Below are positions 1 to 64,000 of a stretch of DNA of 64,000 bases, piece by piece. The translations under genes were made by a program, and so were the position numbers. The notes below the pieces were generated by a model that saw nothing but the letters and a program-made list of their open reading frames with translations, made no database searches and was not told the origin of the DNA. Position 1 is the first letter of the stretch; each line of letters opens with the position of its first letter. The stretch is from Halococcoides cellulosivorans. Its GTDB lineage: Archaea; Halobacteriota; Halobacteria; Halobacteriales; Haloarculaceae. The DNA is taken from assembly GCF_003058365.1 (NCBI RefSeq), contig NZ_CP028858.1:1550001-1614000 (forward strand), in the 5' to 3' direction.

Positions 1-459
1 GCTCGCGATGGCGTCGGGATCTGGGGTGTCGTGAGTGAGGATCGCGAGGTCGTCGGCGGTGGCGAGGATCGGGCGGACTTTTGCGAGGTGGCGACGCCGC
101 GGTGCGGTCGCATCCACGACCGCCGTGGCCACTGCCGCACTCGGATCGAAGACGGCATCCGTCCGAGAGGCAGCCCCGAAGCCCACCACGTGCGTGTCGG
201 GATGTGCAGTCTTGATCGCGTCACCGACCATCTCACAGTGCTCGGTCACTGCCGCGGACTGGACCGGTTCGGGGAGGTCGGCGTACGTCGATGGGACGGT
301 CGGGTCCGCCTGGTGGACGGTCAGATCGGCCTGCTCGATCGCCCACTCCGCGAGATCGCCGTCCTCGGTGATCAGGACGGTCTCGACGCTGGTCTCGCTC
401 AGTCGCGAGCACAGCGCTTTCGTGTGTGCGCCCGCCCCGACTACCAGCCGCGATGCCAT
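1..459 (-). CDS. DHH-family phosphoesterase with TrkA-N-like N-terminus (partial)
   Basis: The window edge cuts this gene, so only the first 153 residues are visible and no stop is present. The start is the ATG at 459. Residues 1-60 resemble a Rossmann/TrkA-N fold, with a glycine-rich turn (VVGAGAHTKAL). The last visible residues, LTHDTPDPDAIAS, match motif I of DHH phosphoesterases, where aspartates bind the catalytic metals. Relatives are nanoRNase/pAp-phosphatase or RecJ-like enzymes that act on short nucleotides, and the TrkA-N/DHH combination is seen in haloarchaea. The exact substrate cannot be told from this fragment. It lies 37 bp downstream of the Lrp gene on the same strand. Confidence 0.75.
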   Translation of the reverse strand, partial: MASRLVVGAGAHTKALCSRLSETSVETVLITEDGDLAEWAIEQADLTVHQADPTVPSTYADLPEPVQSAAVTEHCEMVGDAIKTAHPDTHVVGFGAASRTDAVFDPSAAVATAVVDATAPRRRHLAKVRPILATADDLAILTHDTPDPDAIAS

Positions 460-496
460 GGCGACCGACTCGGTTCCCTGACGCCTTCAACCCCCG

Positions 497-925
497 TTAT
501 TTCAGCCGCTCCTGGAGGACCGAGGGATGAGCGGCGCTGACACCCTCGACGGTCAGGATTTCGTCGTCGATGACCGTTCCGAGGGCGTCACCGTCACACG
601 CCCGGACTTCGGCCATTACGGTGTGATCGCCACTGGAGGTGAACAGCGATTCGACGTGATCGACGGTTTTGAGGTCGCGAATCGCGTCGATGTAGCGCTC
701 GCTTTCGAGGTCGATCCCGACGAGGGCGATCGATCGATCGGTGAGTTTCTTCGGGTCGACGTCGGCCGAATAGCCGACGATGACGCCCTCGTCTTCGAGT
801 TGGTCGACGTATTTGCGGACGGTCGGCTTCGAGACGCCGGCGCGGTCGGCAATCTCCGTATACGACGCTTTGGCGTCGGCTTCGAGAATAGAGAGGATAT
901 CCCGCGCCGTCGATTCCGAATTCAT
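497..925 (-). CDS. Lrp/AsnC family transcriptional regulator
   Basis: A 142-residue protein with the classic Lrp layout. A winged helix-turn-helix covers about residues 8-50, with the recognition region IADRAGVSKPTVRKYV. An effector-binding RAM domain of beta-alpha-beta type covers about 65-140. Such proteins form oligomers on DNA and respond to amino acids or related metabolites. An AT-rich TATA-like stretch lies about 25 nt upstream of the ATG (near 945-954), consistent with a leaderless transcript. It sits just downstream of korAB on the same strand, so control of 2-oxoacid metabolism is possible but unproven. Family assignment is secure; the ligand is unknown. Confidence 0.93.
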   Translation of the reverse strand: MNSESTARDILSILEADAKASYTEIADRAGVSKPTVRKYVDQLEDEGVIVGYSADVDPKKLTDRSIALVGIDLESERYIDAIRDLKTVDHVESLFTSSGDHTVMAEVRACDGDALGTVIDDEILTVEGVSAAHPSVLQERLK

Positions 926-992
926 GGCTCGATCTTTTCGATGCCCGAAAAAATACCTTGCGAACGGGGAAACGCCGGTCGGGATCGACGGC

Positions 993-1925
993 TCAGGTGT
1001 GCTTTTTCACGAAGTCGATCGAGCGCTCCCACTCGCCGTCTTCGAAGTACCGCTGAGCGAGGGGCTCGGCGGGCATCTCGCCCTGTTCGCGTTTCTTCTG
1101 GCCGTAGGAGGGCCGGCCGTCTTCGACGTAGAACCGACCGGTGAGGATCTCGCCCTCGTAGAGTTTGTCCTCGACCGTGCGCATCATCGCGTTCGCCTCG
1201 CCGTGATCGCTCACGTCGAAGTCGTACTCATCGGAGTCCTGAACGTCCGTGTAGGGAACGTAGGACTTGGCGTCTTTGTTCCAGGTCGGACACTGCGTGA
1301 GGAAGTCGATGTGGGCGAACCCGTCGTGTTCGATCGCTTCCGCGACGATCTCCTGGGCCTGCCGGGGGTTGGTCGCGGCCGTCCGGGCGACGTACGTCGC
1401 GCCTGCGGTGAGCGCGAGCGAGAGCGGCCGGATCGGTGATTTCGCGTTGCCCGAGGGCTGGGTCTTCGAGGTGTGGCCCATCGGCGACGTCGGAGAGGTC
1501 TGGCCTTTCGTCAGCCCGAAGATCTCGTTGTTGAACACGATATACGTCATATCGTGGTTCTCCCGGGCCGAGTGCAGGAAGTGGTTCGCGCCGATGCCGT
1601 AGCCGTCACCGTCGCCGCCCGCCGCGACGACTTCCAGATCGGGGTTGGCGAGTTTCGCGGCGCGAGCGACCGGGAGCGGCCGGCCGTGGATGGTGTGGAA
1701 CCCATAGGAGCCGAAGTAGCTGTTCAGCTTGCTCGAACAGCCGATGCCCGTGACGGTGAGCACTTCCTCGGGCGAGCGGCCGATGTCGGCCATCGCACCC
1801 TTGAGCGCTTTGAGGACGGCGAAGTCCCCACAGCCCGGACACCACGTCGGCTGGGGCTCGACGCCCGGCGTGAACTCTTCACGGTCGATCTCTCGGTCCT
1901 GGTCGATGGCGCTGAACGTACTCAT
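993..1925 (-). CDS. korB: 2-oxoacid:ferredoxin oxidoreductase beta subunit (KorB)
   Basis: A 310-residue thiamine-diphosphate subunit. The cluster-region motif WCPGCGDF places Cys29 and Cys32, and the ThDP/Mg2+ motif runs from GDGDG (104-108) to the NN pair at 132-133. With KorA it oxidatively decarboxylates a 2-oxoacid (2-oxoglutarate or pyruvate) to the acyl-CoA and reduces ferredoxin in the cytoplasm. I chose the ATG at 1925, one base after the korA stop. A GTG at 1934 overlapping korA is the alternative. The tight spacing indicates co-transcription and coupled translation with korA. Whether 2-oxoglutarate or pyruvate is preferred cannot be settled by reading alone. Confidence 0.93.
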   Translation of the reverse strand: MSTFSAIDQDREIDREEFTPGVEPQPTWCPGCGDFAVLKALKGAMADIGRSPEEVLTVTGIGCSSKLNSYFGSYGFHTIHGRPLPVARAAKLANPDLEVVAAGGDGDGYGIGANHFLHSARENHDMTYIVFNNEIFGLTKGQTSPTSPMGHTSKTQPSGNAKSPIRPLSLALTAGATYVARTAATNPRQAQEIVAEAIEHDGFAHIDFLTQCPTWNKDAKSYVPYTDVQDSDEYDFDVSDHGEANAMMRTVEDKLYEGEILTGRFYVEDGRPSYGQKKREQGEMPAEPLAQRYFEDGEWERSIDFVKKHT

Positions 1926-1926
1926 G

Positions 1927-3822
1927 TTAGTCACCCGTGGCTGGGACGAAGGTGGTCGCGTCGTCGGGCGCGTCCCGGTCGCCCGCGGCGGTGTTCTCGA
2001 CGGCCTCGACGATCTCGCGCGGTTCGAACGGGTTGCCGTTGTACTTCAGCAGCGAGGACAGTTTCTCGCCGTAGGCCCCGAGTTCCTTCTGGACGAGACC
2101 TTTGAACTGCCCGCTGGCGTTCATCTCCACGACGACGACCTCGTCGACGCCCTCGATGAACGCCTCGATCTCAGGTGCGGGGAACGGCTTGATCTGGGAG
2201 ACGCCGAGCGCGGCGACCGACTGGCCGTCGGCGTTCAGCCGATCGACGGCCTCGAAGACCGTGCCCTGCTGGCTGCCCCAGGTGATGACGCCGTAGTCGG
2301 CGTCGGCCGGACCGTGACGGGTCACGAGCGACTCGTCGCCCGCGAGGTCTTCAGCGATGTGCTCGAACTTCGAGAACCGCCGATCGACCTGGTCTTTGCG
2401 GTTCTCGGGATCTTCGCAGATGTGGCCCCACTCGTTGGTCTCGTTGCCCGAAGTGAGGTGACGACCGCCTTTCTGGCCCGGGACCGAGCGGGGGCTGATC
2501 CCCTTCTCGGCGTCGCGTTTGAACCGCGCGAACGTGCCGGAGGCGTGGTGGGCCGCCTCCGCGATTTCGTCTTCGCTGAGGATCGTCCCCGGATCGGGGT
2601 GCGTCTCGCGATCGAAAAACTCGACGGGAACGTTCCGCAGTTCGCCTTCGAGTTTCTGGTCGTACATGATGATCGCGGGCAACTGGTACTCGTAGGCGAC
2701 TTCGAAGGCCCGTCGGGTCTGCTCGTAACACTCCTCGGCGTTCGCGGGCGCGAACACGACACGCGTCGAGTCGCCCTGGCTCGTGTAGAGGACGTGTTCC
2801 AGATCGGACTGCTCGGGTTTGGTCGGCATGCCCGTCGAGGGGCCCGCGCGCTGGGCTTCGAGCAAGACGACCGGCGTCTCGGACATCTCCGCGAGGCCGA
2901 GCGGTTCGCTCATCAAAGAGAAGCCACCGCCCGAGGACCCGGACATCGCCTTCGCGCCCGTGTGAGAAGCACCGAGTGCGAGGGCCGCAGCGGCGATCTC
3001 GTCTTCGACCTGTTCGGCGATCCCCCCGACTTTCGGGAGGTGTTTGGACATGATCGAGAACACTTCGGTCCAGGGCGTCATCGGATAGCCCGCGATGAAC
3101 CGACAGCCCTCGTCGATCGCGCCGTAGGCGATGCCCTGCGAGCCGTTGAGCAGGGCCTGCTCGCCTTCGGTCTCGCCGTCGGGAACTTCGAGGTCGTGGG
3201 TGAACTCCCACTCCTGGGTCTGTTCGTAGGCGTCCGAGAGCACGTCCAGGTTGGCGTCGAGGATGTCGCCGTCCATCGACTCGCCCATCAGCGTCTCGAA
3301 GTACGAGGGATCGATGCCGAGCAGCGCGGCGGTGACACCCACGCCCGCGGTGTTGCGCATCACGTCGCGCCCGTGCTCGCGGGCGATTCCCCGCAGATCC
3401 GTCGGGTAGAGATGCCAGTCGTTTTCCTCGGCGCGCGTTTCGAGGTCGAGGTCCGCGACGTCGTCTTCGTCGAGCATCCCCTCGTCGTAGATGACGATAC
3501 CGCCCTCGCGCAGTTCGTCGAGGTTCTCCGCGAGCGGTTTGAGCTTCTCGTTACCGTAGTACGCCTCGTCTTCTGTGCTCCGGGCGAAACTGTCGCCCAG
3601 CGCGAGCAGTACGTTGTAGCCGTCGCCACGCGAGCGGACTGGCTCGTCGCTCGCACGCACTTCGACGTAGGTGTGGCCACCCCGGATCCGTGAGGGGTAG
3701 TGTCGGTGTGTGAATACGTGAAGGCCCGCCCGCATCAGTGCCTTGGCGAAGTTTCGGCTGGTCGAGTCGATCCCGTCGCCCGACCCGCCAGCGATCCGCC
3801 AGACGAGGTCATCTTGTGTCAT
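1927..3822 (-). CDS. korA: 2-oxoacid:ferredoxin oxidoreductase alpha subunit, gamma-alpha fusion (KorA)
   Basis: A 631-residue protein that fuses the gamma domain (about 1-185, starting WRIAGGSGDGIDS) to the alpha domain (about 210-600, with the conserved GSSGGGFSLM and GPSTGMPTK stretches), as is usual for haloarchaeal KorA. It partners with the adjacent KorB in ferredoxin-dependent 2-oxoacid oxidation. I chose the ATG at 3822 because the family begins at MTQDDLVWRI and the 26 codons before it look non-coding. The gene is first in a two-gene operon, and an AT-rich TATA-like element lies at 3901-3914. Confidence 0.94.
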   Translation of the reverse strand: MTQDDLVWRIAGGSGDGIDSTSRNFAKALMRAGLHVFTHRHYPSRIRGGHTYVEVRASDEPVRSRGDGYNVLLALGDSFARSTEDEAYYGNEKLKPLAENLDELREGGIVIYDEGMLDEDDVADLDLETRAEENDWHLYPTDLRGIAREHGRDVMRNTAGVGVTAALLGIDPSYFETLMGESMDGDILDANLDVLSDAYEQTQEWEFTHDLEVPDGETEGEQALLNGSQGIAYGAIDEGCRFIAGYPMTPWTEVFSIMSKHLPKVGGIAEQVEDEIAAAALALGASHTGAKAMSGSSGGGFSLMSEPLGLAEMSETPVVLLEAQRAGPSTGMPTKPEQSDLEHVLYTSQGDSTRVVFAPANAEECYEQTRRAFEVAYEYQLPAIIMYDQKLEGELRNVPVEFFDRETHPDPGTILSEDEIAEAAHHASGTFARFKRDAEKGISPRSVPGQKGGRHLTSGNETNEWGHICEDPENRKDQVDRRFSKFEHIAEDLAGDESLVTRHGPADADYGVITWGSQQGTVFEAVDRLNADGQSVAALGVSQIKPFPAPEIEAFIEGVDEVVVVEMNASGQFKGLVQKELGAYGEKLSSLLKYNGNPFEPREIVEAVENTAAGDRDAPDDATTFVPATGD

Positions 3823-4124
3823 AGTTGGTATGTTAGTTCCTCGGCAGCGCCGTATCAAAATCGTGGAGGGGGGAATGGAAAAACGTTGCCGAAAGGGCAA
3901 TAAAGATTAAATAGTGATAGTTCCTACGTGAGTGCCATCGTTTCGATCGGCTCGGACGCCGCTGGAAGCCTGATTTCTGGGTCGCGACCGCACTCGGCAA
4001 TGAGTCGCCCGACTGAGAGGTATTCGTTTCTCCCGCCACGTTCTGAAACCACGCGGACGAACATTCCTGTCACTATATCATAATTCGGACGGGATCGTCC
4101 GTCACTCGGTCGGGCCTCGAATCG
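3823..4124. other. Intergenic stretch korA-tmk
   Basis: About 300 bp with no convincing gene. It is richer in A and T than its surroundings. It holds the korAB promoter near 3901 and probably the end of the tmk transcript. Short reading frames here do not show haloarchaeal coding bias. Confidence 0.6.
3901..3914 (-). promoter_or_regulatory. TATA-like element upstream of korAB
   Basis: Read on the minus strand this is an AT-rich stretch (CTATTTAATCTTTA) in GC-rich surroundings, about 80 nt before the korA ATG. It would give a transcript with a leader of roughly 50 nt. No experimental support is available. Confidence 0.4.
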
Positions 4125-4703
4125 TCACTCGGTCGCAGTTCGAACGATCTCACGCACACGATCAGAAACGGCCGCTGGCGGTTCGCTGGCGTCGACCCGG
4201 ACGAACCGCTCGGGATCGGTAGCGATGCGATCCTCGTAAGTTGTGGCGACTGCTTCGAGATGCTCCAGGCGCTCGAACTTGTTGGCGGCCGCGCTTCGTT
4301 CGAGGGCAACGCGAGGCTCGACGTCGAGATAGATCGTCAGATCGGGCGAGCGTGACCAGTCGGCGTGCATCGCGTCGATCGTCGCGGCCGGATCGTCCAG
4401 GCGGTCGGCCAGCGTCACCGACTGGTAGGCCACCCGGGAGTCGACGTATCGGTCGCTGACGACGCATTCTCCGCGGTCGAGTGCGGGTCGAATCACTCGG
4501 TCGAGGTGGTCGGCGTGATCGGCCATATACAGAAAGAGTTCGGCCATCGGGTCGGCGTCGTCGGTCTCGATCGACCGCTGGACGGCGTCTCCGTACCACG
4601 AATCGGTCGGTTCGCGCGTGAACACCGCGTCGACGTCCTCTTTGAGCGCTCGCCAGACCGTCGTCTTGCCGGATCCGTCGATTCCCTCCAGCGTGATCAG
4701 CAT
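4125..4703 (-). CDS. tmk: Thymidylate kinase
   Basis: A 192-residue nucleoside monophosphate kinase that phosphorylates dTMP to dTDP with ATP. The P-loop GIDGSGKT is at residues 7-14. TREPTD and the DRY-type motif [12 protein letters not shown] are in the expected places. Length is typical of bacterial and archaeal Tmk. The ATG at 4703 is preceded by a T-rich TATA-like stretch about 26 nt upstream (4724-4733), which fits a leaderless mRNA. It stands alone between korA and the DUF1508 gene on the same strand. Confidence 0.93.
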
Positions 4704-4773
4704 ACCGTCGCTGCGACCGGACGAAAAAAACCTCTTCCGGGACGGCCGGTCGTGGACCGTCGACAGTCAGGCG

Positions 4774-6331
4774 TCAGGACTCGACGGTCTCGATTGCGGC
4801 GCCCGGCACGTCGCGTTTGACGCTCTCGATGCCGTCACGGGCCCCGCTTCGGGAGGCGTACCCCTGGCCGCTGTCCAGCAAGATATTGCCGTTGCGGTGG
4901 CGGCATCGCCAGCGGTGTTTCCCACCGCGGTCCTCGTAGATCTCGAAGGTCGCCTGCCCGATCTGGAGGGCGTTGGCCTCGGGTGCGTATTCGAGGACGT
5001 GCTCGATGGCGTCTTCGGCCCCGCTCCGAGACGCGTAGCCCTCGCCGCTGTCTGCGACGATCCGGCCGTTCGACGCTTCGAGTCGCCAGCGGTACTCGTC
5101 GGCGGCGTCCTCGTAGACCTCGACGTCGTACTCGTCGATGGCTTCACGGAGGCGATCGACCGCGCGGTTCGCGTCGTTGCGACGGCTGTAGCCCTGGCCG
5201 CCGTCCGCGAGGATCTCGCCGTTGCGGTGGACGAGGCGCCAGCGCCACTCGCTGGCGGCGTCGCGGTAGACCTCGAAGCCCGCGGGGTCGAACCAGAGGT
5301 ACGACGCCGGGCCGACCGTCGACTGCAACCGATCGATCGCACGGCGGGCGTTCGACCGAGAGGCGTAGCCCTCACCGCTGTCACCGATGATCTCGCCGTT
5401 CGAGTGCCTGATCCGGAACCGCCACTCGCCGCCGGCGTCTTCGTACAGTTCGATCGTCGACTGGCTGTCTGCGTCCTCGAACATCTCGATGGGGTCGGTC
5501 TCGTCGGGGAGTTCGTCGACGGTGTCGATCAGGAGCGTGCTCGCGCCGAGGGCGTTCGATCGGACGCTCTGGATGCCCTTCTGGGCGTTGTGTTGTCGGG
5601 TGTAGCCCTGCCCGCCGTCCGCGATGACGTTGCCGTTGCGGTGGCGGAGTCGCCAGCGCCACTGCTCGCTGCGGTCCTCGTACAGTTCGAACCCCCCCCC
5701 CCATACTCGCTCGGAGCGCCGCGATCTCGGCCGCCAGGTCGTCGCGTTCGGCCGCGGCCGTCTCGGCGTCCGATCGGGCCTGATCGCGGTCGGCCGTGGC
5801 CCGGTCACGATCGGCGGCAGAGTCGTCGCGCTCGCGACGCGCAGTCGCGAGGTCGTCTTCGAGGGCGGTCTCCCGACCGTCGTCCCCGGTCCCGACGAGC
5901 AACGGGGCGATCACGCCGCCGATCGCGACGACGAGCAGCCCACTCGTGTACAGGCCGAGCACGGGTTCGTACCCACTGTCGAGCGCCCAGTTCTGTGGGT
6001 AGATCAGCACGAACCACACGATCGCGAGATATCCGATCGCCTGGCCGGCGTAGGCGGCGTAGTTCGCCCAGGGCTGGAGGGGGAGTCTGATCACCGGGCC
6101 AGCGAACAGCATGACGAGGCCGACACCGGCGAGCGCGACGCTCACCTCTCGGAGCGACATCGACGCCCCGCCCGGGGCGGAACTCACGAGGAAGCTCGTG
6201 ATCCCGACCGTTCCGAGGATCAATCCGACGACGAACACCCAGTAGCCCCGTACTTCGTCGTGAGTTGTCGGCACCCCCACCCGATTCCGATAGATCGATT
6301 CGAGCCTGCCCTGACTGGCTTCGGTGGCCAT
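4774..6331 (-). CDS. Membrane/coiled-coil protein with five DUF1508 (YegP) repeats, frame split at a G tract
   Basis: Two open frames together encode one protein. The 5' part, from ATG 6331, has four membrane segments (about residues 28-145) and a long Glu/Arg/Asp-rich coiled coil (LEDDLATARRERDD onward). The 3' part has five tandem DUF1508 units, each built on a pattern like FELYED..WRWRL.HRNG.I..GGQGY. The frames meet at an 11-G tract (5692-5702). With 10 Gs the gene would read through to about 518 residues; as given it leaves frame after MGGG. DUF1508 is a small beta-rich domain of unknown function. The N-terminal region resembles haloarchaeal DUF7139 proteins. The break may be a true mutation, phase variation or a sequencing error. 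Confidence 0.75.
5692..5702 (-). repeat. 11-nt homopolymeric G tract inside the DUF1508 gene
   Basis: Eleven consecutive C on the plus strand (G on the coding strand) lie exactly where the membrane/coiled-coil frame passes to the DUF1508 frame. One base fewer restores a single reading frame. Homopolymers of this length are prone to slipped-strand mispairing and also to sequencing error. Confidence 0.95.
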
Positions 6332-6539
6332 ACCGGTTCGTCTCGGGCCGGTGTAATATATTATATGGCAGATATTTGAACGGAATTCGATCGGCACCGT
6401 GGGGACTGCTCCGTCTTTGGCCCCTCGATTCGACACCGCACCACAGGATTTAAGTCTAAATAGGCAATATTTAATGTGAGGTGTATCGGTGAAAAGAATT
6501 CGTCCGTGCCACGCCGGGCTCGGGCAATCGTAACCAACT

Positions 6540-8489
6540 ATGTCAGAGAAAAATACAGCAGCAGACGGGGGAACAGGAGTGAACGGATCGGTCAATCGAC
6601 GGACGTTCCTGAAGACGTCGGGGGCCGCAGGAGCGATGGCCGTCGGACTCGGGGCCGGGTTCGCGGGGACGGCAGCCGGGGGCCTCGCAGAGTTCAGCGA
6701 GCTCTCTGTGGACGCTCAGAACCGGATCGTTCGAGACGACACCGGCGAGGTGTTCAAGATCCGTGGCCTGAACGTGCCCGACCCGAAGCGGATGGCCATC
6801 ACCGAACAGATGCGTGGCAAGACGATGAAGGGCCTGATCAATATGATCACGGACAACACGAATGGATGGCACCCGCGCGCCATCCGCCTTCCGGCCCAGC
6901 CCACCGACATCGGTGAGCACCCCAACGGGAACACAGGTCCGACCTGGGAGGAGTTCGCACCCGAGGTCATCGAGAACGAGACCAACGAGTTCATGACGAT
7001 GGACCGTCGGCTGATGCGGCCTGCCCAGCCCGACGAGTACCCGAACGGGGCGTTCACCCGCGACCAGCTCGAAACGTATCTCGAAGAGTACTACGACCCC
7101 ATCGTCGAACACTGTAAAGATCGTGGGGTCTACTGTATCGTCGACTTCCACCGCCACTGGCACGAGCAGCCGCCGGGCGACGGTGAGGGATCGGGTCCGA
7201 CCGGGATGGGCCCCGAAGGCGACGCCGAGGCCGAGAACCACCTGCCGTACGACAGCCCGTACACGCTGTACTGGGCGTACAACGAGTACTACGGCGAAGA
7301 CGAACCCGCGTCCTGGGGCTACGTCGACCAGAAGTTCCGGAACAACATGGACGCCGGGTACGTCAGCCAGGAGATGATCGACAGCGGCGACACGCCGTAC
7401 ACCCAGTGGCAGGTCAACCAGGACCTCGTCGACGAGGCCCTGATGTTCTGGGACGTCGTGGCCGAACGGTACGCCGACAAGGAGCACGTCATCTTCGAGC
7501 CGTACAACGAGCCGACTGCGCCCGGTATCTGGGGCCCGGTCGAGGACTACGGCGCGAACAAACTGAAACCGCTGTGGGACGTCTTCGTCGAGGACTTCGC
7601 CACGCCGCTCATCGACAAGATCCGAGAGTACACCACAGACAAGCACATCATGATGGGTGTGCCCGGCTGGTGTCAGGGCACGCAGGGTGTCCACTGGCGG
7701 GAGTTCCCCGACGACAACCTCTCGGTCGTCTGGCACAACTACGCCGGTCACGAGGCCAGCAAGCAAGAGAACTGGCTCAACGACGAGTGTATCGGGCAGG
7801 GCTGTTGGGAGCCCGAGGAGTCCCAGGGCCTGCAGAACGCGATGGACGTCCACCCCGTCTCGGTCACCGAGTTCGGGTGGCAGGACCCCGAATACACGAT
7901 GGACGAGCTGGGTGAGGAAGTCAACATCAGCAAGTGGCTCCAGGGATCCACCGCTGGCAAGGGCTCGACCAAAGAGTACGGGAGGCCCATGATGGAGGCG
8001 ATCGAGACCGACGACCGGATCAGCTGGGTCGCGTGGTGTGCCGACGCGCGCTGGCTGCCGACGATGTTCCGCGCCGACTTCAAACTCCAGGAAGGGAACT
8101 TCGAGCTCACCAACGGGAGCTTCTACGAGACGCCCGAGTCCGAGTTCCCGGTCAACTGTGAGGACATGCCGTGTGACTGGAAGCTCTGGCAGAACCCCAA
8201 CATGGGTCAGCACGTCAAGGACGTCCTCGCAGAGTACAAAGGCGACAACGTGCCCTTCGAGACGACCGAACTGGACGGCGGGACCGGCGGCGGGTCCTTT
8301 GGCGAGGACGCGACCGACCCCGACGGTGACGGTCTCTACGAGGACGTCAACGGGAACGAGCAGATCGACTTCCCCGACGTGAACGCGCTGTTCCAGAACA
8401 CCAGCAACACGGACGACACGAGGTTCGACTTCGACGAGGACGGTGACGTCGACCTCGATGACGTCCTCACGCTGTTCGAGATGGTCTAA
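6540..8489 (+). CDS. Secreted GH5 glycosidase (cellulase-like) with C-terminal dockerin-like domain, copy 1
   Basis: A 649-residue enzyme. Residues 1-45 are a Tat signal (twin Arg 20-21, RRTFLKTSG), so it is exported folded. Residues about 55-540 are a GH5 catalytic domain with the acid/base Glu324 in YNEP and the nucleophile Glu444 in VTEFGW, expected to cleave beta-1,4-glucan or mannan. A linker leads to a 50-residue tail with two EF-hand-like loops (DPDGDGLYEDVNGN and DEDGDVDLDD), like a type I dockerin. It is very close in sequence to the copy at 51646-53556. Upstream AT-rich elements near 6449-6476 suggest a leader of some 35-60 nt. A pyrimidine-rich stretch follows the stop. The exact substrate is inferred. 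Confidence 0.9.
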   Translation: MSEKNTAADGGTGVNGSVNRRTFLKTSGAAGAMAVGLGAGFAGTAAGGLAEFSELSVDAQNRIVRDDTGEVFKIRGLNVPDPKRMAITEQMRGKTMKGLINMITDNTNGWHPRAIRLPAQPTDIGEHPNGNTGPTWEEFAPEVIENETNEFMTMDRRLMRPAQPDEYPNGAFTRDQLETYLEEYYDPIVEHCKDRGVYCIVDFHRHWHEQPPGDGEGSGPTGMGPEGDAEAENHLPYDSPYTLYWAYNEYYGEDEPASWGYVDQKFRNNMDAGYVSQEMIDSGDTPYTQWQVNQDLVDEALMFWDVVAERYADKEHVIFEPYNEPTAPGIWGPVEDYGANKLKPLWDVFVEDFATPLIDKIREYTTDKHIMMGVPGWCQGTQGVHWREFPDDNLSVVWHNYAGHEASKQENWLNDECIGQGCWEPEESQGLQNAMDVHPVSVTEFGWQDPEYTMDELGEEVNISKWLQGSTAGKGSTKEYGRPMMEAIETDDRISWVAWCADARWLPTMFRADFKLQEGNFELTNGSFYETPESEFPVNCEDMPCDWKLWQNPNMGQHVKDVLAEYKGDNVPFETTELDGGTGGGSFGEDATDPDGDGLYEDVNGNEQIDFPDVNALFQNTSNTDDTRFDFDEDGDVDLDDVLTLFEMV

Positions 8490-8554
8490 CGGCCGGAATC
8501 ACTCTCTCGATTTCTTTCTCTCTGTTTCGACGATCGATCAGCGACGGCGTCGCG
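8490..8554 (+). terminator. Pyrimidine-rich terminator-like stretch
   Basis: Directly after the GH5 stop the plus strand carries a C/T-rich run (TTTCTTTCTCTCTGTTT, near 8510-8526). Archaeal termination commonly occurs at such T-rich tracts. The convergent egsA gene ends at 8555. Confidence 0.4.
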
Positions 8555-9616
8555 TCACTCGATCACGTCGGTGACCGTCAAGGCCTCACGGGCCGCCGAT
8601 CGGGAGATGCCGTCACCGAGGATGGTGTACCGATCGCGGATCCGGTGGGCCGTCGCGAGCGCGTCGACGGCGGTCTCGGGGTCGATCCCCAACTCGGCGG
8701 CGGTCGTCGGGGCATCGATCGCGGTGAGCGCCGCGCGAATGTCCTCCCAGAACCCGTCGGGGCCGCTGTGGAGATACGCGACGACGATCGTTCCGACGCC
8801 GACCTGGTGGCCGTGGAGCGCGGGGTCGTCGGCCAGGCGGTCGAGTTGGTGGCTGAACAGGTGTTCCGCGCCACTGGCCGGGCGTGAACTGCCGGCGATC
8901 GACATCGCGACCCCCGAGGAGAGCAGCGCCTTGACGACGATCCAGGCCGACTCTTCGAGGCCCTGTTTGATCGAGTCGGCGTTCTCGACGAGCATCTCGG
9001 CGGTCATCCGCGAGAGCGCGCCGGCGTATTCGGAGTACGTCTCGTTGCGCAGGCGGCGCGCGAGTTCCCAGTCTCGGACCGCCGTATAGTTCGAGATGAT
9101 GTCCGCACAGCCGGCGGTGGTGAGCCGCCAGGGCGCGTCCGCGAGCACCCGCGTGTCAGCGATCACCGCGAGCGGCGGGTCGGCAGCGACGCTGTGGCGG
9201 GTGTCACCGTCGGGCATCGAGGCCCGGCCGCTGACGATGCCGTCGTGGCTGGGCGCGGTCGGCACCGAGACGAACCCGACGCCGATGTCGTCGGCGGCCA
9301 TCTTCGCGATGTCGATCGGTCGACCGCCACCGATCGCGAGTAGATAGCCCGCGTCGCACTCACGGGCGGCTTCGATCGTCGTCTCGACGGCGCTATAGGA
9401 GGTTCCTTTGGGCTCGACGACCGCGGGGTCGTGCCCGCTGGCCGTGAGTTGATCGAGCACGCGGTCGCCGGCGACTTCGCGTGGGATCGGGCCCGTCACG
9501 ACCAGTGGCCGACCGTTCAGTGCGGGGTCGTCCAGCGCCTCACCGATCGAGTCGAGCACGTCGTGGCCGACGCGGACCGTTCGCGGCAGGCGAATCCACG
9601 TCGATTTTTCGAACAT
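8555..9616 (-). CDS. egsA: sn-glycerol-1-phosphate dehydrogenase
   Basis: A 353-residue NAD(P)-dependent enzyme that reduces dihydroxyacetone phosphate to sn-glycerol-1-phosphate, the backbone of archaeal ether lipids. The nucleotide-binding GGGRPIDIAK (about 96-105), the conserved VPTAPSHDGIVS (118-129) and the histidine-containing metal-binding motifs SHQLD and HGHQVGVG are all present. I chose the ATG at 9616 (MFEKSTWIRLP), where family homology begins, over an upstream ATG. It follows the cytochrome oxidase subunit III gene by 61 bp on the same strand, so it may be part of that transcript. Confidence 0.94.
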   Translation of the reverse strand: MFEKSTWIRLPRTVRVGHDVLDSIGEALDDPALNGRPLVVTGPIPREVAGDRVLDQLTASGHDPAVVEPKGTSYSAVETTIEAARECDAGYLLAIGGGRPIDIAKMAADDIGVGFVSVPTAPSHDGIVSGRASMPDGDTRHSVAADPPLAVIADTRVLADAPWRLTTAGCADIISNYTAVRDWELARRLRNETYSEYAGALSRMTAEMLVENADSIKQGLEESAWIVVKALLSSGVAMSIAGSSRPASGAEHLFSHQLDRLADDPALHGHQVGVGTIVVAYLHSGPDGFWEDIRAALTAIDAPTTAAELGIDPETAVDALATAHRIRDRYTILGDGISRSAAREALTVTDVIE

Positions 9617-9677
9617 GGGCGACCCGACGGCGGCCTGGCCCCTAACGATTGCGCCCACGGCCGCGGGCCCGCCGTCG

Positions 9678-10526
9678 TCACAGCGGCGTCTGTCCGGTGC
9701 CGATCACCGCACCGACATAGAGCGTCGCGACCAAAACGAGCCAGACCGCGTCGACGAAGTGCCAGTAGTACGCCACGGTCGTCACGCCGGTGTGACGCTC
9801 GGCCGAAAACTGGCCCCGGAGCGCCCGGGCGAGCACGAGACCGATCATCAGCACGCCCAGTGCGACGTGCAGGCCGTGAAGGCCGGTCAGCCCGTAAAAC
9901 GCGCTGCCGTAGATCCCCGCGAGCGCGAACCCTTCGTCGAGGAGGTGGCTGTATTCGAGCGCCTGGCCGCCCAGGAAGACGACGCCCAAAAGGAAGGTCG
10001 CGGCCATTCCCACCCGAAAGCCACGGTGATCGCCCGCCTGGAGACGCTTCTCTGCGAGGTGGAAGGTCCCACTAGACGTGATCAGGAGGACGGTGTTGAC
10101 CGCGAGGATGGCTCCGAGCAATCCGCCGGGGAGGTCTGCGGGTGGCCACGCGCCCGCCCGGACGAACAGGTAGTAGGTGTAGACGGCCCCGAACGTCGCG
10201 ACGTCGGTGAGCAAGAAGATCAGCATACCCCACCGAAGGTGGCCGCCGTCACCGTGGACCGCTTTGTTCGTCCAGTCGGCAACGAAGGCGTGATACAGCC
10301 ACCCGCCCAGGCCCGCGACGAACACAGCAGCCCCGATCAGGGTGACGCCGACGCCCACAGGCACGCCCGGACCGACGTCTCGTCCGGCGAGAATGACCAG
10401 CCCGATGCCGAGATACAGCACCGCCGATCCGGCCGCGGCGATGATCGGCCACCAACTGGCCTCGCCGTACCCCCGCGGTAGGTCGCGGACGGCGGGCAGC
10501 GGCCCGTGGCCCTCTGACTCTGTCAT
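9678..10526 (-). CDS. coxC: Cytochrome c oxidase subunit III
   Basis: A 282-residue integral membrane protein with about seven hydrophobic segments. The pattern is that of heme-copper oxidase subunit III, including FLLTDVATFGAVYTYY, SSGTFHLAEK and the C-terminal YYWHFVDAVWL. It supports proton uptake and stability of the terminal oxidase in the cytoplasmic membrane. It lies downstream of coxB on the same strand with a 93-bp gap. No subunit I gene lies next to it here, so the catalytic subunit must be encoded elsewhere or beyond this window. Confidence 0.93.
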   Translation of the reverse strand: MTESEGHGPLPAVRDLPRGYGEASWWPIIAAAGSAVLYLGIGLVILAGRDVGPGVPVGVGVTLIGAAVFVAGLGGWLYHAFVADWTNKAVHGDGGHLRWGMLIFLLTDVATFGAVYTYYLFVRAGAWPPADLPGGLLGAILAVNTVLLITSSGTFHLAEKRLQAGDHRGFRVGMAATFLLGVVFLGGQALEYSHLLDEGFALAGIYGSAFYGLTGLHGLHVALGVLMIGLVLARALRGQFSAERHTGVTTVAYYWHFVDAVWLVLVATLYVGAVIGTGQTPL

Positions 10527-10619
10527 GTCATCGTATCGGCGGTCCTGGAGTAAAAGCCTGGAGGTACCGGCGGTTTCGGTCGAGGCTCGCGGCGCGGGCC
10601 CGCGAGGTCGAGTCGGGAT

Positions 10620-11357
10620 TCAGGTCTCGGATCGAGACGCGGTCTGATTCGCGACCCAGTCGTCGTAGTCGGATTGGGTCGTGACCGTCAGGTCAGCGAG
10701 CATGTCGCTGTGCCCGGCCCCACAGAACTCCGCACAGTAGAGGACGTAGGGTTCGTCCCGGACGGCGGCGGGCCTGATCGTCGTCTCGATGTAGTTCGTC
10801 CGGCCGGGGATGGCGTCCATCTTGAGGCCCAGCGCGGGCACGTGGACGGAGTGGACCACGTCCGAGGAGTGAATGCGCATCACGACCGTCCGATTGGCGG
10901 GCACGGTCAACTGATCGGTCGTGTTGAACCCATGCTCGGGATACGAGAACGTCCAGCCCCACTGGTAGCCGATCACGTCGACGACGACCGGATCGCCCGT
11001 CTCGATGGTCTCCTGGACGGACTCCTCGGTGGCCGTCACCGACGGTGCGCCGAGTGCGCTGTACGCGAGGATACCCACGACGAGCAAGACGACCGCCGTC
11101 GCGGCGGTCCACGCGATTTCGAGTCGGCGGTTCTCCTCGGTCGGTGTCGCGGACTCCGATTTCCTGAACTTCCAGATCGCATACGCCAACAGCCCCTCGA
11201 CGAGCAGGGTGATCGGGATCGCGATCGCGAGCAAGATATTGCTCAGCCCGGAAATCGTCTCCGCGGAGTTCGTGAGCGGATCGGCGGCCACGACCCCCGC
11301 GCTCGCGAGGACGAATCCCCCTGTGAGGACCGCGACGAGCGGACGCACGAATCTCAT
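10620..11357 (-). CDS. coxB: Cytochrome c oxidase subunit II
   Basis: A 245-residue membrane-anchored subunit. An N-terminal signal-like segment (1-25) and two transmembrane helices (about 38-62 and 85-103) precede a cupredoxin domain with the full CuA site: His169, Cys208, Cys212, His216 and Met219 (CAEFCGAGHSDM). It accepts electrons from a small donor and passes them to subunit I. I chose the ATG at 11357 because a TATA box (11381-11390) lies 28 nt upstream and the extra upstream residues do not look like a signal. It heads a coxB-coxC-(egsA) run and is divergent from the heme synthase gene. Confidence 0.95.
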   Translation of the reverse strand: MRFVRPLVAVLTGGFVLASAGVVAADPLTNSAETISGLSNILLAIAIPITLLVEGLLAYAIWKFRKSESATPTEENRRLEIAWTAATAVVLLVVGILAYSALGAPSVTATEESVQETIETGDPVVVDVIGYQWGWTFSYPEHGFNTTDQLTVPANRTVVMRIHSSDVVHSVHVPALGLKMDAIPGRTNYIETTIRPAAVRDEPYVLYCAEFCGAGHSDMLADLTVTTQSDYDDWVANQTASRSET

Positions 11358-11380
11358 TACCGGATCTAGCCGACTGGGCG

Positions 11381-11390
11381 TTATATAGGT
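11381..11390 (-). promoter_or_regulatory. TATA box of coxB
   Basis: Minus-strand sequence ACCTATATAA, centred about 28 nt before the coxB ATG. This spacing fits a leaderless haloarchaeal transcript. Confidence 0.6.
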
Positions 11391-11477
11391 GCGTAACCTG
11401 GCAAAAGACCGGGGATTCGGGGCGCGGTGCGGTCCTCTCCCGTCGCATTCCTCCCGCAAATTCGTCGGATCCGGGGG

Positions 11478-11488
11478 CCCTAAGTACG
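11478..11488 (+). promoter_or_regulatory. TATA-like element of the heme synthase fusion
   Basis: CCCTAAGTAC lies about 26 nt before the GTG at 11509 and helps decide that start. With the coxB promoter it forms a compact divergent control region of about 150 bp. Confidence 0.4.
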
Positions 11489-11508
11489 ACACGCCCCTCG
11501 GTGGGCGT

Positions 11509-12888
11509 GTGACTCAGCGGGTCGTGACGCGATTCGTCGGCGGACTCGTCGCTGCGATCAGTGGCCTCTATTTGTTGATCGTCCTCGGTGCGACCCAGTC
11601 GCTGACCGGCGCAGCGGACGCCTGCCGGAGTTGGCCGGGATGTCATGGGACGCTCGCGATCGGATCGGTCGATCTGGGGATCGTCTGGGCCCACCGGTTC
11701 GCCGCCGCGGCGGTCGGCGTCCTCATCGTCGCGCTCGCGGCACTCGCCTGGCTTCACGGCGAGCCACGACGCGTCCGGGTGGCACTCACCGGGGCGGCCC
11801 TGCTCTACCCCGTTCAGATCGGGATCGGCGCCGTCCTCGCAGTTCGTGGATCGGTCGGATCGACCGGGGGCGCCGCGGTCCACCTCGGCGTCGCACTCGT
11901 CATCTTCACCGCACTGGTCGCGGCGCTGGCCTGGACGCTCGAAGCCCGGACGGCGGACCGGCCCTCCCGAGAGTCGTCGGGCCCCAGTCGACGGGGCGAC
12001 CGCGACCCGGGCCCCGTCACGACGGGCCCGCTCGCGACCCTGCGGGCGTATCTCACGCTCACGAAACCGAAGCTGATGTGGCTGCTCGGCCTCGTCGCCG
12101 CGGCGTCGATGGCGCTGGCCGCCGGCCCCGACCTCGCCGTGCAGACCGTCGTGTTCACGCTCACGGGTGGCGTGCTCGCTATCGGGGCGTCGGGGACGTT
12201 CAATCACGTCCTCGAACGCGACGTCGACCAGGAGATGAACCGGACCGCGGATCGGCCGTTACCGACCGCCGAGATTCCCGTCCGGAACGCCGTCGCCTTC
12301 GGTCTCGTGCTCACCGCTCTCTCGCTGGTGACGTTCTGGCAGGTCGGCGTCCTCGCGACCGCACTCGGGGCGATCGCGATCGCGTTTTACTCGATCGGAT
12401 ACACGCTCGTCCTCAAACCCAACACCGTCCAGAACACCGTCATCGGCGGGTTCGCGGGCGCACTCCCCGCGCTGATCGGCTGGGCCGCGGTGACCGGCAC
12501 GGTCGGGTGGGGTGGGCTCGCACTCGGGGGCGTGATCTTCCTCTGGACGCCCGCGCACTTCTACAACCTCGCCTTAGCCTATCGCGACGACTACGCCGCC
12601 GCGGACATCCCGATGATGCCGGTCGTCCGCGGAAACGCGACCACGCGCAAACACGTGCTGGGATGGCTCGGCGCGACGCTCGTCGGCGCGGTCGCCCTCG
12701 GCGCGATCGGTGGGCTCGGCCCGCTGTACGCCGTCGTCACCGCCGCCGTGGGCGCGGTCTTCCTCGTCGCAGTGGTCCGACTCCACGCCGAGCGTGATCG
12801 ACCGGCGGCGATGCGAGCGTTTCACGCCTCGAACGCCTTCCTCGGCCTCCTGTTGGTGACCGTCGCGATCGACGCGCTGGTGGTCTGA
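11509..12888 (+). CDS. Heme A synthase-like/heme O synthase fusion (CtaA-CtaB)
   Basis: About 459 residues. The first 150 residues form a four-helix CtaA/COX15-like half with the paired cysteines ADACRSWPGC and the heme-binding-type VWAHRF. A short linker leads to a complete CtaB protoheme IX farnesyltransferase (about 175-459), with the polyprenyl-diphosphate motif ERDVDQEMNRTADRPLP and YRDDYAAADIPMMP. It should farnesylate heme B to heme O and help oxidise it to heme A for the oxidase encoded opposite. The GTG start is supported by the TATA spacing; there is no ATG close by. The CtaA part is half the length of bacterial CtaA. Confidence 0.9.
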   Translation: MTQRVVTRFVGGLVAAISGLYLLIVLGATQSLTGAADACRSWPGCHGTLAIGSVDLGIVWAHRFAAAAVGVLIVALAALAWLHGEPRRVRVALTGAALLYPVQIGIGAVLAVRGSVGSTGGAAVHLGVALVIFTALVAALAWTLEARTADRPSRESSGPSRRGDRDPGPVTTGPLATLRAYLTLTKPKLMWLLGLVAAASMALAAGPDLAVQTVVFTLTGGVLAIGASGTFNHVLERDVDQEMNRTADRPLPTAEIPVRNAVAFGLVLTALSLVTFWQVGVLATALGAIAIAFYSIGYTLVLKPNTVQNTVIGGFAGALPALIGWAAVTGTVGWGGLALGGVIFLWTPAHFYNLALAYRDDYAAADIPMMPVVRGNATTRKHVLGWLGATLVGAVALGAIGGLGPLYAVVTAAVGAVFLVAVVRLHAERDRPAAMRAFHASNAFLGLLLVTVAIDALVV

Positions 12889-13545
12889 ATGCGGCTCGCA
12901 CGCTCAGACTGGCCGACGACGCGCTCGCCCGACTGGCTGTCGAGTTCGCGTCTCATCTGGCTCGGCCTGCTTCTCAACGTCGAACTCGCCGTGATGGCGG
13001 GGTACGAACTGCTCGCGGGGAGTGTCCTCACCGATCCGCTGGCCGCGCTGCTCCCCTGGATCTGGATCGATCTGGCGATCGTCGCCGTCGCGTGGGGGCC
13101 CCGCCCGCGGCGCTGGACGCGCCTCGCGATCGGCGTCGGCGTCGCGTACGCCGCGCTCCTGGTGGTGTTCGGCGGTCTCGTCGGTCCCGCTGGAACGGGT
13201 GGGCTCACCCTCCACTGGCTCTCACCGGGCTACGGACCGGCGCTGACCTACACGGACGATCCGGTATCGGTGCGCGTGCTCCCCTATCACGTCGTGGGCT
13301 ACGCCGCACTCGCTGTCCTCGTCGCGCGCACCGTCGCGGACACGTCGGTGACAGCGCTCTCGGGGGTGCTGGGCCTGTTCACCTGCGTGTCCTGTTCCTG
13401 GCCGCTCGTCGCGGCGCTGATCGCCGGGCTGGGTGGCTCGACTGCCGGGATCGCCACGCTCGCGGGCGCGCCCTGGCTCGGGACCGCGGCGTTCGTCGTT
13501 GCGATCGTCCTCCTCTCCTGGCGGCCCACGATCGGCGGCGCGTGA
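12889..13545 (+). CDS. Polytopic membrane protein, DUF7546-like
   Basis: A 218-residue protein with about six to seven hydrophobic helices and no soluble domain. Its ATG immediately follows the stop of the heme synthase fusion, so the two are almost certainly co-translated. Proteins of this kind occur beside haloarchaeal oxidase-assembly genes; a role in oxidase assembly or copper/heme delivery is inferred only from position. A CVSCSWP motif (about residues 165-171) inside a membrane region could bind metal or form a disulfide. I recognise no enzyme family. Confidence 0.8.
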   Translation: MRLARSDWPTTRSPDWLSSSRLIWLGLLLNVELAVMAGYELLAGSVLTDPLAALLPWIWIDLAIVAVAWGPRPRRWTRLAIGVGVAYAALLVVFGGLVGPAGTGGLTLHWLSPGYGPALTYTDDPVSVRVLPYHVVGYAALAVLVARTVADTSVTALSGVLGLFTCVSCSWPLVAALIAGLGGSTAGIATLAGAPWLGTAAFVVAIVLLSWRPTIGGA

Positions 13546-13611
13546 GGACGCGTCGCGATCGAAATTCCCCGCGACCGGAACGCTTTCTGAGGCCTGTGGC
13601 GTCGATCACTT

Positions 13612-14502
13612 ATGGATGCGGTCGTCGACGCGACGGGGCTGGCGAAGCGTTTCGGGGAGACGGTCGCGCTCGACGACGTCGACCTCACGATCGAACGCGG
13701 CGAGATCTACGGGCTGATCGGGCCGAACGGCGCGGGCAAGACGACGCTCGCACGCGTCCTCCTGGGCACGCTCGCCCCCGACGCGGGGCAGGTCCGCCTG
13801 TTCGGCCAGTCGCCCGACGCGGTCGATCCGGCCCGGATCGGGTATCTTCCCCAGTCGTTCGACCCGCACGACCGACTCACGCCCGCCGAACTCCTGGCGT
13901 ACTACGGGGGGCTGTACGAGGGGGCTCAGTCGGTCGCAGACGTGCTCGCGACGGTCGGGATCGATCCCGCGACGACGACCCGCTACGCCGACCTGAGCGG
14001 CGGTGAACAGCGTCGAGTCTGTGTCGCGACCGCGCTGGTGAACGATCCCGACCTGCTGGTGGTCGACGAACCGACGACCGGGATCGATCCAGCGGGACGG
14101 CGCGCGTTGCGGGAGGTGTTCACCGACCTCCGGGCGGCGGGCACGACCGTCCTCCTCTCGACACACGACATGAACGAAGCCGAGGCCGTCGCTGATCGGG
14201 TGGGGATGCTCGCGAACGGCCGCCTCGTCGCTGAAGACGCCCCCGACGCGCTGGTCGCCGCTCACGGCGGCGCGTCCAGACTCACGATCCAGACCGACGC
14301 TCCACCGGACGCACTCGACCGACAGAGCGTCGAACAGACCGAAGAGGGCCTGCAGATCCCGGCGGTCGATCCCACCCGGATCGGCGCGATCGTCGATCGG
14401 ATCGACGACGCGTATCGCGTCGAGGGGCTGACCTGGACCGATCCCGATCTGGAGGACGTCTATCTCGCTCTTGCCGAACCAGGCCAGGAGGCATCGCGAT
14501 GA
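13612..14502 (+). CDS. ABC transporter ATP-binding protein
   Basis: A 296-residue ATPase with Walker A GPNGAGKT (37-44), the signature LSGGEQ (128-133), Walker B LLVVDEPT (148-155) and the switch His in STHD. It is of the ABC-2/NatA/CcmA type that powers a membrane permease for export or assembly. The C-terminal 80 residues form the accessory domain typical of this subfamily. Its stop overlaps the start of the permease gene by ATGA, so the pair is translationally coupled. Because it follows oxidase-assembly genes, a link to cytochrome or copper maturation is plausible but unproven. Confidence 0.92.
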   Translation: MDAVVDATGLAKRFGETVALDDVDLTIERGEIYGLIGPNGAGKTTLARVLLGTLAPDAGQVRLFGQSPDAVDPARIGYLPQSFDPHDRLTPAELLAYYGGLYEGAQSVADVLATVGIDPATTTRYADLSGGEQRRVCVATALVNDPDLLVVDEPTTGIDPAGRRALREVFTDLRAAGTTVLLSTHDMNEAEAVADRVGMLANGRLVAEDAPDALVAAHGGASRLTIQTDAPPDALDRQSVEQTEEGLQIPAVDPTRIGAIVDRIDDAYRVEGLTWTDPDLEDVYLALAEPGQEASR

Positions 14503-15260
14503 GTCGCACTCGTCGGATTCGTGCGGAGAGTCTGGCTGCGCTGCGATCGTTCCTGCGCCGTCGGACGGCAGTGTTTTTCACGTTCGTCTTCCCGATCGTC
14601 CTGATCGCGATCTTCGCGGGGTTGGTCCGGACCGGCGGGGCCGGCCTCTTCGGGGAGTCACCGGGATCGTACGTTCCGGCGTATCTCGCGGTCGTCGTCG
14701 TGTTCACGCCGCTCTCGCGGGTCGCCAGCGAGGTGGTTCGCCACCGCGAGGGCCGCCGGTTCGAGAAACTCGCGACGACGCCGCTCGGCCCGGCGGAGTG
14801 GCTACTCGCCCAGACGCTCGTCACCGTCGCGTTGGTGAGTCTCGGCGCGATCGCCGTGCTCGTCGCGTTGCTCGGGGTCGGGTCCCGAGTGCCCCTGTCG
14901 CCCTGGCTCGTGGTATACGTCCCGATCACGACGGCAGTGTTCTGTGGGCTCGGCGCGATCATCGGCTCGCTGGCCGACGATCGCGACGGTGCGATCGCCG
15001 CCTCGAACGGCATCGCGCTCCCGCTGGTCTTGCTCTCGGAGACGTTCGTCGCCTCGGCGTCGCTGCCCGCCTGGTTCCGGCCCGCGATCGAACTCAGCCC
15101 GGTCACCTACTTCGCGCGGGGCCTGCGGGCCGCCGGCGAAAGCGGCGCGATCGGGTGGCCGGGATCGGTTCCGGCGTCGGCCGCCGTCCTCGTCGTCTGT
15201 GCCGTCCTCACGCTCGGAGTCGCCGTCCGGGTGTTGCCCTGGCGATCGACCGCACCCTGA
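14499..15260 (+). CDS. ABC-2 type transporter permease
   Basis: A 253-residue permease with about six membrane helices and the ABC-2 signature region near the C-terminus (ELSPVTYFARGLRAAGE). It pairs with the overlapping ATPase gene upstream. The substrate is unknown. The protein begins with an Arg-rich cytoplasmic tail (MSRTRRIRAESLAAL) before the first helix. Confidence 0.9.
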   Translation: MSRTRRIRAESLAALRSFLRRRTAVFFTFVFPIVLIAIFAGLVRTGGAGLFGESPGSYVPAYLAVVVVFTPLSRVASEVVRHREGRRFEKLATTPLGPAEWLLAQTLVTVALVSLGAIAVLVALLGVGSRVPLSPWLVVYVPITTAVFCGLGAIIGSLADDRDGAIAASNGIALPLVLLSETFVASASLPAWFRPAIELSPVTYFARGLRAAGESGAIGWPGSVPASAAVLVVCAVLTLGVAVRVLPWRSTAP

Positions 15261-15305
15261 CCCGCGCGGGAGAGCTTTTTGAGTGCGGGGCGGGTAGACA
15301 CAGCT

Positions 15306-15848
15306 ATGAGTACGAACGCGACGGTGCGGGAGGTGATGACCCAGGACTACGTCGGCGTCAGCGAGTCCGACACGCTGGCCGAGAGCGTCGACGTCGTCCT
15401 CGATTCGGATGCCGACGGGGCTATTGTCCTTCGAGGGCAAGACCCCATCGGGATCGTCACCAAATCGAGTGCACTGCGCACGCTGATCGACGGCGTCGAC
15501 GCGCCGGTCGTGGCCGACGCGATGATCGATCGCGTCCCGACGATCGACCCCGAATCGACCGTCGGGGCCGCGATCGACGAACTGTCCGCGAAGACGATTT
15601 CGATGCTCGCGGTCAGTGACGGCGACGAGATCGTCGGCGTCGTCTCGACGCGCGACCTCCTCGCGGCGGTCTCGATCGGACCGGCCGACGAGGTGCAACG
15701 CGAGACGGCGACCGAGGATCCATACGCGCGTGACGAGGCCACCGAGGAGTACTCCGATCAGAGCGTCTGTGAGGCGTGTGGCTCGCTCGCTCACGACCTC
15801 GCCGTTGTCAACGGCCAGTTGCTCTGTGCAGACTGTCGGAGCGTCTGA
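15306..15848 (+). CDS. CBS-pair protein with C-terminal zinc ribbon
   Basis: A 180-residue protein. Two CBS motifs (about 1-60 and 65-125) form a Bateman module that usually senses adenine nucleotides. A C-terminal zinc ribbon (CEAC to CADC, about 155-176) may mediate binding to nucleic acid or protein. I chose the ATG at 15306, since a T-rich TATA-like stretch lies about 28 nt upstream and an upstream ATG adds non-conserved residues. The target is unknown. Confidence 0.88.
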   Translation: MSTNATVREVMTQDYVGVSESDTLAESVDVVLDSDADGAIVLRGQDPIGIVTKSSALRTLIDGVDAPVVADAMIDRVPTIDPESTVGAAIDELSAKTISMLAVSDGDEIVGVVSTRDLLAAVSIGPADEVQRETATEDPYARDEATEEYSDQSVCEACGSLAHDLAVVNGQLLCADCRSV

Positions 15849-15854
15849 CGCTCG

Positions 15855-16355
15855 ATGGAGGGGGTCGTCGTCGAGTCAGCGGACGGTGACGACGTGTCGG
15901 CCGTCACCGACCTCTGGGTCGCGCTCGCGGACGATCAGCGCGCGCACGACTCACACGTCCTCGGCGTGGAGAGTCGGGAGACGATCGTCGAGACGGTCCG
16001 TCGGATGATCGCGCTTGACGCACTCGCCGTCGCGCGCCGCGCGGACACCGTCGTCGGGTTCGTCGCGATGGAACTCGAACGCGACGGCTACGATCGCGAC
16101 GTCACTCGCGGGCGCGTGCCAGCGATCTACGTCCGCCCGGACGATCGGTCGTCGGGCATCGGGACGCAGTTACTCGACCGGGCGGAGCGTGAACTCGGCG
16201 CGGCAGGCGCTGACGTGATCACACTGGAGGCGCTCGCAGCCAACGACCGCGCCCGCGAGTTGTATCACGATCGAGGGTTCGTGAGCCATCGCGTCGTCTA
16301 CGAGAAGCCGATCGAAAACGACACACACTCAAGCACCCAACCGGAAGCCGAGTGA
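15855..16355 (+). CDS. GNAT family N-acetyltransferase
   Basis: A 166-residue acetyl-CoA-dependent acetyltransferase. The acetyl-CoA pyrophosphate loop is RSSGIGTQLL (motif A), and the C-terminal LEALAANDRARELYHDRGF is typical of the fold. It starts six bases after the CBS gene, so they are likely co-transcribed. Its stop lies only four bases before tRNA-Thr. The acceptor substrate cannot be deduced. Confidence 0.9.
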   Translation: MEGVVVESADGDDVSAVTDLWVALADDQRAHDSHVLGVESRETIVETVRRMIALDALAVARRADTVVGFVAMELERDGYDRDVTRGRVPAIYVRPDDRSSGIGTQLLDRAERELGAAGADVITLEALAANDRARELYHDRGFVSHRVVYEKPIENDTHSSTQPEAE

Positions 16356-16359
16356 TGGT

Positions 16360-16433
16360 GCCAGGGGAGCTTGGGCGGTGCAAGCACTCGATTTGTAATC
16401 GAGAATTCGTGGGTTCAAATCCCACCCCTGGCT
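16360..16433 (+). tRNA. tRNA-Thr (anticodon TGT)
   Basis: A complete cloverleaf. The acceptor GCCAGGG pairs with CCCTGGC. The anticodon stem CTCGA/TCGAG encloses the loop TTTGTAA with anticodon TGT. The T-arm is GTGGG-TTCAAAT-CCCAC. The discriminator is T and CCA is not encoded. Confidence 0.95.
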
Positions 16434-16737
16434 TGGACCAGAATTCGTCGCTCTGATCGTCGCTTTGTTCGTCGAGAATGTGGTCCGTCGTTCCCTCGGG
16501 GTTGGTTTCTATCCGTCGACGGTCCATCCCGATGCAGTTTGGATTCGAAACGACAACCTACAAAGAAGGGGTTCTCCTCCGTTTCAGTAGTCACGAGCCA
16601 GTCGATCACGGTCGACGGGATGACCTGTGAGCACTGCCGCACGCAGAACGACGAGAGGGCGGCCTCTCGACTGCGCTCCGACGGGCGTTCGTCCGGTCGG
16701 CGCTCGAATCCTGATCAGCGCGTGCCGTCGGACTCAC
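16434..16737. other. Intergenic stretch with a gene remnant
   Basis: About 300 bp with no intact gene. It contains the broken HMA-domain fragment at 16593-16661. The rest shows no feature I can support. Confidence 0.5.
16593..16661 (+). pseudogene. Truncated heavy-metal-associated (HMA/CopZ-like) domain
   Basis: The plus strand reads TSQSITVDGMTCEHC followed by unrelated sequence. This is the first strand and metal-binding loop (GMTCxxC) of an HMA copper chaperone. The codon where an ATG would be expected is ACG, and the remaining 45-50 residues of the domain are missing. It is best read as the relic of a CopZ-like gene, consistent with the Met/His-rich genes that follow. Confidence 0.65.
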
Positions 16738-17079
16738 TCATTGATCCAGGGTTCGCCGCCGTGATTCGAACTCGTCGTCGCTCAGTTCCCCGCGCGCGTA
16801 TCGGTCCCGGAGTTCTGAACGCGCTCGATCCGTGCCGTCGGTTCGTCCCCCGCGATTGCCGGCGTACACGGCCAGGAGGACGATCCCGACCAGGACGAGC
16901 GGCCAGAGGAGCATTCCGCCGCCGAGCAGTCCGAGGCCGCCCATCCCGCCCCACCCGCCCATCATGCCGCCGCTTCCGCCACTGTGGGCCATGGCCGTTC
17001 CAGTCGCTACGACCAGCGGGACGGCGACGATCACGAGTCGGCGTGCGGTCCGTTCGAGGTGTGTGGTGCGCTGTGTCAT
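16738..17079 (-). CDS. Small membrane protein with C-terminal SHOCT domain
   Basis: A 113-residue protein. Residues 12-32 form a signal or anchor helix, followed by a Gly/Met-rich stretch (GGMMGGWGGMGGLGLLGGGM), a second helix (about 58-72) and a SHOCT domain at the end (LRDRYARGELSDDEFESR). SHOCT domains are short oligomerisation or DNA-related modules found in many small membrane proteins. The Met/Gly-rich segment outside the membrane might bind metal. It lies 57 bp downstream of the Met/His-rich protein on the same strand, so the two may be one operon. Confidence 0.85.
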   Translation of the reverse strand: MTQRTTHLERTARRLVIVAVPLVVATGTAMAHSGGSGGMMGGWGGMGGLGLLGGGMLLWPLVLVGIVLLAVYAGNRGGRTDGTDRARSELRDRYARGELSDDEFESRRRTLDQ

Positions 17080-17136
17080 TCCTTTATGTATGTGTGATTC
17101 GATGTTCGGTTGGCGTGCTCGACACGGTCGAATCAG

Positions 17137-17478
17137 TTAGCAGTGGCTCTGTCCGCTCGTTGCGCCCATTCCGCCGCCGTAGTCGTCGTGTCCGTCCGTC
17201 CCGTTGTGGTCGTCGTCAGCCATGTCCCGGGCCATCTCGTCGACGGTCACGCCCACGTGCGATTCCATCCACTCGACCGATCCAGGCCCCATGTGCGCGG
17301 TCATGTGTCCATTCATCCAGGTGGCCCACTCGTCGGTGGTCGCGTTCGTCGTCGGCGCATCGTCGGCGTTCGGAGCGGTCGTATCGGTTCCGTGTGCGCT
17401 GACGACCGGAAGCGCGACGGCAAATCCGACGATTGTGATCGCCACGAGCAGCCAGCGGCCGTATCTAACGTTGGTCAT
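17137..17478 (-). CDS. Secreted or membrane-anchored Met/His/Asp-rich protein
   Basis: A 113-residue protein starting at ATG 17478. A hydrophobic N-terminal segment (about 8-28) acts as signal or anchor. The exported part carries MNGHMTAHMGPGSVEWMESH, a run DDDHNGTDGHDD and a final SHC. This density of Met, His and one terminal Cys suggests metal binding, perhaps copper, outside the cell. I know no named family with certainty. It is upstream of the SHOCT gene on the same strand. Confidence 0.75.
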   Translation of the reverse strand: MTNVRYGRWLLVAITIVGFAVALPVVSAHGTDTTAPNADDAPTTNATTDEWATWMNGHMTAHMGPGSVEWMESHVGVTVDEMARDMADDDHNGTDGHDDYGGGMGATSGQSHC

Positions 17479-17759
17479 TGTCTCGTCCTCGATCACTCCT
17501 ACGACAGTCCCGGGGATATCACGATGGATGTAAACCCACGGTTGAGACCGTTCTAGAGCGTTTCTCGCGCGTTCTAAGCGTGTATCAGAACGAGGACCGT
17601 TCATCGCCGTCGATTTCAGGCGGTTCAGTACCCTGTTCGGTTCGAATGGCTTTCCAAAGCCGAAAGTCGACGACGGTTCAGTTTCCAAAATATGAGTGTA
17701 AAAATTCGACGCTCTCGGAGCAGAAACCGCATTAAATCGCCCCTGCGTTCGTATGGGAT
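17479..17759. other. Divergent intergenic region
   Basis: About 280 bp between two divergent genes. A TATA-like CATTAAAT at 17730-17737 lies 25-30 nt before the ATG at 17760, giving a likely leaderless start there. No gene is visible. Confidence 0.5.
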
Positions 17760-18227
17760 ATGGATTCGACTGGCCCAGACGGGGTCTCGGCGTCCGATCG
17801 ATCGTCGGGCTGGACGCGGCGCTCGGTGCTCGGGGTCGCGGGGACGACAGCGATGTTCGGCCTTGCGGGCTGTAGCTCGCAGTCTCCGACGGCGCCATCC
17901 AGTGACGGCGATTCAAAATCACTGGACGTCGATCGAGAGGGGTACAGCGGCGATGCGTTCGCCGGGCGCCTCACCGAAGGGGTGGAGTCCTCCGAGCCCG
18001 CAGTGGTCGAGCACGGCATCTACGAGGGGAAGGTCGTGTACGACCGGTCGTGTGAGTCCGTCGGTGATGGGCTCACTGGCTGTGATGCGGGCATCGAGAC
18101 AGCGGACCTCGGAGACATCAATTTCTACTACGAACACGACATGCAACAGAAACCCTGTTTGACGCCGGATCAGCAGGTCGCTCTCGACGTCGATGATGAC
18201 GGAGCCGTCGTTCAACGGCGAGACTGA
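17760..18227 (+). CDS. Tat-type lipoprotein of unknown function, probably frameshifted near its 3' end
   Basis: 155 residues as read. A twin-arginine signal (WTRRSVLGVAG) ends in a lipobox (GLAGC, Cys about 39), so it is probably exported folded and lipid-anchored. The mature part has several Cys (SCESVGDGLTGCDAG, KPC). The frame ends at VVQRRD. From 18193 a +1 frame continues with good haloarchaeal codon use to 18381 (ending SSGVIRF), which suggests a longer ancestral protein of about 205 residues broken by a frameshift near 18190-18225. Function is not recognised. Confidence 0.65.
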   Translation: MDSTGPDGVSASDRSSGWTRRSVLGVAGTTAMFGLAGCSSQSPTAPSSDGDSKSLDVDREGYSGDAFAGRLTEGVESSEPAVVEHGIYEGKVVYDRSCESVGDGLTGCDAGIETADLGDINFYYEHDMQQKPCLTPDQQVALDVDDDGAVVQRRD

Positions 18228-18358
18228 CGGCACCAACACGGACCGTCTTCTTCAGACGTTCAACGCTCGGGGCACCGTTCGGTTCGAGACGTCGGCCAGT
18301 GCCGACCTCAGCACTGGCACAGACATCGAGGTCGAGATACCCGACCTCGCGTCGGACT

Positions 18359-18628
18359 CTAGCGGTGTGATTCGATTCTGATGATCGGTTGGCCGTCCTT
18401 GTCAGCGATGACGGTCGCCGTCGTCGTATCGGCCTCGAACTGAAGCGTCATCTTGAGTTGGCTCTCCTGGAAGAGTCCGTCGAGTGCGTCCGTGTTGATG
18501 TCTTCGCTGATGAGCCATTCTTGGTCGAGAACGTCCTCGTCGTGGGCCTTTGCGACCGCCGTCACGACCGCCGTGCTGAGTTCTTCGACCTCGTCAGGCT
18601 CGTAGTAGAACTCGTTCGTGGCGTCCAT
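18359..18628 (-). CDS. HalOD1 output-domain protein
   Basis: An 89-residue protein consisting of one HalOD1 domain, a short haloarchaeal module often found alone or at the end of response regulators. Typical features are LSTAVVTAVAKAHDEDV, the INTDALDGLF segment and the closing beta strands. Its function is unknown; a signalling output role is assumed for the family. It converges with the lipoprotein gene, and their ends overlap if the latter extends to 18381. Confidence 0.8.
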   Translation of the reverse strand: MDATNEFYYEPDEVEELSTAVVTAVAKAHDEDVLDQEWLISEDINTDALDGLFQESQLKMTLQFEADTTTATVIADKDGQPIIRIESHR

Positions 18629-18843
18629 ACACGGTCTACGATCGACACGGGATTACTCGTTCGGGCCAGGTAGTGACGAGATACAACCCGACACAGAACG
18701 GAGTACGGCCGTGACGACCGACTCGCCACCGAAGACGGCTGGCAGACGGGTCGTGATCGAAACGATGAACATCGCAACCGACACGCCAGTCGAGGTCCGA
18801 ACGAGACCATGGACGGACAGCCGATGGGACCGGAGGGCGTCGC

Positions 18844-19422
18844 ATGAACCGACGACGAGCGGACGCCGTCGTCGGGGTGGGTCTCGGAATTGTCGTCCTG
18901 GCCGGCGGCGCACTCGGATGGCAGGCCGCTCGACGACGCAGTTTCGACGGGTCGATGGAGTCGATGATGGACGGATCGATGGACGCAATGCACGGACCGG
19001 ATCCGCTGTGGTACGTGTTCGGAACCCTGGTGGTCGCGACCGCCATCGTCGGTCTCTACGTGCTCGTCCGTGCGGACCTCACCGACGGAGACACCACCGG
19101 CCACCCACCGGCGTCGACGGCATCCGAACCAGCGCCCCCGGAGGAGGTGGAGTCGACACCCGCCGACCCGCTCACGCCCGAATCCGATCCGCAGGCACGC
19201 GTGCTCGATTTGCTCCCGGACGACGAACGGCGGGTGCTCGAACCCGTCCTCGACTCGCCGGGAGTCACACAGGTCGAACTCCGCGACCGCTCGGAGTTCT
19301 CGAAGAGCAAGGTGAGTCAGACGGTGAGTGCCCTCGAAGAACGCGGCCTGCTCTATCGAGAGCGACAGGGCCGGACGTATCGGGTCTTTCCGAGCGACGA
19401 CCTGCGAGAGCGGCGATCCTGA
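18844..19422 (+). CDS. Membrane-bound HTH regulator with Met-rich external loop
   Basis: A 192-residue protein. Helix 1 covers about 9-27. A short loop holds MESMMDGSMDAMHGPDP, and helix 2 covers about 53-74. After a Pro/Glu-rich linker comes a winged helix (about 118-188; VTQVELRDRSEFSKSKVSQTVSALEERGLL) of the DUF7343/MarR-like type. This is the layout of a one-component sensor: an external loop rich in Met and His could bind a metal and a cytoplasmic HTH could act on DNA. It sits close to the Met/His-rich genes and the HMA relic. The ligand is inferred. Confidence 0.85.
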   Translation: MNRRRADAVVGVGLGIVVLAGGALGWQAARRRSFDGSMESMMDGSMDAMHGPDPLWYVFGTLVVATAIVGLYVLVRADLTDGDTTGHPPASTASEPAPPEEVESTPADPLTPESDPQARVLDLLPDDERRVLEPVLDSPGVTQVELRDRSEFSKSKVSQTVSALEERGLLYRERQGRTYRVFPSDDLRERRS

Positions 19423-19613
19423 CGGTCCGCGCTGGTCGGTCGACCGTCCGAATCCGCGATCAGGGTTCGGATCCTCGATCACCGTCCGGATCCTCGATCA
19501 ACCCTTCAGATCGCCGTTCGAGCGTCCGAATCCCGTTCGAGCGTTCACAGTCCCGATTTTCGAAGCGCCCGAACGGCCCGAGTGACGGGCACGGTGTCGG
19601 TATGGACCGATCG
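19423..19613. other. Intergenic stretch with short repeated words
   Basis: About 190 bp, no gene. The words CGTCCGAATC and GGATCCTCGATCA recur two or more times in near-tandem. Function unknown. Confidence 0.4.
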
Positions 19614-20627
19614 TCACCGACGACGCCCGATGGCGACGGCCCCGGCGAGTGTCGCCACCAGCGCGAGGCCCGTCGAGAACCCGGGGCCACCGGTCGCCGT
19701 CGGTGTGCTCGTCCGTGGCTGGATCACGCCGTCGTCGGTGGTCTCGGCCCCACCGCCGACCGCCGTTGGGGTCTCCGACGCGGTGGTCGTCGCCTGGGTC
19801 TCGGTGGTCGCGGACGGTGTCTCGGTCGTCGAGGTGGGTGACTCGGTGGTGGTCGGCGTCGCAGTCGGGGTCGCCGTCTCGGTGTCCATCGTCACCTCGG
19901 GTGTCGACGCTCCCGGGTTGCCCCCGGTATCGTCGGGCACAGAGAGCGTCGACTGGCTGAACGCGATCACCTCGCGCTCGCCACGATAGCCCCGATCGCC
20001 GCGCGCGACAGCGAGCATGCGATGATCGCCCGATTCGAAGGACCCGAGGTCGATCTCCGCTCGATAACCCTCGCCGCTGGGTTCTGCAGTCACGTTCTGC
20101 ACGCCGGAGGCAGTCTCGACGCTGACCAGAAGTTCCTGGATCGAGTCGGCGTTCTCGGCGGTCTGTGTCGACTCGACGGTGACGGTGGCGCTGTCACCGT
20201 CGACGGTCGTCGACACCGAGAGGCTGTAACCCGGGACGAGGACCGGTTGGACCGCGACCGGCGAGGAGTCGGGCACGACGGCCATCACGTACGATCCGGA
20301 ATCGACGCCCGCGAACGACCGGTCGAACGTCGTCGACCCGGTCGCGCGCGTAGAATCCTGAATCGACCCCTCGCTGTCGTACCGATAGAGGCGGTAGCTC
20401 TCGTTGTCGGGGGCCGTCACGTCGAACGTCGCGGTGTCGCCGGGGTCGACGACCAGGACGGTGTCGAGGGTGAACGACTGGCCGCCCACGTCGATCGTCT
20501 GAGTCGGCCCCTCGACTGCGCCCGGTGCGTCGATCGCGTACCCTGCACCCGCAGCGAGCGCCGTCGCGACGACGACGGCCACGATCGCCCCGCCGAGAAG
20601 CCCGACCCGTCCCGCGCCATTCATCAT
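19614..20627 (-). CDS. PGF-CTERM surface protein
   Basis: About 337 residues starting at one of two adjacent ATGs (20627 or 20624). An N-terminal hydrophobic signal (about 5-28) precedes a beta-rich domain, a Thr/Ser/Pro-rich stalk (about 245-310, likely O-glycosylated) and the C-terminal sorting signal GGPGF, a hydrophobic helix and Arg-Arg-Arg. Archaeosortase ArtA recognises PGF-CTERM and couples the protein to a membrane lipid. A divergent gene for a second PGF-CTERM protein begins about 100 bp away. No ligand or enzyme motif is recognised. Confidence 0.88.
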   Translation of the reverse strand: MMNGAGRVGLLGGAIVAVVVATALAAGAGYAIDAPGAVEGPTQTIDVGGQSFTLDTVLVVDPGDTATFDVTAPDNESYRLYRYDSEGSIQDSTRATGSTTFDRSFAGVDSGSYVMAVVPDSSPVAVQPVLVPGYSLSVSTTVDGDSATVTVESTQTAENADSIQELLVSVETASGVQNVTAEPSGEGYRAEIDLGSFESGDHRMLAVARGDRGYRGEREVIAFSQSTLSVPDDTGGNPGASTPEVTMDTETATPTATPTTTESPTSTTETPSATTETQATTTASETPTAVGGGAETTDDGVIQPRTSTPTATGGPGFSTGLALVATLAGAVAIGRRR

Positions 20628-20726
20628 GGAATCAAGACACGTGCTCAAGGAAAATATGGGTGTCGGACAGTCGACCGACGGGATCCCGGAAACCATTTCT
20701 ATCCGCAGACGTTACAGGATGAACGA

Positions 20727-22214
20727 ATGAACGACTTCGATGCAACGATTCGACGAGCAGGTGTGGTGCTGGTGGCGGTCCTCGCCGTGGTGGGTGGTAT
20801 CGGCGTCGCCGTCGGGGCGCCCCTGACTGCGCCGCCGCCGAGTTCGGAGGTCACGACGGCCGCCGCTGCTGGCATCACTGGAATGGGTGACGACGTCGGT
20901 GTCTGGGGGCGCGCCCCGCTGACGCTCCGCGCCGACGATTCGATGGCCCAGGATACGATTCCGGTCGGGGCCTGGATCGTGGATACCACCGAGTATCCCG
21001 ACAAACCGATGGGTGTCGGCCCCATCGGCGTGTACGACACGGGTCAACCTGTCGACGTGACGTTCGACGCCGCACAAGCGGAAGTCTCTGGATCCACGTT
21101 CGCCAACGAGACGCTCACCGTCTATGCGGTCGCGGGCGAGTCACCGATCGATCCGAATACGACCAGCGCGTCGTCACTCGACGGCCTCAACGCGTCGGAG
21201 ACGGGCGGTGTGTCACGCGTCGACACGACGACGATCGGCGCTGACGGCAGTGCGACCGTGAACTACGTCACCAACGAGACCGGCACGGTTCAGTTCGTGG
21301 CGGTGCTGAGCGACGATCCCAGCGGCGGTCTCGCCGCCAACGCGACGGTCGTGGGCCTCGACTCCGTTCTGGTGCGGTCCACCCCGAGTGCGGCGACCGC
21401 CCCCGAGTCCGTCGATGCGGGCGAGAACCTCACGATGAACGTCGACGCCGGCGGGACCGGGACGGCCGGACACGCGGTCGTCCTCTACGATGAGGCGACG
21501 ATGGCCGACTCGACCGTCACCGTCCGGGTCACCAACAGTTCCGCCGTCACGATCGAACCGGAGATCGACCGACTGAACGCGACCACGCGGACGTCGAACG
21601 GGAGCGTCGAATCGACGTCGATCGACATCGCGTCGCTGATGGGGAGTCTCGGCGGCATTTCCAACACGTCACTGTACGCCGACGGGAGTCCGAACGAGAC
21701 GGTCGTCCTCGACGGAGCGGCGGCGGTGACCACCGGTCCCGCGAACACGACCCTCGACATTCCGACCAGTGAGTCGATGGCCACCGGCGAGTACCGCTGG
21801 GTCTACGTCGGAGCGACGAGTGATTCGAGTAGCGTCGCGACTGGATCGGTCGAGATAGCGTCGTCGACGCCGGCCACGCCGACCCCGACGACGCCAACCC
21901 CGACGACGACCACGCCGGCGCCGACCACGACCACCGAGGCTGACGACGACGATGGCGGCAGCATCGGCGGTGGCGGACGCGTTCCGATCGATCCCGAGAC
22001 GACGACCGTTGCGGGCGGGGGCGCCGAACCGAGGACGCCCGTCACGACCACGACGCAGACGACCACGGCGGAACCGACGACTACGGCCGCCACCACGACC
22101 GAACGGACGTTCGCCAGGCGGACGCCGACCTCGTCGGGCGGGCCTGGGTTCGGGGCCGTGCTGGCGCTCGTCGCCCTCGTGGCGGTGGCGCTGCTCGGCC
22201 TCCGCCGTCGCTGA
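20727..22214 (+). CDS. PGF-CTERM surface protein, Thr-rich
   Basis: 495 residues. A signal helix (about 9-30) is followed by a beta-sandwich-like region with many Asn-X-Ser/Thr sites (N-glycosylation candidates), then a Thr/Pro-rich stalk (TPTPTTPTPTTTTPAP), a Gly-rich patch and the PGF-CTERM tail (SGGPGFGAVLALVALV, ending LRRR). Parts of the ectodomain resemble haloarchaeal DUF7282/BGTF-type surface repeats (the region around AWIVDTTEYPDKPMGVGPIG), but this is tentative. It is divergent from the other PGF-CTERM gene with a shared short promoter region. Confidence 0.88.
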   Translation: MNDFDATIRRAGVVLVAVLAVVGGIGVAVGAPLTAPPPSSEVTTAAAAGITGMGDDVGVWGRAPLTLRADDSMAQDTIPVGAWIVDTTEYPDKPMGVGPIGVYDTGQPVDVTFDAAQAEVSGSTFANETLTVYAVAGESPIDPNTTSASSLDGLNASETGGVSRVDTTTIGADGSATVNYVTNETGTVQFVAVLSDDPSGGLAANATVVGLDSVLVRSTPSAATAPESVDAGENLTMNVDAGGTGTAGHAVVLYDEATMADSTVTVRVTNSSAVTIEPEIDRLNATTRTSNGSVESTSIDIASLMGSLGGISNTSLYADGSPNETVVLDGAAAVTTGPANTTLDIPTSESMATGEYRWVYVGATSDSSSVATGSVEIASSTPATPTPTTPTPTTTTPAPTTTTEADDDDGGSIGGGGRVPIDPETTTVAGGGAEPRTPVTTTTQTTTAEPTTTAATTTERTFARRTPTSSGGPGFGAVLALVALVAVALLGLRRR

Positions 22215-22257
22215 GCACTCTCTCGACTGCCCGATATCTGACCGACGCGTTCCGACA

Positions 22258-22270
22258 CGAATCTTTATAC
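22258..22270 (+). promoter_or_regulatory. Heat-shock-type promoter of hsp20
   Basis: CGAATCTTTATAC lies about 30 nt before the hsp20 ATG. It combines a TATA box with an adjacent upstream CGAA, the arrangement reported for haloarchaeal heat-shock genes. Confidence 0.5.
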
Positions 22271-22295
22271 CCCGAGCACCTGTAGCATCGCTTGT

Positions 22296-22733
22296 ATGCC
22301 ATCCCGATCCAATCCGTTCGACGACATCGAGCGCATGGTCGAGTCGATGAGCGAGCAGTTCGGTGGGTTCGATCCCGGGAAGTTGGCCCTCGGTGGGGCC
22401 GCGCCCGTGGACATCGTCGACACCGGCGAGACGTTCGAGGTGACCGTCGACCTCCCGGGGTTCGAACCCGACGACATCGATCTGCGCGTCATCGAGGGGA
22501 CGACCCTGGTCATCGGCGCCGACAGTGCCAGCGAGGCCGACGTCGAAGAGACTGCAGACGACGCCATCGTCGTCCGGAGTGAACGCAGCACGCGATCGGT
22601 CGAGCGATCGATCACGCTCCCGGCCGCCGTCGAGGAAGCGGCCGCCGAGGCGAGTTTCGACCACGGTGTGCTGACGGTCACGCTGCCGAAACGAGAGGTC
22701 ACCACCGAAGGCGAGTCCATTCCGGTCAACTGA
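22296..22733 (+). CDS. hsp20: Hsp20/alpha-crystallin small heat shock protein
   Basis: A 145-residue chaperone. An N-terminal arm (1-40) is followed by an alpha-crystallin domain (about 42-135), with the diagnostic VDLPGFEPDDIDLRV and the closing GVLTVTLPK. It binds unfolding proteins as an ATP-independent holdase. The C-terminal I-X-I motif is reduced to SIPVN. The ATG start fits the TATA box about 30 nt upstream. It is a single-gene unit. Confidence 0.93.
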   Translation: MPSRSNPFDDIERMVESMSEQFGGFDPGKLALGGAAPVDIVDTGETFEVTVDLPGFEPDDIDLRVIEGTTLVIGADSASEADVEETADDAIVVRSERSTRSVERSITLPAAVEEAAAEASFDHGVLTVTLPKREVTTEGESIPVN

Positions 22734-22747
22734 TCGCCTGGAGTCTG

Positions 22748-23851
22748 TCAGTCGTCGGTCGCCGCTCTGATCGAATCGACGTCCGCGTCCGTTTTGAACG
22801 TCGTCCCGCCGTACTGCGTTCGTGAAGCCTGATAGCCCGCCGCCCGGAGTGCGTCGAGAAACTCGTCCATCCCCGATGCCGACCGGCCCCATTCCTTGCA
22901 GAGGCGATGCTGGTCGTAGTGGGTCGGCGTGTCGAGTTCGTGCTCGATCCGGTCGAGGAGGTCACGCGCCCGGTCGGCCGTGCCCATCGACGCGTCGACG
23001 TGCTCGCGGGTCGCCGCCGTGAACTCGCGATCGCGGATCGCGCCCAGCCAGATCGGTCCCGCCGTGACGATCGATCCGCCACACGCGGGACAGTCCGCGG
23101 GCGGATGCGCGATCAGGTCGCGCTCGGCATCGCGGTGGAGACAGTCGGTGCAGTGGTGAACGTAGCCCAGCCGATCGATCTGGGCGTCGGCGGCCTGCGC
23201 GCCCGACCCGACCGCGAGGTAGGTTCGGACGTAGTGATCGCTGGCGTGTGTGAACAACGGGTCGAGCGCGCGATCGTAGCGGGCGCCCGCCCGGACGAGT
23301 GCGCCGATCAGCACCCGGACGGCCATCTCGCCGTGATACTCGGTGTTGCGCGGGACCGTCGCGTAACTGCGAACGCCACTCCGGAAGTGTGCGCCACACA
23401 GCGGCGCGAGATCGGTCGCCGTCACCGCGAGCACGCCGTCGGTCGCGCGGACCGCGGCGTCGACGAACGGCATCGGCGTGCCGAACGGGTCGAGATCGAC
23501 GATATCGTAGCGCTGTTCGTGCAGACGGACGGTCGCGTCACCCTCGTGGACCGTGCCCGCGAGGTCGTTGCGCGCGAGGTTCTCACGGGCGAGTGTGACC
23601 GCGTCGGGATCGGTGTCACAGCACTCGACGGTCCAGCCGTCGGCGGCGGCCCGAACGCCGCGCACCCCGGACGCCGCCGTCGCGTCGAAGTACGTCTCCA
23701 GCCCGTCGATGCGCTCGCGAGCGGCCCGCAGCGTGGCGATCGTCAGATCGCGATTGAGTTCCTGATCGGGGTTGAAAAAGACCGCGTCGCCGACGCCCTC
23801 CTCGGGTTGTTCGGGCACGGTCAGTGTCACGTGGCCCTCCGAAACGTCCAT
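22748..23851 (-). CDS. trm1: tRNA (guanine26-N2)-dimethyltransferase
   Basis: A 367-residue SAM-dependent enzyme that dimethylates G26 of tRNA. The SAM site FDATAASGVRGVRAA and the catalytic DLDPFGTP are clear. A zinc-ribbon-like region (CTDC to CPAC, about 240-265) and the C-terminal domain are complete. I chose the ATG at 23851 (MDVSEGHVTLTVPE); the 23 codons before it are derived from the 116-bp repeat and are not conserved sequence. Confidence 0.94.
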   Translation of the reverse strand: MDVSEGHVTLTVPEQPEEGVGDAVFFNPDQELNRDLTIATLRAARERIDGLETYFDATAASGVRGVRAAADGWTVECCDTDPDAVTLARENLARNDLAGTVHEGDATVRLHEQRYDIVDLDPFGTPMPFVDAAVRATDGVLAVTATDLAPLCGAHFRSGVRSYATVPRNTEYHGEMAVRVLIGALVRAGARYDRALDPLFTHASDHYVRTYLAVGSGAQAADAQIDRLGYVHHCTDCLHRDAERDLIAHPPADCPACGGSIVTAGPIWLGAIRDREFTAATREHVDASMGTADRARDLLDRIEHELDTPTHYDQHRLCKEWGRSASGMDEFLDALRAAGYQASRTQYGGTTFKTDADVDSIRAATDD

Positions 23852-24238
23852 ACCCGGGGGATGGGATCGAATGGGAAAACCACCACGTTCGGCAGTGTTC
23901 ACCGACTCGCCGGACAGCATGTCAGTCTCGACGCGACCCCCGATCCCCCGGACCGGGTCGACATCCCCGCTGGGTGGAGGCCGTCGCTGAACACTCCCTC
24001 ACGTTCGGCAGTGTTCACCGACTCGCCGGACAGCATGTCAGTCTCGACGCGACCCCCGATCCCCCGGACCGGGTCGACATCCCCGCTGGGTGGAGGCCGT
24101 CGCTGAACACTCCCTCACGTTCGGCAGTGTTCACCGACTCATCGACCGACTGTCAGTCTCGACGCCGCATCCTGATGGCCGGCAGGGGCGTTCGCACTGG
24201 CTTCGGGCCGAACGGTTTTGCCCGTCGGTCTCCCACGA
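23852..24238. other. Intergenic stretch dominated by a tandem repeat
   Basis: About 390 bp between trm1 and the SWIM gene. Apart from the 116-bp repeats it holds no gene. Reading frames that cross the repeats are an artefact of the duplication. Confidence 0.6.
23884..24166. repeat. 116-bp tandem repeat, 2.4 copies, with junction hairpins
   Basis: Copies begin at 23884, 24000 and 24116. The first two look identical; the third diverges after its first 25 bases and stops around 24166. Each junction (23983-24022 and 24099-24138) can fold into a hairpin: GTCGCTGAACACT pairs with AGTGTTCACCGAC (one mismatch) around a 14-nt loop. The repeat lies immediately upstream of trm1. Confidence 0.92.
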
Positions 24239-24592
24239 ATGGACGTGACGGCAGTCGACGACTGGGAGGCCGCCCTCTCCGACGCAGACCAGATCACGCC
24301 GGAGATTTTCGACCGCATCGTCGCGACCCACGGTGACCGCGGGCGGCGCGCGATCGAAGCCGTCGCTGAAGGGCGAGTGAAAGCCTACCGGGATTTCACC
24401 GTCGTGGTGGGCCACGCCGAAGAACACGTCGTCGAAGCCGACGCCTGTTCCTGTCCCGACGCGACGTACAATCTCGACGGAAGCGATCCCGAGCAGCTGT
24501 GCTGGCACGCCATCGCCGTCCGGATCGCCCGCGCGACCGATCGCGTGGACGATCACGACCTCTACTACGCCGACGTCGAGGATCTCCTCTGA
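24239..24592 (+). CDS. SWIM zinc-finger protein
   Basis: A 117-residue protein with a SWIM motif, C-x-C-x(n)-C-x-H (CSCPD, then LCWHA, about residues 77-101). SWIM modules bind zinc and are used for DNA or protein contacts. The start ATG at 24239 follows a weak upstream region, and an ATG seven codons earlier is possible. It converges with rpl10e with only seven bases between the stops. Its partner is unknown. Confidence 0.85.
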   Translation: MDVTAVDDWEAALSDADQITPEIFDRIVATHGDRGRRAIEAVAEGRVKAYRDFTVVVGHAEEHVVEADACSCPDATYNLDGSDPEQLCWHAIAVRIARATDRVDDHDLYYADVEDLL

Positions 24593-24599
24593 ACTGGTT

Positions 24600-25124
24600 T
24601 CAGGCGACGAGCAGTTCTTCACCGCGCTCGACGACGATTCGGCACGGCGGCGTCATCTTGTTGTACGCGCGTCGGTAGGCCTCTTTGACGGCGGCGGCCT
24701 GATCGACGTCACAGTACGCGGTGAACAGGCGGTCGTCGGCGGGGATTCGCGCGGCGGTGCCGACGATCTTCCCGAACGACTGGCGCATTCCGTCCGAAAC
24801 ACGGTCGGCCCCGGCCCCGGTCGCCTGTTTGTTCTCGCGGATGACCTGGTGGGGGAACTTCCGGAGGATCATCTTGTAGTTGTTCTCTCCGAGTTCCTTG
24901 ATCAGGTGACGGTTCGCTGAGAGGCGCGCGGCCTCCAGTGAGCCGTGGCGGATCTGGACGGCCTCCTCGGTTTCGAGGCTGATCTGGACGGGGTAGTCGT
25001 CGGGCTCACCGGCGCCCATCTTGTGCTGTGCGATCTTGGATCCCGGGATTCCCGTGATGTACTCGCGACGGGTGTAGCTCGGCTTGTCGATGTCCCGGTA
25101 CATCGAAGCAGGTTTTTCGGACAT
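24600..25124 (-). CDS. rpl10e: 50S ribosomal protein L10e (uL16)
   Basis: A 174-residue ribosomal protein with the conserved N-terminus [15 protein letters not shown] and the [11 protein letters not shown] core. It is part of the large subunit near the tRNA sites and central protuberance. Length is normal for archaea. A TATA-like CTTAAC lies about 30-35 nt upstream of the ATG. Confidence 0.96.
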
Positions 25125-25271
25125 CGTCGTTCTTGGAGATTCGTGGCCGACCCGGCAGTTAAGGGTGTCGAACCACCGCGCGCTGTGGCGGCCAGCGGGT
25201 CCGGCGCGCCGGCCGTGTCCGCCCTGTCACGGCCCCGGTGTTCATCCGGGTGGCGCTCGTGGGTCAGGGCT

Positions 25272-26261
25272 ATGAACATGCTCGTCGACGGTGAGTGGCG
25301 CACCGACGCGTATCAGATGACCGATGATGACGGCAACTTCACCCGTCAGCAGACCGCGTTTCACGATCGCATCGAGGACGACCCCGACGCGGAGTTCCCC
25401 GCCGAGGCGGGCCGCTATCACCTCTACGTCTCGTATGCCTGCCCGTGGGCGCATCGAACCCTCCTCGTCCGCGCGCTGAAAGGCCTGGAGGACGCGATCT
25501 CGGTCGACGTGGTCGACTCCTACCGTGGCGAGGACGGCTGGCAGTTCAGCCCCGAGCGAGAGGGCTGTACGACCGATTCGCTCTACGACAGCGACTATCT
25601 CCGCGAACTGTACGTCGAGGCCGATCCCGATGCGACCTGTCGGGTGACCGTGCCCGTGCTCTGGGATACACAGACAGAAACGATCGTCAACAACGAATCG
25701 AGCGAGATCATCCGGATGCTCGACACCGAGATGGGCGACGTCGCAAAGCGAGACGTCGACCTGTACCCCGAGGGCTATCGCGACCGCGTCGACGAGGTGA
25801 TCGAGGCGATCTACGAGCCGATCAACAACGGTGTCTATCGCGCGGGCTTCGCGGGTTCACAGTCCGCCTACGACATGGCCGTCCGCGAGGTGTTCGACGC
25901 GCTCGCGGAGTACGACGCGTTGCTCGCCGACCAGCGCTATCTCGCGGGCGATCGCCTGACCGAGGCCGATATCTGCATGTTCACGACGCTCGTGCGGTTC
26001 GACGAGGTCTATCACACTCACTTCCGCTGCAATCGCGCGCACGTTACGGACTTCGAGCATCTCTGGGGGTATCTGCGTGATCTCTACCAGACGCCCGGGG
26101 TCCGGGAGACCGTCGAGATGAGCCACATCAAAGATCACTACTACCGCACCCACCCCGATCTGAACCCCAAGCAGATCGTCCCGATCGGGCCCGATCCAGA
26201 GTTCGAAGCACCCCACGACCGGGATCGACTCCCGGGTGGGCCGCCCGCGGCGCTGGAGTAA
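25272..26261 (+). CDS. Xi-class glutathione S-transferase (glutathionyl-hydroquinone reductase family)
   Basis: A 329-residue enzyme with a thioredoxin-like N-terminal domain carrying the Xi-class signature YVSYACPWAHRTLL (catalytic Cys about 59) and an all-alpha C-terminal domain (about 160-320). Bacterial relatives reduce glutathionyl-hydroquinones. Haloarchaea use gamma-glutamylcysteine rather than glutathione, so the natural thiol is probably different. The start is ATG 25272, with an internal ATG two codons later as alternative. Confidence 0.9.
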   Translation: MNMLVDGEWRTDAYQMTDDDGNFTRQQTAFHDRIEDDPDAEFPAEAGRYHLYVSYACPWAHRTLLVRALKGLEDAISVDVVDSYRGEDGWQFSPEREGCTTDSLYDSDYLRELYVEADPDATCRVTVPVLWDTQTETIVNNESSEIIRMLDTEMGDVAKRDVDLYPEGYRDRVDEVIEAIYEPINNGVYRAGFAGSQSAYDMAVREVFDALAEYDALLADQRYLAGDRLTEADICMFTTLVRFDEVYHTHFRCNRAHVTDFEHLWGYLRDLYQTPGVRETVEMSHIKDHYYRTHPDLNPKQIVPIGPDPEFEAPHDRDRLPGGPPAALE

Positions 26262-26328
26262 TGCGGACGAGGGGGCCTCGAACCTGGAATACCGGGCCTT
26301 CTTGGGGTCGCTCATACAACGACGCCGC

Positions 26329-26826
26329 ATGAGCCGAGCCGTCACCCTCGGTGGATTTGCACTCTTTTTGCTCGCGACTGCCGTCCTCGCTGGGGGCGTC
26401 GTGCTCACATCGGTCGGGAGCGCCCCGTCCGTCACGATCACGGACCCCGACCCCAGGGTTTTGATCGGGCCGGACTCCCCCAGCGAGGGGACTGATGGGG
26501 TCGTCACCTGTACGTCGACTGGCCCACCGCCGGGGTCGTACACCGTCACTGGAACCGTCACCCTCCAGCGGGGTGACGCAGGGGTCGGCACCGCCGCGGT
26601 CGATCTCACGGTGCGCGTTGGGAACGTCTTCCAGACGACCAGAACGGTCGATCTCGAATCGATAGAGCGCGTGATGCTGTACGAGGTCACGCCAGCGGAT
26701 GCATCGATACCGCCCGGCCAGTCGATCGACGTTCAGATCACGGCCAGTCACGACGGTCGCACGCTCGATCGAACCACGGTGACCGTCGAGTCCCGGCAGG
26801 TCGAGGGCTGTTTCGACGAGTCCTGA
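26329..26826 (+). CDS. Secreted or membrane-anchored hypothetical protein
   Basis: A 165-residue protein. Residues 5-28 form a signal or anchor helix (GGFALFLLATAVLAGGVVL). The rest is Thr/Val-rich and probably one immunoglobulin-like beta-sandwich; the segment GSYTVTGTVTLQRG recalls haloarchaeal surface beta domains. Two Cys are present (TCTST and near the C-terminus). I recognise no named family. The start is the ATG at 26329, just before the hydrophobic stretch. Confidence 0.75.
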   Translation: MSRAVTLGGFALFLLATAVLAGGVVLTSVGSAPSVTITDPDPRVLIGPDSPSEGTDGVVTCTSTGPPPGSYTVTGTVTLQRGDAGVGTAAVDLTVRVGNVFQTTRTVDLESIERVMLYEVTPADASIPPGQSIDVQITASHDGRTLDRTTVTVESRQVEGCFDES

Positions 26827-26951
26827 ACCGCCGGAGAGCGGTCTCCACGGATCCCGCCCGGTCGGCTGTGGCCGTCGGCCACTCGTGGTCCATCGAACGG
26901 CAGAATCGCAGGACGGATAAACGGCCGTTGACTACCGTCGAGTGCCTGCGA

Positions 26952-27035
26952 GCGAGGGTAGCCAAGCCCGGAAACGGCGGCGGACTCAAGATCCGCTCCC
27001 GTAGGGGTCCAGGGGTTCGAATCCCCTCCCTCGCA
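26952..27035 (+). tRNA. tRNA-Leu (anticodon CAA)
   Basis: A class II tRNA of 84 nt. The acceptor GCGAGGG pairs with CCCTCGC. The anticodon stem GCGGA/TCCGC encloses CTCAAGA (anticodon CAA). A long variable arm (TCCCGTAGGGGTC region) and the T-arm AGGGG-TTCGAAT-CCCCT follow. The discriminator is A. The 3' half is repeated several times downstream. Confidence 0.95.
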
Positions 27036-27085
27036 TCGCAAGATGCGGGAAGACCCGGCGGAGCGGTCTTCCCTCGCACCATTTC
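27006..27085 (+). repeat. Repeat unit A: tRNA-Leu 3' end plus hairpin, copy 1
   Basis: This 80-bp unit includes the tRNA T-arm and 3' acceptor and continues past the tRNA into GGGAAGACC-CGGCGGAGC-GGTCTTCCC, a perfect 9-bp stem with 9-nt loop, bordered by TGCG and CGCA. It recurs, almost exactly, 249 bp downstream. Confidence 0.93.
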
Positions 27086-27110
27086 ACATTCATCCAGCCA
27101 CATCTCCGCC

Positions 27111-27127
27111 GATCCGCTCCCGTAGGG
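27111..27127 (+). repeat. Partial copy of tRNA-Leu anticodon-arm/variable-arm sequence
   Basis: A 17-nt exact copy of the tRNA-Leu segment at 26990-27006 (GATCCGCTCCCGTAGGG), lying outside the tRNA. Confidence 0.8.
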
Positions 27128-27254
27128 TCCTCGTGAGCGAGGTAACGAGCGATCGAGGGCTCGGAAGACGTTCGAGCGGAGCGAGGCCCGACCGAAGTGA
27201 GGGCCTCGACCTGCGAGCGGTGAAACCGCGAGCGGAGCGAGAGCGTCTTCCGGT

Positions 27255-27334
27255 GGTCCAGGGGTTCGAATCCCCTCCCTCGCATCGCAAGATGCGGGAA
27301 GACCCGGCGGAGCGGTCTTCCCTCGCACCATTTC
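27255..27334 (+). repeat. Repeat unit A: tRNA-Leu 3' end plus hairpin, copy 2
   Basis: This matches 27006-27085 over 80 bp, including the T-arm, acceptor 3' strand and the GGGAAGACC hairpin. No tRNA 5' half is attached, so it cannot make a tRNA. Confidence 0.93.
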
Positions 27335-27447
27335 TCATTCCAGAGTGGCGATGCCGTATTCTCAGTGACGCTTCTGTAGCGGGATTCGAATCAGGGAAGG
27401 GAGCGAGCGAAGCGAGCGGACTGACCGTGGCTCGAATCCCCTCGCCC

Positions 27448-27494
27448 ATCGCAAGATGCGGGAAGACCCGGCGGAGCGGTCTTCCCTCGCACCA
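27448..27494 (+). repeat. Repeat unit A: hairpin part, copy 3
   Basis: A 47-bp match to the downstream half of the unit (hairpin and flanks), preceded by a degraded T-arm (CTCGAATCCCCTCG). Confidence 0.9.
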
Positions 27495-27591
27495 GTAATT
27501 CCCGGAGTGGCGAGGCCGGGCAATCGGGTGAGCTCTGCCCGGGGGGAGTGGAACCATGCTTTTGATACCGCCACGACCGAACGGTTCGACG

Positions 27592-28524
27592 ATGCGCATC
27601 TCGACCGCGGTCTCGTGGCTCGTCGTCTGCGCGGGCGTCGCCGCCCTCGGCGCGGTCGTCTGGACGGACCGGGTCGCCCGCGCGGTGGTCCCGCGCGCCG
27701 TCGGCGCTGGCCTCCTGGCCCTGCTGGTCGGCGTCACGCTCGGTCGGCTGGCGTCGACACGAACCCGCCAGGCCAGTACGGGACTCGGGGCGCCGCGCGT
27801 CTGGCCGGTGATCGTGATCGGTGGCGTCCTCGGGAGCGCGGTACTCGCCACGATCGGCGCGCTCGGCGGCGGTCTCGTGGCCCTCCCGATCGTCGAGGCC
27901 CCATTGACCGTCGAAGCACTGCGAACGACCCCGCTCGTCCGTCGGGCCGCGCTGGCTGGTGTCGTCCTCACCCACGCGCTCGCCGGGGCGGCGGGCCTCA
28001 CGACACTCGCACACACGATCACACCCGGCGATCGGGTCGCGGCGACCGGGCCCGCGATCAGCCTCGCAGCGATCGCCGCCGCGGGGCTGGCACTCGCTCC
28101 GATCGGGACGGTCCCGATGGCGGGCCTGACGGTCGCGCTCGGGGCCCTCGGCGTCGGGCTGTACGCTCGCGCCCCGATCCGGGCGCTTCTCGATCGTCTG
28201 GGCCTGGACGCACGGGTCCTCCCGGCGCGCAGCGAGTGGGCCCACGACGCCGCCGACGCCGAACGCGCCCATCGCCGGGCTCAGAAGCGTGCGCCACCAC
28301 TCGACATCGGAGAGACGACGAGCATCGTCGTCCAGGAACGCCTCGACGGCGGGCGACAGCTTCGCGGTGTGTACGAGGACTTTCAGGTCTTCGTCAAATG
28401 GGACGTGCCCCCCGACTGTGCGACCGGCGAGACGATCTGTGTCCGGATCGAAGACTACGGCACGAACGACGCCGGCCAGCGCACGAGCGGGCAGGCCCGC
28501 TTTCTCTCGCGTGGGGCCTGCTAG
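27592..28524 (+). CDS. Polytopic membrane protein with C-terminal TRAM/OB-like domain
   Basis: 310 residues from the ATG at 27592. That start is supported by a TATA-like element about 30 nt upstream; an ATG 12 codons earlier overlaps that element. About six hydrophobic helices occupy residues 5-200. A soluble C-terminal region (about 235-300) runs GETTSIVVQERL, FQVFVKWDVPPDCATGETICVRIEDYG and ends RTSGQARFL, resembling a TRAM-type OB fold that in other proteins binds RNA. The domain call is tentative and the function is unknown. The C-terminus ends in Cys. Confidence 0.75.
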   Translation: MRISTAVSWLVVCAGVAALGAVVWTDRVARAVVPRAVGAGLLALLVGVTLGRLASTRTRQASTGLGAPRVWPVIVIGGVLGSAVLATIGALGGGLVALPIVEAPLTVEALRTTPLVRRAALAGVVLTHALAGAAGLTTLAHTITPGDRVAATGPAISLAAIAAAGLALAPIGTVPMAGLTVALGALGVGLYARAPIRALLDRLGLDARVLPARSEWAHDAADAERAHRRAQKRAPPLDIGETTSIVVQERLDGGRQLRGVYEDFQVFVKWDVPPDCATGETICVRIEDYGTNDAGQRTSGQARFLSRGAC

Positions 28525-28558
28525 ACACGACAACGCCTGCAGAAAACGGCGACGTCGC

Positions 28559-29908
28559 TCAGGCCGACTCGTCGGCCCGCGGGAAGTGCTCGATCGTCGC
28601 CGCGCGGAACGACTCCTCGTCGAACTGGTAGTCGCCGTCGAGCGTGTCGACGACGGTGTGGGCGTCACGCATGGCGTTTTTCAGGCAGGTCGACGCTCCC
28701 GGGGAGGGCGTAATGTTGAAGACGATGTTCTCCCCGACGATCTTGGCCTCGCCCATGTCCAGGCTCTTCCGTGAGGTGTCGACGATCTGCGGGCGGACGC
28801 CACCGTAGCCTTTCGCCCGGGAGATATCCGCGAGCGTGGCCTCTGGCACGACCTTCTGGACGTGCGGGAGGAACTGTCGGGGCCCGATCTCGGGCAGATC
28901 GTAGAGGAGATTCTTCAGCACGTAGGGGAGGAGCACGCTGTCGGCCAGCACGTTCGCGTAGCTGAGCATGGCCGCGGGGCTGAACCCGAACACGTCGAAA
29001 AAGTCCGGCACCGTCGAGAGTCGGCCGCGTTCGAGCGCGGGCACGAGTTTCGCGGTCGGCCCGAACCGCGTGATCGAGGGGTCGTGAACGTCGGCGTCGC
29101 CGTGGACCGCCGCGAACGGGAGTTTCTTCATCTGAAGCGTGTACACCTTGCCGTCGAGGAAGTCGCGAGCGGTGAAGAAACTGCCCGCGACCGGGAGGAG
29201 GACCTTGTCCTGGCCGTAGCCCAGTTCTTTGGCGATCTGGAGGCTGTGCGATCCCGCGGCGACGACCGCGGTCGAGCAGTCGAACCGTCCGTCGGTCGTG
29301 GCCATGGTGTAGCCGTCCCGCGTGGGCGTCACGTCCGTGACTTCGGTGTCGGTGTAGACGTCGACGTGGGACTGATCGCGGACTGCATCGACGAACGATT
29401 GGGCGGTCGCGCCGTAGTCGACGACGTAGCCGTCGGGCGTCTGGAGTGCGCGCAGCGTCGTTTCCGGCGGTCGCCCCTCGACGACGGCGGGTTCGATCTC
29501 GCGAATCTGTTCGCGATCGATCGGGCGGAGTTTCGGGAACAACTCACCGAAGCCCTCCTCGTCGTACCGCCGGTCGAGTGTTCGGGCCTCCTCGTCGCCG
29601 ACGCCGAGCACCATCTTCGAGCGCCGGTCGTGGAACTCCCGGTCGGGGTCCTGGGCTTCGAGATAGCCCGCGAGCAGTTCCGCGCCCTCCTTGACGGAGT
29701 CGGCCTTCTCGAGGGTGTAGTTCGTCTCGATGTCGCCGAAGTGAAGCGTCTGGGAGTTGTTCGTGTGATGAGAGTTGATCGCGGCGATGTCGCGTTCCTT
29801 TTCGATCAGGGCGATCGACTCGACGTCCGTGAACTGCCCGACGGTGTAGAGCAGGGATGCGCCGCTGATCCCGCCGCCGACGATGACGAGGTCGTAGGTT
29901 CCAGCCAT
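28559..29908 (-). CDS. mqo: FAD-dependent malate:quinone oxidoreductase family protein
   Basis: A 449-residue flavoprotein. The dinucleotide motif GGGISG (11-16) starts the FAD domain, and NSHHTNNSQTLHFGDIETNYT matches the substrate-entry region of Mqo. C-terminal SPGASTCLKNAM closes the flavin site. Mqo oxidises malate to oxaloacetate and passes electrons to the quinone pool at the membrane. I chose the ATG at 29908 (MAGTYDLVIVGGG) because the FAD fold begins there. Related 2-hydroxyacid oxidases are an alternative. It is divergent from the phosphatase gene. Confidence 0.88.
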   Translation of the reverse strand: MAGTYDLVIVGGGISGASLLYTVGQFTDVESIALIEKERDIAAINSHHTNNSQTLHFGDIETNYTLEKADSVKEGAELLAGYLEAQDPDREFHDRRSKMVLGVGDEEARTLDRRYDEEGFGELFPKLRPIDREQIREIEPAVVEGRPPETTLRALQTPDGYVVDYGATAQSFVDAVRDQSHVDVYTDTEVTDVTPTRDGYTMATTDGRFDCSTAVVAAGSHSLQIAKELGYGQDKVLLPVAGSFFTARDFLDGKVYTLQMKKLPFAAVHGDADVHDPSITRFGPTAKLVPALERGRLSTVPDFFDVFGFSPAAMLSYANVLADSVLLPYVLKNLLYDLPEIGPRQFLPHVQKVVPEATLADISRAKGYGGVRPQIVDTSRKSLDMGEAKIVGENIVFNITPSPGASTCLKNAMRDAHTVVDTLDGDYQFDEESFRAATIEHFPRADESA

Positions 29909-30042
29909 TGGTATGCGAAGAGTCGGACCCGACCGTGATAATGTCTGGCCAAGCGGTGGCTGTCGCCCCTGGCCGGTCCAGATCACCGACGACTCTCTGG
30001 GGGACCGACAGGGTATTGGCCACCACACTCCTCCCGTCCTGT

Positions 30043-30909
30043 ATGACCGATGCCACCCGCCGTGCGGCGATGACCGAACGGGCCGCCCGCGCCGGCGGTG
30101 CCGTCGCCCGGGAGGCGTTTCGTGGGGCCTACGAGACCGAGACCAAAGACGGGAAAAACGACCTCGTGACGACCGCCGATCACGAATCCCAGCGCCAGAT
30201 CGTCGCGACCGTCACCGAGGAGTTCACCGACGAACCGTTCGTCTGTGAGGAATCGCCCGACGGGCCCGCCGCGCCGACCCCCGCGGTGATCGACACCGAC
30301 CCGGTTCCCGCACCCGACCGCCTCGAAGCGGTCCCCGAGACGGGGCCGGCGTGGGTCGTCGATCCGATCGACGGCACGAACAACTTCGTCCGCGGCCTGC
30401 CGACCTGGACGACGAGCGTCGCGAGCGTCGTCGACGGCGAGGTCGTCGCCGCGGCGACCTACCAGCCCACGACGGGTGACAGCTTCACCGTCGGCCCGGA
30501 CAGCGCCACACGGGACGGCACTGCGCTCGCGGTGAGCGAGCGGACCGATCCCGAGGCCTTTACGGTCGCACTCACGGGGCTGTACGGCAGCGATCCCGCG
30601 ATGATCGGTGGCCTCGTCGAACAGTCGGGCGAGGTCTTCGGTGATTTCCGTCGGCTGGGCAGCATGCAGGCGACGCTCGCGGCGGTCGCTGATGGCGGCC
30701 TCGACGGCTGTCTGACGCCCCACGACACGAACCCCTGGGACACGATGGCCGGCGTCGCGATGGTCCGGGCCGCGGGCGGGGCCGTCACCGACGTGACGGG
30801 TGAGCCATGGACGCCCGAAGCGACGGGGCTGATCGCCTCGAACGGCGCGGCCCACGATCGGTTCGTCGCGGTCGCTGAGCAGGCGATACAGATCGGACCG
30901 GAAGCCTGA
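30043..30909 (+). CDS. Inositol monophosphatase/FBPase-family phosphatase
   Basis: A 288-residue metal-dependent phosphatase with DPIDGTNNFVRG (first metal site) and NPWDTMAG (second), plus the lithium-sensitive-phosphatase fold spacing. Archaeal members hydrolyse inositol-1-phosphate, fructose-1,6-bisphosphate or both. An Ala/Pro-rich insert near residues 75-105 is not conserved. The start at 30043 follows a divergent region shared with mqo, and it is followed by DUF63 after 25 bp. Confidence 0.92.
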   Translation: MTDATRRAAMTERAARAGGAVAREAFRGAYETETKDGKNDLVTTADHESQRQIVATVTEEFTDEPFVCEESPDGPAAPTPAVIDTDPVPAPDRLEAVPETGPAWVVDPIDGTNNFVRGLPTWTTSVASVVDGEVVAAATYQPTTGDSFTVGPDSATRDGTALAVSERTDPEAFTVALTGLYGSDPAMIGGLVEQSGEVFGDFRRLGSMQATLAAVADGGLDGCLTPHDTNPWDTMAGVAMVRAAGGAVTDVTGEPWTPEATGLIASNGAAHDRFVAVAEQAIQIGPEA

Positions 30910-30934
30910 ACTGCGGGGCCGTCGGGGTTCCGAC

Positions 30935-32074
30935 ATGGATTATTCGCGTCTCGACCTCGTCCGCGCCTGGATCGCGACGGCGGTCGCCGGGCTCCTCGCG
31001 TTGGGCGGCGGATCGCTGCTCGCGCCGGGGATCGTCTACGATCGGTTCGTCTGGCAGTACTTCTGGGGCCCGGTCGTCGCGGACGCCCACGACGCCCAGT
31101 GTGCGATCCGGTCGGGTGGCGACGTCGTCACCCACACCACCGCATCGGCGTGTACCGCGGGTGCCGACGCCGTTCTCGCCCGGCCCGGCTACACCATCGT
31201 CTCCGAGGTCGGCTACGCCATCGTCGGTATCTTCGCACTGCTCGGCGTGTTGGCCGTGCTCCGCCGCCTCCAGATCGGGACCGACCGTCGCTTCGTCGGC
31301 GCGCTCGTCCCGATGATGCTGTTCGGGGGCTTTCTCCGGACGATCGAAGACGCCAACGACGCGGTGATCACTGCGACCGACGGCGCCGGCGCGTGGATCG
31401 CCTACCCGCTGAACACGATTCTCATCAGCCCGGTGATCTACGTGACGGTGTTCGTCGTCGCGCTGGCGGGCATCGTCGTCTGTCTGTGGCTCGAACGCCA
31501 CGACTACGTCGAGCGGTACACCACGCCGCTGGCCGCCTACGGGGCCGCCGCGCTCGCGATCAGCCTGATCGTCCTGGCGTGGGGCGTGCTCGTCCGCCCC
31601 GAGATCGGCTTCTATCCACAGGTGCCGATTCTCACACTCGGGCTCGCGACCGCGATCGCGGTCGGGATTCATTACGCACTCGACCGGTGGTGGCCCGTGG
31701 TGACTGCCGGCACGGGCCTGGCCGGCCTGGCCGTGCTCTGGGGGCAGGCCGTCGACGGCGTCGCGAACGTCATCAACGGCGACTGGGCGAGTGCGCTCGG
31801 CCTGCCGGTGACCTACACGCCCAAACACCCCGCGAACCGCATTATCATCGACGTGACCCAGGCGATCTTCCCGGCGGACGTGGTCGCGATCATCGGCACG
31901 TCCTGGCCCTTTTTGCTCGTGAAACTCGCCGTCGCGATCGTCGTGCTCTGGCTGTTCAACGAGGAGTTCATGGACGAGAGTCCACGCTTCGGCGTCTTAC
32001 TTCTCATCGCGATCGTCGCGGTCGGCCTCGGGCCGGGGACGCGTGACATGGCGCGAGCGACGATCGGGATCTGA
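30935..32074 (+). CDS. DUF63 family membrane protein
   Basis: A 379-residue polytopic protein with about nine to ten membrane helices and the DUF63 pattern (MLFGGFLRTIEDAND, YTPKHPANRIIID). DUF63 proteins are widespread in Euryarchaeota and have no assigned function. It lies 25 bp after the phosphatase gene, so both are likely in one operon. Confidence 0.92.
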   Translation: MDYSRLDLVRAWIATAVAGLLALGGGSLLAPGIVYDRFVWQYFWGPVVADAHDAQCAIRSGGDVVTHTTASACTAGADAVLARPGYTIVSEVGYAIVGIFALLGVLAVLRRLQIGTDRRFVGALVPMMLFGGFLRTIEDANDAVITATDGAGAWIAYPLNTILISPVIYVTVFVVALAGIVVCLWLERHDYVERYTTPLAAYGAAALAISLIVLAWGVLVRPEIGFYPQVPILTLGLATAIAVGIHYALDRWWPVVTAGTGLAGLAVLWGQAVDGVANVINGDWASALGLPVTYTPKHPANRIIIDVTQAIFPADVVAIIGTSWPFLLVKLAVAIVVLWLFNEEFMDESPRFGVLLLIAIVAVGLGPGTRDMARATIGI

Positions 32075-32111
32075 GCGCCGGGTTCGAATTTTCGATCCGG
32101 AGGATCGTATC

Positions 32112-33728
32112 CTACGGGAACGGGTGTCGGTCGCGGTCGAGTCGGGGTTCGAACCCCATCGAGACGGGCACCTCGCGAGCACGCTCACCGAACGGCACGT
32201 CGGATTCGGCCCACGGCTGTGCGCCGGGGACGATCGCTCGGGCCGCCGCAAGCCCCATCGTCGCGACGTCGGGCGGGGTGAGATCGACGGCGTACGCGTC
32301 GAGATCGACGTCCGCGAGCCGGTCGACGAGGCTCTCGACGGGAGCGTCCGTGTCGACACCGAGGCCGGCGGCCGGCACCGACCGATCCGGATCGAGCAGG
32401 TCCTCGACGGCCGGCGGTCGATCGGCGTACGGAACGTGCCCGCCCGCGGCCTCCGAACGCCCGATGCGGCGCAGTTCCATCCAGTTCTGGACGGCCTCGC
32501 GGAGCGCGTCCTGGGCGGCGGCGACCGGATCGAGCGCCGCGGCAGTCGCGATCGAAAAGGCCGGCCACTTCTCGCGGTGGAGTGCGACGGCGACGACGGG
32601 GACGTCGACGTCCTGGGTCACGAGCAGTGTGGTCACCCGACAGTCGCTGGTCACCCGACCGACGAGTCGGTCGAACCGCTCGTCGTCGATATCCAGGCCG
32701 AGCGGATCGGCCGACGAATACCAGAACAGCATGGCGGCGTCGCGCTCGATCACTTCGAGCAGGCCACGGCGGATCGCATCAGGGCGGTCGTCACCCAGCG
32801 CGAGTCCGGTCGTCGTGCCCCGACTGTCCGCGGGCGCGGGATAGACGACGCGGTCGGCGGGGACGGCGACGCGCGCGTCGTCGCTCAGCCGGCGGCCCGA
32901 CAGCCACCCGGCGTCGGGGTCGCTCGGCGCGACGAACGCCGCCGGATCGACGCGCTCGTCGGGCACGGCGCGTCGGTCCTCGGGCGTGACCGTCGCGGCG
33001 GCGTAGCGTTCGTAGGCCTCACCGAGCGCGGCCATCGAGGCGTCCTGCCAGTCGGGCGCGACGCCGGCGGCCTGGAGACGCGGCGTGCGATCGAGAAAGC
33101 CCGACGGATCGGCGAGTTCGGCCAGATAGTAGGGCAGCGGTTCGGTTTCGAGTTCGCCCGCGGAGGTGACGATCCCGACGCGGTCGTCGCGGCCGATTTC
33201 GGCGCGCTGAAGCGGGGCCATCGAGTCGTCGCTCGTCGGGGGAACGGTGCCCTCTCGGCAGTCACAGCCTGGAACGGGTAACAGTCGCCGTTCGGCGTGG
33301 GGTGATTCGAGGACGCGATCGATCGGATCGCCCGCCCCGGTCAGGAGGTCGTACGCCTGCCGGGCGGCACTCGCACCCGCGAGGTGCGCGATCGGTTCTG
33401 TGACGTCGTCGACGGTTGCCTCGTCGGTCGTCGCCGCGACGCGATCGCACAGACACGCATAACAGGGCGACCCGTCGAACGCCGTGATCGCGAATTCGAC
33501 GACGCCGTGGCCCGCGATCCCACCGAGTTCGACCGCGAGCCAGGGGATCGCGTGCTCACGACAGCGTCGATCCACGTCGTGAAACGCCTCGGATCCGGAC
33601 GCAGCGATCGCGATCACACAGTCGGCGTCCGCGACGCTGGCGGTCTGTTCGACGTCGAAATCGGTCTCGGCAAGTGCACTCCGGGCGGCCGATGCGGCCG
33701 GGCCAGTACTCAGAATGGCGACGTCCAT
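32112..33728 (-). CDS. YcaO-domain protein with N-terminal ocin/ThiF-like domain
   Basis: 538 residues. Residues 1-165 resemble the docking/E1-like domain of azoline-forming proteins, with FDGSPCYACLCDRV (Cys89, 92, 94) and PGCDC (Cys155, 157) that could hold zinc. Residues about 200-530 are a YcaO domain with ATP-binding Glu/Asp patches (LLEVIERDAAMLFW). YcaO enzymes use ATP to activate an amide backbone, making azolines or thioamides in peptides and proteins. No TfuA partner or obvious precursor peptide lies next to it. It is 36 bp downstream of tbsP on the same strand. The target is unknown. Confidence 0.85.
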   Translation of the reverse strand: MDVAILSTGPAASAARSALAETDFDVEQTASVADADCVIAIAASGSEAFHDVDRRCREHAIPWLAVELGGIAGHGVVEFAITAFDGSPCYACLCDRVAATTDEATVDDVTEPIAHLAGASAARQAYDLLTGAGDPIDRVLESPHAERRLLPVPGCDCREGTVPPTSDDSMAPLQRAEIGRDDRVGIVTSAGELETEPLPYYLAELADPSGFLDRTPRLQAAGVAPDWQDASMAALGEAYERYAAATVTPEDRRAVPDERVDPAAFVAPSDPDAGWLSGRRLSDDARVAVPADRVVYPAPADSRGTTTGLALGDDRPDAIRRGLLEVIERDAAMLFWYSSADPLGLDIDDERFDRLVGRVTSDCRVTTLLVTQDVDVPVVAVALHREKWPAFSIATAAALDPVAAAQDALREAVQNWMELRRIGRSEAAGGHVPYADRPPAVEDLLDPDRSVPAAGLGVDTDAPVESLVDRLADVDLDAYAVDLTPPDVATMGLAAARAIVPGAQPWAESDVPFGERAREVPVSMGFEPRLDRDRHPFP

Positions 33729-33764
33729 ATGCGGGCGACGACCGGGGGGACCAAAACAGCGGCG

Positions 33765-34589
33765 TCAGGAACCAGAGGAGAGGAGACTCTGGGCGACCGA
33801 CGCGAGTTCGTTGCTCTCGGCCCGTTCGAGGCGGTCGTCACCGACCATCAGGCGCAGTCGCGGGCGACCGACGTCGATCGGGACCTTCTCGGTGTCGATC
33901 AAGCCCATGTCTTCGAGTTGGGTCTTCGTTCGCGAGAACGTCGCCTTGCTCGCGAGGCCGACGTCTTCGCCCCACTTCGAGATGTCGTAGAGCAACTCGC
34001 CGTTCTTGGCGGCGGCGAGCAGACTGATCGTCACCTCGTCGAGGCCGTCGCCGTCGCCTCGTGCGGTCTGGAGGCTGTCGAGGACGGCGTCGAAGTCCTC
34101 GGCGGTGTCCGCGCTGATGTCGGCGGACAACGATTCCCGGACGCGTGTGAGCGGCGGCGTCCGCAGCGAGTACTCCTCGGCGGCGTCCCACCGGTCGCTG
34201 TAGTACGACCAGGTGTGATCGACGAACGCGTCGGTCGCGGTCTGGATCCCGGCGAACTGGTCTCCGACCGCAGTGATCGAGACCACGCGGTCGTCGGTGA
34301 CCACCAGCGAGTTCATCGGCGGTTCGTCCAGGATCTTGATGGTCAGTCGGTCGTCGACCGAGAGGTCAGCAGCGCGACTCGCGACGAGGAAGTCGTCCAT
34401 GACGTCCTTGAGCGGCCGTTCCGCGACGAACAGACGGACGCTCGGGGGGTCGACCGTCCCGTCGAGAACACTCATGAGCTCTCTGATTGTTTCGCGTGAG
34501 GGGTTGACGACGAAGACGTCGTCGGTGGCGTCGATCGCCGCCGACAGTACCTCGTCGGTCGCGCCCTCCAGGAGGGTTTCAGTTGCCAT
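33765..34589 (-). CDS. tbsP: TbsP-family transcriptional regulator (DUF5821)
   Basis: A 274-residue haloarchaeal protein with an alpha/beta N-terminal domain and a C-terminal winged helix (about 180-255; LLYDISKWGEDVGLASKATFSRTKTQLEDMGLI). TbsP homologues in haloarchaea regulate central carbon and glucose-responsive genes together with TrmB; this is family knowledge, not shown here. The start ATG at 34589 is preceded by ATTAAAT about 28 nt upstream, indicating a leaderless mRNA. It heads a likely two-gene unit with ycaO. Confidence 0.85.
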   Translation of the reverse strand: MATETLLEGATDEVLSAAIDATDDVFVVNPSRETIRELMSVLDGTVDPPSVRLFVAERPLKDVMDDFLVASRAADLSVDDRLTIKILDEPPMNSLVVTDDRVVSITAVGDQFAGIQTATDAFVDHTWSYYSDRWDAAEEYSLRTPPLTRVRESLSADISADTAEDFDAVLDSLQTARGDGDGLDEVTISLLAAAKNGELLYDISKWGEDVGLASKATFSRTKTQLEDMGLIDTEKVPIDVGRPRLRLMVGDDRLERAESNELASVAQSLLSSGS

Positions 34590-34883
34590 GCGATAGACAT
34601 AGTTACACGATGCTTGCATTTAATCCCATCGGCCATCTTAGATTTATTTCAGAGTTATGCAACGACAAGGGCTGACGGCCCCCATTGCCATCCCTCAAGT
34701 ACCCGATTTCAGACCTATCGGAATACATTACCTCTATCGATGTTCGAAGCCCCTCTCTGTGGGTCGGCCTATCCCGATGAAGATGATATATAGGTCGACG
34801 AACGCGCCCGTCACCGTCCGCGCGTCGAGCCAGGTCGCTATTTTCCGCGACTGATACTGGATGCGAGATCCCCCCGGCCCGAA
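34590..34883. other. Intergenic stretch tbsP-CHAT
   Basis: About 290 bp, AT-richer than its neighbours. It contains the tbsP promoter on the minus strand and, near 34786-34794, a TATA-like ATGATATATAGG that points rightward but is followed by no convincing gene. A short unannotated RNA is possible but unsupported. Confidence 0.5.
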
Positions 34884-36953
34884 TCAGCGAATTTCGGTGA
34901 CTAACTCCTCAGACCAGTTGAATTCGCCGTTATAGATGACTGGCAGCGACGAATCTTCGAGTATCGGGAGTAATTCTCGGGCGCGCATGGTCCGCTCTGT
35001 ATCCTGTCCGAACAGATACGGTTCGTCACCGAACGGTGGTTCGTGGAGTCGACCGACACTCCGTGCGGGGACGGTCTCGTACGAGACCTCGAAGGCCTCG
35101 CCCGCGTCTTCGAGCCAGATCACGGCGGGGTGAGCGGTCGTCGGGACGAGCGCGTCGGTGCCGTCACCGACGACGGCGTAGTCGGTACTCATCATGATGC
35201 GGCGTCGAGCGAGTTGCATCGCTCGGCCGATCGAGAAGCCGTGCATCAGGAGTTTCGCGAACGCCGTGCCGACCTTCGCGGCGTGTTCGTCGAGGACCGC
35301 GCGGAGCGTGGCCGCACCCGCGACGCTCCCGGCCTCGACGAGGCCCAGGCCCTCTTCGTAGGAGCCACACGCGTTGAGGAAAAAGGATCGCGTCCGCGAG
35401 CGCTCGATTTCGGTCGTCGAGAGGTAGCCGTCCGCACACTGCAGGCCCTCGGGTTCGCAGTGGCCGATGTAGTGCAGGAAGTCCGCCCCGGATTCGATGC
35501 GCTCGCGAAGTTCGGCTTTCGTCAGCGAACGTGCGATCGAGACGTCGATCGGCATGTCTTCGGCGCGCTCGCGGTAGATGTCAGCGACGGCGTCGTGTTC
35601 GCCGGCCATCTCGCCGTCGTTGAGTACGAGATCGATCTCGAAGGTGTCACTCGCTCGCGTGCGGTAGTCGGTCCGATTGAGATACGCCGATCGGGTCGTC
35701 TTGAACGCGTCGAGTGGCGTCCCCGGCGCGAGCCAGGCAGTGACGCGACCGCCACTCTCCGAGGGTTTGACGACCGTCGAGGGGTTCGCACAGTCGAGGT
35801 CACACGTCGATCGGGTGAACCCCTCCGAGAGGCTCTCGTCGAGCAACGCGGCCTCGTCGAGTTCGGTCGCGTCGGGCAGGCGGATCAGACTCAAGTCGTC
35901 GAGCAGATGGGAGAGCACGCTCGCGTTCCCCGGCGTCGGATCGACGAACGTCGAGAGGTGCCACTCGGGCAGTCGGTCGGACAGGTCCTCACCCGCGACC
36001 GCGAGATACCGTTCGAGACGGGCCGCCGAGTCGAGTTCGCGGACGTGATCGGCGTCGAGATCGATGGCGTCGAGGATCGGCGCGTTCGTCGCGTCGGTCG
36101 CGCCGGTATCGCGCACGAGACAGTCAAGATAGAAAAACTGGCGAAGCAGGTCACCAACCTCCTCTTGACAGTCGGGGACGGCGGCGAGGTCGTGATCGAC
36201 ACGCCCGTCACGCGTTCGGAGATGTGGGTGATCGACGGCGGCGACGCGCAGATCTGCGGCGAGATAGAAGGCCAGCGGTGCGAGCACGAAGACGCTCTCC
36301 AACTCGTTCGGAACGAGCAGTTCGATGCCGGTCTCGGGGGTCTCGGATTTGATGGCCGGTGGGATCGATTCGGTGTTGCCGACCTCGATGGCGGGGAGTG
36401 GGTCGCGGTGGGCCGGGTGTGAGCGAGCGGGGGATGTCGTCCGGTGGGCCGACCCGAGGTGAGTCACCGCGCGGGCGATGCCCCTGGGCGTGCCAGGCAC
36501 TCGCATCCGGTCGTCGGCGTCCCCACCGGGCTGGACGATGATCGTGACGGCGGTCGGGTCGGGAAATTCGATCCGGGCGCGCTCGTCGTCGATGTCGACG
36601 GTCGCCGGGCCGCGGAAGGTCAGAACGGTCCGCAGTTCGTCGGGCAGGTCCGGGCCCTCTGGTTCGGCCGCAACGGTCGCGGCCCCCGGTCCGATCGTCG
36701 CGCGCTCTGTGACCGGTTCGAGTCCGTCCGAATCCGCCGAGGAGACCGTGACACTCCCGGCGGGGAGTTCCAGCCCCGTCGTCGTCACCGGAATCGTCTC
36801 GCGACCGGACGGTGTGTCGAGGTCGTGTGCGCCCCCCTGTGCACTTGCCGTCGTATACAGAGCGGAGAGCGAATTCTCGTCGGTCTCGATCCCGAAGGTG
36901 AGATCGTAGTCCGACGAGTCCGTCCCCGCATCTGTCACCCCCCAGGTGACCAT
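34884..36953 (-). CDS. CHAT-domain caspase-like protease
   Basis: 689 residues. The C-terminal third (about 450-620) carries the CHAT catalytic dyad: His498 in LHYIGHC and Cys529 in FFLNACGS, followed by GSVAGAATL. CHAT proteases are caspase relatives, some acting in bacterial and archaeal immunity by cleaving partner proteins. The N-terminal 450 residues are acidic and mostly soluble with no named domain; they may be a sensing region. The ATG at 36953 lies about 30 nt after a TATA box (36979-36988), supporting a leaderless start. No obvious protein partner is adjacent. Confidence 0.83.
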   Translation of the reverse strand: MVTWGVTDAGTDSSDYDLTFGIETDENSLSALYTTASAQGGAHDLDTPSGRETIPVTTTGLELPAGSVTVSSADSDGLEPVTERATIGPGAATVAAEPEGPDLPDELRTVLTFRGPATVDIDDERARIEFPDPTAVTIIVQPGGDADDRMRVPGTPRGIARAVTHLGSAHRTTSPARSHPAHRDPLPAIEVGNTESIPPAIKSETPETGIELLVPNELESVFVLAPLAFYLAADLRVAAVDHPHLRTRDGRVDHDLAAVPDCQEEVGDLLRQFFYLDCLVRDTGATDATNAPILDAIDLDADHVRELDSAARLERYLAVAGEDLSDRLPEWHLSTFVDPTPGNASVLSHLLDDLSLIRLPDATELDEAALLDESLSEGFTRSTCDLDCANPSTVVKPSESGGRVTAWLAPGTPLDAFKTTRSAYLNRTDYRTRASDTFEIDLVLNDGEMAGEHDAVADIYRERAEDMPIDVSIARSLTKAELRERIESGADFLHYIGHCEPEGLQCADGYLSTTEIERSRTRSFFLNACGSYEEGLGLVEAGSVAGAATLRAVLDEHAAKVGTAFAKLLMHGFSIGRAMQLARRRIMMSTDYAVVGDGTDALVPTTAHPAVIWLEDAGEAFEVSYETVPARSVGRLHEPPFGDEPYLFGQDTERTMRARELLPILEDSSLPVIYNGEFNWSEELVTEIR

Positions 36954-36978
36954 GCTGGAATAGTATTTGGTACGTTCG

Positions 36979-36988
36979 CGTATATACT
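36979..36988 (-). promoter_or_regulatory. TATA box of the CHAT protease gene
   Basis: Minus-strand AGTATATACG, centred about 30 nt before the ATG at 36953. It decides the start, because upstream ATGs precede the box. Confidence 0.55.
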
Positions 36989-37125
36989 CTGTGGTACTCG
37001 TAACCACGAAATTCACACGAAGGCGATAAGCTGAGAACGGCCGATATCTGGGACTTGAGGCTATATTTAGCATATTCAATCAGTAAATGATTTTCCCGAT
37101 GCGTTATTCCTACCGATCTATAGTA

Positions 37126-37142
37126 CGTAATATTATATTACG
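37126..37142. promoter_or_regulatory. 17-bp perfect palindrome upstream of glyA
   Basis: CGTAATAT-T-ATATTACG lies 57 bp before the glyA ATG in the divergent region between glyA and the CHAT gene. It could be an operator for a dimeric regulator or simply an AT-rich promoter element. Confidence 0.4.
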
Positions 37143-37198
37143 GCCGCCGGCTGCCAGAAGACGTGCGCTTATTGTGGGTGGGGGTCGGACCGATTCAT

Positions 37199-38446
37199 AT
37201 GAACGGACAGGACCTGTCCACGGTCGACCCGGAGATCGCAGACGCCGTCGCGGCCGAGCGCGACCGCCAGAACGACACCCTCGCGATGATCGCGAGCGAG
37301 AACCACGCCAGCGAGGCCGTCATGGAGGCCCAGGGCACGACGCTCACCAACAAGTACGCCGAGGGCTACCCGGGGTCGCGCTATTATGCCGGCTGTGAGA
37401 ACGCCGACACCGTCGAAGAGCTCGCGATCGAGCGCGCGAAAGAACTCTGGGGCGCCGATCACGTGAACGTCCAGCCCCACTCGGGCAGTCAGGCCAATCT
37501 CGGCGTCTACCTCGCCGTCCTCGATCCGGGCGACAAGATCCTCTCCCTGGATCTGACCCACGGTGGCCACCTCAGCCACGGCCACCCCGCGAACTTCGCG
37601 GGCCAGGTCTACGAGGTCGAACAGTACGAGGTCGACGAGGAGACTGGCTACGTCGACTACGAGGCGCTCGCCGCTCACGCCGAGCAGTTCGACCCCGACA
37701 TGATCGTCTCGGGGTACTCCGCGTACCCCCGCGAGGTGGACTTCGGGCGGATCCAGGCGGTCGCGGACGACGTCGACGCGCTCCATACGGCCGACATCGC
37801 TCACATCACGGGCCTGGTCGCCGCGGGCGTCCACGAGTCGCCGGTCGGTGTCGCGGACTTCGTCACGGGGTCGACCCACAAGACGATCCGCGCGGGTCGG
37901 GGCGGAATCATCATGTGCGACGAGGAGTACGCCGACGCGGTCGACAGCGCCGTCTTCCCCGGCGCGCAGGGCGGCCCACTGATGCACAACGTCGCGGGCA
38001 AGGCCGTCGGCTTCCACGAGGCACTCCAACCCGAGTTCACCGAGTACGCCGAACAGGTCGTCGCGAACGCGAAGGCGATCGCCGACCAGTTCCAGGAGCG
38101 CGGCCTGGAGGTCGTCTCCGGGGGCACCGACACCCACCTCGTGCTCGTCGACCTGCGGCCCTCCAACCCCGACACGACGGGCAAGACCGTCGAGAGCGCG
38201 CTCGAATCGGTGGGGATCGTCCTCAACGCCAACACCGTCCCCGGCGAGACGCGCTCTTCGTTCAACCCGAGCGGCATCCGCGCGGGGACGCCGGCGCTGA
38301 CCACCCGTGGCTTCGGGGAGTCGGAGTGCCGTGAGGTCGCCGACCTCATCGCCGACGTGGTCGACGCGCCCGAAGACGACGCCACCCTGGAGCAGGTCTC
38401 GGAGCGGGTCGACGAGTTGACCGACGCGTTCCCGGTGTACGAATAG
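37199..38446 (+). CDS. glyA: Serine hydroxymethyltransferase
   Basis: A 415-residue PLP enzyme interconverting serine and glycine while forming methylene-tetrahydrofolate or its archaeal equivalent. It has the PLP-lysine motif TGSTHKTIRAGRGG, the N-terminal MIASENHAS and the C-terminal GIRAGTPALTTRGF. Length is normal. A TATA-like CTTATTG lies about 28 nt upstream of the ATG at 37199, which fits a leaderless mRNA. Confidence 0.96.
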   Translation: MNGQDLSTVDPEIADAVAAERDRQNDTLAMIASENHASEAVMEAQGTTLTNKYAEGYPGSRYYAGCENADTVEELAIERAKELWGADHVNVQPHSGSQANLGVYLAVLDPGDKILSLDLTHGGHLSHGHPANFAGQVYEVEQYEVDEETGYVDYEALAAHAEQFDPDMIVSGYSAYPREVDFGRIQAVADDVDALHTADIAHITGLVAAGVHESPVGVADFVTGSTHKTIRAGRGGIIMCDEEYADAVDSAVFPGAQGGPLMHNVAGKAVGFHEALQPEFTEYAEQVVANAKAIADQFQERGLEVVSGGTDTHLVLVDLRPSNPDTTGKTVESALESVGIVLNANTVPGETRSSFNPSGIRAGTPALTTRGFGESECREVADLIADVVDAPEDDATLEQVSERVDELTDAFPVYE

Positions 38447-38544
38447 CGGCTCTCGGACCACCGTCCAGGCCGATCACCCGACGGCGCGTGTCGGCCCGCA
38501 TCCCCGACCGAAAGGCGATTTGTCCCGGCGACGCTACCCGACGT

Positions 38545-40359
38545 GTGTCCGAGGAGCCCTCTGTCGACCTCGATCCCGACGCCATCACCGAGATCGCGAC
38601 CGCGCTCGGCCGGGCCGTCCTGACTGCCGACGCGGTCGCCGACCACCTCGGCGTCTCGCAGGCCGTCGCGAGCGACGCGCTCGACCGTGCCGTCGAGCGC
38701 GCGTTCCTCGACGCGACTCGCGTCGAGGACACGCGCGTCTACGTCCCCGCCGACCTGCTGGGTCGCGTAAAGCAAGAGCGGATCGTCACCTTCCCCGACC
38801 GTCGGGAGATCGTCGTCGATCAGCCCGACCAGTTCACACGTGCGCAATTGTCCCAGTTCGCCCGTCTCGCCGACGTGAACGGGTCGGGTGGCTATCGCTA
38901 CGAGATCACGTCCGCGGACGTCTGGGCCGCGCCGGTCGACGACGCCGACGCGCTGGTCGCGAGCGTCCGGCGCGTCCTCGGTGGCCTCGACGAGACGCTC
39001 GAATCCTGGCTCAGATCGCAGTACGAGCGCGCACATCGGTTCCGACTCCGCACCCACGACGACGGCTACGTCGTCCTCGAAAGCGACGCGGCCGATCTGA
39101 TGGGCAACGTCGCCCGCCAACAGCTCGACGACCACCTCCGGGCGGAGCTGTCCGACACCGAGTCCTGGGTCGCAGAAGAACGCGTCGCAGACCTCAAACG
39201 GACGCTGTACGAGGCGGGCTATCCCGTCCAGGACGACCGCGACCTGGAGGCGGGCGATCCCGTCGCGGTCGATCTGAACGTCGACCTGCGGGACTACCAG
39301 CAGACGTGGGTCGACGCGTTTCTCGACCAGGGCGCGGGCGTGCTCGTCGGCCCGCCCGGCAGCGGCAAGACCGTCGCCGCCATCGCGATCCTCGCAGCGA
39401 TCGGTGGCGAGTCGCTGATCCTCGCGCCCGGGCGCGAACTGCTCGAACAGTGGCGCGAGGAACTGCTCGCCCGGACGGACCTCGACGACTCACAGATCGG
39501 CCTGTACCACGGCGACGCCAAACAGCGCCGCCCGATCACGATCGCGACCTACCGCACGGCCGCGATGGACCGGCATCGACACCTGTTCGACGACCGCGAG
39601 TGGGGGCTGATCGTCTACGACGAGTGCCACCACGTCCCTGCCGACGCGCTCCGGCGTTCGACGACCTTACAGACCCGTCACCGTCTCGGCCTGACCGCGA
39701 CGCCCGTCCGGGAGTCCGACGACGAGCGCGAGATCTTCTCACTGATCGGCCCGCCGATCGGCACCGACTGGGAGGCGCTGTTCGATCGAGGCTTCGTCGC
39801 GCGCCCGACCGTCGAGATCCGCTACGTCGAGTGGGATCGCGACGATCGCGACGCCTACGTCGCCAGCGAGGGCCAGGAACGCCGTCAGTTGGCCGCGAGC
39901 AACAGTGCGAAGATCGACGAGATCGAGCATATTCTCGCCGCGAACCCCGCGGCTACGGCGCTGATCTTCGCGGACTATCTCGATCAGGGCGCGGCCATCG
40001 CAGAGCGACTCGACGTGCCCTTCTGTAGCGGCGAGACGCCCCACCATCGGCGGCAGGCCTTGCTCGAAGACGTCCGGGAGGGCCGCCGCGACCGACTCGT
40101 GCTCTCCCGGGTGGGCGACGAGGGGATCGACCTGCCGGCAGCGGATCTCGCGATCGTCGCGTCCGGCCTCGGTGGGTCACGCCGGCAGGGCGCCCAGCGC
40201 GCGGGTCGGACGATGCGGCCCACGGGTGGCGCACGCATGGTCGTCCTCGCGACGCGGGGCACGCGCGAGGAAGAGTTCGCGCGGAATCGCACGCGGCACC
40301 TCGCGGGCAAGGGCGTACCCGTCACCGAACGCGACGCGGTGACGACCGTCGAGGAGTGA
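38545..40359 (+). CDS. rad25: XPB/Rad25-type DNA helicase
   Basis: About 604 residues from the GTG at 38545, supported by a TATA-like GATTTGTC about 27 nt upstream; an in-frame ATG at 38488 is less likely. An N-terminal damage-recognition-like region (1-245) precedes Walker A GPPGSGKT (about 269-276), the DECHH box (359-363), LTATPVRESDDE and motif VI QGAQRAGRTMRPTG. It is a superfamily 2 helicase related to eukaryotic XPB, presumed to act in repair or transcription-linked unwinding. The last 36 bp and flank recur at 41718-41753. Confidence 0.9.
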   Translation: MSEEPSVDLDPDAITEIATALGRAVLTADAVADHLGVSQAVASDALDRAVERAFLDATRVEDTRVYVPADLLGRVKQERIVTFPDRREIVVDQPDQFTRAQLSQFARLADVNGSGGYRYEITSADVWAAPVDDADALVASVRRVLGGLDETLESWLRSQYERAHRFRLRTHDDGYVVLESDAADLMGNVARQQLDDHLRAELSDTESWVAEERVADLKRTLYEAGYPVQDDRDLEAGDPVAVDLNVDLRDYQQTWVDAFLDQGAGVLVGPPGSGKTVAAIAILAAIGGESLILAPGRELLEQWREELLARTDLDDSQIGLYHGDAKQRRPITIATYRTAAMDRHRHLFDDREWGLIVYDECHHVPADALRRSTTLQTRHRLGLTATPVRESDDEREIFSLIGPPIGTDWEALFDRGFVARPTVEIRYVEWDRDDRDAYVASEGQERRQLAASNSAKIDEIEHILAANPAATALIFADYLDQGAAIAERLDVPFCSGETPHHRRQALLEDVREGRRDRLVLSRVGDEGIDLPAADLAIVASGLGGSRRQGAQRAGRTMRPTGGARMVVLATRGTREEEFARNRTRHLAGKGVPVTERDAVTTVEE

Positions 40360-40365
40360 GGGCCG
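40330..40365 (+). repeat. 36-bp direct repeat, copy 1, spanning the helicase stop
   Basis: The sequence from CGCGACGCGGTGACGACC to GTGAGGGCCG covers the last nine codons and the stop of the helicase. It is identical to 41718-41753. Confidence 0.92.
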
Positions 40366-40438
40366 GGCGGAGAACGGTCGTTGCAGTTTGCGTCCGCCAC
40401 CCCAATCGTTATTACCCAATACACGAATTATGAATTGT

Positions 40439-41017
40439 ATGTCGACAGCCGCCGGCGATCCCGAACGCGCCGTCAACGGCCTCCTCTCGGTCGCCCAACT
40501 CCTCGAAGACTCTCGATTGGCTCGTCTGTATTCGTTCGTGCTTCGCGAGGGCGAGTCGACCATCGACGAGATTGCTGACGCCCTGGAGATGCCCCGAACG
40601 ACTGCGTACTCGGACACGGGGACGCTGGTCGATCTGGGGGTCCTCTCTCGCGACGAGACACAGAAGACCCACACCTATACCGCGATCCCGATCACGCTCA
40701 CGGCGACCCTCGATGGCGACGAGTACACAGTGACGCCGACGTTCATCGAGGCGGTCGGTCGTTCGTCACGCGACCAGGACCTCGACCTCCTGCTCGAAAG
40801 GCACGGACTCGGGAAACTCGCGACGGCGTTGACCTACGCCGTTCCGTACGCCGACGGGTCGCTCTCCGAACGCGTCGCGGCACGCGAACTCGATCTTCAG
40901 AACGCGTTCGCCATCGCCGTCTTGCACGCGCTCAGAGAGGTCGTCGAGGACATGCGGACGGTCGATCCGTTCATCGGGGACATCCCGAGTGCGCGCGACC
41001 AGCGGCGTGACGATTGA
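40439..41017 (+). CDS. Winged-HTH regulator paired with a PIN protein
   Basis: A 192-residue protein. A winged HTH of ArsR/TrmB style covers about 20-80 (STIDEIADALEMPRTTAYSDTGTLVDLGVL). The remainder is an alpha/beta region ending in a charged tail, of the DUF7437 sort. A TATA-like TTATTAC lies about 28 nt upstream, so the ATG at 40439 probably starts a leaderless transcript; an ATG at 40430 is the alternative. Its stop is followed at once by the PIN gene. It likely binds DNA and may control its own operon. Codon use looks less GC-biased than the neighbouring helicase. Confidence 0.8.
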   Translation: MSTAAGDPERAVNGLLSVAQLLEDSRLARLYSFVLREGESTIDEIADALEMPRTTAYSDTGTLVDLGVLSRDETQKTHTYTAIPITLTATLDGDEYTVTPTFIEAVGRSSRDQDLDLLLERHGLGKLATALTYAVPYADGSLSERVAARELDLQNAFAIAVLHALREVVEDMRTVDPFIGDIPSARDQRRDD

Positions 41018-41026
41018 GTGGTATCG

Positions 41027-41554
41027 ATGAGTGAGCCGTTCGATCCGATGGGCGAGGCTGTCGTGTGGATCGCAGATACGGGACTGTTCGTCGCCTGTGG
41101 TCGCCAGCAGAACGCCAAATACACTGCACTCGAACAGTTCGCGCGGCGGAACGATCTCACGTTCGTCCTCCCACAGCGCGTGTATGCTGAACTCACCGAT
41201 GCACCGGTCCGGAGTACACCCGGCGAGACTCCGATCGACGACGCGATCGCAGCGGGGTGGGTGACGGTCGCTGAGGAACCAACGTATACCGATGGAACGG
41301 TCGCCCGTGTGATGGACGACGCGCGACGCTCCATCGCCCAATCCTCGAATCGACGGGACGACCAGATCGAAAAAGCAGACACGGCACTCGCGGCCGTCGC
41401 GGCCGAACGCCTGTCCGACGAGGCCGAGTTCGCGTCTGTCGTGACGACCGATGTCGACGCCGGCGAGGCGACCGTCACGGCACTCGCGGCGAACGGATTC
41501 CAGGATCGGGTTCGGTTCAAAGACGGATTCGAGTTGATCGAAGAGATCACCTGA
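41027..41554 (+). CDS. PIN-domain ribonuclease (toxin-like)
   Basis: A 175-residue protein with the acidic PIN constellation: Asp17 in WIADTGLFV, Glu in YAEL, an Asp in KADTALAAVAAERL and VVTTDVDAG near the C-terminus. PIN proteins are Mg2+-dependent RNases, often toxins of VapBC type. The ATG at 41027 is chosen; a GTG at 41018 directly after the HTH stop is possible. The gene order, regulator then PIN with no gap, resembles a toxin-antitoxin module, but the upstream protein is larger than a typical antitoxin. Confidence 0.85.
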   Translation: MSEPFDPMGEAVVWIADTGLFVACGRQQNAKYTALEQFARRNDLTFVLPQRVYAELTDAPVRSTPGETPIDDAIAAGWVTVAEEPTYTDGTVARVMDDARRSIAQSSNRRDDQIEKADTALAAVAAERLSDEAEFASVVTTDVDAGEATVTALAANGFQDRVRFKDGFELIEEIT

Positions 41555-41612
41555 TTCGATCGCTCCGGGGGGTATGTGCGCGTCGATCAGACTGTCAGAA
41601 CAGTAGACTCGC

Positions 41613-41753
41613 AGATGGCGCGCGAATGGTCGTGCTCGCGACCCGGGGCAGGCGTGAAGAGGAGGTCGCGCGCAATCGGACCCGTCAACTCGCGAGGGGG
41701 GGGTGCCCGTCACAGAGCGCGACGCGGTGACGACCGTCGAGGAGTGAGGGCCG
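41613..41753 (+). pseudogene. Decayed second copy of the helicase 3' end
   Basis: Translation gives GAR-MVVLATRG-RREEEVARNRTRQLA and then, after a shift, PVTERDAVTTVEE-stop. This aligns with the last 45 or so residues of the helicase at 38545-40359 but with many silent and some amino-acid differences. An 8-G run (41696-41703) sits where the frame is lost. The last 36 bp are identical to copy 1. It is not expressed as a protein on its own. Confidence 0.9.
41718..41753 (+). repeat. 36-bp direct repeat, copy 2
   Basis: This is identical to 40330-40365. Together the copies bracket a segment of about 1.35 kb holding the HTH and PIN genes. Confidence 0.92.
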
Positions 41754-41830
41754 CACCCGGACGGTCGGCCACGTTCTCCCCTCCCCTCGACCGCTGGACC
41801 TTTGGTGTGGTGGTCTGAACGACCGACACG

Positions 41831-42226
41831 ATGACCGACGCGCTCGACCGGGCCCGCGAGAACGTGGTCGAAGTCGTCCCGTTTCTCGTCACAGCCGTCT
41901 GGCTGGTGGCGCTCTTGACGGGACAGGAGTGGTGGCTCCCCGCGATGCTCGTCGGATACATCGTCGTCGTTCCCACGACTGCGATACTGTTCGGGGACGA
42001 AGAGGAGGTCGACGAACAGGTCGACGGAGAGGTGTCCAGCCCCCAGGCGTCTTCGGAGGCGGACGACCCACTCGACACGGCGAAACGACGATACGCCAGC
42101 GGCGAGATCGGTGAACGAGAGTTCGAACGGATCGTCGAGCAGTTGCTCGACACCGAGGAGTACGACCGGGCGGATCGCGTCGGGGCCGAAGAGATCGACC
42201 GGCAACTCGAATACGAGCGCACGTAA
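41831..42226 (+). CDS. Small membrane protein with SHOCT domain
   Basis: 131 residues. Two membrane helices (about 14-32 and 36-54) are followed by an acidic linker and a C-terminal SHOCT domain (AKRRYASGEIGEREFERIVEQL). It resembles the SHOCT protein at 16738-17079 only in layout. Function unknown. It converges with pdxT, the two stops being six bases apart. Confidence 0.85.
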   Translation: MTDALDRARENVVEVVPFLVTAVWLVALLTGQEWWLPAMLVGYIVVVPTTAILFGDEEEVDEQVDGEVSSPQASSEADDPLDTAKRRYASGEIGEREFERIVEQLLDTEEYDRADRVGAEEIDRQLEYERT

Positions 42227-42232
42227 CCTGGC

Positions 42233-42811
42233 CTATTGATCGCCAAAGACCAGCCGATGAATCCGGTCGTCGTCAGTCAACTCGGGGTGGAACGCAGTCC
42301 CGACGATCGGACCGTCCCGCACGGCGACCGGGCGGCCGTCGTGGCGGGCGACGACCTCCGCAGAACCGACCGATTCGATCACGGGCGCGCGGATGAACAC
42401 GGCGTGAAACGAATCAGAGAGGCCGTCGACGTCGAGCGGGGCCTCGAAACTGTCGCGCTGTCGGCCGAAGGCGTTCCGCACGACCGTCGCGTCGATCAGG
42501 CCCAGATCGTCCACCCGGTCGTCCGCGCAGTGTGCGAGCACGATCAGCCCCGCACAGGTCGCGAGCACCGGTCGACCGGCCGCGACGTGGGCGCGGATCT
42601 CGTCGTCGATACCCTCGCGGGCGAGCAATCGTGAGATCGTCGTCGACTCGCCGCCAGGGATCGCCAGCCAGTCACACTCCGGGACGATCCCGCCGGTGCG
42701 AATCTCGTGTACCTCGACCGCGCGGCCCTGACTCGCGGCGACGGCCTCGATCGCGGCGGCGTGCTCGCTCACATCGCCCTGAACGGCGATCACGCCCGCT
42801 GTCAGCGACAT
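42233..42811 (-). CDS. pdxT: Glutaminase subunit of pyridoxal 5'-phosphate synthase
   Basis: A 192-residue class I amidotransferase. It has GGES (53-56), the nucleophile Cys86 in LATCAGLI, and His175/Glu177 in FHPEL. It releases ammonia from glutamine for PdxS, which makes PLP. PdxS is not in this window. The ATG at 42811 begins at the conserved MSLTAGVIAVQGD. It follows pheA and prsW on the same strand. Confidence 0.94.
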   Translation of the reverse strand: MSLTAGVIAVQGDVSEHAAAIEAVAASQGRAVEVHEIRTGGIVPECDWLAIPGGESTTISRLLAREGIDDEIRAHVAAGRPVLATCAGLIVLAHCADDRVDDLGLIDATVVRNAFGRQRDSFEAPLDVDGLSDSFHAVFIRAPVIESVGSAEVVARHDGRPVAVRDGPIVGTAFHPELTDDDRIHRLVFGDQ

Positions 42812-42886
42812 ACGCGGCGTACCCGATCGCCGGCGAAAACGCTGTCGTTCGTCCCGACGCTTCACTGCGGGGGCCTGGGTGAGTCG

Positions 42887-43693
42887 CTACTCGTCGAGCC
42901 GACGGGTGTCGTACGAGCCCAGGTGGCGCACCCATCCATCGCTCGCGAGCGCCTCGATTTCGGCCAGCGCGTCCCGCGTGCGGTCCTCGTTCAGTCCGGC
43001 CTCGACGTCGACGTGGAAGACGTAATCCCCGAGTTCGCGCCCGCTCGGTCGGGATTCGAGCCGCGTCAGGTTGATGTCACGATCCGCAAACGGTTCGAGC
43101 AGTTCGAGGAGGAGTCCCGGATGGTCGACGCCCGGATCGACGACGAACGTGCTCTTCGATCCCGCGTCACGGCGATCGTCGGACGGCCCGATGACGAAAA
43201 ACCGCGTGACGTTCGAGTCGCGATCCTGGATGTCGGTGTCGAGGACCTGCAACGCGTCGGTCGCGTTGTCGGGGTGGGCGATCGCAGCGATCGAGGCGTC
43301 CTCGCGGGCGCGCTCGACGCTCCGGGCGGTGCTCGCGACGGGGTCGCGGTCCACGTCGGGATAGTGGCGATCGAGATACTCCCGGGACTGCCCGAGCGCC
43401 TGGGAGTGGCTCTCGACGCTCTCGAAGGCCTCGCTTTGGGCGATGAGTGCATGGCGAATCGGGACGATGACCTCTTCGAGGACGGCGACCTGACCCGCGG
43501 CGAGCGCGTCCAGCGACTCGGTGACCGAGCCCTCGATGCTGTTCTCGATCGGGACGACGCCACGTGTGTGCCGGCCGCTCGCGACGGCGTCGACGATCGC
43601 CGTCATCGACTCAGCGAAAGAGACGGAGTCCGCGACCGCCGACGCGGCCCGGTGAGAGTACGTGCCCTCGGGGCCGAGCGTGAGTGCGTCCAT
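42887..43693 (-). CDS. pheA: Prephenate dehydratase
   Basis: A 268-residue enzyme of phenylalanine synthesis that converts prephenate to phenylpyruvate. The catalytic region (about 1-180) has the conserved VVPIENSIEGSV and the TRF motif (SNVTRFFVIG). The C-terminal ACT domain (about 190-265; KSTFVVDPGVDHPGLLLELL) gives feedback control by phenylalanine, with ESRPSGRELGDYVF typical. The ATG at 43693 starts the conserved MDALTLGPEGTYS. It lies between prsW and pdxT, all on the minus strand. Confidence 0.95.
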   Translation of the reverse strand: MDALTLGPEGTYSHRAASAVADSVSFAESMTAIVDAVASGRHTRGVVPIENSIEGSVTESLDALAAGQVAVLEEVIVPIRHALIAQSEAFESVESHSQALGQSREYLDRHYPDVDRDPVASTARSVERAREDASIAAIAHPDNATDALQVLDTDIQDRDSNVTRFFVIGPSDDRRDAGSKSTFVVDPGVDHPGLLLELLEPFADRDINLTRLESRPSGRELGDYVFHVDVEAGLNEDRTRDALAEIEALASDGWVRHLGSYDTRRLDE

Positions 43694-43737
43694 ACCGCTG
43701 TGTCCGGGTGAACGCGCCAAAAGCGCCCCGGTCGCGC

Positions 43738-44733
43738 TCAGGCGGCACTCGACTCGACGGCCGATCCGGCGGCCTCATCGTAGGCCCGCCGATAGGCCTG
43801 GAGTTTGCGATAGAGAAGGGCGACGAAGATCCCGTCGTACACCAGGACGAACCCCGCGTACGCGAGGAGTGGTGGCGTTCCGCTGACGAGGCTGTACAGC
43901 GTCGGGACGATCGAGACGAGGACGTTGTAGCCCGCGTGGATCAGCGCGGCGATGAGGAGGCCCTTGAGGACGATCGGGCCCGCACGATCGGGGTTGAACT
44001 TCGCCAATCCGAGGTAGTAGCCCGCGAACGCCGCGTAGATGACGTGGCCCGGACCGGCGAGCGCGCGGACGAACGCGATCGACCCGCCCGATCCGATCAG
44101 CGCGAGTGGTGAGTCGACGCCGGTCTCGCCGGCGATGTAGATGGCGTTCTCGATGGTCGCGAATCCCAGGCCGGCGGCGGCACCGTACACTGCGCCGTCG
44201 ACGACGGCGTCGAACCGATCGGACCGATAGGCGAACACGCGGATGGCGAGGAGTTTCACGCCCTCCTCGACGGGTCCGACCACGAGCACGAACATGAGTC
44301 CCATGGCGATCGGCGCGAGCAGGTCCGGCAACGGGGCGACGAAGAGGCCCTCGACCACCGAGTTGACGACACCCGCAAAGCCCGCGAACAGGCCTCCGAG
44401 CACGACGGTCGCGACCAGCAGGCCGAGCGGTTCGGGCGTGGTCACGTCGAGATGGTGGACGTACCACGCGAGCGCGAGCGTGGGCACCACCGAGAGCGCG
44501 ACGAACACGCCGACGACTGGCTGGGCGAGTGTCCCGCCGAGGCCGGCGAGAAACACCTGGCCCAGCAAGATCGCGAGCGCGAGCGCGACGACCACCGCTC
44601 GGCCGGCCGCGAGCCCGCCACGATAGAGCGCGACGATGACGCGATCGACGATCGACCGGGGCTCCCAGGTCGCGATGCCCTGCAGGTCTCGCCGCCCGTC
44701 GGCCATCCGCTGGATCGGATCGCGCTCGGACAC
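43738..44733 (-). CDS. PrsW-family intramembrane metalloprotease
   Basis: About 331 residues from GTG 44733, with an ATG nine codons later as alternative. It has eight or nine membrane helices and the family's metal motifs: EEGVK (PVEEGVKLLAIR), ENAIY, and two His helices (HVIYAAFAGYY and ALIHAGYN). PrsW proteases cleave membrane-bound substrates such as anti-sigma factors in bacteria. The haloarchaeal substrate is unknown. It is divergent from the HTH gene at 44817. Confidence 0.92.
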   Translation of the reverse strand: MSERDPIQRMADGRRDLQGIATWEPRSIVDRVIVALYRGGLAAGRAVVVALALAILLGQVFLAGLGGTLAQPVVGVFVALSVVPTLALAWYVHHLDVTTPEPLGLLVATVVLGGLFAGFAGVVNSVVEGLFVAPLPDLLAPIAMGLMFVLVVGPVEEGVKLLAIRVFAYRSDRFDAVVDGAVYGAAAGLGFATIENAIYIAGETGVDSPLALIGSGGSIAFVRALAGPGHVIYAAFAGYYLGLAKFNPDRAGPIVLKGLLIAALIHAGYNVLVSIVPTLYSLVSGTPPLLAYAGFVLVYDGIFVALLYRKLQAYRRAYDEAAGSAVESSAA

Positions 44734-44816
44734 GCGCGACCGTCTGAGGGCCAGACACCTCAACGTACTGGTCGACGTATCGGATCATTTAAGCGCCGGC
44801 TGGAACTGCTCTCGAT

Positions 44817-45584
44817 ATGGTCGAGGTGCTGGAGGACAAGCGCACTGCGACGACGTTGCGCGTCCTGGTCGAAATCGCGGAGCGCCAGCCAGCGGTCTCA
44901 CAGAGTGAGATCGCAGACGCCGTCGGCGTCACCAACCAGGCCATCAGCGAGTACATCCAGGACCTCATCGAGGACGGCTACGTCACGAGCGAGGCCCGGT
45001 CGCGCTACCGGATCACCAACGAGGGTGTCGATTGGCTCTACCGGACGGTCCGGGAGATGCAGGTGTTCAGCGAGCACGTCACCGACGACCTGCTCGGCGG
45101 ACCCCCCGAGGACGCGGCGATCGCCGCCGCCGACCTCGCGGCGGGCGAGACGGTCACGCTCCGGATGGTCGACGGGTTGCCATACGCCGATCCCGACGCC
45201 GAGGGCGCGGCGACCGGCGAGACGACCAGGGCGGCGGCCGCGGGCGAGGCCGTCGGCGTCACGGGCTTCGAGGGCGTGATCGAACTCGATCCCGGACACG
45301 TCACCGTCCGGCAGGTCCCGCCCGTGCGTGTCGACGAATCGGTCGATACCGACGCGCTCGCGACGGCGGCCACCGACGCGGATCTCGTCGTCGCGGCAGG
45401 CGTCGAGGCCGTCGTCGCACTCCGATCTGCCGAGATCGAACCGGCGGTGTACGTCGCCGGCGGTGCGGTCGCCGCCGCGGCCGCCGAACGCGGCCTGGAC
45501 GTCCTCGTCGTCGCGACCCGTGACGCCGTGGGGCGCGTGACTGATCCGCTGCGCGACCGGGCGGTCAGCTACGACGTTGCGTAG
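44817..45584 (+). CDS. Winged-HTH regulator with ligand-binding-like C-terminal domain
   Basis: 255 residues. An N-terminal MarR/IclR-like winged helix (about 10-75; VSQSEIADAVGVTNQAISEYIQDL) is followed by an Ala/Val/Asp-rich alpha/beta domain (about 95-250), reminiscent of haloarchaeal DUF7839 regulators. The C-terminal region ends with LDVLVVATRDAVGRVTDPL, possibly a small-molecule site. A CATTTAAG element (44786-44793) lies about 28 nt upstream. Regulated genes are unknown. Confidence 0.85.
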   Translation: MVEVLEDKRTATTLRVLVEIAERQPAVSQSEIADAVGVTNQAISEYIQDLIEDGYVTSEARSRYRITNEGVDWLYRTVREMQVFSEHVTDDLLGGPPEDAAIAAADLAAGETVTLRMVDGLPYADPDAEGAATGETTRAAAAGEAVGVTGFEGVIELDPGHVTVRQVPPVRVDESVDTDALATAATDADLVVAAGVEAVVALRSAEIEPAVYVAGGAVAAAAAERGLDVLVVATRDAVGRVTDPLRDRAVSYDVA

Positions 45585-45631
45585 TGCCGGAAACGCCGTT
45601 GTTTTATTGGGGGGCGCGTTATTCTGGCTCC

Positions 45632-46684
45632 ATGACCCCCGAATCGTCCGACCGGTCGTCGGGCGACCTCGCACGCTCCGGGACGGCGCTGAAACACGAT
45701 CGAGAGTGGGATTACGAACTCGATCGGATCGTCAACGCCGCCCGAGAACGCGAGGCCGACGCCGTCGGCTTGCAGTTTCCCGAAGGATTGAAACGCCGTG
45801 CGCCGGACGTCGCCAGCGCGCTCCGCGATCGGCTCTCGGAGACACGCATCGTCCTCTCCGGCGAGCCCTGTTATGGGGCCTGTGACCTGGATCTGCACCT
45901 GATGCGCAACGCGGACATCCTGGTGCACTTCGGGCATAGCCCGATGAAAGAGCAGAAAAACGTGCTCTACGTTCCGCTGTACTCGAATGTCGACCCCTCG
46001 CCCATCGTCGATCGCGCGATCGAGGAACTGCTCGATCCGCCGCGTGAGGACCCCGACTGTGGCCTGGTGACGACCGCTCAGCACCTCAATCACCTGGAGG
46101 AGATCCGCGAGCAACTCGAAGCGGCCGGCTACGAGGTCCACACCCGCAAGGGCGACGATCGACTCACCCACGAGGGTCAGGTGCTCGGCTGTAACTACGA
46201 GAGCGCGAACATGGACGTCGAGCAGATCCTTTATGTCGGTGGCGGGAAGTTCCACCCGCTCGGCCTCGCCCTCGATCACCCCGAGAAGCGCGTCGTCATC
46301 GCTGATCCCGTGAACAACGCGCTCAACGTCGCTGACACCGAACGCTTCATCAAACAGCGCTACGGTGCGATCCACCGCGCGATGGACGCCGAGACCTGGG
46401 GCGTGATCGTCTCGACGAAAGTCGGCCAGCGCCGTCCGGAGATCGCGACCGACATCGTCGAATCGAATCCGATGGCCGTCGAGATCACGATGGACGAGAT
46501 CGATCCCGGCCGTCTGCGAAACTTCGGGCTCGACGCGTACGTCAACACCGCTTGCCCGCGGGTCGCGACCGACGACGGCGCGGAGTTCAACGTGCCCGTG
46601 CTCACCCCGCCGGAGTACGAGATCGCCGTCGGCAATCGCGATCTCGAAGACCTCGAATTCGATTCGTTCCACGGCACCTGGTAG
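45632..46684 (+). CDS. dph2: Diphthamide biosynthesis enzyme Dph2
   Basis: A 350-residue non-canonical radical-SAM enzyme that transfers a 3-amino-3-carboxypropyl group to a histidine of elongation factor 2. Cluster ligands are Cys80 (GEPCYGAC), Cys187 (VLGCNYE) and Cys308 (NTACPR), matching the archaeal enzyme; Cys84 is extra. The ATG at 45632 lies about 27 nt after a TGTTTTATTG element, suggesting a leaderless mRNA. Confidence 0.95.
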   Translation: MTPESSDRSSGDLARSGTALKHDREWDYELDRIVNAAREREADAVGLQFPEGLKRRAPDVASALRDRLSETRIVLSGEPCYGACDLDLHLMRNADILVHFGHSPMKEQKNVLYVPLYSNVDPSPIVDRAIEELLDPPREDPDCGLVTTAQHLNHLEEIREQLEAAGYEVHTRKGDDRLTHEGQVLGCNYESANMDVEQILYVGGGKFHPLGLALDHPEKRVVIADPVNNALNVADTERFIKQRYGAIHRAMDAETWGVIVSTKVGQRRPEIATDIVESNPMAVEITMDEIDPGRLRNFGLDAYVNTACPRVATDDGAEFNVPVLTPPEYEIAVGNRDLEDLEFDSFHGTW

Positions 46685-46762
46685 CGTCCACGGCACCGGC
46701 GACCGTTCAGCGCCCCCGAGAGCGACCGAGTCCTTTTCGAGGCCGGCCGGCTCACTCCGCGT

Positions 46763-47383
46763 ATGAGCGACCGGCGGCGTCTCGCCCGACGATTGAGCGC
46801 GTGTGAGCCGTTCGACGAGCCACGCGTCGATCTCGAACAGTACCCGACGCCGGCGGAGATCGCGGCAGAACTCGTCCACACCGCGGCGCTCCAGGGCGAT
46901 CTCGCCGGTCGGACGGTGGTCGACCTGGGGACCGGGACGGGCGTGCTCGCCCTCGGCGCGGCGACGCGCGGGCCCGATCGCGTGATCGGCGTCGATCGCG
47001 ATCGGGCGGCCCTCTCGATCGCCCGCGAGAACGCGACCCGCGTCGATCCCGAATCACCGGTCCACTGGGTCCAGGGTGACGCGCGCCGCCCGGGACTGCG
47101 CGGGCCGGCGACGGTGCTCTCGAACCCACCGTTCGGTGCGCAAGCGGGCGCCGAACACGCCGATCGGGAGTTTCTGGCGACTGCAGCGTCCATCGCGACC
47201 GTCTCGTATTCGATCCACAACGCGGGCAGCGAGTCGTTCGTCCACTCCTTTGTCGACGATCACGGCGGTCGGGTGACGCACGCCTGGGAGACGGCGTTCC
47301 CGATCGATCGGCAGTTCGCATTTCACGAGGCCGATCGCCACGAGATCGACGTGGAGATCTATCGTATCGCGTGGACTGACTGA
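46763..47383 (+). CDS. METTL5-like RNA N6-adenine methyltransferase
   Basis: A 206-residue Rossmann methyltransferase with SAM motif DLGTGTGVLALGA and the catalytic NPPFGAQ of N6-adenine methylases. Eukaryotic METTL5 methylates one adenine in small-subunit rRNA; archaeal homologues probably act on rRNA too. The 3' end overlaps the convergent rhomboid gene by 25 bp. Confidence 0.9.
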   Translation: MSDRRRLARRLSACEPFDEPRVDLEQYPTPAEIAAELVHTAALQGDLAGRTVVDLGTGTGVLALGAATRGPDRVIGVDRDRAALSIARENATRVDPESPVHWVQGDARRPGLRGPATVLSNPPFGAQAGAEHADREFLATAASIATVSYSIHNAGSESFVHSFVDDHGGRVTHAWETAFPIDRQFAFHEADRHEIDVEIYRIAWTD

Positions 47384-49092
47384 TCGACGCCCAGCGTCAC
47401 GACGTGGTCGTCGGTGTCGAGCGTGGCCCCGATTCGGCTGGCGATGCGCACCCGCGTTTCCGCGTGACTGGCGTACAGGGCGCCGTCGGTGTGGTGGATC
47501 GTGAGTCCGCCCACGGTCGTCCGTTCGCCGGGCCAGGGCACGCGGCCCCGCGAACTGCCGTTCGGGCCGTCGACGACGAGCGCGAACCGACCGCCGGTGG
47601 GTTCGATCGTGACCTCGCGGGCGGCGACGCTCAGATTCGCCGTCGTCGCGGTGGATTCGTAGACCCGGTGGCGTTCTCCACCGTCGGGGTGCAGGTCGAC
47701 GGCGTACACAGTTCCGTTGTCCGGGACGGCCCACCCGCGACGGCGGACGTCGATCGTCCGTCGCCAGTCCGGGCCGCCGATCACGACGTTCGCATTGTTC
47801 GACCGCTCCAGCCGACCGGTCGGGACGGCGACCGTCCAGATCGACCGCTCCTGGCTGGTGACGATCACCCCGCTGGCCTCGAAGTTCCAGGAGAGCGACT
47901 CGTTGGGGACGACCCCGTCGAACACCGAGACCTGCCGTGTTTCGCGGTCCTCGTCGTAGCCGACCCGGTAGTCCGCGATCTCGACGGCTCGATCGGGGCC
48001 GGGATCGTCGACGGTCTGGAGGTTGACCGTGACGGCGACGGCGCCGGTGACCGCGAGCACGCCCACGAGCACGGTGATCGCCGTCCCACGCGTCGGAATC
48101 CCCCAGTCGAGACGATCGAGTGGCGTGCCGTCGAGTGCGCGCCCGATCGGGTCGTCGAAGATCGCACCCCGTCCGGTCGCCGCGGCGGTGACGACCGTCG
48201 CGAGCGCGAGGATCCCGACCGCACCGGCGGCCCGAAACAGGTAGTAGCCGCCATCGCCGGCCCAGAAGACCGCCCAGAGGCTCTGCTCCAGGGCGAACCC
48301 GAGCGTTCCCGCCCAGATCCACGCCGCCGAGAGCGTCCAGTCCCGCCGCCAGGCGAGTACCAGCCCCGCCAGGACGCCGAGCCCGAACCCGAACAGGTGG
48401 CCCTGGACGGCGACGCCGGCCCACCACGGTGTCGAGGAGGTCACAGCGGGCGTGGCGAAGGCGATCGGTTCGACGAGCGCGGTGTACGCCAGTCTGACGC
48501 CGGTACCGAGAACGATCGCGACGAGCGTCGCGAGTGGATGGCGGAGCACGGCGACGCCGGCGAACGCGAACACGACGCCCGAGAACCCGATCACGGGCCC
48601 CCAGGCGAACGCCGCAGTCAACACGGCCCCGATCAGGGCCACGACCGGTACGGCCGCGATCCGGACGGTCGGCCGGTCGCGCCAGCGACCGAACGCCGAT
48701 CGACCCCGCCCTGGTGGGAAGTGGCCCCACGCGAACTCGGCGATCGGGGCGAACGTGAGCGTCGCGATCAGGTTCCCGAGAAGGTGTCCCGAGGAGGCGT
48801 GTGAGAGGCCGCTCGCGAGGATCCCGAGCGGGTACTGATACGACCAGGCGCGATAGGGGATGACCAGCGGGTCGCCCCAGTGATCCAGGCCACCCTGAGC
48901 GGTCAGGTAGACCGTCCCGACGAGGGCGACCGTCAGGACGGTGCCCCACGGCACGCCGACGAGGAACCGACCGCGAAGTCGACTCCCGACCGCCTCGGGC
49001 AGGTCGACCAGTCGCCAGGCGATTGTAGCGACGACAGTCGCTGACACGACGAACCCGATCTGGTGGACCGGGAGCGAGACCGACTCGAACAC
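47359..49092 (-). CDS. Rhomboid intramembrane serine protease with large C-terminal extension
   Basis: 577 residues starting at GTG 49092, about 27 nt after a TATA-like element (CCGATAAG). The rhomboid core (about 80-260) has HASSGHLLGN, the catalytic Ser171 in GFSG and His232 in VQGHLFGFGLG. Further membrane helices follow up to about 350, then a 200-residue soluble beta-rich domain probably outside the membrane. Substrate unknown. The long extension is longer than in simple rhomboids. Confidence 0.92.
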   Translation of the reverse strand: MFESVSLPVHQIGFVVSATVVATIAWRLVDLPEAVGSRLRGRFLVGVPWGTVLTVALVGTVYLTAQGGLDHWGDPLVIPYRAWSYQYPLGILASGLSHASSGHLLGNLIATLTFAPIAEFAWGHFPPGRGRSAFGRWRDRPTVRIAAVPVVALIGAVLTAAFAWGPVIGFSGVVFAFAGVAVLRHPLATLVAIVLGTGVRLAYTALVEPIAFATPAVTSSTPWWAGVAVQGHLFGFGLGVLAGLVLAWRRDWTLSAAWIWAGTLGFALEQSLWAVFWAGDGGYYLFRAAGAVGILALATVVTAAATGRGAIFDDPIGRALDGTPLDRLDWGIPTRGTAITVLVGVLAVTGAVAVTVNLQTVDDPGPDRAVEIADYRVGYDEDRETRQVSVFDGVVPNESLSWNFEASGVIVTSQERSIWTVAVPTGRLERSNNANVVIGGPDWRRTIDVRRRGWAVPDNGTVYAVDLHPDGGERHRVYESTATTANLSVAAREVTIEPTGGRFALVVDGPNGSSRGRVPWPGERTTVGGLTIHHTDGALYASHAETRVRIASRIGATLDTDDHVVTLGVDQSVHAIR

Positions 49093-49173
49093 GGTCGGCC
49101 CTCCGGGTGGGTGGGGCTTATCGGTGTCGACGGCCCGTCAGTTTTTCGAGGGCGCGTCGCAAAGACCCACTCG

Positions 49174-49500
49174 ATGGGGATTCGGCCACCGCAAAGCGAC
49201 GGGGTCGGTGATCCCGACACCGTCGAGTTCGGCATCGTCGCGTTCGACGGCCTGCTCTCAGAGGCAGACCTGACGTTTCCGACCGATCGCGACCAGGTGC
49301 GGGCCACACTCGCCGGTCGGTCGATCGCCGTCGATCCCGCCGGTCGCGAAGTTCCCGTCGACGACGTGCTCGCGGACCTGGACGACCGAACCTACGAATC
49401 CGAGGGCGATCTCAAAAACGCGCTCCACCCGATCTTCGAACAGCGTCGAGAGGAGGGCGTCGACCTCCTCGCGCGAGTGCGGTCCTGGCTGGGGCTCTGA
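49174..49500 (+). CDS. DUF5789-like small acidic protein
   Basis: A 108-residue soluble protein with the haloarchaeal DUF5789 pattern (LTFPTDRDQVRATLAG, a DDVLADL segment and a C-terminal amphipathic helix). Function unknown. The ATG at 49174 follows a T-rich TATA-like element about 28 nt upstream. It lies alone between the rhomboid and Ski2 genes. Confidence 0.75.
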   Translation: MGIRPPQSDGVGDPDTVEFGIVAFDGLLSEADLTFPTDRDQVRATLAGRSIAVDPAGREVPVDDVLADLDDRTYESEGDLKNALHPIFEQRREEGVDLLARVRSWLGL

Positions 49501-49563
49501 TCATGGATTGGGCTCTGAGTTGCGGTCGCCGTAGAGCGACAGCGGACAGCGGCGCCGCGTGCG

Positions 49564-51588
49564 CTACAGGTCGTCCTCGCGGAGTTCGATGTCGGCCACG
49601 ATCGCGTCCGGCGGTTTGCCCTTCCGTGCGCCGTCGAGCATGAGAAAGGCCTCCTCGGGGGTGAGGAAGTGTTCGGTGACGACACGGCCGATCGGCGTCA
49701 CCTCCAACCCGTCGATAAAGTCGTAGTCGAGCAGTTTGCCGATCGCGTGTTTGGTCGGAATTTCCCCGAGCAGCGCCTCGTTCAACTGCTTGGCGTCGGC
49801 CCCGGCGACCGCGAGGTTCGCGAGCGTCTCTTCGATCGCGGCCGGCCCGTCGTAGGGCGTCGTCACGGCGTCCATCTCGCCGGAGAGGATCTGGAAGGCG
49901 ACTTCGTCTTCGGTGCGCTCCTGGCCGCCGTGGACGACGCCGTCGGGTTCGACGAGGAGGTACACCCGCCCGCGGTCGTGGTAATCCGGCCGGCCCGCCC
50001 GGCCGAGCATCTGGTGGAACTCCTGGACGGAGAGCCACTCGATGCCCATCGCCAGCGAGTCGAAGATCACCTGCGAGGCGGGGAAATCGACCCCGGCGGC
50101 GAGCGCGGCGGTCGTGACGACGGCGGCCAGTTCCTGCTCTGCGAACTGGTTCTCGACGCGCTCGCGACGACGGTTGTCCAGGCCGGCGTGATACGGCGCC
50201 GACGCGTATTGGAGGCGGCGTGAGATTTCGTGACACCGCCGCCTGGAGTTGGTGAACACGATCGTCTGGCCGCGATAGCCCAGCGAGGATTTGCTGTCGA
50301 ACGCGCGTTCGACCAGTTTGTTCGTCACGTCGACTTTCTCGTAGGCGTCCGCGAACGTGACGTGGCGTTCGATCGGGACGGGCCGTTCCTCGAACTCGAT
50401 CGCCGTCGCGTCGAGGTGCTCGGCCAACTCTCCGGGATTGCCGACCGTCGCGGAGAGGTAGATCCACTGCGCGTCGCTCGTGACGTACTTCAGTCGGGCG
50501 ATCAGTCCGTCCAGGCGGTGGCCTCGCTCCAGTTCGCCCAGCGTGTGGACCTCGTCGATGACGACCGTCCCGATCGACCCCAGATCGCGGCCCGTCCGGA
50601 GTGCGTGATCGATGCCTTCGTAGGTCCCGACGATGACGTCGGCGCCGGGATCGAATCGGCCGTCGGCGGCGTCGGCAATCCGACTCGACCCGACCCGGAG
50701 GCTCACGTTGAGGTCGGGATAGTCCTCCTGGAAGTCCCGGTAGGTCTGATTCGCGAGTGCGACCAGCGGGACGAGAAAGAGCATCGTGCCCTCGCCGCGG
50801 AGGACGCGATCGATGCCGGCGATCTCGCCCACGAGGGTCTTTCCGGTCGCGGTCGCGCTGACGATCAACTGGTCCGCGCCGTCGAGGAGGCCATGCTCGA
50901 CGGCGAGGCTCTGGACCGGCAGCAGCGTCTCGAAGCGATCTTGCAGCGCGTCGCTCAACTCGGGATGGAGATCGAGATCAGCGACGCGGACGGGATCGAC
51001 CTGGTCGATCGTCGCCGCGATCTCGTCGACTTTCGTGAGATCGGGATCGAGCGTCCCCGAGAGCAGGCCCTTGATCCGATCGAGGTCCTGGACCTCCAGG
51101 AGGAGGTCTTCGAGGCGGTTCTTGGCTCGACTCGTGATCGATCCCGAGTACGCGACCTCGCGGTCGAGTTCCTCGCGTGCACACTGGGGACAGATCTGCT
51201 CGCCGTCGGCTTCGATCGCGGTGTCGTCGGTGATCGGAGAATACTGACCGGCGTCGGCGCAGTATCGACAGGTCCGGACGACCGTCGCGTCGAGTTGGTA
51301 GCCGTCGAACAGCGCGGCGAGTTCGCGCCGCCCGCGGGCGGAGGTCTGCTCGGAGATGCGGATCCGGTCGGCCCGACGCGCCAGGTCGACGAACTGGTCC
51401 GGCGAGCGGAGATCCTCGTCGCTGCCTCGCCGGACGCGCATTCGCGCGGGGCGAGGGCCCGCGTCGGTCGACTTGACTTCGAGTTTCCCGCCGAAGAGGC
51501 GCTCGCCGTCGCGAAGGGCTGCGATACGATAGTCCCGGCCCTCTTCGTGACAGAACAGCGTGTCCACGTCGAGGACCTGTTTCGACAC
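49564..51588 (-). CDS. Ski2/Hel308-like DEAD-box helicase with N-terminal zinc-binding domain
   Basis: 674 residues from GTG 51588, with a TATA-like CTCAAAAGG about 30 nt upstream. The N-terminal 200 residues match the haloarchaeal DUF5814 region and hold a Cys4 motif (CRYC to CPQC, about 107-138). The helicase core has ATGKT, DEVHT, a SATVGNPGEL motif III and QMLGRAGRPDYHDRG. The C-terminus resembles a winged-helix extension. It probably remodels RNA or stalled DNA; the family is common in haloarchaea and its precise role is not established. Confidence 0.92.
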   Translation of the reverse strand: MSKQVLDVDTLFCHEEGRDYRIAALRDGERLFGGKLEVKSTDAGPRPARMRVRRGSDEDLRSPDQFVDLARRADRIRISEQTSARGRRELAALFDGYQLDATVVRTCRYCADAGQYSPITDDTAIEADGEQICPQCAREELDREVAYSGSITSRAKNRLEDLLLEVQDLDRIKGLLSGTLDPDLTKVDEIAATIDQVDPVRVADLDLHPELSDALQDRFETLLPVQSLAVEHGLLDGADQLIVSATATGKTLVGEIAGIDRVLRGEGTMLFLVPLVALANQTYRDFQEDYPDLNVSLRVGSSRIADAADGRFDPGADVIVGTYEGIDHALRTGRDLGSIGTVVIDEVHTLGELERGHRLDGLIARLKYVTSDAQWIYLSATVGNPGELAEHLDATAIEFEERPVPIERHVTFADAYEKVDVTNKLVERAFDSKSSLGYRGQTIVFTNSRRRCHEISRRLQYASAPYHAGLDNRRRERVENQFAEQELAAVVTTAALAAGVDFPASQVIFDSLAMGIEWLSVQEFHQMLGRAGRPDYHDRGRVYLLVEPDGVVHGGQERTEDEVAFQILSGEMDAVTTPYDGPAAIEETLANLAVAGADAKQLNEALLGEIPTKHAIGKLLDYDFIDGLEVTPIGRVVTEHFLTPEEAFLMLDGARKGKPPDAIVADIELREDDL

Positions 51589-51645
51589 GTCGCGGCGTAC
51601 GTCGGCGGCCCTTTTGAGTGGCTCGGACCCGGCGGACGCGACCGG

Positions 51646-53556
51646 TCAGACCATCTCGAACAGCGCGAGGACGTCTTGCAGGTCAAGGATTTCGTCGTCG
51701 TCGAAGTCGAACTTCTGGGCGTTGTACTGCATCGACGGAGATTCGACGCCCCGGAACAGTTCGTTCACGTCGGGAAAATCCATCTTTCCGTTGCCGTTGA
51801 CGTCCTCGTACAGTCCGTCGCCGTCGGGGTCTGTCGGGCCGAATTCACTCGGGAACGGCACGCGGTCGTCTTCGTGCTCCGCGAGCGTGTCCTTGACGAA
51901 CTGGCCCATGTTCGGGGCTTCCCAGAGTGTCCAGGAACAGGGTAACTCCTCGCAGTTGACCGGATACTCCTCTCTGGGCGTGTCGTACCAGCTCCCGTCG
52001 GTGAGTTCGAAGTCCCCCTCGTTGATCGTGAAATCTCTCCGGAACATCGTGGGAAGCCAGCGAACGTCGGCCCCCCACGCGACCCATGAGATGCGGTCGT
52101 CGGACTCCATCGCCTCGACGAACGGTCGGCCGTAGCTCTCGACGGTGCCTTCGAGCCAGTAGCTGAGATCGACATCGAACATGCCGAGTTCGTCTTCGGT
52201 GTACTCCTCGTTTTGCCAGCCGAACTCGGTGACGGCAACCGGATGGACGTCCATCGCTTCTTGCAGGCCCTGGGTCTCGTGGTCCTCCCAACAGCCTTTG
52301 CCGATGCACTTCTCGTTGAGCCAGTTTTGCTCCTTGCTGACTCCGTGGCCCGGGTGGTTGTGATAGGTGATCGAGACGTTGTCGTCGGGGAACGCCTGCC
52401 AGTGGACGCCCTGCGCGCCCTGACACCACCCGGGTGTCCCCATCATGATGTGCGTGTCGGGGGCGTGCTCGCGAATCGTGTCGATCAGCGGCGTGACGAA
52501 GTCGTCGACGAACGTCTTCCAGAGCGGGACCACCTTGTACGCGCCGTACTCCTCGACCGGGCCCAAGATGCCGGGCGCAGCCGGTTCGTTGTACGGTTCG
52601 AAGATGACGTGGTCCATCTCTCCGTACCGATCTGCGACGACGTGCCAGAACATGAGCGCCTCGTCGCGAAGCGCCTCGTTGACCTGCCACTGGGTGTACG
52701 GCGTGTCGCCGCTCTCGACCATCCGTTCGCTGACGTACCCATCGTCCATGTTGTTCCGGAACCTCTGGTCGACGGCGAGCCAGGACGCCGGATGGTCTGT
52801 GCCGTAGAACGCGTTGTACGCCCAGTAGTTGGTGTACTCACTGTCGTACGCGAGGTGATTCTCGGCCTCGGCGTCGCCCTCAGGTCCCATCCCGGTCGGG
52901 CCACTCCCCCGACCGTCGCCTGGCGGCTGTTCGTGCCAGTGGCGATGGAAATCCACGATGCAGTAGACGCCCCGCTCTCGACAGTGTTCGACGGCGGGGT
53001 CCAGGTATTCGTCGAGATACGTGTCGAGTTGCTCCTCGGTGAACGCCGGCGGTTGCGGTGGCCGCTGGAGCCGCCGGTCCTCGTACATGAACTCGTTGGA
53101 CTCGTCCTCGACGACCTCCGGGGCGAACTCGCCCCAGGTCGGGCCCGTGTTCCCGTTGGGGTGCTCACCGATGTCGATCGGTTGGACCGGAATCCGAATG
53201 ACTCTGGGGTGCCACCCGTTCCCGTTGCTGGTGACGAGCGAGACCATCTGCTCGAAGGTCTTTCCCCGCAGGTGTTCGGTGATCGCGACGCGCTTCGGAT
53301 CCGGGACGGTCAGACCACGGATCTTGAACACCTCGCCGGTGTCCCGGCGCACGATCCGATTGTCCGCGTCGACGTCGAGTGGGGCGAACGATTCGATCCC
53401 TGGCTCTGCAAAGGAGAGTGCCGACGCAGGCCCCGTGAGCCCCCCGCCGACCGCCAGCGCTCCCGTCACGGCCCCGCTCTGTAGAAATCGCCGCCGTGAG
53501 ACCCCTGCTGTTTTTGCTCGGTGCCGGTCGCCGTCGTCTGTGTGTCCCGTCGTCAT
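51646..53556 (-). CDS. Secreted GH5 glycosidase with dockerin-like domain, copy 2
   Basis: 636 residues and the closest relative of copy 1 at 6540-8489. The Tat signal has RRRFLQSG at 21-28. The GH5 domain spans about 55-540 with acid/base Glu324 (YNEP) and nucleophile Glu444 (VTEFGW), at the same residue numbers as copy 1. The C-terminal 65 residues contain DPDGDGLYEDVNGNGKMDF and FDFDDDEILDLQDVLALFEMV. It is last of three tandem GH5 genes on the minus strand. An AT-rich element around 53610-53640 suggests an own promoter and a leader of about 50 nt. Confidence 0.92.
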   Translation of the reverse strand: MTTGHTDDGDRHRAKTAGVSRRRFLQSGAVTGALAVGGGLTGPASALSFAEPGIESFAPLDVDADNRIVRRDTGEVFKIRGLTVPDPKRVAITEHLRGKTFEQMVSLVTSNGNGWHPRVIRIPVQPIDIGEHPNGNTGPTWGEFAPEVVEDESNEFMYEDRRLQRPPQPPAFTEEQLDTYLDEYLDPAVEHCRERGVYCIVDFHRHWHEQPPGDGRGSGPTGMGPEGDAEAENHLAYDSEYTNYWAYNAFYGTDHPASWLAVDQRFRNNMDDGYVSERMVESGDTPYTQWQVNEALRDEALMFWHVVADRYGEMDHVIFEPYNEPAAPGILGPVEEYGAYKVVPLWKTFVDDFVTPLIDTIREHAPDTHIMMGTPGWCQGAQGVHWQAFPDDNVSITYHNHPGHGVSKEQNWLNEKCIGKGCWEDHETQGLQEAMDVHPVAVTEFGWQNEEYTEDELGMFDVDLSYWLEGTVESYGRPFVEAMESDDRISWVAWGADVRWLPTMFRRDFTINEGDFELTDGSWYDTPREEYPVNCEELPCSWTLWEAPNMGQFVKDTLAEHEDDRVPFPSEFGPTDPDGDGLYEDVNGNGKMDFPDVNELFRGVESPSMQYNAQKFDFDDDEILDLQDVLALFEMV

Positions 53557-53746
53557 GATGATCCCCTGGAGCGGAGCCCCCGACCACCACCGGTCGTGGA
53601 CGTTATCTCAATATTCAAACTGAAAACAAATAATATTTTGGGATCGCTTCGTCGTGACCAACTCGCTCGGGCCAGTGTCGTCATCGGGGAACCCCCCCCC
53701 CTCCCCGACACCCACAGTTGTCGGCGTGGTGTGTCCTCCGTCGCGG
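53557..53746. other. Intergenic region between GH5 copies 2 and 3
   Basis: About 190 bp. It holds the AT-rich promoter region of copy 2 (near 53605-53640) and a 9-C run (53693-53701). No gene. Confidence 0.6.
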
Positions 53747-55348
53747 TCAGACCATCTCGAACAGCGCGAGGACGTCCTGGGCGGTGAATTCTCCGTCGTC
53801 GCTGAAGTCGAACATCTCGATGGTCTCCGGGAGGGGCGCCGACCCCGTCTTCTGGTACAGCGTGTTCACGTCGGGGAAGTTCAACTCGCCGTCACCGTTG
53901 ACGTCCTCGTAGAGACCGTCGCCGTCGGGGTCGGTCGCGTCGTCGAACCAGTTGTCGGTGCCGTCGTCGGTGGTGGTCGGGGTCGTACTCGGCAGTCCGT
54001 CGCCGCCGGGCACCAGGTCGTCTTTCCGATCGGCCAGCGCCTGCTTGATGAACGCACCCATGTTCTCGCCGGTCATCAGGTCCCACGAGCACGGCCGATC
54101 CTCACACAGCACCGGGATGTCGTCCTCGTAGGGGTGGCCAACCGAGTCACCGAACCCGTCGCCGCCGGCCCAATCGCCCAGCGTGAACATCTTCGGCAGC
54201 CAGATCGGATCGGCACACCACGCCGTCCAGTTGATCGCGGGACTCGACTCCAGGAACTCCATGAACGGTTCACCGAAGTCCGAGGTGGACCCACGAAGGT
54301 AATTCGAGACGATCGTATTGTCCCAGCCGAACTCGGTGACAAAGAGCGGGAACTCCTCGTAGACCGATGTTTCGTCGCCGTCAGGTCCCGCAGCGACGCC
54401 CTGGGCATTGGTCGCCTCGGCGTCCCAGTTCTCGTTCATACTGGGGTTGTGGCCGGGATAGATGTGGTAGGCGTAGGAGAGGTTCCCACCGTCGAACGGA
54501 TCGTACAGCGCACCCTCGGGACTGGTCGACCAGCCAGGGTTCCCGACGATGATGTGGTTGTCGGCCGTCTTGCGGATCTCATCGACCCACGGCTGAGCCA
54601 TCGCCTGCCAGGTGTCCCAGACGTATTTGACCCAGTCGCGTTCGAGGACGTCCGCCCACATCCCGGGTTCGGTCGGTTCGTTGTAGATTTCGTAGATGAC
54701 GTGCGAGCGGTCGGCATACCGTGGCCCGACGGTCTCCCAGAACATCATGACCTCCTCGTGAAGGTCCTGGTTGATCATCTCTTTCGGATCGTCCTGGGCG
54801 GTCGGCACGCCCGAGGCCCACTTCAGGGGCTTCCAGTGGCGGTGCATGTCGACGATGGCGTAGACGCCCGCCGCCTCCAACTGGTCGATCACCGGATCGA
54901 GATGCGTCTCCAGAAAGTCGTCGAGTTGGGACTGCGTGTACGCCGGCGGTTCGGGCGCGCCGTCGATGTGCCCCGGCGTGTTCTCACCGATGTCGACCGG
55001 TTGGCAGGGCACCCGGACGACGCGTGGGTGCCAGCCCTCCTCGTTGTTCGTCACCAGATCGACGACCTGCGAGGCGTCTTTCCCCCGGGCCGGCGCGGTG
55101 ACGTTGAGGCGTTTGGGATCTGCGATGTTCAGCCCACGCAGTTTGACCGTCGAGTCGTTCGGATCGACGAGTGTGTTGCCCTGCACGTCGAGCCACGGCG
55201 TCGGGATCCCCTGCGCGCTCACGGACCCGAACGCCCCGGCCGAGATCCCACTCGCGAGCACGGCCCCGCCCGCTGCTGTCTTCAGAAACGTCCGACGCGA
55301 CGTCGATGCCGATTCGCCCGTCCCCTGTGTGTTGTGTGTCTCTGTCAT
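53747..55348 (-). CDS. Secreted GH5 glycosidase with dockerin-like domain, copy 3
   Basis: 533 residues. The Tat signal carries SRRTFLKTAAGG (18-29). The GH5 domain covers about 48-440 with Glu224 (YNEP) and Glu339 (VTEFGW) as catalytic pair; it is shorter than copies 1 and 2 and lacks their inserts. A Thr-rich linker (STTPTTTDDG) leads to the C-terminal dockerin-like pair (DPDGDGLYEDVNGDGELNF, then FDFSDDGEFTAQDVLALFEMV). A CTTTAAAT element lies about 75 nt upstream. The substrate is inferred to be cellulose or a similar beta-glucan. Confidence 0.92.
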   Translation of the reverse strand: MTETHNTQGTGESASTSRRTFLKTAAGGAVLASGISAGAFGSVSAQGIPTPWLDVQGNTLVDPNDSTVKLRGLNIADPKRLNVTAPARGKDASQVVDLVTNNEEGWHPRVVRVPCQPVDIGENTPGHIDGAPEPPAYTQSQLDDFLETHLDPVIDQLEAAGVYAIVDMHRHWKPLKWASGVPTAQDDPKEMINQDLHEEVMMFWETVGPRYADRSHVIYEIYNEPTEPGMWADVLERDWVKYVWDTWQAMAQPWVDEIRKTADNHIIVGNPGWSTSPEGALYDPFDGGNLSYAYHIYPGHNPSMNENWDAEATNAQGVAAGPDGDETSVYEEFPLFVTEFGWDNTIVSNYLRGSTSDFGEPFMEFLESSPAINWTAWCADPIWLPKMFTLGDWAGGDGFGDSVGHPYEDDIPVLCEDRPCSWDLMTGENMGAFIKQALADRKDDLVPGGDGLPSTTPTTTDDGTDNWFDDATDPDGDGLYEDVNGDGELNFPDVNTLYQKTGSAPLPETIEMFDFSDDGEFTAQDVLALFEMV

Positions 55349-55479
55349 GGTGAAGTCCGGACTCTCGCCGCTCGCCCCGACGAACGGCCGAGTCGCTCAC
55401 AATTTTCACGTACAATCTGAATAGATTTAAAGATTGTGTCGAAAACGGCGATCCCGCGTTCTGGGCCTGTACCGGCCGA

Positions 55480-56907
55480 TCAGACCGCCTCGAACAGTGC
55501 GAGAACGTCCTGCATATCGACGGTGCCGTCACCAGTGAAATCGTACGCCCCGACGTGGTCCTGGACTGCCGAGGCGTCGGTGTGCTGGAAGAACCGATTC
55601 ACGTCCGGGAAGTCGAGGTCGCCGTTCCCGTTGAAGTCCTCGTGGAGGCCATCGCCGTCGCGGTCGGCCGGGACAGTGCCCTCGATCGGATCGAGGTCGG
55701 TCCCGCCCGGGACGTTCGTGTCTTTGAGTTCTTTGAGGAGGTCACGGAAGAACACGCCCTGGTAGTCTTCGCCACCCTGGATCGTCCACTCGTGGGTCGC
55801 GTCGTCGAACTCGAACATCGGTGGCGCCCAGGAGTGATCGAAACACCAGGCCTGCCAGTGGATGTGGTCGTGGTCGGCGAAAAACTGCTCGAACTCCGCG
55901 CCGGCGGTCGACGTGGTGCCTTTCAGGAACGGCGGGACGGGTGCGCCGTCGTGGCGCTCGTTCTGGTAGCCGAACTCCGACATGAAGACGGGCACCTCCG
56001 CGGCCGGTTCGCCGAAGTACTTCGAGAGCGGGCGCAGGCCCTCGTGAGTGTAGACGTGACCCACGTAGGCGAGATTGTCACCCGAAAACTCGTTGTTCGG
56101 GGCCCACCAGGTCCACTGGCTCCACCGCGGCGATCCGATCAGGACGATGTTGTCGCTGGCGGCGTCGCGAATCGTGTCGACCCACGGCTGAGCGGTCTCG
56201 CGCCAGTTCAGCCAGGTGTCTTCGGCGTCGTCGTGGAGCAGGCCCCGGTCGTCGTTCTGGCCGTCGCCGACGTAGGGCCCGATCGGTTCGTTGTACACCT
56301 CGTAGAGCACGTGGCTCTGGTCGGCATAGCGTGGCGCGACGGTCTCCCAGAACAGCGTGAGTTCGTCGTGGAGTTCGGGGCGCGTGTAATCGTCGGTCTT
56401 GTGGCGGTGATAGTCCAGAATGCAGTAGACGCCACGCTCGGCGCATTTCTCGACGACCGGGTCGAGCAGGTCCGCACAGTACGTCTCCAGTTCCGATCGC
56501 GTGAACGCGACGGAGTCCGGTTCTTCGTCGTTCGACCCCGTGACGCCACCGGGCTGGATCGGCACCCGGATGACGCGAGCGTACCAGTCCCGTTCGGGAT
56601 CGGTGGCGTGGTCGATGGTCTCCGGGACGGGGCGTCGCCAGTGGTTCTGATTCGCTCGCCCGGGCGCGACGACGTTCACGCCCCGCAGCGTGACGCGCTC
56701 GCCCGTGTCGTCGACCAGCAGGTTCCCCTCGCGCTGGAGCCACGGCGTCGGGATGCCAGTCGCGGCCGCGCCGACCTCGGTCGCGCCGACTGCCAGCCCC
56801 GTCCCCAGCGTCCCCGCGCCCGCGAGGCGGAGAAAGTTCCGCCGCGTCCGTCCCCGTCGCGTCCGTCGATACCCGTCCGTCCGGTGTCCGGTGTCTTCCC
56901 CCGTCAT
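55480..56907 (-). CDS. Secreted GH5 glycosidase with dockerin-like domain, copy 4
   Basis: 475 residues. The N-terminus is Arg-rich with a Tat motif (TRRNFLRLAGAG, 21-32). The GH5 domain covers about 50-405, catalytic Glu207 (YNEP) and Glu311 (MSEFGY). The C-terminal tail repeats the pattern: DRDGDGLHEDFNGNGDLDF and YDFTGDGTVDMQDVLALFEAV. The promoter (TTTTAAGG, about 56936-56943) lies 30 nt upstream, so the mRNA may be leaderless, unlike the other copies. It is first of the three tandem GH5 genes. Which beta-glucan it prefers is unknown. Confidence 0.92.
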   Translation of the reverse strand: MTGEDTGHRTDGYRRTRRGRTRRNFLRLAGAGTLGTGLAVGATEVGAAATGIPTPWLQREGNLLVDDTGERVTLRGVNVVAPGRANQNHWRRPVPETIDHATDPERDWYARVIRVPIQPGGVTGSNDEEPDSVAFTRSELETYCADLLDPVVEKCAERGVYCILDYHRHKTDDYTRPELHDELTLFWETVAPRYADQSHVLYEVYNEPIGPYVGDGQNDDRGLLHDDAEDTWLNWRETAQPWVDTIRDAASDNIVLIGSPRWSQWTWWAPNNEFSGDNLAYVGHVYTHEGLRPLSKYFGEPAAEVPVFMSEFGYQNERHDGAPVPPFLKGTTSTAGAEFEQFFADHDHIHWQAWCFDHSWAPPMFEFDDATHEWTIQGGEDYQGVFFRDLLKELKDTNVPGGTDLDPIEGTVPADRDGDGLHEDFNGNGDLDFPDVNRFFQHTDASAVQDHVGAYDFTGDGTVDMQDVLALFEAV

Positions 56908-56972
56908 CGTTCTCGTATCTTACGGCCCGAATCAGCCTTAAAACTAGTCCTCGTGGCGGCGTGTTGAGGACC

Positions 56973-57389
56973 TCAGGTCTCGATGAGTTCGACGAGATTC
57001 CCCTCCGGATCGCGCAGGAAACACACCGTGGTCCCGCTCGCGGTCGTCTGCGGGTCGCTCACCGTCTCGACCTCTGGAGGCAGATCGGCGACGAACGCCC
57101 CGGCGTCGTCGACGGCGACCGCGAGGTGAGTCGTGCCCGCGTCCTGCAGGTCGTCGCTCGCGGGCGCTGCGCCCGGCGGGTCGTAGCGCACGAGTTCGAG
57201 ACGGACACCGCCGGCGTCGAGGTGGACAAAGTCCGCTGCGGCCTCGGTGTCGGTCACGCGTTCGAACGCCTCGCCCGCGACCTCGAAGCGATCGAGCACC
57301 TCGAACTCGAACGTCTCGCGATAGAAGTCGACGCATCGATCCAGATCCTCGACGGTGATGCCCACGTGGTGGGCGTCGAGTGTCGCCAT
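56973..57389 (-). CDS. VOC superfamily protein (glyoxalase/dioxygenase-like)
   Basis: A 138-residue protein with the paired beta-alpha-beta-beta-beta units of the vicinal-oxygen-chelate fold. Metal ligand candidates are His in AHHVGITV, His in TTHLAVAV and Glu in GNLVELIET. Enzymes of this fold include glyoxalase I and methylmalonyl-CoA epimerase; the reaction is not clear. Start ATG 57389 matches the usual family start (LDAHHVGITVEDLDR). Confidence 0.87.
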   Translation of the reverse strand: MATLDAHHVGITVEDLDRCVDFYRETFEFEVLDRFEVAGEAFERVTDTEAAADFVHLDAGGVRLELVRYDPPGAAPASDDLQDAGTTHLAVAVDDAGAFVADLPPEVETVSDPQTTASGTTVCFLRDPEGNLVELIET

Positions 57390-57460
57390 ACGTGCAGTTG
57401 ATAGCGCCGCGTGAAAAACGATCGCGATCGATGGCGGACTGAAACTGCGAGAGAATCGAG

Positions 57461-57548
57461 CGGTGGGGATGGGATTTGAACCCATGAACCGCCTCACGGC
57501 GGGACCTGCTCTCAAGGCAGGCGCGTTCGGCCGCTCTGCCACCCCACC
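57461..57548 (-). tRNA. tRNA-Ser (anticodon TGA)
   Basis: A class II tRNA of 88 nt on the minus strand. The acceptor GGTGGGG pairs with CCCCACC. The anticodon stem CCTGC/GCAGG encloses CTTGAGA (anticodon TGA). A long variable arm (CCGCCGTGAGGCGG) and the T-arm ATGGG-TTCAAAT-CCCAT follow. The discriminator is G. Confidence 0.95.
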
Positions 57549-57618
57549 TGAGCACGCGTTCGCCCGGGGGCGGCTAAGGCGTGTCGGTTTGGGGCCTGCC
57601 GAAACGTCGGTCGGACAG

Positions 57619-58107
57619 TCAGGGCGACAGCGCGAACAGGACGACCAGCATGAGAACGGATCCCAGGAGTGCGTACAGACCCGACAATAACGCCGCTTTG
57701 AGCTTCCCACCTACCTGATCCCGAGGCCGATCGACCTCTTTGCTTCGAGACCCTGAATACTGGCGGTCCAAGTCCTGTTCGATTTTTTGGATCGGAATCT
57801 CTTCGAGATTTTCTATCGCATCGAAAACACTGTCTTCAGGCCGAAAGTTAGATCTGGATCGAAACTTCAGGCCGGCATCTACCTCTTCGGATATCACTAA
57901 AAGCGTTTCCGAAACTGTCTGCTGGTCCCCGGGGACCTCTATTGTGATCACGCTGCCAAATCGAAAATGCAGTGGCCTATGACCAGTCTTCGCCGTGATC
58001 GTCTCCCCGTCGACGCGGTACGTGGATATGGGATCGGCTATTTCGAGGGCCGCTTTCACCACCGTCAGCGTGTCCTCCCGAGAGCGGGAAACGGTGAGAG
58101 ACTCCAT
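57619..58107 (-). CDS. Hypothetical protein with C-terminal membrane anchor
   Basis: 162 residues from ATG 58107, about 28 nt after a TATA-like GAAAAAG/CTTTTTC element; an ATG 16 codons upstream is possible. The protein is soluble and beta-rich for 130 residues (SREDTLTVVKAALE, FRFGSVITIEVPG) and ends in one hydrophobic helix (ALLSGLYALLGSVLMLVVLFAL). Base composition is less GC-rich than its neighbours, which may mean recent acquisition. No family recognised. Confidence 0.7.
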   Translation of the reverse strand: MESLTVSRSREDTLTVVKAALEIADPISTYRVDGETITAKTGHRPLHFRFGSVITIEVPGDQQTVSETLLVISEEVDAGLKFRSRSNFRPEDSVFDAIENLEEIPIQKIEQDLDRQYSGSRSKEVDRPRDQVGGKLKAALLSGLYALLGSVLMLVVLFALSP

Positions 58108-58223
58108 CGGTTCGTGTTTCAAATCGAGATGAAAAAGAACATCGAAGGACTGCACCGAGGGACGTCACCGTCCGATGTCCTGCGACCCCAAACCCACATG
58201 ACGCCCCCGCCCCCAGCCCCGGT

Positions 58224-59696
58224 ATGTCCGATCTCGACGCCGACTTTCGCGATCACATCGAGCGACTGAGCGCACTGAACGACGCGACGGGCGTGCTCTC
58301 CTGGGACCAACAGGTGACGATGCCCGAGGGCGGGACGCCCGCCCGCTCGGCCCAGAAATCCGCGCTCTCGACGGTGACTCACGACCTGCTCACCGACGAC
58401 CGGGTCGCCGACTGGATCGAGGAGCACGAATCGCGCGATCTGGAGCGCGACGATCGGGCGATCGTTCGCGAACTCCGCCGTCGCCACGAGCGCGCGGTCC
58501 GCGTGCCCGACGAGTTGGTGACCCAGATCTCCGAGGCGTCGACCGAAGCGTTGCCAGTCTGGGAGCAGGCCCGCGAGGAATCGGACTTCGACGCGTTCGC
58601 GGACGCCCTCGACGAGTTGGTCGCACTCAAACGCAAGTACGCCGAAGCGATCGACCCCGATCGCGATCCCTACGCCGTCCTGATGGAGGATTTCGAGCCG
58701 TATCTCGACGTGGAGACGACCGAGCGGATTCTCGACCGACTCACCGATCGCCTGCCGCCGCTGATCGAGGCGATTGCGGCGAGCGACGTCGATCCGACAG
58801 ATCCGTTCGACGAGTCGGTGCCCGCCGCCGATCAGGAGGCCGGCGTCCGCGCGCTGCTCGACGGGCTTGGCTTCGACTGGGACCGCGGGCGACTCGACAC
58901 CTCGACGCACCCGTTCACGTCGGGCAACCAGTTCGACTGCCGGATCACCACCCGGTTCGATCCGTCGGATCCCCTCGACGGTGTCGGCTCGACGGTCCAC
59001 GAGTTCGGCCACGCGACCTACGAGTTGGGACTCCCACAGGACGCCTACGGGACCCCACTGGGCGAGTCACGTGACCTGGTCGTCCACGAGTCCCAGTCGC
59101 GATTCTGGGAGAATCACGTCGGGCGCACGCGGGAATTCTGGGAGTGGGCCCGGCCGATTCTGGACGAGCACTGGACCGCGACGCCCGATCCCGCGGCACT
59201 CTACCGCGCGGCCAACCAGGTCGAACCCGGCCCGATCCGGGTCGAAGCCGACGAGTTGACCTATCACCTCCACATCGCGATTCGCTTCGAGATCGAACGC
59301 GACCTGATCCGCGGCGATCTGGCCGTCGACGAGGTCCCCCAGGTCTGGGCCGACAAATACGATGAGTATCTGGGGATTCGCCCCGCTGACGACGCACAGG
59401 GCGCACTCCAGGACATCCACTGGTCGCACGGCAACTTCGGATACTTCCCGACCTACTCGCTGGGGAGTGTGCTCGCGGCACAGCTCGACGCGACGGTGCG
59501 CGAGGCATTCGACGTCCCGGAGCGCGTCCGCGCGGGCGAGTTCGACCCGATTCGAGAGTGGCTCGGCGAACAGATTCACCAGCATGGCCAGCGCTACACC
59601 ACGCCCGCGTTGATCGAGGAAGCGACCGGCGAGGCGCTGACGGCCGATCCGTTCCTCACGTACGTCGACGAGAAGTTCGGGGCGATCTACCGCTGA
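58224..59696 (+). CDS. M32 family metallocarboxypeptidase
   Basis: A 490-residue metalloenzyme that removes C-terminal residues from peptides in the cytoplasm. The active-site HEFGH is at 259-263 and the third ligand Glu in VVHESQSRFWEN follows about 25 residues later. The DQQVTMPEGG region near 28-37 and the C-terminal HWSHGNFGYFPTYSLG are diagnostic. Length is typical of the family. Confidence 0.95.
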   Translation: MSDLDADFRDHIERLSALNDATGVLSWDQQVTMPEGGTPARSAQKSALSTVTHDLLTDDRVADWIEEHESRDLERDDRAIVRELRRRHERAVRVPDELVTQISEASTEALPVWEQAREESDFDAFADALDELVALKRKYAEAIDPDRDPYAVLMEDFEPYLDVETTERILDRLTDRLPPLIEAIAASDVDPTDPFDESVPAADQEAGVRALLDGLGFDWDRGRLDTSTHPFTSGNQFDCRITTRFDPSDPLDGVGSTVHEFGHATYELGLPQDAYGTPLGESRDLVVHESQSRFWENHVGRTREFWEWARPILDEHWTATPDPAALYRAANQVEPGPIRVEADELTYHLHIAIRFEIERDLIRGDLAVDEVPQVWADKYDEYLGIRPADDAQGALQDIHWSHGNFGYFPTYSLGSVLAAQLDATVREAFDVPERVRAGEFDPIREWLGEQIHQHGQRYTTPALIEEATGEALTADPFLTYVDEKFGAIYR

Positions 59697-59856
59697 TCTG
59701 CGACCCGGGACGAGACTCCGGCGACGCTCGATAGCTGGCCGTCGACGGGACGACACAGGTCAGGCCCTCGGGCGCGTCGACTGCGGACTCACTCGTCGTT
59801 TCGGCCGTTGTTTCGATGGAAAAAGGTTGAAATAGAGGGCGATCGATCGCACCAGC

Positions 59857-60375
59857 ATGGGATTTTTCGGAGCTGTGTTCGGCAGACTGTTCGTCTCGCT
59901 CATCATGCTCCCGTTCAAGATCGGGCTGTCGATGCTCACCGCCGTCGGACTGGCAAGTCAATCCAGCCAGTCCACACAAACCGCACAGACGACAGAGCAA
60001 CAGGGTGATGCGAACACCGAACAACTCGACATCAAATACGATTACGACCCGTATCGGGAGTTCTGGAACGACTCGCCCGCCGAGTTCGTCCTCGACGTCA
60101 GTGTCGAGGAGGGCCTCCCCGTATCGGTCGTGCTCTACGACGAGATGAACTTCCAGTACTACGCCGACGGGCACGAGGCAGAGTCCGCGGTGGTCGACGG
60201 CCAGGACCTCACTGGGTCGGCCAGCGCCGACGACCCACTCCAATGGGACCTGACCCTCCCCCGGGGCACCTGGTACGCCGTTTTCTATATCGATCCGGAG
60301 GCCCGCGAGGCCGTCGACGAAGACGAGACGCCGCGGTCGATCGTCGACCTCGACTGGTCGATCGACGTCGAGTGA
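59857..60375 (+). CDS. Membrane-anchored hypothetical protein
   Basis: 172 residues. An N-terminal hydrophobic region (about 3-33) is followed by a Ser/Gln/Thr-rich linker and an acidic, probably beta-sandwich domain (about 60-170; DVSVEEGLPVSVVLYDEMNF, LPRGTWYAVFYIDPEA). It looks like an exported, membrane-tethered domain. No family recognised with confidence. Confidence 0.75.
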   Translation: MGFFGAVFGRLFVSLIMLPFKIGLSMLTAVGLASQSSQSTQTAQTTEQQGDANTEQLDIKYDYDPYREFWNDSPAEFVLDVSVEEGLPVSVVLYDEMNFQYYADGHEAESAVVDGQDLTGSASADDPLQWDLTLPRGTWYAVFYIDPEAREAVDEDETPRSIVDLDWSIDVE

Positions 60376-60438
60376 CTTCTCGACCGAACTGAGGCAGGTG
60401 GAAAAGCGATCGATCCCTCACCTGCCGGGGGAGGGTGT

Positions 60439-60446
60439 TTTAAGCG
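60439..60446 (+). promoter_or_regulatory. TATA box of ilvD
   Basis: GTTTTAAG, centred about 25 nt before the ATG at 60468; consistent with a leaderless transcript. Confidence 0.5.
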
Positions 60447-60467
60447 TCCGCGACGGGTGAATGCCAT

Positions 60468-62183
60468 ATGGTCGAACATTCAGACGGCGACGGCCTCCGC
60501 TCGTCGGAAGTCACCGAGGGCACAGACCGCGCGCCCCACCGCGCGATGTTTCGCGCGATGGGGTTCGACGACGAGGACCTCTCCGCGCCGATGATCGGCG
60601 TCGCCAACCCCGCGGCGGACGTCACGCCGTGTAACGTCCACCTCGACGAGGTGGGCGCAGAGACCGTCGACGCGATCGAGGCGTCGGGCGGGATGCCCAT
60701 CGAGTTCGGGACGATCACGATTTCGGACGCGATCTCGATGGGCACAGAAGGCATGAAGGCGTCGCTGATCTCCCGAGAGGTCATCGCCGACTCGGTCGAA
60801 CTCGTCGCCTTCGGCGAGTACGTCGACGGTCTGGTGACACTCGGCGGCTGTGACAAGAACATGCCCGGGATGATGATGGCGATGATTCGCGCCGATCTGC
60901 CGGGCGTGTTCCTCTACGGCGGGTCGATCAAGCCCGGTGAGCACGACGGGCGCGCGATCACGATCCAGAACGTATTCGAGGGCGTCGGATCGGTCGCCAG
61001 CGGCGACATGAGCGAAGACGAACTCGACGAGATGGAACGGCAGGCCTGCCCGGGCGCGGGGGCCTGCGGCGGCATGTTCACCGCCAACACGATGGCCTCG
61101 ATCGCAGAGGCGCTGGGCTTCTCGCCGCTCGGTGCGGCCTCGGCCCCCGCCGAGGATCCAGAGCGCGACGCCGTCGCCCGCGAGGCCGGCGAACTCGCAC
61201 TCGACGCGGTCGCTGACGGCCGCTCCCCGTCAGACTTTCTCACCCGCGAGAGCTTCGAGAATGCGATCGCACTCCAGGTCGCCATCGGCGGGTCGACCAA
61301 CGCCGTGTTGCACCTGCTCGCACTCGCCGCCGAAGCGGGGATCGACCTGTCGATCGGCGACTTCGATACGATCTCCGATCGGACGCCGAAGATCGCGAAC
61401 TTCCAGCCCGGTGGCGAGCGCGTGATGAACGACCTCCACGAGGTCGGTGGCGTCCCGGTCGTGCTCGGGGCGCTGCGCGATGCGGACCTGCTCCACGCCG
61501 AGGCGCTCACCGTCACCGGCGAGACGCTCGGCGAGGCCCTCGATCGGATCGACCCGCCCGCGATCGAATCGCTCGACGCCGACTACCTCCGTCCGGTCGA
61601 CGATCCGTTCCGCACGACCGGTGCGATCACGATCCTGGAGGGGTCGCTCGCGCCCGAGGGCTCGGTCCTGAAGGTCACCGCCAGCGATGTCGATACGGTC
61701 CACGAGGGCCCCGCACGCGTGTTCGAGCACGAAGAGAACGCGATGCAGTACGTCCAGGACGACCGCGTCGAATCGGGCGACGTCATCGTCATCCGCAACG
61801 AAGGCCCACGCGGCGGTCCGGGCATGCGCGAGATGCTCGGCGTCACCAGCGCCGTCGCGGGCCAGGGCCACGCCGACGACGTGGCGCTGATCACCGACGG
61901 CCGTTTTTCGGGCGCGACCCGTGGGCTCTCGATCGGTCACGTCGCGCCCGAGGCGGCGGTCGGCGGCCCGATCGGCCTGCTCGAAGACGGGGACATCGTC
62001 ACCGTCGACGTGGGCGAGCGCCGTCTCGATCTCGACGTGAGCGAGGCGGAACTGGAGCGTCGCCGCGAAGCCTTCGAACCGCCCGCCCAGCAGTACGAGG
62101 GCGGCGTCCTCCGGAAGTACGGCGACCTGTTCGATTCGGCGGCCAACGGCGCGGTGACCAATCCCGGCGCGAAATCCGAATGA
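60468..62183 (+). CDS. ilvD: Dihydroxy-acid dehydratase
   Basis: A 571-residue Fe-S enzyme of valine, leucine and isoleucine synthesis that dehydrates 2,3-dihydroxy-acids. Cluster-binding cysteines lie in [22 protein letters not shown] and [14 protein letters not shown]. The C-terminal swivel domain is complete ([20 protein letters not shown]). Length is normal. Its stop overlaps the small ORF at 62180 by ATGA. Confidence 0.96.
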
Positions 62184-62284
62184 GTGGGACGTCGATCCCG
62201 ATCGAGACCGGGGCGTGGAGTGACGAAGAGGCGGACCGCGCCAAAGACCGGGTTCGCGAATCACGTGCCCAGTGGCCCCGCTGA
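62180..62284 (+). CDS. Small 34-residue ORF coupled to ilvD
   Basis: The ATG overlaps the ilvD stop (ATGA) and the frame encodes an acidic/basic mixed-charge peptide with [15 protein letters not shown] in the middle, likely helical. The overlap and haloarchaeal-style codon use suggest translation. It may be a genuine small protein or fortuitous. No homologue can be named. Confidence 0.45.
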
Positions 62285-62333
62285 CCGGTTTGGACGGCAA
62301 CGTTGAGGGGCGTGGCGGCCCGAGTGAGTGGCG

Positions 62334-63095
62334 ATGGAGGTCGCCATCCTCACCGTCGGCGAGGAACTGCTGGCCGGCGACACGACGAACACGAACGCCA
62401 CCTGGCTCGCCGAGCAGGTGACCGATCGGGGCGTCGAGGTCCGTCGCATTCTGACGATCCCGGACGAGCGAGACCTGATCGCCGACAGCGTTCGGGCCTA
62501 TCACGAGGCCTTCGACGCCGTGATCGTCACCGGCGGGATCGGCGGGACACCCGACGACGTGACGATGGCCGCGGTCGCCGACGCCTTCGACCGCGAGATG
62601 GCCGTCAGCGAAGTTTCCCTGCGCGAGGTCGAAGATCGCCTCGCAGACATCGGTGATTCGGTCCCGGAACTCGACATCGACCCCGAGGCAGAGGCATCGA
62701 TCCCGGCGGGTGCGACGCCACTCTCGAACCCCGCGGGGCTCGCCCCTGGCTGTCGGATCGAGTCGGTGTCCGTCCTGCCGGGGATTCCCGGCGAGATGCG
62801 AGCGATGTTCGAGGAGATTGCCGACGACTTTTCGGGCGAGGTCGCCTCGCGACTCCTCTACACCGTCGAACCCGAGGCGAACGTGACCGACGCACTGGCC
62901 GCGGCGCGCGATCGGTTCGACGTGCGGGTCGGCTGTTATCCCGACCGCGATCGGCGACACAACCGGATCAAACTCAGTGGGGTCGATGCGGACGCTCTCG
63001 ACGCGGCGAGCGAGTGGCTGCTCGATACCATCGACGCGAGCGAATCGCCCGTCGCCCGTGACTGGGACCCCGGGGACGACCCCGGCCGATCCTGA
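62334..63095 (+). CDS. CinA/MoaB-type molybdopterin-binding domain protein
   Basis: A 253-residue protein with the MoCF-biosynthesis (MPT-binding) fold: AILTVGEELLAGDTTNTN at the N-terminus and VIVTGGIGGTPDDVTM, then VSVLPGIPGEMRAMF. It matches the N-terminal domain of CinA, a NAD-metabolism/competence protein, without the C-terminal amidohydrolase domain. Its reaction in archaea is not settled. I chose the ATG at 62334; a GTG two codons upstream is possible. Confidence 0.9.
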   Translation: MEVAILTVGEELLAGDTTNTNATWLAEQVTDRGVEVRRILTIPDERDLIADSVRAYHEAFDAVIVTGGIGGTPDDVTMAAVADAFDREMAVSEVSLREVEDRLADIGDSVPELDIDPEAEASIPAGATPLSNPAGLAPGCRIESVSVLPGIPGEMRAMFEEIADDFSGEVASRLLYTVEPEANVTDALAAARDRFDVRVGCYPDRDRRHNRIKLSGVDADALDAASEWLLDTIDASESPVARDWDPGDDPGRS

Positions 63096-63107
63096 GCGAT
63101 CGAGCGG

Positions 63108-64000
63108 TCACCGCCCGTCGAGGAACTCGCCACACCGCTCGCGCCCGAGTGCCTGCAACTCGTCGAGAAAGTCGGGATCGCGATCGATCTTCGACGACGC
63201 ACCGAACCGTTTCCCCATCGCGATACGGTGGATTGCCGTCTTCGAGAACTCCTCGGGCGGCAATCGGCCATCCTCGATCCACTCGTTGACCTGCTCGACG
63301 AAGCGGAGTTCCTGGTTCATCGAGATGTTGCCCGACAGTTCGTTGCGCCGGTCGGCGATTTCCTCGACAGTTTTCGGTTCGCCCTCGAAGGTCTGGGGGT
63401 TGACCTGAACGATCCAGAGTTCCTCGGGCTTGCGTGCCGGTGGCTGGCCCATCAGGTCGTCGATCGGCGGGTTCTGGCTGAAGAGGGCGTCCCAGTGATA
63501 GTGGCCGTGGATCTCGACGGCCTGGAACGCGTTCGGGACCGCGGCGGAGGCGAGCACCGCCTCGACGGTCACCGCCTCGTCGACGAACGTCTCGAAGACG
63601 CCCGCGTTGACGTCGACCGTGCCGACGACGAGTTCGGGAGCCTCGCGCGTGCAGAACGCCTCGATCTCGTCGAAGTCGACGTGGGTCTCCAGGACCTCAC
63701 GGATGCGGGTCTTGCCGATCTCCTCGCCTGGGACATCGTAGGGGCTCACCTCCGGGAGCGGCACCCCGGCGGCATGGAGCGCGTTGAGCTGTTTGAGCCA
63801 GCCGTTCAGCAGGCGATCGCCGAACTCCGTCGCGGCGAGATCGTTCCAGATCGCATCGACCAGTTCGGCGGCCCGATCGGGCCCCTCGCTGACGAACCCG
63901 TACCACGCCGCGAGCGCGTTGAACGCGCCGCCCGACGCGCCGCTGATGCCGACGAGTTCGAACTCGTCGTCCCAGTCGCACTCTCTGAACAGTTCTTCGA
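63108..64000 (-). CDS. Patatin-like phospholipase (partial)
   Basis: The window edge removes the N-terminus. The visible part shows GISGASGGAFNAL, the G-x-S-x-G nucleophile elbow of patatins, and further on YHWDALFSQNPP, which carries the likely catalytic Asp (D-A instead of the usual D-G). Patatin-like enzymes hydrolyse acyl lipids; archaeal membranes lack fatty-acid phospholipids, so the substrate may be an exogenous lipid or a storage ester. It converges with the CinA-like gene, with 12 bases between the stops. Confidence 0.87.
   Translation of the reverse strand, partial: EELFRECDWDDEFELVGISGASGGAFNALAAWYGFVSEGPDRAAELVDAIWNDLAATEFGDRLLNGWLKQLNALHAAGVPLPEVSPYDVPGEEIGKTRIREVLETHVDFDEIEAFCTREAPELVVGTVDVNAGVFETFVDEAVTVEAVLASAAVPNAFQAVEIHGHYHWDALFSQNPPIDDLMGQPPARKPEELWIVQVNPQTFEGEPKTVEEIADRRNELSGNISMNQELRFVEQVNEWIEDGRLPPEEFSKTAIHRIAMGKRFGASSKIDRDPDFLDELQALGRERCGEFLDGR

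Follow-up and report, generated by a model that had tools for sequence, protein, structure and literature searches.

Dockerin-like tails on exported glycoside hydrolases of Halococcoides cellulosivorans and a divergent cohesin-fold domain point to a probable cellulosome-like docking system in haloarchaea

To our knowledge, cellulosomes have so far been described from bacteria (and fungi) only. The stretch of DNA analysed here (the window: 64,000 bases, positions 1,550,001-1,614,000 of the single 2,723,120-base contig of Halococcoides cellulosivorans HArcel1) carries four genes for Tat-exported GH5 enzymes with a common dockerin-like end, which raises the question of what such an end could bind in an archaeon. 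A sequence-only reading had proposed a common partner or docking at the cell surface, and with it a possible archaeal counterpart of the cellulosome. The present analysis, which draws on an inventory of the tails, predicted dockerin- and cohesin-type folds, domain architectures, co-occurrence across genomes and gene neighbourhoods, supports that proposal in silico: besides the tails, it brings in scaffolds and anchors bearing a candidate receptor (here called the C domain), the co-occurrence of C domain and tail, and their gene clusters.

The four genes translate as claimed by the sequence-only reading and each ends in a tail of 58-62 residues (Table 1). All match the Pfam family GH5 (PF00150, E 1e-19 to 3e-30), and the alignment shows that the NEP and EFG motifs, which hold the usual GH5 catalytic glutamates, are kept in all of them. 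The Tat signals have the RR motifs SRRRFLQ, SRRTFLK, TRRNFLR and NRRTFLK. Over their full length the proteins are 39-68% identical; the tails of genes B-D share 53-66% identity with that of gene A over 58-62 residues, and 25 columns of their alignment do not vary. The closing sequence DVLALFEMV, said to be nearly the same on all four, needs a small correction, as LFEMV ends A, B and D and LFEAV ends C, and D differs further upstream. Two calcium loops had also been claimed. Two EF-type loops of 12 residues, each with a short helix after it, are indeed present, but they are preceded by a third acidic loop of the DxDxDG type (DPDGDGLYED) at the N-terminal side. The EF-type loops start 32 residues apart and their aspartates are invariant, which together with the length of about 60 residues fits the build of type I dockerins (PF00404).

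Table 1. Tailed GH5 genes of the window and their tails; coordinates are those of the window.
Feature	Coordinates	Strand	Length (aa)	Description	Score or identity
Gene A	51646..53556	-	636	GH5 enzyme, Tat-exported, dockerin-like C-terminal tail	
Gene A tail	51649..51834	-	62	ends in DVLALFEMV	tail profile E 3.4e-35
Gene B	53747..55348	-	533	GH5 enzyme, Tat-exported, tailed	
Gene B tail	53750..53935	-			Pfam Dockerin_1 26.4 bits (cut-off 22.9)
Gene C	55480..56907	-	475	GH5 enzyme, Tat-exported, tailed	
Gene C tail	55483..55668	-		ends in DVLALFEAV	
Gene D	6540..8489	+	649	GH5 enzyme, Tat-exported, tailed	68% identity to gene A
Gene D tail	8313..8486	+	58	ends in DVLTLFEMV	

The tail is not confined to these genes. 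When the genome was searched for further proteins with the same tail, as the sequence-only reading had suggested, a profile built from the four window tails found it at 70 places (threshold E<1e-12), far above chance and always on proteins of the secreted type. In 67 of the 70 it forms the C-terminus; in the other three it is N-terminal, straight after the signal peptide and before a long protein. An RR motif is present in 60 of the 67 C-terminally tailed proteins, and a look for other anchors on these 67, such as a lipobox or an internal transmembrane helix, gave no more than a single possible lipobox and a single marginal hydrophobic stretch. Their Pfam cargo includes GH5 (22), GH10 (5), GH9 (3) and GH43 (2), as well as ricin-type lectins, CBM3/6/35, fn3 and PKD domains, and 20 of the 22 GH5 genes of the genome have the tail. 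Several types of plant-polysaccharide enzyme (GH5, GH10, GH9 and GH43) bearing a dockerin-like module are one of the marks by which a cellulosome is recognised. Since three tails are N-terminal, the tail is a domain that can change its place in a protein, and its reading as a C-terminal sorting or processing signal was rejected.

Structure prediction gives the same picture as the loop layout. Modelled with AlphaFold2 from an alignment of 42 natural tails, the tail of gene B is a three-helix domain (pLDDT 93.3), and in the comparison with the PDB ranks 1-25 all went to dockerins or to chains that contain one; calmodulin came below them. The best E-value was 0.09 and the others were weaker, which is because the domain is short. 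By sequence, one of the four window tails passes the Pfam Dockerin_1 cut-off, and 53 of the 67 C-terminally tailed proteins match at E<=0.01. Loop positions 10-12 have a consensus that is uniform inside each genome and different from genome to genome (FPD / xQD, FND / FND, [TS]HxD / FxD), as expected for lineage-specific recognition. The best explanation of this predicted fold is that the tail is a dockerin, whose binding would depend on calcium. It could instead be a calcium-dependent module that serves stability, folding or sorting in brine and has no protein partner, and the C-terminal position of 67 of the 70 tails and the acidic calcium loops, which suit high salt, agree with that. We consider this very improbable, because three tails are N-terminal (which also disfavours the narrower alternative of the sequence-only reading, a sorting module only), because the dockerin-contact residues are constant within genomes but vary between them, and because a cohesin-fold domain co-occurs with the tail and adjoins it.

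A dockerin calls for a cohesin. That the window has none, as had been noted, is true, and cohesins sit elsewhere in the genome. Two adjacent genes exceed the Pfam Cohesin cut-off, one encoding a beta-helix, a cohesin and a classical dockerin (C502), the other a signal peptide, a cohesin and a transmembrane helix (C208). Weak, partial Pfam Cohesin matches pointed to a locus at 2.06 Mb that encodes a 669-residue Tat protein with three copies of the C domain, a domain of about 135 residues (S669, 3C), and adjoining it a membrane-anchored protein of 905 residues with one C domain, five R repeats and a transmembrane helix (S905); both have tailed genes no more than about 6 kb away. A second membrane-anchored protein, of 1,665 residues (S1665: two C domains, eight R repeats and a transmembrane helix), is encoded beside a cluster of five tail genes. 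Another protein combines a C domain with a PGF-CTERM anchor, and four tailed proteins have three, two, one and one C domains in addition to the tail. In total the genome has about 15 C domains for 70 tails. The search of the genome for cohesins that the sequence-only reading had called for has thus yielded cohesin-fold domains on multi-copy scaffolds and on membrane anchors. If C counts as a cohesin, scaffoldins with several cohesins exist in Halococcoides (3C in S669, 3C plus tail) and in its relatives (3C, 5C, at least 5C and at least 7C), and surface-anchored cohesin proteins are represented by the C plus PGF-CTERM protein and by the repeat proteins with their C-terminal transmembrane helix. 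No CBM was recognised on S669. The C-terminus of S669 resembles, by eye, half a dockerin.

The assignment of the C domain to the cohesins cannot be read from Pfam directly. Of 25 copies four match PF00963 at E<1 (best 0.005) and most stay below the cut-off, which makes C a relative with a cohesin fold whose sequence places it outside the Pfam family. One haloarchaeal bridging copy does reach 30.4 bits (cut-off 24.1) and is also strongly matched by the C profile. As a search of the PDB with the C sequence found no cohesin, and aligning C to two classical cohesins with hhalign, too shallow a comparison, gave no clear result, it is the fold comparison that carries the identification. The AlphaFold2 model of the domain, taken from a natural chain with C and tail, has a pLDDT of 91.6. 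In a Foldseek search of the PDB each of its top 15 matches was a cohesin or a scaffoldin (E down to 3e-8), and it superimposes on the cohesin 1aoh of CipA from C. thermocellum with a TM-score of 0.76 and an rmsd of 3.1 at 13% identity. On this modelled structure C is likely to be a divergent cohesin-fold domain missed by Pfam, and the likely partner of the tail. The residue after a GL[SA]G motif gives an indirect hint in the same direction. It is Tyr or Phe in all 29 anchored C domains and aromatic in five of 38 enzyme-borne ones, where it is usually Gly or Ala. Judged by the motif, this site would lie where the dockerin-contacting strand of known cohesins begins; the scarcity of aromatic residues there would fit enzyme-borne copies that no longer serve as receptors.

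If C domains receive the tails, both should be found in the same organisms. Among 341 Halobacteria genomes 149 have the tail and 133 have C; the two occur together in 128 (odds ratio 228, p 8e-64), so that C went undetected in 21 of the 149 tail genomes. Counted by genus, with genera compiled by hand, 44 have both, five the tail only, one C only and 31 neither. Outside Halobacteria (about 240 genomes, an estimate) the tail occurs in 42, C in 52 and both in 34. This co-occurrence is inflated and partly trivial, because C and tail often share one protein. The independent part of the association is a cassette of two genes, of which the first encodes an exported protein ending C-tail and the second a signal peptide, one C domain, a linker and a C-terminal transmembrane helix. 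The cassette is widespread: 30 of the 39 loci that were read have it, as do 14 of the 20 chosen solely by their first gene. In the single case tested (L093) the first protein is PhoX-like (PF05787, E 8e-18).

The same 341 genomes help to judge the other candidate receptors. The classical cohesins of Halococcoides score over the Pfam cut-off, C208 is anchored in the membrane, and the tails could be thought to dock onto C502 and C208 in place of the C domain. The pair, however, includes a classical dockerin (47.8 bits) to which the tail profile shows hardly any match (E 0.4), the classical Pfam cohesin hardly tracks the tail (odds ratio 1.9) and the nearest tail gene is 33 kb away. On the last two points these cohesins were rejected as the receptor, and docking onto them is improbable overall. 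The R repeats (13 copies over S905 and S1665) were set aside as receptor, as their tandem arrays are found only in this genome and their odds ratio with the tail is 3.2. A further possibility is that the tail binds polysaccharide or an S-layer glycan directly, since substrate-binding or CBM-like roles have been proposed for haloarchaeal dockerin modules (PMC13260240, PMC10963439). This is hard to reconcile with tails on phosphatase-like (PhoX) and many other non-glycoside proteins, with the dockerin-type fold and with the co-occurring cohesin-fold partner, and we give it little credence.

Docking of the tail onto C domains also fits gene organisation in related organisms. Six cellulolytic or cellulase-rich haloarchaeal genomes have a gene for a scaffold with three to seven C domains within a cluster of tailed cellulases, in some cases with a CBM. 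In Natronobiforma cellulositropha (G103, 47 tails) the scaffold consists of GH5 and at least five C domains and is broken at a contig end; another contig starts with C, CBM5/12 and PKD, which we take as its continuation, and a protein with C and a transmembrane helix is encoded nearby. Two genomes with 19 and 13 tails (G321 and G061) encode a Tat protein with three C domains, fn3, a CBM5/12-like domain and PKD. The CBM5/12 scores over the Pfam cut-off in N. cellulositropha and just under it in these two. A fourth genome (G264, 17 tails) has a Tat protein with five C domains and a tail, beside a protein with C and a transmembrane helix. In Natronoglomus mannanivorans and Halovivax sp. KZCA124 the open reading frames encode GH5 with at least seven C domains, a lower bound as the end of the flank cuts the frame. 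The Natronoglomus protein (L139) may be the 1,755-aa 'GH5/CBM6' protein of PMC10963439.

Dockerin-like tails together with matching C domains on scaffold and membrane proteins suggest that this archaeon probably builds enzyme complexes at its surface. The Tat system would export the enzymes in folded form into the surface zone, where a tailed enzyme with no other anchor could be held by its tail. The calcium-loaded tail would be caught by the divergent cohesin-fold C domain, either one to one, by the single C of membrane-anchored proteins, or several at a time, on exported scaffolds of the S669 type, and proteins with both C and tail would act as adaptors that link scaffolds. The outcome in Halococcoides would be a surface-bound multi-enzyme complex for cellulose degradation, i.e., an aerobic haloarchaeal cellulosome. 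We put the probability that the tail is a dockerin captured by C domains into such a complex at roughly 80%; C-tail binding, its calcium dependence, the stoichiometry and the assembled complex are all inferred here. The physiology agrees with it in part. H. cellulosivorans HArcel1 is a cellulose specialist (PMC10267330), and HArcel strains attach firmly to cellulose, show activity on insoluble cellulose that is solely cell-associated and release little sugar (PMC4569967), which fits docking at the surface. Supernatants also contain endoglucanase activity on soluble CMC (PMC4569967), and not all enzyme is therefore held at the cells.

We lean towards a wider reading as well, in which a second, sequence-divergent class of cohesin and dockerin generally holds Tat-exported enzymes at the surface of archaea. 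Its basic unit would be one tailed enzyme, often PhoX-like, with one membrane-anchored C, and cellulose-specialist haloarchaea would have expanded it to true cellulosomes whose scaffoldins bear several C domains, a development parallel to that of the bacterial ones. Pfam fails to see most copies of the C domain, so that the system has probably gone unnoticed in many genomes of archaea. If the proposal holds, enzyme scaffolding reaches into the archaea, aerobic life and saturated brine, hydrolysis of insoluble cellulose solely with cells attached is explained, and salt-proof binding pairs become available for engineering.

Earlier work had placed archaea outside this picture. A survey of 2010 found cellulosome components in no archaeal genome (PMC2838879), and PMC9012536 states, citing Peer 2009, that archaea with cohesin or dockerin are without multi-cohesin scaffoldins. 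The study of cellulose metabolism in HArcel1 refers to cellulosomes in its introduction only and mentions neither dockerin nor cohesin (PMC10267330). Measured against the open-access journal literature, a haloarchaeal cellulosome-like system appears to be new, a priority that is not certain. Close to it is the description of Natronoglomus mannanivorans (PMC10963439), with the same GH5-rich clusters, 'dockerin type I / PKD' annotations and one protein annotated dockerin/PKD. There the dockerin is a putative CBM-like domain, cohesin, scaffoldin and cellulosome are unmentioned, and the GH5 protein with at least seven C domains is not seen as a scaffold. With Archaeoglobus fulgidus and other non-cellulosomal archaeal pairs the haloarchaea would share cohesin-dockerin recognition, which PMC9012536 describes as experimentally verified; unlike that type, described in the same paper as having no multi-cohesin scaffoldins, they have three to seven C domains in tandem and dozens of tailed glycoside hydrolases. 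From the bacterial cellulosome (Clostridium thermocellum, Acetivibrio and Ruminococcus type) the proposed system, a predicted complex, differs in being archaeal, aerobic and extremely halophilic, in cargo that is Tat-exported in folded form, in anchors that are transmembrane or PGF-CTERM helices and not SLH domains or sortase signals, and in a divergent class of cohesin and dockerin. It would resemble that cellulosome in its many enzymes, each with a C-terminal dockerin-like module, in multi-cohesin scaffoldins of which some appear to have a CBM, in membrane- or surface-anchored cohesins, in adaptors bearing both modules and in gene clusters that join scaffoldin and enzymes.

The genome of H. 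cellulosivorans encodes further proteins with the dockerin-like tail (see table). The signal peptide region of an additional tailed GH5 paralogue is almost identical to that of gene A, a Tat-exported GH5 enzyme of the window, and a Sec-type protein carries the tail at its C-terminus in place of a membrane anchor. Judged by eye, the latter protein resembles haloarchaeal S-layer-like surface glycoproteins. Two membrane-anchored proteins of this genome together contain 13 R repeats of ~109 aa each, with conserved W-x-W and IP-x-x-W motifs; tandem arrays of these repeats were absent from all other haloarchaea searched.

Location of the features discussed
Feature	Locus	Position
Tailed Sec-type protein, 1,321 aa	L069, 601-4563	G000:C1:2078483-
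Tailed GH5 paralogue, just beyond left end of window		G000:C1:1542253-1545109
R-repeat regions of two membrane-anchored proteins		G000:C1:2256351-2260814; G000:C1:2061516-2063765
PhoX-like protein with C domain and tail; membrane-anchored C protein adjoining	L093	1192-3876
Haloarchaeal multi-cohesin protein and subtilases	L219	G042:C1:468500-488400
Similar locus, second genome		G207:C1:81770-110285

The tail also occurs together with the C domain, its proposed cohesin-fold partner, in a cassette that is common among haloarchaea (L093 and many loci in L094-L132). A PhoX-like phosphatase bearing a C domain and the tail is encoded there next to a C-domain protein anchored in the membrane, the PhoX-like identity of the first protein being checked in L093. 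This arrangement suggests a phosphatase docked at the cell surface. Outside Halobacteria, a genome of the same phylum (G506, family f21) has 57 candidate tails, of which at least 21 count as tails, together with six C domains, possibly an expanded docking system. Bipolaricaulota/Acetothermia-type bacterial MAGs encode C-tail-C-tail or CC-tail proteins (L185, L199, L201, L178, L196), hinting at transfer or a broader range of this module class.

At L219, to which the locus in G207 is similar, a protein of 1,258 aa bears eight classical Pfam cohesins and is adjoined by several subtilases with Dockerin_1 domains, two of which have cohesins too. Both genomes contain just one dockerin-like tail of the kind borne by the GH5 enzymes of the window. 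Such a locus looks like a protease complex on a scaffold, built with the classical cohesin class.
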